Shown here one piece after another: positions 1-32,788 of a stretch of DNA of 32,788 bases. The stretch comes from Bacillota bacterium. Its GTDB lineage: Bacteria > Bacillota > UBA4882 > UBA10575. Where the stretch lies: the NCBI GenBank assembly GCA_012735135.1, contig JAAYHY010000102.1, positions 1 to 32,788 on the forward strand. Reading direction: 5' to 3'. Every line of letters begins with the position of its first letter. The stretch's first letter is position 1. Both the position numbers and the translations under genes were made by a program. The notes beneath the pieces were generated by a model. It ran no database searches. It had not been told where the DNA came from and was given only the letters and a program-made list of their open reading frames with translations.

Positions 1-23
1 AATTCCTCCCTAGACCTTATCCC

Positions 24-473
24 TTAGCCTTCCGGTATCACCCGGATCTTCACGGTGGCCGTAACCCCACGGTAAAGGTTTACGGTAACTTCGTGCTCAC
101 CCATGGTTTTAATAGTTTCCGGCAGGTTAAGTTGTTTTTTATCCAGTTCGATCTTGGTTTCCTGCTGAATCCGATCGACAATATCTTTACCGGTAATGGA
201 ACCAAAAAGTTTACCGCCTTCGCCGGCCTTGGTCTGAAAGGTCAAGGTTAAACCATCCAGTTTTTTCGCCAGTTCCCGTGCGGTCCCTTCGTCCCGGGCT
301 TCTTTCAGGGCGCGATGGGCCCGTTCTTCCTCCAATTTCTTCAGGTTCCCGGGGGTTGCTTCCACCGCCAGCTTTTTCGGTAATAAATAATTCCGGGCGT
401 AACCATCGGTTACTTCTTTGATCTCACCCTTTTTCCCTAAAGCTTTCACATCGTTTAAAAGAATGACTTTCAT
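24..473 (-). CDS. rplI: 50S ribosomal protein L9
   Basis: Large-subunit protein L9, which binds 23S rRNA near the base of the L1 stalk. The 149-residue product starts [16 protein letters not shown], followed by [14 protein letters not shown], the family signature of the N-terminal domain. A charged connecting helix (about residues 41-75) leads to the C-terminal domain with GKLFGSIT. The length is normal for L9. The ATG at 473 is chosen because TAGGAGGTGA lies 7 nt upstream; the reading frame stays open to 536 but that extension has no family match and would overlap the preceding gene. It is the last gene seen in the rpsF-ssb-rpsR-MazG-like-rplI series on this strand. Confidence 0.97.
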
Positions 474-510
474 CGCAACATCACCTCCTACGGAACGGGC
501 GCCGAGATCC

Positions 511-831
511 TCAACGTTGTTTTTTTTCTTCCACATAATGCAAACATGCGGAAAGATCCCCGTACCAGCTTTCCAGTTGATGATTGGCCGCCAAATGATT
601 CCGGAGCTGATCCTCGATCTCCTCCTCCACCTGCTGGAAACTTAGGCCCAAGCGCCGGCTTAAAAAATAACAGGTGAGAATAATAGCAGCCAAAGCTTTG
701 GAGATCGCTTGGCCGTTGCTTCCGGTTAAAGACTTAAAAAAAAGAGTAACCCCTTCCAGCAGCTCATTCTTGAGCCACTCAATGGTCCGAAGCTGACGGG
801 CAATATCAACTTCCTGGTGGGGACGGGTCAT
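511..831 (-). CDS. MazG-like family protein
   Basis: A 106-residue all-alpha protein resembling the small MazG-like proteins found beside rpsR and rplI in Firmicutes. MazG relatives are nucleotide pyrophosphohydrolases, but the substrate of this small subgroup is not established. Visible features are the N-terminal helix with [19 protein letters not shown], a central helix with [20 protein letters not shown], and an acidic EEEIEDQL segment that could hold the metal-binding carboxylates. The start is set at ATG 831, with AAGGAGGG 6 nt upstream; a TTG two codons earlier touches the Shine-Dalgarno and is less likely. A terminator separates it from rpsR, so it may have its own promoter, which I could not locate with confidence. 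The function is inferred from family resemblance and position. Confidence 0.75.
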
Positions 832-898
832 GGGCAACCCTCCTTGTCACCACTTCTATTCCACACTAGAACAGTTTTTCCTTCCGGTCCTCTTTTGG

Positions 899-924
899 AA
901 AAAGAAAGGAGGCCTAATGCCTCC
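899..924 (-). terminator. Intrinsic terminator after rpsR
   Basis: On the minus strand GGAGGC, a 5-nt loop and GCCTCC form a 6-bp GC-rich stem, followed by TTTCTTTTT. It lies 33 nt past the rpsR stop and should end or attenuate the rpsF-ssb-rpsR transcript before the MazG-like gene and rplI. Confidence 0.75.
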
Positions 925-956
925 ACCTTTTGTTTCCCTATTATTTGTTAAGACGC

Positions 957-1184
957 TTAGTCGCTGGTATAGGGTAACATCGCTAATTGTCTAGCCCGTT
1001 TAATCGCCACGGTTAACTGACGTTGGTGATGGGCACAATTACCGGAAATCCGGCGGGGAAGGATCTTTCCCCGTTCCGTAATGTACTTGCGTAACTTGCC
1101 AACCTCTTTATAGTCAACGTGCTCGATCTTATCGACACAGAAAGCACAGACGCGTCTTTTTTTCTTGCCTCTTTCGCGTACCAA
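957..1184 (-). CDS. rpsR: 30S ribosomal protein S18
   Basis: Small-subunit protein S18, which binds the platform as a heterodimer with S6. The 75-residue product has the family core [43 protein letters not shown]. Cys13 and Cys16 (CAFC) together with Cys50 and nearby histidines match the cysteine-containing, probably zinc-binding form of S18. The start is TTG at 1184, with GGAGGT 6 nt upstream; no better ATG exists in frame. It is the third gene of the rpsF-ssb-rpsR operon and is followed by a terminator. Confidence 0.96.
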
Positions 1185-1216
1185 GATTTCACCTCCATCC
1201 GGCCATTAGTTCTGAA

Positions 1217-1639
1217 CTAAAAAGGTAGATCATCCAAATTAATCTCGCCGAAATCATCCACCGCTTGGTCCCCGGAAAGATCGCCCTCGCCCTCGCCGGC
1301 CGGGGCGCCCCGCCGGGCTTCACCCGCCCGGTCTAAAAATTGGACATTGGCGGCGACTACTTCGGCCACTGTTCGCCTTTGACCATCTTGTGCTTCATAA
1401 CTCCGGATTTGTAAGCGGCCATCCACCGCAACCAGTCTTCCTTTATGCAAGTGATTGGCGCAGGTTTCCGCCAGCTTCTGCCAAACGACCACGGGAATAA
1501 AATCAGCCTCCCGCTCGCCGGCTTGGTTGGTATAGGGACGGTCCACCGCTAACGTAAAATTGGCGACCGCCACCCCGTTGGGGGTATACCTTAACTCCGG
1601 ATCTCTGGTTAATCTGCCAATTAAAATGACATGATTCAT
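1217..1639 (-). CDS. ssb: Single-stranded DNA-binding protein
   Basis: Binds ssDNA during replication, recombination and repair. The 140 residues comprise an OB-fold (about 1-105) starting [36 protein letters not shown], with [12 protein letters not shown] and [16 protein letters not shown], then a short Gly/Glu/Asp-rich linker and the acidic tail DDLPF that recruits partner proteins. The length is slightly shorter than the usual 160-175. The ATG at 1639 has an AGGTGAAGGTGG ribosome-binding region upstream. It sits between rpsF and rpsR, the standard order in Firmicutes. Confidence 0.97.
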
Positions 1640-1674
1640 TAAAACACACCACCTTCACCTTTATATCCGGTCGA

Positions 1675-1959
1675 TCAGGTGTTGGCGCGGATGATCATAT
1701 GACGAAGAACATCATCGGAGATCCTAAGCACCCGGTCCAGTTCTTGCGATGCCGAACTGGGGGCCTCCATTTCGACCAGCAAATAATAGCCTTCGGTAAA
1801 GTCTTTAATTTCATAAGCCAGTCGACGTTTGCCCCACCGGTCCACCTTGGTCACTTCGCCCGCACCGTTCTTAATTACTTCTTGCACACGGTTAATGGCG
1901 TTCTCCAAAGCCTCCTCCTCCAACTGGGGAGAGAAAATGATGACGCTTTCGTATTTCAT
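1675..1959 (-). CDS. rpsF: 30S ribosomal protein S6
   Basis: Small-subunit protein S6, partner of S18. The 94-residue product starts MKYESVIIFSPQLEEEALENAINRVQEVIKNGAGEVTKVDRWGKRRLAYEIKDFTEGYYLLVEMEA, the canonical ferredoxin-like S6 fold, at normal length. The ATG at 1959 has GGAGGTGT 5-8 nt upstream. It is the first gene of the rpsF-ssb-rpsR operon, behind a strong promoter and an S6:S18-like leader hairpin that could mediate feedback control by the S6-S18 complex. Confidence 0.97.
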   Translation of the reverse strand: MKYESVIIFSPQLEEEALENAINRVQEVIKNGAGEVTKVDRWGKRRLAYEIKDFTEGYYLLVEMEAPSSASQELDRVLRISDDVLRHMIIRANT

Positions 1960-1974
1960 TCGGTAGACACCTCC

Positions 1975-2021
1975 TCCCTCTGGACTTACGGCCTCGCCGC
2001 GGCGAGGCAGGGAAGTACACG
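1975..2021 (-). promoter_or_regulatory. Putative S6:S18 ribosomal leader
   Basis: Between promoter and rpsF the mRNA contains an 18-nt perfect palindrome (1991-2008) able to form a GCCUCGC/GCGAGGC hairpin. It is flanked by ACUU (2016-2013) and AAGU (1987-1984), which pair as an outer helix across an internal loop carrying a CCG on its 3' side (1991-1989). An apical stem, an internal loop with CCG and an outer stem upstream of rpsF is the layout of the S6:S18 autoregulatory leader. The stems are read from the sequence; the class assignment is inference. Confidence 0.55.
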
Positions 2022-2027
2022 TTTGTT

Positions 2028-2056
2028 ATTATATCATTTAACGCTTAAATAGACAA
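2028..2056 (-). promoter_or_regulatory. Promoter of rpsF-ssb-rpsR
   Basis: On the minus strand TTGTCT (2056-2051) and TATAAT (2033-2028) are separated by 17 bp, a near-consensus sigma-A promoter. Transcription would start near 2021, giving a leader of about 60 nt containing the hairpin. Confidence 0.85.
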
Positions 2057-2092
2057 GCAAGGATAAGACAAAACCGGATCAAGCCACTTAAG

Positions 2093-2311
2093 TTAATTCT
2101 GGAGGTTAAAAACGTCGTCCCCGGTTTTGATCAGCTTTTTGATTCCCTTTTCCACTTTAACACGGGGAATTAGTACCAACCGTCCGCAAGTCAAGCATTT
2201 CAACCGGATATCCATCCCCACCCGTAAGATTTCCCATTCCGTTCCGCCGCAGGGATGGGGTTTGCGCAATTGGACCTGATCGCCAATGGAAAGTTTGAGG
2301 GGTTCTTTCAT
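2093..2311 (-). CDS. DUF951 family protein
   Basis: A small protein of 72 residues with the DUF951 signature: LSIGDQVQLRKPHPCGGTEW, then GMDIRLKCLTCGRLVLIPR. Cys21 and the CLTC pair suggest a metal-binding mini zinc ribbon. In Firmicutes relatives of this family often sit near rpsF or replication genes; the role is unknown. The ATG at 2311 has AGGAGGC upstream at 7 nt spacing. It overlaps the end of lipM by 4 bp (ATGA), implying translational coupling in the gcvH-lipM-DUF951 operon. Confidence 0.85.
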   Translation of the reverse strand: MKEPLKLSIGDQVQLRKPHPCGGTEWEILRVGMDIRLKCLTCGRLVLIPRVKVEKGIKKLIKTGDDVFNLQN

Positions 2312-3168
2312 CCACTCGCCTCCTCTGCCTGGACGGCGTTTCTCCCGTCACCGAAAAGGCCCTTCCGGCCTCGCCGGTTGTTCCAGTCGGCACTGGTATA
2401 TTTCTCCGCCCTCAGCCGGGCGGCCAGACTCAGCTCTTCCGCGGAAAGATCCCCTTCCTGCCACTCTATCCCCAATTCTTCGCTCAATCCTTGGCAAAGC
2501 GCAGCGATCACGTCCGATCGCGCCGGAAGACGGCCTAAAGCTTCGCGCAGTCCAATAACCTTCCGGGCTAATCCGCCGTTCTTTTCCGCGGCCGGGGCTT
2601 CCGCCCAGACTTCCCGCCAAAACCAGGGATTGAAACTAAGGAGAATCGAACCGTGTTGCAGCAAAGCTTTACCGTGCCGGAGCTGAGCGCTGCCCACCAA
2701 CTTCCTTCCTTGACAGGTAAGCTCAGACCAGGACGGAGCGGCAAAACAAGCCTGGGAAAGTAAACCCTTGGCCTGCCGTGCGCCCGGCGCCAACTCGACC
2801 GTCAACCCAAGCAGTGCAAAGCCACGCTTAAAACCCAACCCAATCTTTTGGTAATCAGCCAGCACCGGACCGGTGAACCCTTCCCGCTCGCCGGCGACCA
2901 AAGCATAAGTCAGCTCGTCTTCATGGAAGACGGCCCGGCCTCCCGTTGGTCGCTTAACCCAATCCACCCCCGCCAGGCGGAAACGTCTTTGCTGTTCCTC
3001 GTTTAAAGGTTGTTGGAAACAACCCAATGAAAGCGCCGGCGGATCCCAACCGTAAAAGCGGAGGGTCGGCGGGGCTTTCCCTTGTTCATAACTGAGGAGC
3101 AGAGCCTCATCAAGGGCCATATTCCAAGGGCCTGTCCCGGTCGACCAGGGGAGAAGACGCCCGATCAT
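2308..3168 (-). CDS. lipM: Octanoyltransferase, LipM type
   Basis: A member of the lipoate/biotin ligase fold family (286 residues), predicted to move octanoate from acyl carrier protein to GcvH as the first step of lipoate synthesis. Visible motifs are RPTGGRAVFHEDELTYALV (73-91), then ACFAAPSWSELTCQGRKLVGSAQLR and LQHGSILL. Cys141 in ACFAAPS aligns with the catalytic cysteine of LipM, which separates it from lipoate-protein ligase LplA, where a lysine is used. The gene starts inside the gcvH stop (4-bp ATGA overlap), directly linking enzyme and substrate. LipL (amidotransferase) or LplA activity is possible but less likely given the GcvH neighbour. No lipA is seen in the window. Confidence 0.85.
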   Translation of the reverse strand: MIGRLLPWSTGTGPWNMALDEALLLSYEQGKAPPTLRFYGWDPPALSLGCFQQPLNEEQQRRFRLAGVDWVKRPTGGRAVFHEDELTYALVAGEREGFTGPVLADYQKIGLGFKRGFALLGLTVELAPGARQAKGLLSQACFAAPSWSELTCQGRKLVGSAQLRHGKALLQHGSILLSFNPWFWREVWAEAPAAEKNGGLARKVIGLREALGRLPARSDVIAALCQGLSEELGIEWQEGDLSAEELSLAARLRAEKYTSADWNNRRGRKGLFGDGRNAVQAEEASG

Positions 3169-3545
3169 TCTTCACCGATTAACTTCTGGTACGCTTCAGC
3201 GGTCAGGAGATCTTTCAGTTCATCAGGATTGGCCACTTCAATTACGGCAATCCAACCTTTACCATAGGGATCCTGGTTCACTAATTCGGGGTTAAATTGT
3301 AATTCGTCGTTGACCTCTAAAATCTCCCCCGAGAGCGGCGCATAAACATCGGAGACCGCCTTCACCGATTCGATGCTGCCCATTCCGGCTTTGCTTTTGA
3401 CCTTTTCGCCGACGGCCGGCAGCTCCACATAGACGACATCCCCCAATTCCTTCTGGGCATAAGCGGTAATCCCGACCGTCGCCCGTTTGCCTTCGACCTT
3501 AACCCATTCATGTTCCGTTGTGTACTTTAATTCAGACGGAACCAT
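3165..3545 (-). CDS. gcvH: Glycine cleavage system H protein
   Basis: Lipoyl-carrier protein of the glycine cleavage system, 126 residues. Family features are ELKYTTEHEWVKVEGKRATVGITAYAQKELGDVVYVELP and GSIESVKAVSDVYAPLSGE, where Lys62 is the lipoylation site, followed by NPELVNQDPYGKGWIAVI. The start is placed at ATG 3545 (MVPSELKYT), giving normal family length; the upstream SD (GGGGGTT) is weak and an ATG five codons earlier is an alternative. No gcvT or gcvP is adjacent. GcvH is also the platform on which octanoyl/lipoyl groups are assembled, and its 4-bp overlap with lipM points to that role here. Confidence 0.93.
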   Translation of the reverse strand: MVPSELKYTTEHEWVKVEGKRATVGITAYAQKELGDVVYVELPAVGEKVKSKAGMGSIESVKAVSDVYAPLSGEILEVNDELQFNPELVNQDPYGKGWIAVIEVANPDELKDLLTAEAYQKLIGEE

Positions 3546-3603
3546 CTTTCCAACCCCCATTTTCCATATTCCTATCTTAGAAAATGCCTCCGCTGTTTGC
3601 CGA

Positions 3604-3659
3604 CTCACCCGGCTTTAATTTTTGATCACTTGGTTCAAGCAAGGGGAAGCCGGCGTGAG
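3604..3659. other. Long inverted repeat, possible RNA hairpin
   Basis: CTCACCCGGCTT (3604-3615) is complementary to AAGCCGGCGTGAG (3647-3659), giving a 12-bp stem with one bulged base and a smaller CTTG/CAAG stem in the loop. It lies between gcvH (minus) and the small plus-strand unit that follows. It could be a structured 5' UTR for gcvH or a DNA site. No poly-T follows, so it is not a simple terminator. Confidence 0.45.
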
Positions 3660-3677
3660 CAAATAACCCGAGATTAT

Positions 3678-3706
3678 GTACCAGACTTTTATGTTTATCA
3701 TATAAT
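3678..3706 (+). promoter_or_regulatory. Candidate promoter of the 27-codon ORF
   Basis: A perfect TATAAT -10 hexamer (3701-3706) sits in AT-rich sequence about 57 bp before the small ORF. The -35 region is poor, so the call rests mainly on the -10 and on the matching ORF and terminator downstream. Confidence 0.4.
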
Positions 3707-3762
3707 GAAGGGAATAACTTGTAAAGGGCTAGCAGAGATTTTTCCCAAAAGGAGGGTAAATT

Positions 3763-3846
3763 ATGTGCCGTTTGTTAGCCGCGCTTTTGAATCCGGTCCT
3801 CAAAAAAAGAGGTAAAACTATAATTATCATCAAACAACGATCATAA
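3763..3846 (+). CDS. Small ORF, 27 residues, hypothetical
   Basis: ATG at 3763 is preceded by AAGGAGGG at 6-nt spacing, an excellent ribosome-binding site. It opens a 27-codon frame encoding a protein that starts MCRLLAALLNPVLKKRG and ends KTIIIIKQRS: a short hydrophobic half, a basic turn and a beta-prone isoleucine run. It has its own -10 box upstream and a strong terminator 32 nt past the stop, so the unit (about 3712-3903) looks self-contained. It resembles no family I recognise. It could be a small membrane-active peptide, a leader peptide, or the coding part of a dual-function RNA. The next operon (mla) starts after the terminator. Confidence 0.4.
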   Translation: MCRLLAALLNPVLKKRGKTIIIIKQRS

Positions 3847-3877
3847 ACCGGCAGTAACGGTTATAAACAGACAGGAA

Positions 3878-3903
3878 GCCTCCCACCGCGGAGGCCTTTT
3901 TTT
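3878..3903 (+). terminator. Intrinsic terminator before mlaE
   Basis: GCCTCC (3878-3883), loop CACCGC and GGAGGC (3890-3895) are followed by a seven-T run. It would end the short plus-strand transcript upstream of the mla operon. Confidence 0.85.
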
Positions 3904-3913
3904 ATGGTTTTTA

Positions 3914-3945
3914 TTCATAGGCTTATCCCCTCATCCATATATATT
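3914..3945 (+). promoter_or_regulatory. Candidate promoter of mlaE-mlaF-mlaD
   Basis: An AT-rich stretch after the terminator holds TTCATA (3914-3919) and TATATA or TATATT (3938-3945) at 18-20 bp spacing, 32-38 bp before mlaE. Several overlapping -10 readings are possible, so this is weakly supported. Confidence 0.35.
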
Positions 3946-3976
3946 TATATAGATCAAAGCATAAATGGGGAGCAAA

Positions 3977-4747
3977 ATGCCACAGCCAATTTCAAAAATA
4001 AGCCGAACAATCCTGTCTTTTCTGGCCGCCGTGGGCGAGATCACTTTATACTACGGGGCCAGTCTGGCCGCGATCCTCCGTGGCGAACTGGACCGGCCGC
4101 GGACCCTTTGGGAGATGAATACCTTAGGTGTCAACTCCCTACCTATTGTCGTCATCATCAACACCTTCGCCGGAATGGTCATCTCCCTCCATTTAAGTAG
4201 CTCCTTCGCGGCCTTTGGAATTACGACGCAAATGGGACATTTCCTCACCATCGCTTTTGCCCGGGAACTGGCGCCGGTCTTAACCGGGATCGTGGTAGCC
4301 GGCCGGGCCGGTTCCGCCATCGCCGCCGAAATCGGGGCGATGGCCGTCTCCGAACAGATCGATGCCCTGAAAACTTTGGGGATCGACCCCCACGCTTATT
4401 TGATCGCCCCTAAGATCCTGGCGGTCTTTCTCATGTTGCCTTTATTAATCATCATGGCCAACCTCACCGGTTTGCTGGGCGGGATGGGCCTTGCCGTTTA
4501 CTTTAAACATCTTACCGTCCCGACCTTCATTGATTCTATCTTAACCCATATTCAGCCCTGGGATTTCCTTGGTGGGCTCACCAAAGGGTTCTTCTTCGGG
4601 CTCGTGGTCGCCGGGATCGGCGTCTACTATGGGCTCCATACCAAACACGGCGCCACCGGGGTCGGTATCGCAGCCACCAAAACCGTGGTCGCCGGAGTCA
4701 TTGCGCTGTTTATTATTAATTTTATCCTCACCGTGCTTTTCTATTAA
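3977..4747 (+). CDS. mlaE: MlaE-family lipid transport permease
   Basis: Inner-membrane permease of the Mla-type phospholipid ABC transporter, 256 residues with about five or six hydrophobic segments. The family block is clear: FARELAPVLTGIVVAGRAGSAIAAEIGAMAVSEQIDALKTLGIDP (positions about 92-136). An amphipathic N-terminal helix precedes the core, as in MlaE. ATG 3977 is preferred over ATG 3965 because GGGGAG lies 4 nt before it. The ATPase gene follows after 11 bp and the MCE gene after that, the standard mlaE-mlaF-mlaD order. In diderms this complex drives lipid movement between inner and outer membrane. Confidence 0.93.
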   Translation: MPQPISKISRTILSFLAAVGEITLYYGASLAAILRGELDRPRTLWEMNTLGVNSLPIVVIINTFAGMVISLHLSSSFAAFGITTQMGHFLTIAFARELAPVLTGIVVAGRAGSAIAAEIGAMAVSEQIDALKTLGIDPHAYLIAPKILAVFLMLPLLIIMANLTGLLGGMGLAVYFKHLTVPTFIDSILTHIQPWDFLGGLTKGFFFGLVVAGIGVYYGLHTKHGATGVGIAATKTVVAGVIALFIINFILTVLFY

Positions 4748-4758
4748 AGGAGTCGGCC

Positions 4759-5514
4759 ATGATTCAACTGGAAAATGTTTGTTTCACCCTGGCGGGCCGG
4801 GAGATCCTGTCCCAGCTCTCTTTTACCGTGCCAACCGGGCGGACTTATGTCCTCTTAGGTCCCAGCGGCTGTGGAAAAAGCACCGTCCTCCGTTTGGTCA
4901 TGGGCTTAATTAAACCCGATTCCGGGCGGATCCTGATCAACGGCGTCCCTTTGGAGGAAGGGAAAAACAACCGCCGCGGGCCCCGCCGGGGGATGGTTTT
5001 TCAATCGGCGGCCCTCTTCGACTTCCTCTCCGTTTATGAGAATATTGCGTTAGGCCTTAGAAAAAAGGGAAACCTCTCGGAAGCGGAGATCAAAAACCGG
5101 GTCCAGCAAGAACTGAACCACGTGGGACTAGGGGCCGATCCGGCCCTGCTCAGTAAAACCCCGGCCGAACTGTCCGGAGGTATGCGGAAACGGGTCGCCA
5201 TCGCCCGGACCTTGGCCCTGGATCCGGAGGTTATTCTCTACGATGAACCCACCACCGGGCTGGATCCAATCATGGCCGGCCTCATCAATGACCTGATTCT
5301 CCGGGTGCACCGGCGCCTCAAAGTCACTTCCCTCCTGGTCACCCATGACCTCAACACCGCGCTCCAGGTCGCTGATGAAATCGGGTTTCTTTATCAAGGG
5401 AAAATCAGGGAAAGCGGACCGGCCCGGATCCTCCCGGAGCAGGCCGGTCCCCTCCTCCGCCAATTCATGGACGGCCGTCTGGACGGCCCGATCAGTACCA
5501 ACGGAGGATGGTGA
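4759..5514 (+). CDS. mlaF: MlaF-family ABC ATPase
   Basis: Cytoplasmic ATPase of the Mla-type transporter, 251 residues. Walker A is GPSGCGKST (34-42), the Q-loop lies in MVFQSAALFDFLSVYENI (79-96), the signature is LSGGM (138-142) followed by RKRVAIART, Walker B is VILYDEPTTGLDP (158-170) and the switch histidine is His196 in LLVTHD. The SGGM rather than SGGQ signature and the ALFDFLSVYENI segment are typical of MlaF. AAAGGAG stands 6 nt before the ATG. The gene ends 6 bp before mlaD. Confidence 0.93.
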   Translation: MIQLENVCFTLAGREILSQLSFTVPTGRTYVLLGPSGCGKSTVLRLVMGLIKPDSGRILINGVPLEEGKNNRRGPRRGMVFQSAALFDFLSVYENIALGLRKKGNLSEAEIKNRVQQELNHVGLGADPALLSKTPAELSGGMRKRVAIARTLALDPEVILYDEPTTGLDPIMAGLINDLILRVHRRLKVTSLLVTHDLNTALQVADEIGFLYQGKIRESGPARILPEQAGPLLRQFMDGRLDGPISTNGGW

Positions 5515-5520
5515 AGTAGT

Positions 5521-6954
5521 TTGCCTTCTCGTCTTGAAACCAAAGTGGGACTCTTTACCCTTCTTAGCCTTGCCATCTTAATCATCGGTTTGCTCTGGGT
5601 CGACGGCTGCCAGTTTATGGACCGCCATTACCAACTGGAAGTGGTCTTTACTCATGTCGGAGGGTTACGCCCGGGAGCGCCGGTACAAATGGCCGGTGTT
5701 GATATTGGCCGCGTCGGCCGGGTCACCCTTACCCCGGAAGGCCGGGTTTTGGTCGTCCTCAACCTGACAACGGCCGTAACCTTAAAAGCCGGTGCCCTCG
5801 TCACGGTTAACACCGCAGGTCTCTTGGGGGAGAAAATCATCGAAATCATCCCCGGCCCCGGACCCGAAGACATCCGGCCCGGCACCCGGCTGCAAGGGAA
5901 GGAACCCTTCTCCATGGAGGAGCTCTTCCGGGAGACCGGAGAGATCATGGCCTCCTTAAAACGGATCGCCACCGCCTTGGACCAGTTCCTCACCGACCAG
6001 GCCCTCCTGGACCGGCTGGCCCAGACCACAACCGACCTGGAAACAATCACCGGTAACCTGGCCGCCTTCAGCAGCGAACTGGCCGGCGCCGACCTGAACG
6101 GCGTAATCACCGGCTTTAAAACAATAACCACCCGTTTATCCGCCATCAATTACGAGGAGATCAATAACCTCCTGGCCACCGCCGCCGATTTATCTGGCTT
6201 TCTCGACCGGCTCAATGACCTGGTGGCCGCCTTCGACCCGCTCCAACAAGAGCTTTACCGTTTCCTGACGGAACTGCGGGCCGGTGGACAGACCGCCGCC
6301 GCGGTTACCAATATTCTAAGCGCCCTGGAACTGACGGCGGAGCATTTAGCCCGGCTTTCGGTCCAGTTGACCGAAGGCGACCCCAACCTGGCTGATCTGA
6401 TGACCGCCACCGAAGAGATGCTAACCTCGGTCCGGATGATTACCACCGGCCTTTACCAACTGGTGGAGGAGGCCGCCACCGAAGGCAACGCCGACCTCTT
6501 CAAAAGCTCCATGGAAAAAGCGGGGCGCGTCCTGAACCTGGCCGATGAATTTCTCAAAACCTACGACCATCTAAGCCTCAGCAACCACTTTTCCTTGGCG
6601 GTCACCCCCGACGATTGGGGGGTCGCTTACCAAGCCCGACTGGCCTGGGATCCCCATCAATTTCTCCTCTTCGGCTGTGACGATCTGGGCGACCGGAACC
6701 GTTTATCAATCCAATTCGGCCTGCAACGGAATCCCTGGCAGTTCCGCTTCGGTATTCTCCACAATTGGTTGGGCCTCGGCCTTAACTATGATTTCCGGAA
6801 CTTCAGCTTCCAAGCGGACCTCTGGCAACCAAACCAGCCGGTCCTGGATGTCTACACCCAATACCGGCTGGCGCCCTTCTCCCTTAAAGTCGGCCTCCGG
6901 AATCTTACTTCCCCCACCCGTCAGTGGTATGCCGGCCTCGGCTGGGTTTTCTAG
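5521..6954 (+). CDS. mlaD: MCE protein MlaD with C-terminal beta-barrel
   Basis: Lipid-binding MCE subunit, 477 residues, far longer than proteobacterial MlaD (about 180). In order: a transmembrane anchor (about 11-27), an MCE domain (about 38-112) with FTHVGGLRPGAPVQMAGVDIGRVGRV and VNTAGLLGEKIIEI, a long helical region (130-350) rich in LxxL and T/A patterns that could form a periplasm-spanning tube, and a C-terminal portion (about 354-477) of eight to ten short alternating strands rich in aromatics and Gly. The protein ends in the aromatic-terminated GLGWVF, like outer-membrane beta-barrels. A fused barrel of this kind is known for MlaD of Veillonella parvula, where one protein bridges both membranes. 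The start is TTG 5521; the SD (GGAGG) is 13 nt away and an upstream in-frame ATG runs into a stop, so initiation may be weak. Confidence 0.88.
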   Translation: MPSRLETKVGLFTLLSLAILIIGLLWVDGCQFMDRHYQLEVVFTHVGGLRPGAPVQMAGVDIGRVGRVTLTPEGRVLVVLNLTTAVTLKAGALVTVNTAGLLGEKIIEIIPGPGPEDIRPGTRLQGKEPFSMEELFRETGEIMASLKRIATALDQFLTDQALLDRLAQTTTDLETITGNLAAFSSELAGADLNGVITGFKTITTRLSAINYEEINNLLATAADLSGFLDRLNDLVAAFDPLQQELYRFLTELRAGGQTAAAVTNILSALELTAEHLARLSVQLTEGDPNLADLMTATEEMLTSVRMITTGLYQLVEEAATEGNADLFKSSMEKAGRVLNLADEFLKTYDHLSLSNHFSLAVTPDDWGVAYQARLAWDPHQFLLFGCDDLGDRNRLSIQFGLQRNPWQFRFGILHNWLGLGLNYDFRNFSFQADLWQPNQPVLDVYTQYRLAPFSLKVGLRNLTSPTRQWYAGLGWVF

Positions 6955-6970
6955 CCCCGGCGCGCCCCGC

Positions 6971-7531
6971 TCAAAGCTCTTGCAGGCGTGCCCAGAGGGG
7001 AGGGATTAAGCCGGCAAGCGCAAAGGCCTTGACCAGATCCCCGAGGAGAAAGGGGGAGAGCCCGGCGGCCAGTTGGACAAAGCCGACCGGCCGGGCTAAG
7101 ACCAGGCGGTTCAAGAAATAGAGGTAGGGGAGGGCAATTAAGTAAATAAAGAGCATTCCGGTTAAGGACAAACCAAAACACGGCCAGAAAGTTGGCTTCC
7201 GCAACAGCCGGGCTAAGCTCCCCACCACCGCCGCCGCTCCGACAAAGCCAAGGATAAAACCGAACCCGGGCTGCAAAATATAACTAAAACCCCCGCCTTG
7301 GCTGAAGACCGGCACCCCCGCCAAGCCAAGGAGAAGATAAACCAGTTGGCTGAGGACGGCGTCGCGGGGACCAAGCAAGATCCCGGCCATAATCACCATA
7401 AAATTCTGCAGGGTAAAGGGGACAGGAGGGATCAGCGCAATCCGCAGGTTGGCGCCGACCCAGGTTAAGGTGGAAAAAAGGGCCACCAGGACCAGACGTT
7501 CAATCGGCTTCCGTTTTTGTAGCCAGTTCAT
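6971..7531 (-). CDS. bioY: Biotin transporter BioY
   Basis: Substrate-binding S component of an ECF-type biotin importer, 186 residues, six hydrophobic segments. Family features are LRIALIPPVPFTLQNFMVIMAGILLGPRDAVLSQLVYLLLGLAGVPVFSQGGG and LQPGFGFILGF. The start is ATG 7531, with GGAGG 6 nt upstream. The frame stays open to 7819, but that extension lies inside birA and has no family match. It overlaps birA by 32 bp and the pair is likely one operon. No EcfA/EcfT genes are seen, so it would use a shared energizing module or act alone. It converges with mlaD, 16 bp apart. Confidence 0.93.
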   Translation of the reverse strand: MNWLQKRKPIERLVLVALFSTLTWVGANLRIALIPPVPFTLQNFMVIMAGILLGPRDAVLSQLVYLLLGLAGVPVFSQGGGFSYILQPGFGFILGFVGAAAVVGSLARLLRKPTFWPCFGLSLTGMLFIYLIALPYLYFLNRLVLARPVGFVQLAAGLSPFLLGDLVKAFALAGLIPPLWARLQEL

Positions 7532-8525
7532 CGCTTTCCTCCTTCCAGCAAGAGCAATGGTCAGTAAGGGGCTGGACATCCCCGGCGACCACCCGGGACC
7601 GCTCCCCGCCGGCTTCGATGATAAGGGCGCCGTCCTCGGCAATGGCCACGGCTTTTCCCCGGTAGACGCGTTGGCCGTTATCCACCTCCACCGGCCGCCC
7701 CAAGGTCGCCGTGTACTCCCGGCAGTAGGCCAAAGAACGCTCAAACCCTTGCGCCAGAGCATAAAAATACTCTTCTTCGAAAATCTGTAAAAAGCCGCAG
7801 AAAAGCTGCCGCCGGTCAACCAAACGCCCGCTCATCATCCGTAAGGATCCGGCTTTGGTCCTTAATTCGGCCGGAAAGTCACTGTTTTTTTGGTTGACAT
7901 TGATCCCCACGCCCAAAATCACATACTCAAGGCGCCCCAGCTCCCCGCCGGCTTCCGTCAGGATGCCGGAGAGTTTACGGTCTTGGTAGTAGAGATCATT
8001 CGGCCATTTCACCAGAGGACGAAAACCGAGGGTGGTATGGACCGCCCGGGAAAGGGCGGCGGCCGCCAGTAAATTTAACTTTGGGAGTTCCACCGGGGAA
8101 AAAGATGGGTGGAGAATCAGGCTTAGCCAGATTCCTGTCCCCGGGGGCGAAAACCAGCTCCGGCCCAACCGGCCCCGGCCGTTCAGTTGGGTTTCGGCCA
8201 AAACCACCGTCCCCTCGGGTACCGTCCCCACGATCTCCTTGGCCCGCCGGTTGGTGGAGGGGAGTTCATCGTAATACTCAATGGTCTTCCCGATCCTTTG
8301 GGTAGCAAGGTCTTTCCTCACTTCCCAAGGATAGAGCTTATCCGGCCGGCCCACCAGATGATACCCCCGGCGGGGGTGAGCGGTAATTTGATAACCAAGT
8401 TTCCGCAAGATCCCCACTTGCTTCCAGACTGCCGTCCGGGTAACCCCTAACTGTTCAGCCAGGTCTTCCCCGGAGACATAGGGCGCCGCGGCCAACAAAT
8501 CCACAAGGGTGCCCAAATGTAACAT
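7500..8525 (-). CDS. birA: Biotin ligase and biotin operon repressor BirA
   Basis: Bifunctional protein of 341 residues: an N-terminal winged helix-turn-helix (about 1-60, SGEDLAEQLGVTRTAVWKQVGILRKLGYQI), then the biotin-[acetyl-CoA carboxylase] ligase domain with ETQLNGRGRLGRSWFSPPGTG, KWPNDLYY and LGVGINVNQ, and a C-terminal SH3-like domain. It attaches biotin to carrier proteins and, with biotinyl-AMP, represses biotin genes. The start is placed at ATG 8525 (AAGGAAGG upstream) because the promoter -10 at 8565-8570 would put the transcription start at about 8558, on top of the alternative ATG 8558. It is followed by bioY; operator half-sites overlap its own promoter, suggesting autoregulation. 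Confidence 0.93.
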   Translation of the reverse strand: MLHLGTLVDLLAAAPYVSGEDLAEQLGVTRTAVWKQVGILRKLGYQITAHPRRGYHLVGRPDKLYPWEVRKDLATQRIGKTIEYYDELPSTNRRAKEIVGTVPEGTVVLAETQLNGRGRLGRSWFSPPGTGIWLSLILHPSFSPVELPKLNLLAAAALSRAVHTTLGFRPLVKWPNDLYYQDRKLSGILTEAGGELGRLEYVILGVGINVNQKNSDFPAELRTKAGSLRMMSGRLVDRRQLFCGFLQIFEEEYFYALAQGFERSLAYCREYTATLGRPVEVDNGQRVYRGKAVAIAEDGALIIEAGGERSRVVAGDVQPLTDHCSCWKEESDELATKTEAD

Positions 8526-8564
8526 GTAACCGCCTTCCTTGCTTGACAAATTATGCATGCCTCC

Positions 8565-8620
8565 AGTCTAAAACAGACGACGGGGGATTGTCAACCCTAT
8601 TTTCCGCCAAAGTTGACATT
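8565..8620 (-). promoter_or_regulatory. birA-bioY promoter with BirA-like operator
   Basis: On the minus strand TTGACA (8594-8589) and TAGACT (8570-8565) are 18 bp apart. The -35 lies inside the left half of an inverted repeat, TTGTCAAC (8588-8595), 16 bp, GTTGACAT (8612-8619). This matches the general TTGTTAAC-N14-16-GTTAACAA layout of Firmicutes BirA operators. A further half-site, AAAGTTAACATT, occurs at 8649-8660, 40 bp from the matching half AAAGTTGACATT at 8609-8620. Repression by BirA is inferred. Confidence 0.65.
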
Positions 8621-8678
8621 GGTTGCTTTTCTTACGCTGTCTTCGACTAAAGTTAACATTAGCCAACCTTTTTCCGTC

Positions 8679-8707
8679 TTGTTTTTCGGGGAAAAGAAGG
8701 ATAAAAT
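8679..8707 (+). promoter_or_regulatory. Candidate promoter of the NitT/TauT ABC operon
   Basis: TTGTTT (8679-8684) and TAAAAT (8702-8707) with a 17-bp spacer, about 225 bp before the first gene. The long leader in between contains a 12-bp palindrome (TGTTAATTAACA, 8807-8818) and an intrinsic terminator. Confidence 0.5.
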
Positions 8708-8835
8708 AGGATCGTAATCTTCTACGGGAAAAGGTGCGCCTTACCCCAAAGAAAATCCTTATTTATCCTGAGGCTAAGGCTTGTCCTGAAGCAAAGGGTG
8801 TTGTTGTGTTAATTAACAAGCGGAGCATCCTAGCA

Positions 8836-8860
8836 AGCCTGTCTGAGACGGGCTTTTTTT
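8836..8860 (+). terminator. Leader terminator before the ABC operon
   Basis: AGCCTGTC (8836-8843), loop TGA and GACGGGCT (8847-8854, one G-U pair) run into seven T. It lies 70 bp upstream of the substrate-binding protein gene and downstream of the candidate promoter, so it may be an attenuator. GCGGAG before it and CTCCGC after it could pair around it. Confidence 0.75.
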
Positions 8861-8931
8861 CACCCTCCGCCAAGCGGGACAACCCCTGGCAAGCGACAGC
8901 TTAAGCCAAATCCTAAATTGGAGGGATCATT

Positions 8932-9897
8932 ATGCGGAAAAAACTCCTGTTCGTTGTTGGTTTAATTCTTTTGCTAACGGTTGCTTCTTCGCTTCCAGCC
9001 GCGGAAGCAACGACCATCAATGTAATGGTCCTTTCCGGGACCACCGGCTTGTCCCTGGTCAAGATGGTGGAGGAAAAGCCGGTCCTGGCGCCGGGCGTCA
9101 CTTTTAATTACACCATCCTCACCAGCCCCGACCAGATGAGCGCCAAGATCATCACCGGAGAAGCCGATATCGCCGCGGTCCCGACCAACTTGGCCGCCAT
9201 CCTGTATAACCGGGGCATCCCGATTCAACTGGCCGCCATCACCAACTGGGGGGTCATGTATATTGTCGGCCGTGATGCCGCCGTAACTTCCTGGCCCGAA
9301 CTGAAAGGACGGGAGATCGGCATCACCGGGAAAGGAAGCACCCCGGATCTGTTGTTCCGTTACTATCTCAGCGCCAATGGGCTTGATCCGGAAAAGGATC
9401 TTCAGATCCGTTATTATCCCAGCCCGGCGGAGCTGGCGCAATTGGTGATCGCCGGTAAGGTTGCCCTGGCGACCTTGCCCGAACCCTGGGTGACGGAGGC
9501 CCTTTCCCGCAACCCGGAACTGAACGTGCTCCTGGATTACCAGGCAGAGTGGTCACGCCTGGAAAAACAGAAGGAATCCTACCCCCAAAGCGCGTTGGTG
9601 GTTAAAACCGCCTTGGCCACCGCCAACCCGGCTTTGGTCCGGACTTTTTTACAGGCCGCCGGCGCCGCTAATGACTGGGTCGTCGAGCATCCGGCCGAAG
9701 CCGGCCATTTAGCCGAAAAGCACCTTTCCATTTCCGCCGCGGCGGCTACCGAGGCCATTCCCCGTTGCAATCTCCGGCTGGTCCCGGCTTTCCGGGTCCA
9801 AAGCGAGATCGATCGTTACCTGGAGAAACTTTATGCTTTCGAACCACAATCCATAGGGGGAAAAATACCTGATGCCGGATTCTACCTGTCGGAATAG
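8932..9897 (+). CDS. NitT/TauT-type ABC substrate-binding protein
   Basis: Periplasmic binding protein, 321 residues, of the nitrate/taurine/thiamine-precursor type. The N-terminus (MRKKLLFVVGLILLLTVASS, then LPAAEATT) is a cleavable signal peptide with no lipobox cysteine, so the mature protein would be soluble; this fits a diderm cell. The fold is supported by INVMVLSGTTGLSLVKM, GEADIAAVPTNLAAILYNRG, ELKGREIGITGKGSTPDLLFRYYLSANGLDPEKDLQIRYYPSPAELAQLVIAGKVALATLPEPW. GGAGG is 7 nt before the ATG. Permease and ATPase genes follow with overlap or a 4-bp gap. The substrate cannot be read from sequence; sulfonates, pyrimidine precursors and other small organics are all possible. Confidence 0.88.
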   Translation: MRKKLLFVVGLILLLTVASSLPAAEATTINVMVLSGTTGLSLVKMVEEKPVLAPGVTFNYTILTSPDQMSAKIITGEADIAAVPTNLAAILYNRGIPIQLAAITNWGVMYIVGRDAAVTSWPELKGREIGITGKGSTPDLLFRYYLSANGLDPEKDLQIRYYPSPAELAQLVIAGKVALATLPEPWVTEALSRNPELNVLLDYQAEWSRLEKQKESYPQSALVVKTALATANPALVRTFLQAAGAANDWVVEHPAEAGHLAEKHLSISAAAATEAIPRCNLRLVPAFRVQSEIDRYLEKLYAFEPQSIGGKIPDAGFYLSE

Positions 9898-10627
9898 GGT
9901 AATTACTGTCGCTTCCTTTCTGACCTTGCTTCTGGGCTGGCACGGGGCGGCGGCTTTGATTGGGAAGGAGATCATCCTGCCCAACCCGGCCGCCACCCTC
10001 CAACGCCTGGTCCAACTGATGATCTCCGGCGGCTTCTGGTCCCACCTGGCGGCCACCTTGTCCCGGGGGCTAATGGGGTTTACCCTCTCTTACCTGGCCG
10101 GTTTAATTGTGGGTCTCCTGTCCGGAATCAACCGTAACTTTAAAGACTTTTTTCACCTCTGGTTAACCGTGATCCGGAGCACGCCAACGATGGCTCTGAT
10201 TTTACTGGCTTTGATCTGGTTCCAGGCCGAAACCGTCACCCTTTTCGTTACCTTCCTCGTGGTTTTTCCGCTGATCACCCAGAATGTGGCCGAAGGGATC
10301 AGCCAGATCAATCCGGATCTGAAGGAAATGGCCCGCCTTTACCGGGTCCCTTTTCCTACGGTTCTTCTTCGGATGTACCTGCCGGCCATCTTGCCCTATC
10401 TGGCCACCGGGGCGGCGGCCGGATTGGGGTTAACCTGGAAGGTGATCATCGCCGCCGAAATCCTGGCTTACCCCAAGTTAGGGATCGGCGCCCGCATGGA
10501 TACGGCCCGGACTTATTTAGAAACCCCCGAAGTCTTCGCCTGGACGGTGGTGGTGATCGCAATCAGCCTCTTTTTTGACCGGATCCTCCAGCATCTGATC
10601 AGAAAACAACTACTCTATTGGGAGTAA
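9872..10627 (+). CDS. NitT/TauT-type ABC permease
   Basis: Membrane subunit of the same importer, 251 residues, with about six hydrophobic segments. The EAA-like loop that docks the ATPase is visible at NVAEGISQINPDLKEMARLYRVPFPTVLLRMYLPAILPYLATG. The start ATG 9872 overlaps the binding-protein gene by 26 bp; the SD (GGGGG) is 11 nt away, so coupling to the upstream gene probably helps initiation. It belongs to the SsuC/TauC/ThiX-like family. The ATPase gene starts 4 bp downstream. Confidence 0.9.
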   Translation: MPDSTCRNRVITVASFLTLLLGWHGAAALIGKEIILPNPAATLQRLVQLMISGGFWSHLAATLSRGLMGFTLSYLAGLIVGLLSGINRNFKDFFHLWLTVIRSTPTMALILLALIWFQAETVTLFVTFLVVFPLITQNVAEGISQINPDLKEMARLYRVPFPTVLLRMYLPAILPYLATGAAAGLGLTWKVIIAAEILAYPKLGIGARMDTARTYLETPEVFAWTVVVIAISLFFDRILQHLIRKQLLYWE

Positions 10628-10631
10628 ACCC

Positions 10632-11354
10632 ATGCCTGAAATCGAGTTTACTTTAGAAGGAATCAGCAAAGCCTATGGGGACCTCCTGGTCTTCTCCGGC
10701 CTCTCCCTGGAAGTCAAAGCCAACCGGATCGTGGCTTTCCTTGGTCCGTCGGGGTGCGGGAAAACCACCCTCCTCTCGATCATCGCCGGTTTAAAAGCCC
10801 CCGATCAAGGCCGGGTTACGGGGCTTGCGGAGAAATCCCTTAGCTACCTCTTCCAGGAGCCGCGCCTCCTTGATTGGTTAACCGTAGCCCAGAATCTATC
10901 CTTTGTTTTACAGGATAAAATTCCCCGGGCCAAACTTCCAGGACGAATCAACTACTATTTGGAGCAGATGGAGATCCTCCCTTACCGCGACGTTTATCCC
11001 CGGAAACTCAGCGGGGGCCAGCGTCAACGGGTAGCCATGGCCCGCGCCCTGGCTTATCCTTCCCGCCTCCTTTTGATGGATGAACCCTTTAAATCCCTGG
11101 ACTTAAGTTTAAAGTGGGACTTAATCACCCGTTTCCGGCAAATTTGGGCGGCGGCGCCCCGGACTGTTTTGTTGGTCACCCATGACCCAAAAGAAGCGTT
11201 ACTGCTCGCCCATGAGATCTATCTCCTCTCGCCCAAGCCGGCGGTGATCAAAGGCCACTACGAAGTTGGCCTGTCCTTGGATGAACGGAAACCGGACGCC
11301 CTTCCCCTTCTCCAATTGGAACAACAGATCACCGCCGCCTTAATCCGGGACTAA
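10632..11354 (+). CDS. NitT/TauT-type ABC ATPase
   Basis: ATPase of the importer, 240 residues. Walker A GPSGCGKTT (about 36-44), Q-loop in YLFQEPRLLDWLTVAQNL, signature LSGGQRQRVAMARAL, Walker B LLLMDEPFKSLD, switch His in LLVTHDPKEA. The EPRLLDW segment is typical of SsuB/TauB-like ATPases. The ATG has GGGAGT upstream at 7 nt. It is the last gene of the operon; a strong hairpin follows 6 bp past the stop. Confidence 0.92.
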   Translation: MPEIEFTLEGISKAYGDLLVFSGLSLEVKANRIVAFLGPSGCGKTTLLSIIAGLKAPDQGRVTGLAEKSLSYLFQEPRLLDWLTVAQNLSFVLQDKIPRAKLPGRINYYLEQMEILPYRDVYPRKLSGGQRQRVAMARALAYPSRLLLMDEPFKSLDLSLKWDLITRFRQIWAAAPRTVLLVTHDPKEALLLAHEIYLLSPKPAVIKGHYEVGLSLDERKPDALPLLQLEQQITAALIRD

Positions 11355-11360
11355 TCAAGA

Positions 11361-11386
11361 AACCCTGCCGCTCACGGCAGGGTTTT
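11361..11386. terminator. Terminator between convergent genes
   Basis: AACCCTGCCG, loop CTCA and CGGCAGGGTT form a 10-bp stem followed by TTTT on the plus strand; the minus strand reads TTTCTT after the stem. It closes the ABC operon and may also serve the convergent Ca2+-ATPase gene. Confidence 0.75.
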
Positions 11387-11438
11387 ACGTAATAGCGTTA
11401 ACGCTCATCGCCGCTGATCGCCGTTGGTCCCACCTACG

Positions 11439-14045
11439 CTATGCCATACCCTTTCTTTTCTTCACCAACCTGCCCTGGAATTTAACCAGTTCCACCAGGG
11501 GGATGATGGTTAGGGCCAGGCCGAGGGCGGTTAATAAATTCCCGGTGGAAAGCGGAGTTAATTGAAAGAGATCATTCAATCCGGGTACGTAAAGCAGGGG
11601 AATGGTCAAAATAAAGGAGGCGGCCATCGCCCCGAACAAGTATTTATTATGGGTCTTTAAGCGGAACAAGGATTTGCTCCGGGAGCGCATGTTCAGGGAA
11701 TGGAAGATTTCACATAAGGAAAGCGTCAGAAAGGCCATGGTCATGCCGGTGCGATGGGTTATCCGGCTACCAAAAAAGTAGGCGATCAAAGTTAAGCCCG
11801 CGATGGCCACTCCTTGATAAAGGACCCCGGCGCCGAGCCCGTGGGCAAAAACCCCCTCGTCGGTCTTCCGGGGCCGGCGCCGCATCAGATCGGGCTCCGC
11901 CTTTTCCATCCCCAGAGCAATGGCCGGCAGGGAATCGGTGACCAGGTTAATCCATAAGATATGAATGGGGGAGAAGAGGCGGAAGTTCATCAGGGTTGCA
12001 ACAAACAGGGCCACCACCTCACTAAGGTTGGAGGACAAGAGGAATTGAATGGCCTTCAGGATATTATCGTAAATCCGGCGGCCTTCTTCCACCGCCGCCA
12101 CGATGGTGGCAAAATTATCATCGGCCAGGACCATATCGGAGACATTTTTACTCACATCGGTCCCGGTGATCCCCATCCCAACGCCAATATCCGCCGCCTT
12201 CAAGGCCGGGGCGTCGTTCACCCCGTCGCCGGTCATCGCCACAATTTGTCCCCGCCTTTTCCAGGCATTAACGATCCGTACCTTATGCTCGGGTTGCACC
12301 CGGGCGTAGACCCGGTATTTGGTCACCTTCTCCTCCAACTCGGCATCGGAGAGCGCCGTCAGTTCCACCCCGGTGATTACTTCATCGGCCCCGCTGATCA
12401 TCGCCAAGTCCTGCGCGATGGCCACCGCCGTCTCCTGATGATCCCCGGTGATCATGACCGGCGTGATCCCCGCCTGGCGACATTTTTCAATGGCCGCTTT
12501 CACCTCCGGCCGCACCGGATCAATCATGCCCGTCAGCCCGATAAAAATTAGATCTTCTTCTAATAAATCAGGGGTAATTTCTGCCGGGAGCTGGGTCCAT
12601 TCCCGCCGGGCGGCGGCTAAAACCCGGAGGGCCTTTCCGGCCATCCGCTTGTTTTCCGCGCGGATTTCCGCTTCCCGTTCCGGGGTAAGGGTGACAACCC
12701 CCTCCGGCGTCAACATCCGTGTGCACCGCGGTAAAAGCTCATCGAGGGCCCCTTTGGTGTACTGGACATAGGACCCGTCTTTTCTTTGGTGGACCGTGGA
12801 CATCATCTTCCGCTCGGAGTCAAAAGGCGCTTCCGCTACCCTCGGTTGTGCTTTTTCCAGTTCGGCTTTGACCAAACCCCGGGTCAGCGCATACCGGACC
12901 AGGGCGTTCTCCGTCGGTTCCCCGATGATCTCCCCGCCTTCCTCGGTAGCGTCGTTACATAAGGCCATCGCTTCGGCCAGCGGTTCCTCCGGTCCATAGG
13001 TAGCCACCACGGTCATTTTATTCTGGGTTAAAGTCCCGGTTTTATCGGAACAGATCACTTGGGTGCTCCCGAGGGTCTCCACGGCGGTTATACGCCGGAT
13101 GATCGCCTTCCGCTTCGCCATCTGCGTCACCCCGATGGAGAGCACGATGGTGACCACCGCCACTAAGCCTTCGGGGATGGCCGCCACCGCCAGGCTGACC
13201 GCCGTCAAAAACATCTCCAAAACATGGCCGCCGTGGAGACCACCGTTTTCCCAAACACCAAAGGCAAAGATGAAAACGGAGATCGCCAGCACCCCGATGC
13301 TCAGCACCCGGCTCAAAGCCGCCAACTTCCTTTGGAGCGGGGTTTTTTCCGCCTTCGTCTCCGCCAGCAAATTAGCGATCTTCCCCATCTCGGTGGCCAT
13401 CCCGGTCCGGACGACCACCCCTTCGCCCCGGCCGTAGACCACGTTGGTGCCCATATAAGCCATATTGTGCCGGTCGCCCAGGGGCACCTCGCGCCCGCCG
13501 GGTTGCAAGGTCATAACGCGGCTGTCTTTTTCGACGGGGACCGATTCCCCGGTCAAAGAGGCTTCCTCCACTTTCAAACTAGCCGCTTTGATGAGTCGCA
13601 GATCGGCCGGGACCGCCGCCCCTGCCTCCAGAAGGACAAGATCGCCGGGGACAATCTCTTCCGATTTGACCGAGAGCACATGTCCGCCCCGGCGGACTTT
13701 ACAATAAGGAGAAGTCATTTTTTGCAGCGCTTCAATGGCCTTTTCCGCCTTCCCCTCCTGGATCACGCCGAGGACCGCGTTAAGCGTGACCACCATCAGG
13801 ATGATGATCATGTCGGCGATCTCTCCCACCACACCCGAGATGAGCGCAGCCGCGATCAGGACCAACACCATCGGATTGGCCATTTCCCCGAAGAACTTAG
13901 CCAGGAGGGACTTTCTCTTTCTTTCCGCCAGTTTATTGGGGCCGTACTTTTCCAGGCGGGCCCGGGCTTCCGCGGGAGTCAAGCCCTGCTCCGTCGTACC
14001 CTGCTCCTTCAGGACTTCTTCCTTTTCCTTTAAGTAATAATCCAT
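11439..14045 (-). CDS. Calcium-transporting P-type ATPase (P2A)
   Basis: Integral membrane cation pump, 868 residues. Motifs: cation-ATPase N-terminal domain (EKEEVLKEQGTTEQGLTPAEARARLEKYGPN), TGES (165-168), PEGL in M4 (291-294), phosphorylation motif DKTGT with Asp334, TGDGVND (605-611), and M6 with Asn700 and Asp704 in LWINLVTDSLP. PEGL plus the M6 Asn/Asp pair is the calcium site II set of SPCA/PMR1 and bacterial Ca2+-ATPases. Sodium or manganese transport is not excluded. The start is ATG 14045 (MDYYLKEKEEVL), with AAAGGG upstream and GGAGG directly abutting the ATG; the frame is open to 14159 but the extension is not family-like. It is divergent from the TetR gene, whose operator-like sites overlap its promoter. 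Confidence 0.9.
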   Translation of the reverse strand: MDYYLKEKEEVLKEQGTTEQGLTPAEARARLEKYGPNKLAERKRKSLLAKFFGEMANPMVLVLIAAALISGVVGEIADMIIILMVVTLNAVLGVIQEGKAEKAIEALQKMTSPYCKVRRGGHVLSVKSEEIVPGDLVLLEAGAAVPADLRLIKAASLKVEEASLTGESVPVEKDSRVMTLQPGGREVPLGDRHNMAYMGTNVVYGRGEGVVVRTGMATEMGKIANLLAETKAEKTPLQRKLAALSRVLSIGVLAISVFIFAFGVWENGGLHGGHVLEMFLTAVSLAVAAIPEGLVAVVTIVLSIGVTQMAKRKAIIRRITAVETLGSTQVICSDKTGTLTQNKMTVVATYGPEEPLAEAMALCNDATEEGGEIIGEPTENALVRYALTRGLVKAELEKAQPRVAEAPFDSERKMMSTVHQRKDGSYVQYTKGALDELLPRCTRMLTPEGVVTLTPEREAEIRAENKRMAGKALRVLAAARREWTQLPAEITPDLLEEDLIFIGLTGMIDPVRPEVKAAIEKCRQAGITPVMITGDHQETAVAIAQDLAMISGADEVITGVELTALSDAELEEKVTKYRVYARVQPEHKVRIVNAWKRRGQIVAMTGDGVNDAPALKAADIGVGMGITGTDVSKNVSDMVLADDNFATIVAAVEEGRRIYDNILKAIQFLLSSNLSEVVALFVATLMNFRLFSPIHILWINLVTDSLPAIALGMEKAEPDLMRRRPRKTDEGVFAHGLGAGVLYQGVAIAGLTLIAYFFGSRITHRTGMTMAFLTLSLCEIFHSLNMRSRSKSLFRLKTHNKYLFGAMAASFILTIPLLYVPGLNDLFQLTPLSTGNLLTALGLALTIIPLVELVKFQGRLVKKRKGMA

Positions 14046-14094
14046 CCTCCGCCACCCTTTCCGCAAGCGTTTCTTTCCGCCTGAACTCAAATGC

Positions 14095-14123
14095 ATTCTA
14101 GCACATGCGGCCAGCGGGATAAA
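14095..14123 (-). promoter_or_regulatory. Candidate promoter of the Ca2+-ATPase gene
   Basis: On the minus strand TTTATC (14123-14118), a 17-bp spacer and TGC-TAGAAT (-10 at 14100-14095), an extended -10. The half-site CATTTGA (14093-14087), also found in the palindrome at 14157-14172, begins just downstream of the -10. Confidence 0.45.
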
Positions 14124-14156
14124 CCAATAAATCTGGCTAACTGTCCCTTTTTTCCT

Positions 14157-14172
14157 CATTTGAAGTCAAATG
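14157..14172. promoter_or_regulatory. Perfect palindrome, likely TetR-family operator
   Basis: CATTTGA-AG-TCAAATG is a perfect 16-bp inverted repeat between the divergent ATPase and regulator genes. The same TCAAATG half-site recurs at 14087-14093 beside the ATPase -10. Binding by the adjacent TetR protein is inferred from symmetry and position. Confidence 0.6.
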
Positions 14173-14221
14173 GGAGGTTTTGCCACAAAAATGCCGAAGT
14201 GTCCAATCAGAGGTGATCCCC

Positions 14222-14770
14222 ATGGCCAAACCAGAACTGACCAAACAATTGCTGGCGGGCACCCTCAAGCAATTGATGGAGAAGATTCCCCTGGATAAGA
14301 TCAGCGTCCAGGCGATCGTGGACGCGTGTGGCCTGAACCGCAAAACCTTTTACTACCACTTCCAGGACAAACAAGCCCTGGTCTGTTGGATCTTTGACCG
14401 GGAGTACGCCGGTCTGACCGATCTAAACCAGGACAACAGCATTATCGATGAACTCATCGCCCACCTTTACGCCAATAAATCTTTTTATGTGGCCGCCCTG
14501 ACCTCCAAAGCCCAAAACAACCTGGAAGAACACATGTTTAAAGTAGTTTATGACGGAATTGCCCAAAAAATCCGCCTCCTGCTCGGCACCGGCCGGCTGG
14601 GCTCCACCGAAAAGATGATCGCCAACTATTTTGCCCATGCTTTAATGGGCTCCCTTACCGAGTGGGCGCGGGAAGGCATGAAGTCCTCCCCTTCTGAAGA
14701 GATGTTCAATTTCTACTCCATTACCCAGGACTGTCTGGGATACATCGTCCGGAAATACGCCGGTCATTAG
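14222..14770 (+). CDS. TetR/AcrR family transcriptional regulator
   Basis: DNA-binding regulator of 182 residues. The N-terminal helix-turn-helix domain is typical: LTKQLLAGTLKQLMEKIPLDKISVQAIVDACGLNRKTFYYHFQDKQALVCWIFDRE (about 5-61). The LNRKTFYYHFQDK recognition segment and the LxxPxDKISVxxIV pattern match the DhaS-like subgroup. The C-terminal ligand domain (about 70-180) is helical with no recognised ligand motif. ATG 14222 is chosen for the AGAGGTG upstream; an ATG at 14180 lacks an SD. It is divergent from the Ca2+-ATPase gene with palindromes between them, so it probably controls itself and the pump. It overlaps the convergent DUF3006 gene by 4 bp. Confidence 0.88.
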   Translation: MAKPELTKQLLAGTLKQLMEKIPLDKISVQAIVDACGLNRKTFYYHFQDKQALVCWIFDREYAGLTDLNQDNSIIDELIAHLYANKSFYVAALTSKAQNNLEEHMFKVVYDGIAQKIRLLLGTGRLGSTEKMIANYFAHALMGSLTEWAREGMKSSPSEEMFNFYSITQDCLGYIVRKYAGH

Positions 14771-14988
14771 TCCTTATTTTCCTCGTCGCCTTCCCGCCGG
14801 GCCACCTTTTGCCTTAACTCCTCAATCAGCTGCCGCCGGCGCGCTGTCTCGGCCCGGTCGATCTTAATCTCAACCACATCCCCTTCTCTGGCGCCCGGTA
14901 ACAATTGCGCCGACATCGGCACCACCGAACCATTCTCCAACTCAACCAGGGCGAATTCGCCCTCAAAACGGTCGATAATCACCCGCAC
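14767..14988 (-). CDS. DUF3006 family protein
   Basis: A 73-residue protein matching the small DUF3006 family: MRVIIDRFEGEFALVELENGSVVPMSAQLLPGAREGDVVEIKID, an OB/SH3-like beta strand series, then a charged helix with TARRRQLIEELRQKVARR. Proteins of this family are common in Firmicutes, sometimes next to MBL-fold or ComEC-like genes; no function is established. The start is GTG 14988, with GGGGGG 7 nt upstream. Its 3' end overlaps the TetR gene stop by 4 bp. Confidence 0.8.
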   Translation of the reverse strand: MRVIIDRFEGEFALVELENGSVVPMSAQLLPGAREGDVVEIKIDRAETARRRQLIEELRQKVARREGDEENKD

Positions 14989-15153
14989 TTTACTTCCCCC
15001 CTTTCATGGGCCACTGTTTACTGGATGGCGGCCAATTTCCACACCATAAAATACCATCTCCGCCAGCACCTCTTTTTTTGTTAACCATAACCTAAGTTTT
15101 AGTTAACTATCGCCAGTTAATAGCGGATTTAATAACTATTGTATACAGCAAAG

Positions 15154-15212
15154 AAGAAGGAGAATATGCCTTCTTGGCGAATAAGAATGCTTTATATAGA
15201 ACTGAGTTCTAT
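15154..15212. promoter_or_regulatory. Two inverted repeats upstream of the DUF3798 operon
   Basis: AAGAAGG (15154-15160) pairs with CCTTCTT (15169-15175). A second, perfect 17-bp palindrome, ATAGAACT-G-AGTTCTAT, lies at 15196-15212, 34 bp before the GTG start. The second is well placed for an operator or a 5' UTR hairpin. The rest of 14989-15245 is AT-rich; TATACA near 15142-15147 is a possible -10, but I see no clear -35. Confidence 0.5.
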
Positions 15213-15245
15213 TGTCCCGGAGATTAAATAAGGAGGTAATTTATT

Positions 15246-16379
15246 GTGTCCAAGAAGATTCTTATTCTAGTCCTCGTGGTTGTTGTCGTTGGCGCATTGG
15301 CCTTATACTTAACGAGAACTTCCGCGCCTGAAGCCACGACCGATGCCACCAATTTTAAAATTGGTTTAGTCACCGGCACCGTGTCGCAGAATGAAGATGA
15401 GTACCGGGGAGCGGAAGCAGCCATTGCTAAATATCCCGGCCTGATCAAACATGTGACCTATCCTGACAATTTCATGCAGGAACAGGAGACCTTCATCGCC
15501 CAAGTTACCGGGTTGGCTGCCGATCCGGAAGTAAAAGCGATCATTATCAACCAAGCCGTCCCCGGCACCGTCGCGGCCGTCCGTCGGGTCCGCGAAACCC
15601 GGCCGGATATGATCTTTATCGTCGGTGAACCCCATGAAGATCCGCCCCTCGTCGAACCGGCCGTTGATGTTTCCTTCATGCCCGATCAATGGGCCCGGGG
15701 TAAGACCATCCCCCAACTGGCAAAAGAGATGGGCGCCACCGCTTTACTACACTATTCGTTCCCGCGGCATATGTCCATGGCCCAGTTGGCCGAACGGCGG
15801 GATATTATGAAAGCGGAATGCGAGGAACTGGGCATCACCTTTGTTGATGTGAACGCCCCCGATCCGATGGGTGAAGGTGGTCTGCCCGCCGCCCAACAGT
15901 TCATCTTGGAGGATGTCCCCCGTCAGGTTGCCAAATACGGGAAGAACATTGCGCTCTTCTCGACCAACTGCGGGATGCAGGAACCGTTGATTGCCGCTGC
16001 CATGCAGACCGGCGCCATCTTCCCCGAGCAGTGCTGTCCCAGCCCGACCCATGGTTATCCGGGTGCTTTAGCCCTGGAAATCACCGATGAGATCAAGGGG
16101 AACTTCCCGGCAATTTTGAAAGCCATTGATCAGAAGGTTAAAGAATCCGGCGGCGCAGGACGGTTTGCCACCTGGCCGGTGGCCACCGGGTACCTCCACT
16201 CCATTGGTGGCGTGGAAGTTGCGAAGTTAGCTTTGGAAGGCAAACTGGATCTGAACGACATCGAAGCCGTGGCCAAAGTTATGGGTGAAGCCGCCGATAC
16301 CGCGATGGAATTGACCCGCTTGAGCGATAACGGAAACTTCTATATGTACACCTGTGATTCCTATATCTTTGGGAAATAA
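15246..16379 (+). CDS. DUF3798 substrate-binding protein
   Basis: Probable binding protein of the ABC importer that follows, 377 residues, matching the DUF3798 family whose fold resembles periplasmic binding proteins. An N-terminal hydrophobic stretch (about 4-21) has no lipobox cysteine and may act as signal or anchor. The body starts FKIGLVTGTVSQNEDEYRGAEAAIAKYP, with AIIINQAVPGTVAAVRRVRETRPDMIFIVGEPHEDPPLVEPAVDVSF and LFSTNCGMQEPLIAAAMQTGAIFPEQCCPSPTHGYPGAL. The start is GTG 15246, with AAGGAGG 9 nt upstream. Purine/nucleoside BMP-type and sugar-type importers share its neighbours, but no substrate can be assigned. Two hairpins follow the gene. Confidence 0.85.
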   Translation: MSKKILILVLVVVVVGALALYLTRTSAPEATTDATNFKIGLVTGTVSQNEDEYRGAEAAIAKYPGLIKHVTYPDNFMQEQETFIAQVTGLAADPEVKAIIINQAVPGTVAAVRRVRETRPDMIFIVGEPHEDPPLVEPAVDVSFMPDQWARGKTIPQLAKEMGATALLHYSFPRHMSMAQLAERRDIMKAECEELGITFVDVNAPDPMGEGGLPAAQQFILEDVPRQVAKYGKNIALFSTNCGMQEPLIAAAMQTGAIFPEQCCPSPTHGYPGALALEITDEIKGNFPAILKAIDQKVKESGGAGRFATWPVATGYLHSIGGVEVAKLALEGKLDLNDIEAVAKVMGEAADTAMELTRLSDNGNFYMYTCDSYIFGK

Positions 16380-16408
16380 AGTTCGTTTCCCGCTTGACCT
16401 GAGGAGAA

Positions 16409-16470
16409 GGGAAAGGCGGGGTGAGCAGCCCTGTCTTTCCCTCCTTATGGCGCCCGTTATGGCGCCATAA
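16409..16470 (+). other. Tandem intercistronic hairpins
   Basis: GGGAAAG (16409-16415) pairs with CTTTCCC (16435-16441). TTATGGCGCC (16445-16454) then pairs perfectly with GGCGCCATAA (16461-16470) across a 6-nt loop. No T-run follows. Such hairpins between a binding-protein gene and its transporter genes often stabilise the upstream mRNA or reduce read-through, raising binding protein relative to ATPase and permease. Confidence 0.6.
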
Positions 16471-16495
16471 TTATTTACCGAGAGGGGTTTTACAG

Positions 16496-18097
16496 TTGCC
16501 TGAATCTACCGTTCTGGAACTGAAGAATATTACGAAAAGTTACTTCGGCGTCACTGTGTTAAAAGGGATTAACCTCTCCGTAAAACCGGGGGAGATTCAT
16601 GCGATCGTCGGAGAGAACGGCGCCGGGAAATCCACCCTGATGAATTTGATCTTCGGTATGCCCGTCATTCATGAGACCGGCGGCTTTGAGGGTGATATTC
16701 TCATGGATGGCCAACCCGTCAAGATTAGCTCTCCCCGCCAGGCTATGGAATTGGGCATCGGCATGGTCCACCAGGAATTTATGTTGATTCCCGGTTTTAC
16801 GATCACAGAAAACATTAAACTCAACCGGGAAATAACCAAACCCAACTTGGCCAGTAAAGTTCTGGGCTCCGGTTTGGAGACCCTAGATTTCCCCGCCATG
16901 CGTAAAGACAGCCGACAGGCTTTGGAGAAACTCGGTTTAGCCATCGATGAGAGTACCTTTGTCTCCCGGCTGCCGGTTGGCTACATGCAATTTGTCGAGA
17001 TTGCCCGGGAGATTGATAAGAAGAATGCCCGCCTGATTGTTTTTGACGAGCCTACCGCGGTTTTAGCCGAAAGCGAAGCCGACCAGTTGATTGCCGCCAT
17101 GAAACGCCTGGCGGAGCAAGGGATTGCGATTCTCTTTATCACCCACCGTTTGGATGAGGTCATGGCTTGCAGTGACACGATTAGTATCTTACGAGACGGT
17201 GAATTGGTCAAGACCCTGACCCGGAACGAAACCAGTGTGGGAGAGATCGCCGAGTTAATGGTCGGCCGTAAACTGGAACGCAGCCCCTTACCGGGCCGGG
17301 CGACCGAGCCGAGTGATGAGGATCTTATTCTTGAATTAAAGGACTTCAGAGTCGAAATGCCCGGTGAGCGGGTCCGTGGTTTAAATCTAAAAGTACGCCG
17401 GGGCGAGATTCTCGGTATTGGCGGACTGGCCGGCCAAGGCAAGGTCGGGATCGCCAATGGCGTGATGGGCTTATATCCTGCCAGCGGACATGTGATCAAA
17501 GACGGGGTTGAGCTTAGATTAAATGACCCGAAAGCCGCCTTGGAGGCAAAAATGGCTTTTGTCTCCGAAGACCGGCGCGGTGTTGGTTTATTGTTGGATG
17601 AATCGATTGCGGTCAATATTGTTTTAACCAGCATCGAAACGCAAAACAAGTTCTTGCGCTGGACAATTCTCCCCGGCGTTCGTCTCCTGGACCAAAAAGC
17701 CGTCCACGATTATACTTTGAAAATCATTAAAGATTTAGATATCCGTTGCACCGGCCCGAATCAACCGGTCCGGCGCCTGTCCGGCGGGAATCAGCAAAAA
17801 GTCTGTTTAGCACGGGCCTTTTCTTTGCACCCGGAGATCCTTTGGGTTTCCGAACCAACCCGGGGAATCGATATCGGCGCCAAACAACTGGTCCTTGATC
17901 TTTTGGTTCAGTTCAACCGGAAATACGGCATGACCATCATTATGACTTCCAGTGAACTTAATGAGTTGAGAAGGATCTGTGACCGGATCGCCCTGGTTTA
18001 CAAAGGAAAGGTCGCCGGGATTCTGAAACCGGATGCTTCCGACCGGGACTTTGGCTTAATGATCGCCGGTAAACAACTGGCAAAGGAGGTGGGGTAA
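16496..18097 (+). CDS. Sugar/nucleoside-type ABC ATPase, double NBD
   Basis: ATPase with two fused nucleotide-binding domains, 533 residues, RbsA/BMP-associated type. NBD1 has Walker A GENGAGKST (39-47), a degenerate signature LPVGYMQFVEIAREI and Walker B LIVFDEPTAVL (180-190). NBD2 has a degenerate P-loop (GGLAGQGKVGIANGV), a canonical signature LSGGNQQKVCLARAF and EILWVSEPTRGIDIGAK. This asymmetric pattern is usual in the family. The start is TTG 16496, with AGAGGGG at 8 nt; the frame is open to GTG 16421 but that start would lie inside the first hairpin. The permease gene begins 1 bp after the stop. Confidence 0.9.
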   Translation: MPESTVLELKNITKSYFGVTVLKGINLSVKPGEIHAIVGENGAGKSTLMNLIFGMPVIHETGGFEGDILMDGQPVKISSPRQAMELGIGMVHQEFMLIPGFTITENIKLNREITKPNLASKVLGSGLETLDFPAMRKDSRQALEKLGLAIDESTFVSRLPVGYMQFVEIAREIDKKNARLIVFDEPTAVLAESEADQLIAAMKRLAEQGIAILFITHRLDEVMACSDTISILRDGELVKTLTRNETSVGEIAELMVGRKLERSPLPGRATEPSDEDLILELKDFRVEMPGERVRGLNLKVRRGEILGIGGLAGQGKVGIANGVMGLYPASGHVIKDGVELRLNDPKAALEAKMAFVSEDRRGVGLLLDESIAVNIVLTSIETQNKFLRWTILPGVRLLDQKAVHDYTLKIIKDLDIRCTGPNQPVRRLSGGNQQKVCLARAFSLHPEILWVSEPTRGIDIGAKQLVLDLLVQFNRKYGMTIIMTSSELNELRRICDRIALVYKGKVAGILKPDASDRDFGLMIAGKQLAKEVG

Positions 18098-18098
18098 G

Positions 18099-19175
18099 AT
18101 GGAACTGAAGGGGAGAAAAATCAAAAGTTTGTTTAACTTTGACCATCTGAAGACCTTTTATGAGAAATTCGGCTTGCCGCGTTTGATCATCAGCTGTTTT
18201 CTCCTGGGCCTCTTTCTTTTAGCTTTCATTATGAAAATGGACCTCGCCATTCTGATCAGTAATTCGTTAGAACGGATCGGGATGAACGGCCTTTTGGTCC
18301 TCGCCATGCTCCCGACCTTGGTCACAGGCGTCGGTCTCAACTTCGGACTGCCGTTGGGCTTCATTTGCGGTCTGGTCGGCGGCGTGATCAGTATGGAGTT
18401 TAATTTAACCGGTTTTACCGGATTCTTCACCGCCATCCTTTGTTCCCTGCCTTTGGCGGCGCTCACCGGTTATCTTTACGCCGCCTTACTGGAACGGGTC
18501 CGCGGCCAGGAAATGATGGTCGGCACTTATGTCGGATTTGCGGTCGTCGCCGGCATGTGTATTTTCTGGCTCATGGCGCCCTTTAAAAACCCGGCCATGA
18601 TTTTTGCCATTGGGGGCAAGGGGTTACGCACCACCCTTACGCTCAATGAGCATTACGCGAAGATTCTCAATAACTTTTTGGCCTTTAAGCTCTTTGGGGT
18701 GACGATTCCCACCGGCTTGTTGCTATTTTTTGCCCTTTTCTGCTGGTTGGCCTATCTTTTCCTCCGGACCCGCACCGGTATGGCCATGCTGGCCACCGGC
18801 GCCAATCCCATGTATGCCACTTCTTCCGGGATCAACATCCGTAAGATGCGCTATACCAGTGTGATTCTCTCGAATATCCTGGCCGCCATCGGCGCCTTGG
18901 TCTATGAACAGAGTTACGGATTTATCCAGTTGTATACGGCGCCGCTCTACATGGCCTTTCCCGCGGTAGCCGCCGCCCTCATCGGCGGGGCCACCTTGAA
19001 ACGGGCGACCGTCGGTCATATTATAATCGGAACTATTCTTTTCCAGACCTTACTGACCATTGCGTTGCCGGTTACCCAAACGGTGTTGCAAGGGACCGAT
19101 ATTAGTGAAATTGCGCGGATGATCATCAGCAACGGGATGATCCTCTACGCCTTAACGAGGAATGAAAGGGGGTAA
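18099..19175 (+). CDS. RbsC/BMP-type ABC permease 1
   Basis: Membrane subunit of 358 residues with about nine or ten hydrophobic segments, of the branched-chain amino acid/ribose/nucleoside permease superfamily. Recognisable parts are LPTLVTGVGLNFGLPLGFICGLVGG, LLERVRGQEMMVGTYVGFAVVAGM and LATGANPMYATSSGINIRKMRYTSVILSNILAAIGALVY. The last region resembles the cytoplasmic loop of RbsC-like permeases. GGAGG lies 9 nt before the ATG, inside the end of the ATPase gene. It pairs with the next gene as a heterodimeric channel. Confidence 0.9.
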   Translation: MELKGRKIKSLFNFDHLKTFYEKFGLPRLIISCFLLGLFLLAFIMKMDLAILISNSLERIGMNGLLVLAMLPTLVTGVGLNFGLPLGFICGLVGGVISMEFNLTGFTGFFTAILCSLPLAALTGYLYAALLERVRGQEMMVGTYVGFAVVAGMCIFWLMAPFKNPAMIFAIGGKGLRTTLTLNEHYAKILNNFLAFKLFGVTIPTGLLLFFALFCWLAYLFLRTRTGMAMLATGANPMYATSSGINIRKMRYTSVILSNILAAIGALVYEQSYGFIQLYTAPLYMAFPAVAAALIGGATLKRATVGHIIIGTILFQTLLTIALPVTQTVLQGTDISEIARMIISNGMILYALTRNERG

Positions 19176-19179
19176 AATA

Positions 19180-20316
19180 ATGACTGCGCCAAAAATTACG
19201 CCACAAACCTTACCGGATAAAACCACAGAAAAAACACCGCAAGGAAGTCACCTGGACCGGATCTTGGGGGAGATGTCCGTTCCCATCTTCTTTGCCTTGC
19301 TCTGTTTTATTGGGATCATCGCCGCCGATCTTAGCCCCCGCTTTCTGGTGAATGAGATCATTACCCGTCTCGCCCGGAACTCCTTTTTGGTCCTTTCCCT
19401 GATCATCCCGGTCATCGCGGGGTTGGGACTAAACTTTGGCATCGTCATCGGCGCAATGTCGGGCCAGGCTGCCTTAATTATCATCACTCACCTGGGAATC
19501 GGCGGCCTTCCCGGTTTCTTGCTGGCCGCTTTAATCTCAGTTCCCTTCTCCGTTACTTTGGGCTGGTTGACGGGACAGGTTCTCAACCGGGCGAAAGGGC
19601 GGGAGATGGTCACCGGTTATATTCTGGGTTTCTTCGCCAACGGCCTCTACCAATTGGTCTTTCTGGTCCTCGTTGGCACGCTGATCCCGATGAACAACCC
19701 CAAGTTGATGCTTTCTTCCGGAATCGGGTTGCGTAATACCATCGACTTAATTGCGGTTAACCGGGCTTTAGATAACGCCCTGTTTAACTCGGTAAAACTC
19801 GGGGCTTTTAAAGTCCCCTGGGCCACCTTCCTGGTGATTGGCCTTTTGTGCCTCTTCACTTCCTACTTCACGAAAACAAAATTAGGCCAGCAAATGCGGG
19901 CCGTCGGCCAGGATATGCACATCGCGGAAGTCTCCGGGATTAATGTAAACCGTACCCGGCTGATTGCAATTATTATTTCAACCGTGTTAGGCGCCTGGGG
20001 TCAACTAATCTACCTGCAAAACATCGGCACCTTTAACACGTATAACAGCCATGAACAGGTTGGGATGTTTTCCATTGCCGCTTTGTTGATCGGTGGCGCT
20101 TCGATCTCCAAAGCAACCATCTGGAACGCCCTCCTCGGTGTCCTCCTTTTCCACACCCTGTTTGTGGTTTCCCCCCTTGCCGGCCAACGCATCCTGGGGA
20201 TTCCGCAGGTTGGTGAATATTTCCGTAGCTTCCTGGCGTACGGCATCATTGCCGTTTCCTTGGCCCTCCACGCCTGGCAAAGCAGGAAGAAAGTAGAGAG
20301 TAAGGATAAGGGATAA
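19180..20316 (+). CDS. RbsC/BMP-type ABC permease 2
   Basis: Second membrane subunit, 378 residues, paralogous to the previous one: LIIPVIAGLGLNFGIVIGAMSGQAALI corresponds to LPTLVTGVGLNFGLPLGFICG, and MRAVGQDMHIAEVSGINVNRTRLIAIIISTVLGAWGQLIY to the later loop. It has a longer hydrophilic N-terminus (about 35 residues) before the first membrane helix. ATG 19180 is preferred to 19162 because AAAGGGGG stands 7 nt before it; it begins 4 bp after the upstream stop. It ends the operon, with a terminator 24 bp downstream. Confidence 0.9.
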   Translation: MTAPKITPQTLPDKTTEKTPQGSHLDRILGEMSVPIFFALLCFIGIIAADLSPRFLVNEIITRLARNSFLVLSLIIPVIAGLGLNFGIVIGAMSGQAALIIITHLGIGGLPGFLLAALISVPFSVTLGWLTGQVLNRAKGREMVTGYILGFFANGLYQLVFLVLVGTLIPMNNPKLMLSSGIGLRNTIDLIAVNRALDNALFNSVKLGAFKVPWATFLVIGLLCLFTSYFTKTKLGQQMRAVGQDMHIAEVSGINVNRTRLIAIIISTVLGAWGQLIYLQNIGTFNTYNSHEQVGMFSIAALLIGGASISKATIWNALLGVLLFHTLFVVSPLAGQRILGIPQVGEYFRSFLAYGIIAVSLALHAWQSRKKVESKDKG

Positions 20317-20340
20317 GCCAAACCGGCATTCAATGCAAAA

Positions 20341-20373
20341 AAGAAGCTGTTCGTGAGGGACAGCTTCTTTTTG
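20341..20373 (+). terminator. Terminator of the DUF3798 ABC operon
   Basis: AAGAAGCTGT (20341-20350) pairs with ACAGCTTCTT (20360-20369), followed by TTT. A 10-bp stem with T-run directly after the last permease gene. Beyond it, 20374-20478 shows only short AT-rich repeats (TTTTCAACAA) and no gene. Confidence 0.85.
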
Positions 20374-20478
20374 TTTACTCACTGTCGAATTCCTGGTTCC
20401 TTGATTTTGCCAATATTTCCGTTATCAACACTCCAGAGCGGCGGGAAATTGTTTTCAACAAATTTTCAACAAGATAAG

Positions 20479-20513
20479 TAAAAAAAGAAGGCTTCCGGAT
20501 GCCGGAAACCCTT
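20479..20513 (-). terminator. Terminator of tRNA-Thr
   Basis: On the minus strand GGGTTTCCGG, loop CAT and CCGGAAGCCT (with G-U pairs) run into CTTTTTTT. It starts 9 nt past the tRNA 3' end. Confidence 0.85.
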
Positions 20514-20521
20514 GTTTTCCT

Positions 20522-20597
20522 TGGAGCCAGCGATCGGACTTGAACCGATAACCTGCTGATTACAAATCAGCTGCTCTGCCGATTGAGCTACGCTGGC
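20522..20597 (-). tRNA. tRNA-Thr (anticodon UGU)
   Basis: A 76-nt cloverleaf: acceptor GCCAGCG/CGCTGGC, D-stem GCTC/GAGC, anticodon stem GCTGA/TCAGC with loop TTTGTAA (anticodon TGT in DNA), T-arm ATCGG-TTCAAGT-CCGAT, discriminator T and an encoded CCA (20524-20522). All stems are fully paired. It is monocistronic, with its own promoter and terminator. Confidence 0.97.
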
Positions 20598-20617
20598 TTT
20601 TCAGCTAACAACAAATT

Positions 20618-20646
20618 ATTATAACATACTTTCTAAAAGCATTCAA
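20618..20646 (-). promoter_or_regulatory. Promoter of tRNA-Thr
   Basis: On the minus strand TTGAAT (20646-20641), 17-bp spacer, TATAAT (20623-20618), 20 bp before the mature tRNA 5' end. Confidence 0.88.
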
Positions 20647-20734
20647 GATCCCTTTCGGTCCAGACTATTTACCTTGTCCCCCTCATCCTTTCTCCAGGTC
20701 CCCCGCCCGCCAAGGGAAGGGGATTTTCCGCTTC

Positions 20735-22837
20735 TTAGGCTCTAAAATGGGACTTCCGGTCCCTCAATTCGGCCTTTTTGGCGTCGTTAAACCGGTCAAC
20801 GGTGGATAGATAGCCGGTAATCCGGCGTACCCGCCGTATATCAGTGGACTGGCAGGAAGGACATTCTTCCGCAAAAATCCCCCGGTTTCCACAAGCCCGG
20901 CATTCGTCGATGGGGAAGTTGATCCCGGCATAACCCATATCGGCGGCGGCCATCTGCCGGATGATCCGCTCGAAAGCTTCCAAATTGTCGACGGGCGGAG
21001 CGGAAAATTCCACGTAACTGATGTGGCCGGCATTGGTAAACCGGTGGTAGGATCCTTCCAGGTTAATCTTGTCAAAACAACTGATCTCCTGGCCGACGGG
21101 CACATGGAAGCTGTTGGTGTAGTATTCTTTATCGGTTACGCCCGGAATCACCCCGAATACTTTACGGTCGATCCCAATAAACCGTCCGGAGAGCCCCTCG
21201 GCCGGCGTCGCCAGGAGGGTATAGTTGAGATCATATTCGTCCGCCATTTCATCGACGCGTTGACGCATATGACTAATAATCTCCAACCCCAGCTGCTGAG
21301 CGCCCTCGTCTTCGCCATGGTTAACCCCAATGAGGGCGGTTAACGCTTCCGCCAGTCCGATAAAGCCAACCGAAAGGGTCCCATGTTTAATGACCGGACC
21401 AATCGGATCATCCGCTTTCAGTTTTTCGGAGTCCAAGTAAAGGTGTTGTCCCATCAAAAACGGCATGTCTTTTACTTTCAATTTGCTTTGGACCCGGAAA
21501 CGGTGGTAAAGTTGACGGCAGGTCAGCACTATAATCCGGTCCAGCTCGTTATAGAAGTACTCCAGATTCCCCTGGGCCTTGATGGCAATCCGGGGAAGGT
21601 TGATCGTGGTAAAGGAAAGGTTCCCCCGGCCGGTGGAGACCTCCGCCCCGTGGCGGTTGGCGAGCACCCGCGTCCGGCAGCCCATATAGGCCGCTTCCGT
21701 CCCGTAAGGAGCGTTAAAGGAGGAGTCCATAAAACTAAAGGTCGGATTGAGGCGTTGGGCGGCCACCCGCATGGCCAGTTGGAAAAGGTCATAGTTGGGA
21801 TCGCCCGGATCAATATTGATCCCTTTCTTCAACCGGAAGATAATATTGGGAAAGATGGGGGTTTCGCCCCGGCCCAAACCCCGTTCGTGGGCCAACAGCA
21901 AAGAACGGGTCACTAAACGCCCTTCCGGCGAAGTATCGGTCCCCAGGTTGATACTGCTAAAGGGGACCTGCGCCCCGGCCCGGCTATGCATGGAGTTTAA
22001 ATTATAAATCAGCGCTTCCATCGCTTGGTAAACATCATCTTCGGAGCTGCCTTTGGCAAAGGGCGCCATATCCCGGTCGAAAAAGGCGAAGGATTGGCCA
22101 CCGTGCATATCATTCTGGGAACTCTGGAGAATAATCGCGGCTAAAGCCGCCGCCGAAGAAATCCGTTTCGGTGGCCGGATATACCCGTGACCGGTATTGA
22201 AACCTTCCGTCAATAAACGGCCCAGCGGGATCTGGATACAAGTTAAAGTCTTACCGTAAAAATCCAGGTCATGGATATGTATATCCCCCTCGATATGGGC
22301 CTGGGAAAATTCTTCCGGAATTAAACGGTAAAGATAATACTGCTTACTGGCGGCTGAAGCAATCTGTAACATTTTCGCCGAAGGGGAATTGCTGACATTG
22401 GCGTTTTCGCGGCTGGTTTCGACCAGAATCTCTTCCACGATATCCATCAATTCGGACTTGGTCTCCCGGAGACGGGTACGGCGGTCCCGGTAAAGAATAT
22501 AGGCTTTGGCGGTCTTGGCATGTCCGGTCTCAATTAAAACCTTCTCCACCGCATCCTGGACCTCTTCCACGGTGGGAATCCCGTTGGGTTTGGTTTTGGC
22601 CACATATTTGACAACCACCTGGGCCAGTTCCTCCGCCAGTTGCCTGTCCTCACCCCCGACGGCCCGTGCCGCTTTAAAGATGGCCTCGGTGATCTTGTTG
22701 ATGTCAAAAGGCACAATCCGGCCATCCCGTTTCTGGATGGAGCGGAAAATTCTTTCCGGCGTGGCCGTATTACCGCGGAAGTTGATCACCTGACCTTTTC
22801 CGGCTTCCTTTCCCAACTCTTCTTGGACCTTTGCCAT
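20735..22837 (-). CDS. nrdD: Anaerobic ribonucleoside-triphosphate reductase (class III)
   Basis: Makes deoxynucleotides under anoxia using a glycyl radical; 700 residues. An N-terminal ATP-cone (about 36-125: IQKRDGRIVPFDINKITEAIFKAARAVGG) is followed by the catalytic barrel with HIHDLDFYGKTLTCIQIPLGRLLTEGFNTGHGYIRPPKRISSAAALAAIILQSSQNDMHGGQ and MGCRTRVLANRHG. The C-terminus has a zinc site Cys646, Cys649, Cys659, Cys662 and the glycyl-radical motif RRITGYL, with Gly675. The start is ATG 22837, with AGGGGGAT upstream. The activase gene nrdG is not next to it in the window. It is co-transcribed with nrdR (13 bp upstream). Confidence 0.96.
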   Translation of the reverse strand: MAKVQEELGKEAGKGQVINFRGNTATPERIFRSIQKRDGRIVPFDINKITEAIFKAARAVGGEDRQLAEELAQVVVKYVAKTKPNGIPTVEEVQDAVEKVLIETGHAKTAKAYILYRDRRTRLRETKSELMDIVEEILVETSRENANVSNSPSAKMLQIASAASKQYYLYRLIPEEFSQAHIEGDIHIHDLDFYGKTLTCIQIPLGRLLTEGFNTGHGYIRPPKRISSAAALAAIILQSSQNDMHGGQSFAFFDRDMAPFAKGSSEDDVYQAMEALIYNLNSMHSRAGAQVPFSSINLGTDTSPEGRLVTRSLLLAHERGLGRGETPIFPNIIFRLKKGINIDPGDPNYDLFQLAMRVAAQRLNPTFSFMDSSFNAPYGTEAAYMGCRTRVLANRHGAEVSTGRGNLSFTTINLPRIAIKAQGNLEYFYNELDRIIVLTCRQLYHRFRVQSKLKVKDMPFLMGQHLYLDSEKLKADDPIGPVIKHGTLSVGFIGLAEALTALIGVNHGEDEGAQQLGLEIISHMRQRVDEMADEYDLNYTLLATPAEGLSGRFIGIDRKVFGVIPGVTDKEYYTNSFHVPVGQEISCFDKINLEGSYHRFTNAGHISYVEFSAPPVDNLEAFERIIRQMAAADMGYAGINFPIDECRACGNRGIFAEECPSCQSTDIRRVRRITGYLSTVDRFNDAKKAELRDRKSHFRA

Positions 22838-22850
22838 TCCACATCCCCCT

Positions 22851-23318
22851 CTATTCCTGCTTTTTTTTGCTCCCCAACAGATGCTGGAGCTCCCGGATGA
22901 AAATATCAATGTCTTTAAATTGCCGGTAGACCGAAGCAAAGCGGACATAAGCCACTTCGTCGATCTCTTTGAGGCGATCCATGATCAGTTCGCCAATGAC
23001 CGTACTGGGCGTCTCGTTTTCGTTCCGTTTCCGGATCGCCTGTTCCACTTCGTCGGCAATCTTTTCCAGGGTGTCAAAGGATAACGGCCGTTTCTCACAG
23101 GCTTTCCGTAGCCCGTTCAAGATCTTCTCCCGGCTGAAAGGTTCCCGGCGTCCGTCTTTTTTTACGACAATGAGCGGCTCCTCTTCAATCCGTTCATAAG
23201 TAGTGAACCGGCGTTCGCAGGCCAAACATTCCCGCCGTCGCCGGATCACCGCCCCTTCTTCGGAAGAGCGAGAGTCAACCACTTTACTTTCTTGGTGGTG
23301 ACAAAAAGGACAACGCAC
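22851..23318 (-). CDS. nrdR: Transcriptional repressor NrdR
   Basis: Represses ribonucleotide reductase genes in response to (d)ATP; 155 residues. An N-terminal zinc ribbon ([17 protein letters not shown]...[20 protein letters not shown]) has the CxxC and CxxC pairs, followed by an ATP-cone ([45 protein letters not shown]...[21 protein letters not shown]). Length is normal. The start is GTG 23318, with GAGGGGG upstream. Here it heads the operon with nrdD, behind two NrdR boxes, so it should control itself and nrdD. Confidence 0.96.
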
Positions 23319-23354
23319 TTCTGAACCCCCTCACCGGTCCCGTTTACTCCTTTA

Positions 23355-23408
23355 CCCCTACATTTAGTGGCCTCAATTATTATACCCCCAATATATTGTT
23401 TTTGTCGA
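23355..23408 (-). promoter_or_regulatory. nrdR-nrdD promoter with paired NrdR boxes
   Basis: On the minus strand -35 TCGACA (23408-23403), 18-bp spacer, -10 TATAAT (23384-23379). Box 1 (23401-23386) has the palindromic core CAATATATTG within the spacer. Box 2 (23370-23355) reads CCACTAAATGTAGGGG, matching the CACTATATATAG core at 10 of 12 positions. Their centres are exactly 31 bp apart, the usual spacing for NrdR operators. Confidence 0.8.
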
Positions 23409-23531
23409 GCCGTTCCCGGTCCTAAATTCCTTTTCTCCACCGGCCTGGTCCCGTTTTTCTTAAGGTAAAGGGAGAAAACGCTCTTTTTCATCCTTTTCTC
23501 TCTTCCTATCCGAATCTTGCCAGCCTACCCC

Positions 23532-24755
23532 TTAACAACTACTTCCGGCCAGATAACCGGTGGAAAAGGCAATCTGCAAGTTATAACCCCCGGTGTAAGC
23601 ATTCACATCGCTTACTTCCCCGGCAGAAAACAGCCCTTTCACCAATTTTGATTCCATTGTGGCCGGGTTGATTTCCTTAACGGTAACCCCGCCGGCGGGG
23701 ACGTTCGCCTCCGCCAGCGGCCGCAAACCGTTAATCTCTACTTCCAAACCTTTCACCACCGCCACCATTCGTTGCCGTTCAGCTTTGGTGATTTGGTTCA
23801 CGGGTTTCTCCGGCGGAATCCCCACCAGCTTAACCACCACCGGAATCAGGGCCCGCGGTAAAAGATCCCCCAAGGCATTATGGAAAACTTTCCGTATATA
23901 TTTCGCAAAATCCCTTTGCAGGCGTAAATCCAACTGTTCGGGCGTGAGGGCGGGTTTCAAATCGATCACCAACCGGTAAAGCCGGCCTTCTTCCAAATGA
24001 ACACTGGCCGAAAGGATGATCGGTCCGGAAACCCCGAAATGGGTAAAGAGCATCTCCCCAAAGTCACTGTAGATCTGCTTTCCTTCCTTGGACCAGATTT
24101 TAATCGCCACGTTTTTCAGGGTAAGGCCCTGTACTTCCCGGATCCAGGCCGTCGGGGACTCCAACGGAACTAAGGCCGGTTTTAACGGAGTAATCCTATG
24201 GCCCAGGGCGGCGGCAAACCGGTAGCCATCTCCGGTGGAACCGGTGAGGGGATAGGACCGGCCGCCGGTGGCCAAAATTACTTGACGAGCCGGGATAAAC
24301 TCACCATTCTTCAGTTTAACACCGGTCACCTGTCCCTCTGTTACCAGGATCGCCGTTACTTCCCCCTGCATAACTTCAACATGATAATGGGCCAGAAACC
24401 GCTCCAAGGCAGCGACCACATCGGCGGAACGGTCGGAGACCGGAAAAACCCGTCCGCCCCGTTCCACTTTGGTGGGGAGGCCCCATTCTTCAAAAAAGGC
24501 GATCAGATCCCGGTTGCCAAAGCGGTGGAAAGCATGGTATAAAAACTTTCCGTTGACCGGAATATTGGCGATCAATTCATCCAAATCGGCGATGTTGGTC
24601 AAATTACACCGCCCCTTACCGGTAATTAACAGCTTCCGGCCCAACCGCCGGTTCTTCTCCACCAACGTTACACTTCGCCCACGGCGCGCAGCGGTACCGG
24701 CGGCCATCATCCCGGCCGGCCCGCCACCGATCACCACAACCTTTTCCGTAGCCAA
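23532..24755 (-). CDS. HI0933/BaiN-family flavoprotein
   Basis: FAD-dependent oxidoreductase of 407 residues. An N-terminal dinucleotide-binding motif (VVVIGGGPAGMMAAGTAARRGRSVTLVEKNRRLGRKLLITGKGRCNLTN) is characteristic of HI0933-like proteins, with VILATGGRSYPLTGSTGDGYRFAAALGH in the middle and GLFSAGEVSDVNAYTGGYNLQIAFSTGYLAG at the C-terminus. Some relatives reduce bile-acid intermediates (BaiN), and others remain uncharacterised; the substrate here is unknown. The start is TTG 24755, with GGAGG 8 nt upstream. It is preceded by a 549-bp intergenic region with a promoter, structured RNA and terminator on the same strand. Confidence 0.88.
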   Translation of the reverse strand: MATEKVVVIGGGPAGMMAAGTAARRGRSVTLVEKNRRLGRKLLITGKGRCNLTNIADLDELIANIPVNGKFLYHAFHRFGNRDLIAFFEEWGLPTKVERGGRVFPVSDRSADVVAALERFLAHYHVEVMQGEVTAILVTEGQVTGVKLKNGEFIPARQVILATGGRSYPLTGSTGDGYRFAAALGHRITPLKPALVPLESPTAWIREVQGLTLKNVAIKIWSKEGKQIYSDFGEMLFTHFGVSGPIILSASVHLEEGRLYRLVIDLKPALTPEQLDLRLQRDFAKYIRKVFHNALGDLLPRALIPVVVKLVGIPPEKPVNQITKAERQRMVAVVKGLEVEINGLRPLAEANVPAGGVTVKEINPATMESKLVKGLFSAGEVSDVNAYTGGYNLQIAFSTGYLAGSSC

Positions 24756-24820
24756 GGTTTATTCCTCCAAACCTGTGCCGTTCTTTCCTACTTTTCATTT
24801 TCCCTCTCTTCACCGCCGGA

Positions 24821-24916
24821 GTTGCAGCTTAGCTGAAATTTTCCAAAACTGTTTTCCATCTTCTTCACGCCAACCGATAAATGAATGGTTGCAGCTAGCT
24901 GAAACTTTTCCAAAAC
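24821..24916. repeat. Duplicated palindromic element
   Basis: Two imperfect direct copies of about 29 bp, GTTGCAGCT(T)AGCTGAAA(C)TTTTCCAAAAC, at 24821-24849 and 24888-24916. Each contains a near-palindrome, TTGCAGCT-n-AGCTGAAA. They lie between the RNA terminator and the HI0933 gene and may be regulator sites. The remainder of 24756-24980 shows no credible gene. Confidence 0.6.
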
Positions 24917-24980
24917 CCCTTGCGGCCTCTTTGTCGCTTGTCCCGGTCTCCCCGCACAGGAGAATAGCGGTAAAAATTCG

Positions 24981-25008
24981 AAAAAAAAAAGCGCCACCCG
25001 ATGGTGGC
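24981..25008 (-). terminator. Strong terminator of the structured RNA
   Basis: On the minus strand GCCACC, loop ATCG, GGTGGC, then GC and ten T (24990-24981). An upstream copy of GGTGGC (25050-25045) can pair with the 5' arm (25008-25003), so it could act as an antiterminator. Confidence 0.88.
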
Positions 25009-25166
25009 AAATGAACAACAACCTTTAAGAGTTTTCCGAGAATAGCCACCTACCCCGACTGCCGGCGTGGTCAGAGGCAGGGCGAGCTTCACCCCTCCGC
25101 CGGCGCCTGGCATCAGAATGATGCTCTACAAACCCTTTGCGAACACGTATCCACAAAGGAGTTTGT
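24981..25166 (-). ncRNA. Putative structured RNA, about 186 nt
   Basis: A transcript from the promoter at 25173-25201 would begin near 25166 and stop at the ten-T terminator. It contains three successive stems. ACAAAC-U-CCTTTG pairs with CAAAGG-GTTTGT (25166-25128). GCATCA pairs with TGATGC (25124-25110). A long GC-rich hairpin joins GCCGGCG and CGCCGGC (25104-25061), with inner GAGG/CCTC and GGGTG/CGCCC pairs. A GGTGGC copy then offers an antiterminator alternative. It does not match any RNA class I can recall with confidence. It may be a free-standing small RNA or a leader for the HI0933 gene, whose start lies 226 nt beyond the terminator. No plausible protein is encoded here. Confidence 0.55.
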
Positions 25167-25172
25167 AATTAA

Positions 25173-25201
25173 ATGATAACAGATTCAACTGTCTGCTGCA
25201 A
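25173..25201 (-). promoter_or_regulatory. Promoter of the structured RNA
   Basis: On the minus strand TTGCAG (25201-25196), 17-bp spacer, TATCAT (25178-25173). The predicted start coincides with the first base of the first hairpin. Between here and mtaD (25202-25304) nothing else is recognised. Confidence 0.6.
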
Positions 25202-25304
25202 TTGAGTTACTCAGCCATAATCAGGATTTAAGGCTTGTTTCTTCCTGTTTTTTCGTTCTTAGCCGCCATTCCTTCATTTTTCTTCTAGTTTACTCTTATT
25301 ACCG

Positions 25305-26603
25305 TTAACGCCGGAATAAATCCCAGGCGGTCCGGGCGGCTGCGGAACGGATCTCGCTTTCATCCCACTTTACCATTTTTCTTTCTTTAACCAACCATTG
25401 ACCATTGACCATAACGTCGGAGACATCGCTCCCCCGCGCCGCGTAAACCATGAGGGAAACCGGGTTGAAGCAAGGAGTCAGGTGGCTTTGGTCAAGATCG
25501 ACCATGATCAAATCGGCTTTCTTCCCCGGTTCCAAACTGCCAATCTGGTCACCCAACCCGAGGGCGCGCGCCCCATTGATCGTGGCCATCCGCAAGGCCG
25601 TTTCCGCCGGTATGGCCGTGGGATCCTGGTTGGTAACTTTATGAAGGAGAGAAGCCGTCCTTAACTCGGTGAACATATCCAGCCGGTTATTACTGGCCGC
25701 CCCGTCGGTGCCCAGACTAACGAGAACGCCTGCCTTTTGGAGCTGGAGGACGGGGGCAATGCCGCTGGCTAGTTTAAGGTTACTGGAGGGGTTATGGGCC
25801 ACCGCCACCTTCTGTTTAGCCAGGAAAGAGATTTCTCCCTCATCCAGCCAGACGCCATGGGCCAACAACACCGGCCGGGAGAAGACCCCTTGGTCCACCA
25901 GATAAGCAATGGGCCGTTTCCCGTAGTTTTTGCCAATCTCCTCCAGCTCATCCCTGGTTTCCGCAACGTGGATATGCAATGGCAGCTGGTAATGGCGGGC
26001 CGTCGTGACAATCTGCCGCATAGCCGATGGTGTTAAGGTGTAGGGAGCATGGGGCCCTAACATAGCCGTAATGCGTCCCTCCGCTTTCCCCTTCCATCGT
26101 TTCGCCTGTTCAATTGCTTCTTCAAGTTTGGTCTCAACCTCCGCATCGGAACCGAGCAAGCCCCGGGATAAAACCGCGCGGATCCCTCCTTCGTCAACAG
26201 CGCGTGCCACTTCATCCATGAAAAAATACTGATCGGCAAAGGTGGTGGTCCCCGAGCGGAGCATCTCGCTGATGGCCAGGCGCGTCCCGTGATACACATC
26301 CTCCGCCGTTAACTTGGCCTCCCGGGGCCATATTTTCTCCTTTAACCAGGCATACAGCGGATAATCATCCCCCAGGCTACGCAAGAGCACCATCGCCGCG
26401 TGGGTATGCGTATTAACCAGGCCCGGCATCACCAGCTTCGTCCGGGCCTCAAGCACTTCGGTCGCCGCGTCGGCCACCGTCTCTTGCCAGGGACCTACCG
26501 CCGCTATCTTATCATCCACTATTTTTATGTAGGCATCGTGGATCGGTTCTTCTCCCTCCGCCATCGTCAGGAGCCACTCGCAGTGTATAACCACCGTTCC
26601 CAT
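25305..26603 (-). CDS. mtaD: 5-methylthioadenosine/S-adenosylhomocysteine deaminase
   Basis: Amidohydrolase of 432 residues that removes ammonia from the adenine ring of methylthioadenosine, S-adenosylhomocysteine and often 5'-deoxyadenosine. Metal ligands and active-site motifs: PGLVNTHTH (His66, His68), GPHAPYTLTP, LHIHVAET (His212, with Glu215), LLAHGVWLDEGE, and SLGTDGAASNN (Asp300). The sequence RSLGDDYPLYAWLKEKIWPREAKLT is typical of this subgroup. ATG 26603 is preferred to 26612 because GGAAAGGAG is 9 nt upstream of it and would overlap the other. It lies 108 bp downstream of the AHCY-homologue gene on the same strand, which supports sequential action. Confidence 0.92.
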   Translation of the reverse strand: MGTVVIHCEWLLTMAEGEEPIHDAYIKIVDDKIAAVGPWQETVADAATEVLEARTKLVMPGLVNTHTHAAMVLLRSLGDDYPLYAWLKEKIWPREAKLTAEDVYHGTRLAISEMLRSGTTTFADQYFFMDEVARAVDEGGIRAVLSRGLLGSDAEVETKLEEAIEQAKRWKGKAEGRITAMLGPHAPYTLTPSAMRQIVTTARHYQLPLHIHVAETRDELEEIGKNYGKRPIAYLVDQGVFSRPVLLAHGVWLDEGEISFLAKQKVAVAHNPSSNLKLASGIAPVLQLQKAGVLVSLGTDGAASNNRLDMFTELRTASLLHKVTNQDPTAIPAETALRMATINGARALGLGDQIGSLEPGKKADLIMVDLDQSHLTPCFNPVSLMVYAARGSDVSDVMVNGQWLVKERKMVKWDESEIRSAAARTAWDLFRR

Positions 26604-26711
26604 TCGGGTCATCTCCTTTCCTACCGCTACTTGGAAAATAAAGCTCTCGCTCGTCTAAATAATTGTCTTGACCAGTACTTACCAACCGGGGCAGGATGGT
26701 GTTTGCCGTTA

Positions 26712-27962
26712 CTACCAACTATTCAAATACGCGTTTTGTTCTTCGGATAAAGTATCGATCTGTACCCCCCTGGCTTCCAGCGCCAAGCGGGCTACTAAAT
26801 AGTCAATCTTCTGCGGAACCGGGTAAACTCCTGCTTTTAATTGCCCTGCTTCCTTCTGCGTAGCCAGGTATAGCAAGGACAAGATTTGCAACGCAAAGGA
26901 GAGATCCATAATCTCTGCCGGATGGCCGTCGCCGGCCGCTAAATTCACCAACCGGCCCTCGGCCAAAAGGTATAGATTCCGTCCGTCTTGTAAACGATAG
27001 GCGGTAATATTAGGCCGGACTTCCTTGATCTCCACGGCCATGCTCTTGAGGTCCTCTTTGTTAAACTCCACATCAAAATGGCCGGCATTGGCAAGTAACG
27101 CCCCGTCTTTCATTACCGCAAAATGGGGTTGACGAAAAACGTCTTTACAACCGGTCACGGAGATAAAAAGATCCCCGATCCGGGCTGCTTCCAGCGCCGG
27201 GAGAACAATATACCCGTCCATCAGCGCTTCCAAAGCTTTAACCGGATCCACCTCGCATATGACGACACGGGCGCCTAAACCTTTCGCCCGCAAGGCTACT
27301 CCCCGTCCACACCAACCATAACCGGCGACCACCACTGTTTTCCCGGCCACCACCAGATTGGTGGTGCGCATAATCCCGTCCCACGTCGACTGGCCGGTGC
27401 CGTACCGGTTATCAAAAAGGTGTTTGCAGAAGGCATCATTCACCGCGATCATCGGAAAGGCCAGCTGGTTCTGGGCGGCCATCGCCCGGAGCCGGTGCAC
27501 CCCCGTGGTGGTCTCTTCACAGCCGCCTTTCACGGAAGGTAGCAAAGACCTCTCTTCTTTATGGAGGAGATTAACCAGATCCCCGCCGTCATCTATGAGG
27601 TAGTCCGGCCTGCTGCGCAAAGTGGCGGTCAAGTGGGCGAAATACTCTTCCTCGGTGGCGCCATGCCAGGCATAAACCGGTATGCCCCTCCTGACCAGCG
27701 CAGCGGCCACATCATCCTGGGTCGACAGGGGGTTACTCCCGGTCACCGCCAGGTCAGCCCCTAATGCTTTTAAGGTAAGGGCCAAATAGGCCGTCTTCGC
27801 CTCTAAATGCACGGAAACCGCCACCCGCCGGCCGGCCAGGGGCTGCTCCGCCCCATATTTCTCCCGGATCCGGTTGAGGATGGGCATATGTTTGCTCACC
27901 CAATCTATCTTTTGCTCACCAGCAGGAGCCAAGTGGATATCCCGTATCTGGTAGGCGTCCAT
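26712..27962 (-). CDS. ahcY: S-adenosyl/S-inosyl-homocysteine hydrolase
   Basis: NAD-dependent hydrolase of 416 residues, the short form without the long insertion of many bacterial enzymes. Motifs: VHLEAKTAYL (51-60), LIDDGGDLVNLLHKE (122-136), GGCEETTTGVHRL (146-158), NDAFCKHLFDNRYGTGQSTWDGI (175-197), the NAD-binding GYGWCGRG (214-221), NAGHFDVEF (292-300) with His295, and GRLVNLAAGDGHPAEIMDLSFA with His347. The HLEAKTA form resembles archaeal enzymes, one of which hydrolyses S-inosylhomocysteine. Next to mtaD, this gene product may act on the deaminated substrate rather than on SAH itself. The ATG has GGGGAGG upstream. Confidence 0.92.
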   Translation of the reverse strand: MDAYQIRDIHLAPAGEQKIDWVSKHMPILNRIREKYGAEQPLAGRRVAVSVHLEAKTAYLALTLKALGADLAVTGSNPLSTQDDVAAALVRRGIPVYAWHGATEEEYFAHLTATLRSRPDYLIDDGGDLVNLLHKEERSLLPSVKGGCEETTTGVHRLRAMAAQNQLAFPMIAVNDAFCKHLFDNRYGTGQSTWDGIMRTTNLVVAGKTVVVAGYGWCGRGVALRAKGLGARVVICEVDPVKALEALMDGYIVLPALEAARIGDLFISVTGCKDVFRQPHFAVMKDGALLANAGHFDVEFNKEDLKSMAVEIKEVRPNITAYRLQDGRNLYLLAEGRLVNLAAGDGHPAEIMDLSFALQILSLLYLATQKEAGQLKAGVYPVPQKIDYLVARLALEARGVQIDTLSEEQNAYLNSW

Positions 27963-28004
27963 AGTTTATCCTCCCCTTTCTGACTCGCAATCGTCAGTCA
28001 ACTA

Positions 28005-28010
28005 ATTATA
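28005..28010 (-). promoter_or_regulatory. Candidate -10 of the ahcY promoter
   Basis: TATAAT on the minus strand, 43 bp before ahcY, in the AT-rich divergent region. The -35 (TTCCAT at 17 bp) is weak. TGACT/AGTCA arms between it and the SD could form a small 5' UTR hairpin. Confidence 0.35.
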
Positions 28011-28141
28011 TAAAAGAACAGGAAGAAATGGAAGCGGGGATCGGGAAAGAAGATGTGAAAAAAAGTCTTAATTTTTTCGGCCGGCACTACGATTAAATAT
28101 TTAGAGAAGGTTGGTGAAGAGCAGAAAATGGTGGTGATGAA

Positions 28142-28471
28142 GTGACATTTGGAGCCAGGTTGCGTGCCTTACGCGAAGAACAAGGGTTATATCAGAAGGA
28201 CTTAGCCGAAAAATTAGGCTTAACCCAAAAAACAATCAGCAATAACGAGAATAATGAAAGGTTCCCCGACCAAAAAACCTTACATAAAATCGCCGATTTC
28301 TTTAATGTTTCCATTGATTTTCTCCTTGGCCGCACCGAGATCCGGAATCCCAATGCGATCGTGGCCGCCCACCGCAGTGACGACCCGATGACGGAGCTGC
28401 CCGAAAGCGCCCGCCAATCGGTTCTCAGCTTCATTAAACTGGTCAAAGAAGAGTTGGGCATCGACGACTAA
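28142..28471 (+). CDS. XRE-family helix-turn-helix regulator
   Basis: DNA-binding protein of 109 residues. The N-terminal Cro/CI-type domain (about 1-64) reads FGARLRALREEQGLYQKDLAEKLGLTQKTISNNENNERFPDQKTLHKIADFFNVSIDFLLGRT. The C-terminal 40 residues (SARQSVLSFIKLVKEELGIDD) are helical and may mediate dimerisation or cleavage. The start is GTG 28142, with a GGTGGTGA region upstream. It is paired with an ImmA/IrrE-like gene 42 bp downstream, an arrangement in which the second protein often cleaves or relieves the repressor. It is divergent from ahcY. Confidence 0.9.
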   Translation: MTFGARLRALREEQGLYQKDLAEKLGLTQKTISNNENNERFPDQKTLHKIADFFNVSIDFLLGRTEIRNPNAIVAAHRSDDPMTELPESARQSVLSFIKLVKEELGIDD

Positions 28472-28513
28472 TTACCCGTTAAAGCGGAACCGGGGATCAA
28501 ATGGGGGATTACC

Positions 28514-28945
28514 GTGCCTGAAGCTCTCCTTGCCTTAGCCAAAAAGCACAATATCACTTTAAAATTCTGGAGTTTTAAGCCACCGATCGAAGCTGTCTAT
28601 TTTCGTTACCCTGGTAAAAACCCGGTCATCGGCCTCGATTACCGGCTCCTACTCGACCGGAAACATTTCCGCTGTGTCCTCGCGGAAGAACTAGGCCATT
28701 TTTTCACCTCTTCGCAGGAGAGTATCATCGTCTACTGCCACGACCCCAACCGGATCCGGACCTACCGCGAAGAGTACCAAGCGATGGTTTGGGCCGTCAA
28801 CTACCTCATCCCTGACCATGAATTAGAATTGGCATTAAATCTTATGCCACCATGGGAATTAAAAGACTTCTTCCAGGTAGACCCGGAATTCTTAGCCTTC
28901 AAACTAAAACTTTCCAAGGATCGGTTACTGGCCAACCTTAACTAA
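28514..28945 (+). CDS. ImmA/IrrE-like protein
   Basis: A 143-residue protein like the anti-repressor metallopeptidases found after XRE repressors. The active-site helix reads CVLAEELGHFFTSSQ: where the canonical motif is HExxH, residues 58-62 are Glu-Glu-Leu-Gly-His, so the first zinc histidine is replaced by Glu. The preceding GKNPVIGLDYRLLLDRKHFRCVLAEELGH and the later EYQAMVWAVNYLIPDHEL match the fold, the latter providing a candidate third ligand (Glu). The start is GTG 28514, with GGGGG at 6 nt. It overlaps the convergent mtnA gene by 21 bp at the 3' ends. Whether it cleaves the XRE protein is inference. Confidence 0.75.
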   Translation: MPEALLALAKKHNITLKFWSFKPPIEAVYFRYPGKNPVIGLDYRLLLDRKHFRCVLAEELGHFFTSSQESIIVYCHDPNRIRTYREEYQAMVWAVNYLIPDHELELALNLMPPWELKDFFQVDPEFLAFKLKLSKDRLLANLN

Positions 28946-29983
28946 ATTGGCCTGCCGGAGATTATATTTCCCCGCTTCGCTCCGGATAACCCCTTGCTCG
29001 GTGATTAAGGCCCGCACCAAACGGGCCGGGGTAAGATCAAAGGCCGGGTTGTACACCTTCACCCCGGCGGGGGCCACCGCCCGGCCGCCAAACATGGTCA
29101 CTTCTTCGGCCCCCCGTTCCTCAATGGGAATCTCCCGCCCGTCTTTTATAGTTAAATCCATCGTTGATGTGGGCGCAGCCACATAAAAGGGTAAGTCGTG
29201 GGCAGCGGCCAACACGGCCAGGGAATAGGTGCCAATCTTATTGACCACATCCCCGTTGGCAGCGATCCGGTCCGCCCCGGTCAAAACAGCCTGAACCATC
29301 CCCTGCTGCATAACATAACCCGCCATATTATCGGTGATCAACGTGACCGGGATTCCCTCCTTTTGTAACTCCCAAGTCGTCAACCGCGCGCCTTGCAGTA
29401 AAGGCCTTGTTTCACAAGCCACCACCGCAATGCGTTTTCCCGCGCCGACCGCCGCGCGGATCACCGCTAAGGCGGTGCCATGGGCGACCGTGGCTAAGGC
29501 GCCGGCATTACAAATGGTGAGGACGGTTGTGCCGTCCGCCAGCAAGGCGGCGCCATGCCGGCCGAGGCGTTCGTTGGTCTCAATATCTTCCTGGTAGAGG
29601 CGGAGGGCTTCCGCTTCCAGCGCCGCCACCAGTCTCTCTGGATCACTTTCCTGTTGCGTGGTAACGACCTTGCGCATCCGTTCCAAGGCCCAAAAGAGAT
29701 TAACCGCCGTTGGTCTGGTCGCGGCCAATTCGTTAAAGACCTTTTCCAAACCAGTGGTCAAATCACCCTTTTGACGGAGGATTTCCTCCGCCCCCAAGAC
29801 GACACCGAAAGCGGCAGCCACCCCAATGGCCGGCGCCCCCCTGACCTCCAACCGCCGAATGGCCGTGGCCACCCTCCGGTAATCGCGGCAAGCTAAATAA
29901 ACCTCCTCAGCCGGGAGTTTGGTCTGGTCAAGCAGGATCAACGTCCGGTCTTCCCAACGCATCGTCCGAATGGACTGCGTCAA
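28925..29983 (-). CDS. mtnA: 5-methylthioribose-1-phosphate isomerase
   Basis: Converts methylthioribose-1-phosphate to methylthioribulose-1-phosphate; 352 residues. Catalytic Cys158 is in LTICNAGALATVAHGTAL and Asp238 in VLTGADRIAANGDVVNKIGTY, with RGAPAIGVAAAFG near the N-terminus, all in family positions. The start is TTG 29983, with GGAGG 7-8 nt upstream; an ATG seven codons later lacks an SD. It begins 2 bp after the mtnP stop, so the two are co-transcribed. The downstream enzymes MtnB/C/D are not in the window. The enzyme may also handle 5-deoxyribose-1-phosphate. Confidence 0.94.
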   Translation of the reverse strand: MTQSIRTMRWEDRTLILLDQTKLPAEEVYLACRDYRRVATAIRRLEVRGAPAIGVAAAFGVVLGAEEILRQKGDLTTGLEKVFNELAATRPTAVNLFWALERMRKVVTTQQESDPERLVAALEAEALRLYQEDIETNERLGRHGAALLADGTTVLTICNAGALATVAHGTALAVIRAAVGAGKRIAVVACETRPLLQGARLTTWELQKEGIPVTLITDNMAGYVMQQGMVQAVLTGADRIAANGDVVNKIGTYSLAVLAAAHDLPFYVAAPTSTMDLTIKDGREIPIEERGAEEVTMFGGRAVAPAGVKVYNPAFDLTPARLVRALITEQGVIRSEAGKYNLRQANLVKVGQ

Positions 29984-29985
29984 AG

Positions 29986-30783
29986 CTAACCCTCCTCAAA
30001 AAAATGGTCGGCCTTGGGCGCCGCGTGTTGACAGGAGCAGTGCCGCTCTTTCGGGAGCGCCCCGATCACCGCCATGATCACTTGGCGTAACCGTTGGGTG
30101 TTTTCTTGCATCAAAGCGACCACTTCTTCATGGGTCAACGGTCCCGTGGCCATGCCCGCTGCAAAATTGGTGACCATGGAGATGGTAGCGTAACAGATCC
30201 CGGCCTCCCGCGCCAAGACCACTTCCGGCACGTTCGTCATCCCCACCAGATCCCCACCCAGCTTGGCAAACATCCGGATCTCCGCCGGCGTCTCAAACCG
30301 CGGCCCTTCGGTACAGACATAAACGCCACCGTCATGGACTTTATAACCGAATTGGGCTGCGGCTTTTAAAATTTCCGCCCTTAGCTCAGGGCAGTAAGGT
30401 TCCGTATAATCCACATGGACCACCCCTTGGGGGCCTCCTTCAAAGAAGGTGCTGGGCCGGCCTTTGGTAAAGTCGAGAAATTGGTCGATCAGCACCATTT
30501 CTCCCGGTCGCATCTGTGGATTCAAACTTCCCACCGCCGTGGTGGCAATGATCCGTTTTACACCCAAACGTCGGAGTCCCCAGATATTCGCCCGGTAATT
30601 AACCCGGTGGGGCGGCACGGAATGACCGGCGCCATGCCGGGGCAGGAAAACCACTTCAACCCCGTTAAATTCACCTACCGTCGGGCTAACCGCGCCATAG
30701 GGGGTTTGGACGTTAATCTCCCGAAGGTTGCTCAGAATCCCCGGATCATATACTCCGGTTCCACCGATAATCGCCATCTCCAT
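29986..30783 (-). CDS. mtnP: MTA/MTI-type nucleoside phosphorylase
   Basis: Trimeric purine nucleoside phosphorylase family, 265 residues. IIGGTGVYDPGIL, FLPRHGAGHSVPPHRVNYRANIWGLR, ATTAVGSLNPQMRPGEMVLIDQFLDFT, EGPRFETPAEIR (159-170), GMTNVPE (181-187) and SMVTNFAAGMATGPLTHEEV. At the base-recognition position it has Thr205-Asn206, as in 6-oxopurine phosphorylases, rather than the Asp of human-type MTA phosphorylase. A Cys249-Ser-Cys251 tail resembles the CxC motif of archaeal enzymes. With mtaD nearby, methylthioinosine is a likely substrate; MTA is the default annotation. ATG 30783 has GGAGT upstream; mtnA follows. Confidence 0.88.
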   Translation of the reverse strand: MEMAIIGGTGVYDPGILSNLREINVQTPYGAVSPTVGEFNGVEVVFLPRHGAGHSVPPHRVNYRANIWGLRRLGVKRIIATTAVGSLNPQMRPGEMVLIDQFLDFTKGRPSTFFEGGPQGVVHVDYTEPYCPELRAEILKAAAQFGYKVHDGGVYVCTEGPRFETPAEIRMFAKLGGDLVGMTNVPEVVLAREAGICYATISMVTNFAAGMATGPLTHEEVVALMQENTQRLRQVIMAVIGALPKERHCSCQHAAPKADHFFEEG

Positions 30784-30822
30784 TCGGCTCACTCCTTTCA
30801 TCCACCCTTTCTTGACTCTTAT

Positions 30823-31050
30823 TTATTCTCCCTTGCTTTTTCGAAGCCCCTTGGGGAACAAAGGAGGTTTCCGCCCCAGCTTAAGAAAACGAAAGCCGCC
30901 GGTTAAATACACCCCGGTAAGGCCCAGGCAAAGCGCCAACCCGGTTCCCCAATAAGGAACCGCCGGATCCGTGAGCATCTTGTAGTAGAGGGCGAAACAA
31001 CAGACCACCACGGCCCCGGCTTGCATTGGCTTGCGGTATTTTTTCTCCAT
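30823..31050 (-). CDS. Small membrane protein, hypothetical
   Basis: A 75-residue protein beginning MEKKYRKPMQ, with two predicted membrane helices (AGAVVVCCFALYYKML and WGTGLALCLGLTGVYLTGG) and a basic tail (LGRKPPLFPKGLRKSKGE). ATG 31050 has GGAGGAG 8 nt upstream, which fixes the start; a longer frame to 31173 lacks support. It lies 39 bp upstream of mtnP on the same strand and may share its transcript. No family is recognised. Confidence 0.65.
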   Translation of the reverse strand: MEKKYRKPMQAGAVVVCCFALYYKMLTDPAVPYWGTGLALCLGLTGVYLTGGFRFLKLGRKPPLFPKGLRKSKGE

Positions 31051-31180
31051 CGAAATCTCCTCCAGGCTGTTAATTCGGGGTCCGGAGGAAAGAATCCTGC
31101 AAAAAAAGAAAGCCGGGTTTTGAGCCCCAAAGTTATTCCAATTGGGCCCGTCCCACGCCCCCGGAGGAGTCACACCAGCG

Positions 31181-32473
31181 TTAATCTACCCGCTGACGCC
31201 CGATAATCTCCCAATGGTCCCCCTCTCTGACCAGCTTTATCCGTTCCCGGGAGGCCACCGTCTCCCAACGGCCTTCCCGCCAGTGATACCAAACCAAATC
31301 CACCTCCACCTCGGCGCGGTTGCTTTCCTGTGAAAGCGGGGTAACCTTCTCCACAGCCAAGAGGGGGTGGGTGAGGAGGGCAGCCGCCGCCTTCCTCCGC
31401 TCTTCCTTCATCGTCTGCAAATCAGTCCAGATTTCCGGCCGCCCGGGGAGAAAAGCCTGGGGAAGACCAGGGTCGGCCAGTTCCCCAAGGAGCACGGCAA
31501 CCCCCTCGGCCGGTAAAGGAGAGGGGTCGCCATCGCGCACCCCTTTCATCGGCCACCAGGAGAAAAGCAGGAGAAGGCCGGCCAATAAAAGAGCGGTTTT
31601 TCCCCACCGGCGCCTGTATAGGCGGTAATACAGCCTTCCCTTCTCCCGCCAACTCCCGACCCTTCCCTTCTTTTCCCGGCCAACGAAAAACCGGGTGGTG
31701 GTTGGCTTCCGCCAACGGTCAATTACTTCTTCAGCGTCCGGTCTTCCCTCCGGATTCACAGCCAAAAATCTCTCCAGATCCCGGCAGATTGTCACCGGTA
31801 GATCCGGACGGTAGCGGGCCGGTGGGATGATTACTCCCTGCCGGAGCGCTTCCGTAGGCCAACCCCGTATTAAAGGATAGGGTAAATGGCCGGTCACGAC
31901 CAGGTAACAGAGGAGGCCTAGATAAAAAAGGTCTCCTCGCTGATCCAGAGGCTTTCCGGTATAACTCTCCGGTGGATGGCAGCCGGCCACCCCGGGGGGG
32001 AGGGACCGCCGGGGTGTCCCCAAGTAAGATAGAAGGAAAGGATCAGGCATAAAAATGCCCGTTGCTCCCAAAGAGATCCGGTACCAATCCGGACAACCCA
32101 CGATCTGCCCCCGCCGGTGGTATGCTTGGTAGGAATGGAGGAGCGGCAGCAGAAAGTGAACCCCTTGCTCCGGGGGTAAGCGTGGCGGAAATACAGAAAA
32201 GAGCGGTTCTCCGGCACGGGCTTCCCAACCGATTAGCGTCTCTCCTTGGTGAGAAACGGGTCCGGTCACCGGAAGAATACCGGCGGGCCAAAGCGTTTCC
32301 CCGGTCATCTGCGCCCGCCCGGCCGCCTTCCGGCGGAAGGAGCCGGCTTCGCCCTGACGCAGCCTGGTCGCCACCGGTTCCCAGCGGTAAAGCTTTCCTT
32401 CTCCCTCCCGGTAACCGTAATAATAGCAAATCCCATCTTCGTAATAAGCCGAAGCCAAGATCGATACTTCCAT
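31181..32473 (-). CDS. Membrane-anchored pseudokinase-like protein
   Basis: A 430-residue protein resembling a Ser/Thr kinase C-lobe. Residues 168-200 (PESYTGKPLDQRGDLFYLGLLCYLVVTGHLPYP) match the PE...D.RsDiysLGvvlYeLLTGrlPf block, and RDLERFLAVNPEGRPDAEEVIDRW (231-254) matches the kinase C-terminal helix. The expected HRD and DFG positions read GCPDWYRI and MPDPF, and no clear P-loop or VAIK lysine is seen, so catalysis is doubtful. A transmembrane helix (292-308) follows a basic segment, then an outer domain (about 350-430) ending in DLVWYHWREGRWETVASRERIKLVREGDHWEIIG, an NTF2-like pattern. ATG 32473 has GGGAGG upstream. Role unknown; perhaps a sensor or scaffold of the envelope. Confidence 0.6.
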   Translation of the reverse strand: MEVSILASAYYEDGICYYYGYREGEGKLYRWEPVATRLRQGEAGSFRRKAAGRAQMTGETLWPAGILPVTGPVSHQGETLIGWEARAGEPLFSVFPPRLPPEQGVHFLLPLLHSYQAYHRRGQIVGCPDWYRISLGATGIFMPDPFLLSYLGTPRRSLPPGVAGCHPPESYTGKPLDQRGDLFYLGLLCYLVVTGHLPYPLIRGWPTEALRQGVIIPPARYRPDLPVTICRDLERFLAVNPEGRPDAEEVIDRWRKPTTTRFFVGREKKGRVGSWREKGRLYYRLYRRRWGKTALLLAGLLLLFSWWPMKGVRDGDPSPLPAEGVAVLLGELADPGLPQAFLPGRPEIWTDLQTMKEERRKAAAALLTHPLLAVEKVTPLSQESNRAEVEVDLVWYHWREGRWETVASRERIKLVREGDHWEIIGRQRVD

Positions 32474-32540
32474 CGGCGCCTCCCGATTCAACCTTTTCCC
32501 CTAGTATCTCCGGAAAAACCCTTTCCCGGCGGCGCAAATA

Positions 32541-32566
32541 AAAAAACCGTCTTACGACGGTTTTTT
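32541..32566. terminator. Bidirectional terminator at the pgi 3' end
   Basis: AAAAAACCGTC, loop TTAC, GACGGTTTTTT: an 11-bp symmetric stem with A and T runs on both sides. On the minus strand the pgi stop codon (32554-32552) lies in the loop and its last codons form the stem. Confidence 0.85.
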
Positions 32567-32788
32567 CTGCTCCAATCTGGCCAAAAGTTGCCGGCGTTGT
32601 TCCTCAAAACCGGCCTTCCCCAACAGGGCAAACATATTCTTTTTGTAAGCCTCCACCCCCGGTTGGTTAAAGGGATTGACTCCCAACAAATAACCACTCA
32701 TCGCGCAGGCCTTTTCAAAGAATTAGACCAGATAACCAAAGTTGTAGGCGGTAAGGGCCGGAACCTTCACCACCAGACAAGGCACACC
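32552..32788 (-). pseudogene. pgi: Glucose-6-phosphate isomerase, 3' part, interrupted
   Basis: The minus-strand frame ending at 32552 encodes the C-terminus of phosphoglucose isomerase: GVPCLVVKVPALTAYNFGYLV, then a stop, then [20 protein letters not shown] and [16 protein letters not shown]. The family has NxGxLxYFFE here, so TAA at 32725-32723 replaces an expected tyrosine codon (TAT/TAC). The frame is otherwise intact on both sides. The lost 56 residues include QPGVEAYK with the conserved catalytic lysine, so the truncated product should be inactive. A recent nonsense mutation or a base-call error are the two simple explanations. The gene continues beyond the window, so its 5' part is unseen. 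Confidence 0.8.

Follow-up and report, generated by a model that had tools for sequence, protein, structure and literature searches.

The window analysed here is the whole stretch of 32,788 nucleotides. On its minus strand, from 25201 to 24981, the sequence contains an RNA gene. Its promoter is followed by a hairpin at the 5' end of the RNA, a core rich in GC, a linker rich in A and U, and finally the terminator. The gene is flanked by a TRZ/ATZ-type deaminase gene at 25305-26612 and by an HI0933/TIGR00275 flavoprotein gene at 23532-24755. The initial annotation had listed a promoter, stems, and a T10 terminator without naming a strand; we found all of these elements, on the minus strand. The features are as follows.

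25196..25201, minus strand: -35 element TTGCAG; TTGCA or TTGCG with a 17-nt spacer in most f1 homologues
25173..25178, minus strand: -10 element TATCAT; TAnnnT retained in homologues
25128..25166, minus strand: P1, 5'-terminal hairpin at the predicted transcription start, found by folding; a hairpin is present here in every homologue
25045..25128, minus strand: conserved core matched by covariance models (99.7 bits with R2, 95.1 bits with R3)
25123..25126, minus strand: domain I closing helix, 5' strand GAGC, pairing with GCUC
25112..25122, minus strand: P2 (AUCA UUC UGAU), a local hairpin in f1 copies
25099..25111, minus strand: P3, hairpin with loop I (A-GGCGCC)
25102..25107, minus strand: loop I palindrome GGCGCC, proposed homodimer contact; it switches in relatives
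25084..25087, minus strand: domain I closing helix, 3' strand GCUC, supported by covariation
25049..25081, minus strand: stem II hairpin, CCUGCCUC-U-GAC / GUC-GGGGUAGG
25060..25069, minus strand: loop II, CACGCCGGCA, which holds the palindrome GCCGGC
25010..25048, minus strand: A/U-rich linker, single-stranded in the alignment; AAAGGUUGU retained in f1 type A only
24981..25009, minus strand: intrinsic terminator GCCACC-N4-GGGUGGC followed by T10, found by folding; a CCACC/GGUGG-type terminator in nearly all homologues

The spacer between the -35 and -10 elements is 17 nt, and the two elements match the consensus at 8 of 12 positions. The earlier description of the promoter as near-consensus is thus correct for the -10 element only, and a generic promoter scan of the locus reported no promoter. 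The pattern is still conserved, as TTGCA-N17-TAnnnT is retained in most homologues of the same family (f1). P1 begins at about +7 from the -10 element and contains 17 bp with one bulge. Its folding energy (-20.1 kcal/mol, z = -6.3) was reached by 0 of 200 shuffles. The sequence of P1 varies among homologues, and the hairpin form is present in every copy. The terminator hairpin (25009-24992, followed by T10) was equalled by 1 of 200 shuffles, as was the fold of the full 188-nt RNA (z = -3.8).

Using blastn in relatives, we found the entire gene in genomes of the same family, together with a second copy, which has diverged but has the core TGACCACGCCGGCAGTC in common. The covariance models R2 and R3 were used to search 29 genomes of the class, and the RNA was found in 25 of them. 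The G021 match, included in the 25, has a weak score (E 0.06), yet shows the full anatomy. A pattern search added G020, also with the full anatomy, which gives a total of 26 of the 29 genomes; four of the five families of the class contain the RNA. The RNA was not found in G017, G023, and G028; the G028 contig stops about 100 bases past sigK, the site of the f5 copies. Named records with the RNA are Bacillota metagenome assemblies, one of which is called Hydrogenispora sp. When 398 genomes of the phylum were searched with the covariance models, nothing convincing was found in the approximately 370 genomes outside the class. The phylum-level candidates G063, G386, G409, and G022:C27 are weak matches with no promoter or terminator around them and were judged to be due to chance. 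Genome-wide pattern matches in Rhodococcus, Myxococcales, Mycobacterium, and others were likewise assigned to chance, with scores of at most 23.4 bits versus at least 39.5 bits for full-length true members in the same search. Searches of phages, plasmids, and viral contigs gave no copy.

The RNA often occurs as two paralogues per genome. In all f1 genera, a second paralogue with the same anatomy lies elsewhere in the genome, and only one copy was found in G005 and G015. The homologues have the 5' hairpin and the terminator, and those in f1 also have a recognisable promoter.

The secondary structure was examined in an alignment of 38 sequences that covers three helices with 18 pairs. In the helices, 95.1% of the cells were paired (81.1% in shuffles), 115 cells had changes on both sides (39 expected from shuffles), and 14 of the 18 pairs had changed on both sides; model-built alignments are fitted to their models, so that such counts lean towards structure, but the unfitted MAFFT alignment A1 gave the same answer. 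With slid partners as a control, pairing was at most 43%. The domain I closing helix is paired in 100% of the 38 sequences and is also seen as GAGU/ACUC. Stem II is 94% paired, with changes on both sides in 10 of 11 pairs, and swaps GAC/GUC for GGC/GCC. The pairs of P3 covary, and all four pairs of P2 had changed on both sides.

Lineages do not share one arrangement in the middle of domain I, because P2 covaries in f1 and f5 extends the closing helix. In f5 and in L016/L018, an extended stem takes the place of P2, and f5 copies such as L059 lengthen the closing helix instead (GAGCAUUA/UAAUGCUC). A long irregular stem for domain I (R1) was the weaker model, with 89.8% paired versus 96.5% for P2 and P3 on the same alignment; an extended stem does fit f5, where it may be the right one. 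The single-sequence minimum free energy (MFE) structure of the window copy favours a fold other than the conserved one, and the compound GC-rich stem of the initial annotation belongs to that structure only. In its place, comparison gives two adjacent hairpins.

The hexamer of loop I was GGCGCC in 25 of the 38 sequences, GGGCCC in 9, GACGUC in 2, GGUGCC in 1, and GACGCC in 1. L101, which is outside the alignment, also carries GACGUC. The hexamer is self-complementary in 37 of the 38 sequences; the only exception is the GACGCC of L060. In this loop, 99.1% of the cells were self-complementary (reached in 0 of 500 shuffles), and the covariation score was 0.327 versus 0.086 in shuffles (again 0 of 500). 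As a test of functional likeness to homo-oligomeric ncRNAs of the OLE/ROOL/GOLLD type, we looked for palindrome-to-palindrome covariation in a self-complementary loop, and loop I shows it, with L060 as the exception. The loop of L060 (G018:C417), GGUGACGCC, is longer and, with an A at its centre, comes close to self-complementarity. Only 9 of the 135 double mutants of GGCGCC are still strict palindromes, and 3 of its 18 single mutants are self-complementary when wobble pairs are allowed. Under even mutation, we estimate the chance of three independent palindrome switches to be about 7e-4, with the number of events taken from lineage and not from a tree. The switches may represent only about three evolutionary events, as the nine GGGCCC copies are probably the result of one.

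The palindrome GCCGGC of loop II is invariant (38 of 38 sequences), which is consistent with self-pairing but uninformative. A kissing interaction between loops I and II of one molecule and the GCCGGC/GCCGGC pairing of the MFE structure were both rejected, as each had zero covariation. Adjacent bases cannot pair within one chain; therefore, the natural reading of a self-complementary loop I is an intermolecular, symmetric kissing loop.

The surroundings of the RNA differ among lineages. The type A copy in f1 is located after the deaminase gene and, in several genera, ahead of the HI0933-type gene; nrdR is next in the window. In g1, the type B copy lies between a PHP-domain gene and a gene that, from its sequence, we take to be ychF. 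The second paralogue of the window's own genome (G000:C36:3971-4051; L024, L049) is found between ychF and a PHP-domain gene, and its loop I is GGGCCC, not GGCGCC. All eight f5 copies (L059, L096-L101, and L108) share the strand of the sporulation sigma factor gene sigK and are located about 0.26-0.83 kb downstream of it; the next gene, where read, is nrdR or one for IMP dehydrogenase or an AMP-binding enzyme. As sigK-family genes are present in 29 of 29 genomes of the class, a link of the RNA with sporulation is possible from this neighbourhood.

Several other elements were observed near the copies. The minus strand of the window between 25305 and 30801 contains a cluster with genes for the TRZ/ATZ (MTA/SAH-type) deaminase and adenosylhomocysteinase. 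Further genes of the cluster read like those for MTR-1-P isomerase and MTA phosphorylase, and the cluster would serve the salvage of S-adenosylhomocysteine and methylthioadenosine, the last two genes being assigned by sequence only. Between the RNA terminator and the HI0933-type gene, there are two copies of a 29-nt direct repeat (24821-24849 and 24888-24916; GTTGCAGCT(T)AGCTGAAA..TTTCCAAAAC; 76% identical). The second copy holds the palindromic GCAGCTAGCTG, and the pair is possibly an operator of the HI0933-type gene. At least four f5 genomes have a 6S RNA gene on the same contig as this RNA, at a distance of 7-9 kb. In the f5 genome with L099, a partial T-box leader (1742-1859) is located just downstream of the RNA; it scored 53.8 bits, below the gathering score, and its 3' end is cut off.

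No known class had been matched in the initial annotation, and our search of Rfam gave the same result. At the cut-off, the whole window contained no family match except a tRNA, and at lax thresholds the window and the most diverse homologues gave only chance-level matches, such as RT-5 at 18.7 bits. Neither the locus nor the diverse homologues belong by sequence to OLE, ROOL, or GOLLD, for which there was no Rfam match, and we found no description of this RNA in the literature that we searched. 6S-1 and 6S-2 are the two 6S paralogues of Bacillus. If the RNA were a divergent 6S, raiA/ModT, OLE, T-box, or other known RNA, this would account for a size range and a stand-alone nature like those of 6S and raiA, and the paired copies recall the two Bacillus paralogues. 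We nevertheless consider this explanation very unlikely. 6S RNA (RF00013), which the initial annotation wished to see excluded, was found by covariance model search as a separate gene in 27 of the 29 genomes of the class, including the window's own (G000:C49:24371-24554, 99 bits), and its model did not match the RNA locus. A 6S RNA pairs its 5' end with its 3' end over a long range, with a bubble in the centre; this arrangement is absent here, and the 5' end folds as the local hairpin P1 in homologues. The exclusion of raiA is less firm: its model (RF03072) matched neither the window nor the homologous loci at gathering or lax thresholds, and its absence from all 29 class genomes is weaker evidence, as no control genome matched.

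The initial annotation had also raised the possibility of a regulatory leader for the HI0933 gene. Several f1 genera do have the RNA upstream of an HI0933-type gene in the same orientation, and a cis-acting leader or attenuator of this flavoprotein gene, with GGTGGC as the antiterminator, would explain that arrangement. A copy of GGTGGC does exist at 25050-25045 of the window; however, the homologues have GGTGAT, GGTGTC, GGTATT, GGTTTA, GGAGTA, and others at this position. The alignment thus rules out the antiterminator switch and the switch-like alternative fold, and a riboswitch or attenuator was rejected, as the relatives have no conserved antiterminator pairing and no constant downstream gene. 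The downstream gene varies between genera, between paralogues, and between families: in g3, the next open frame is on the opposite strand, and the PHP-domain gene follows type B as the genes listed above follow the f5 copies. Almost every copy has an intact terminator. A leader of the HI0933-type gene is therefore extremely improbable, and this is a stand-alone RNA gene, not a leader or switch. The homologues, the covariation, and the lack of an Rfam match bear out the suggestion of a structured, uncharacterised RNA that may be a stand-alone small RNA. We conclude that the RNA almost certainly represents a real, previously uncatalogued ncRNA family of the class of anaerobic bacteria of the spore-former type that comprises the relatives of Hydrogenispora.

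We infer that the gene is transcribed from its own sigma-A-type promoter to give a structured ncRNA of about 186 nt that ends at its own terminator. By comparison of the homologues, the RNA folds into the 5' hairpin, domain I, and domain II, followed by the unstructured linker and the terminator. Domain I consists of the closing helix GAGC/GCUC and an apical hairpin with a 7-nt loop (A and the palindrome), and domain II of a hairpin with the loop CACGCCGGCA. As the neighbours change while the promoter, the terminator, and the core persist, action of the RNA in trans is presumed. The self-complementary hexamer of loop I most likely joins two molecules in a kissing loop; GCCGGC of loop II is possibly a second contact, and the dimer, or its protein complex, would be the working form.

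A new class-wide ncRNA family that self-pairs through loop I is our best reading, which we hold with moderate confidence, and homodimerisation through this loop is, from the comparative sequence data, the best and a reasonably probable mechanism. The same new trans-acting RNA might instead be monomeric, with loops I and II as sites for a protein or for mRNA pairing (as in an antisense sRNA) and with incidental palindromes. A monomer would have the same anatomy and distribution, the invariant loop II is what a protein or RNA contact would show, and AAAGGUUGU is kept unpaired in the linker of f1 type A. GC-rich palindromic hexamers could also have another cause, such as protein recognition. Loop I, however, varies and yet remains self-complementary in all but one of the aligned sequences, which a sequence-specific binder would not need; we regard a monomer as somewhat unlikely. 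What is conserved is folded loops, not an unpaired seed; for this reason, an antisense regulator seems to us less likely than an RNA that is structural, protein-associated, or oligomeric. A further form of the self-pairing reading, which we put forward as doubtful, is that this class-wide ncRNA of less than 200 nt forms a closed dimer, or a higher oligomer of RNA alone, via both palindromic loops (GGCGCC-type loop I and GCCGGC loop II). The GGCGCC and GGGCCC paralogues of some genera would then sort into separate homodimers, as the match between their loop I sequences has been lost.

To our knowledge, few RNA families that are nearly universal across a bacterial class are still undescribed. 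Class-wide breadth and duplication usually indicate that an RNA has an important housekeeping role; 6S and raiA are examples. Among natural RNAs, homo-oligomers are, as far as we know, rare and so far mostly large. If self-pairing is true, an RNA of about 186 nt whose loop switches palindromes would be a small and experimentally easy homo-oligomer, for which evolution supplies a clean compensatory test. The RNA gene can also be annotated in Hydrogenispora-type genomes from anaerobic digesters, as it is outside present Rfam coverage.

In the retroviral dimer initiation site and other kissing-loop dimers, a hairpin loop carries a 6-nt GC-rich palindrome. The retroviral site is an element of genomic RNA, whereas here the two palindromic loops belong to a small bacterial ncRNA; the comparison is functional only. 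6S RNA (RF00013) resembles our RNA in size, in its stand-alone gene, and in often having two paralogues, but it pairs both ends into one long bulged hairpin, whereas the RNA here has a local 5' hairpin, and the two genes coexist. raiA/ModT is likewise a stand-alone RNA of Bacillota of about 200 nt with a sigma-A-type promoter and its own terminator (RF03072, PMC11706538); unlike the RNA here, its consensus has two pseudoknots and eight helices, and it is a monomer by cryo-EM (PMC12286853). OLE, ROOL, and GOLLD are, like the present RNA, stand-alone bacterial ncRNAs, but they are several hundred nt long versus about 186 nt, and their oligomers have been shown, whereas ours is predicted (PMC12286853). 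The authors of that cryo-EM study used the same palindrome argument for the bridges of OLE and GOLLD, symmetric kissing loops that they saw by cryo-EM: the self-complementary loop L9.3 of OLE switches among GGCC, GAUC, and AGCU, which is comparative evidence for symmetric kissing loops (PMC12286853). A self-complementary loop that switches from palindrome to palindrome is the feature that the RNA described here shares with OLE and GOLLD.
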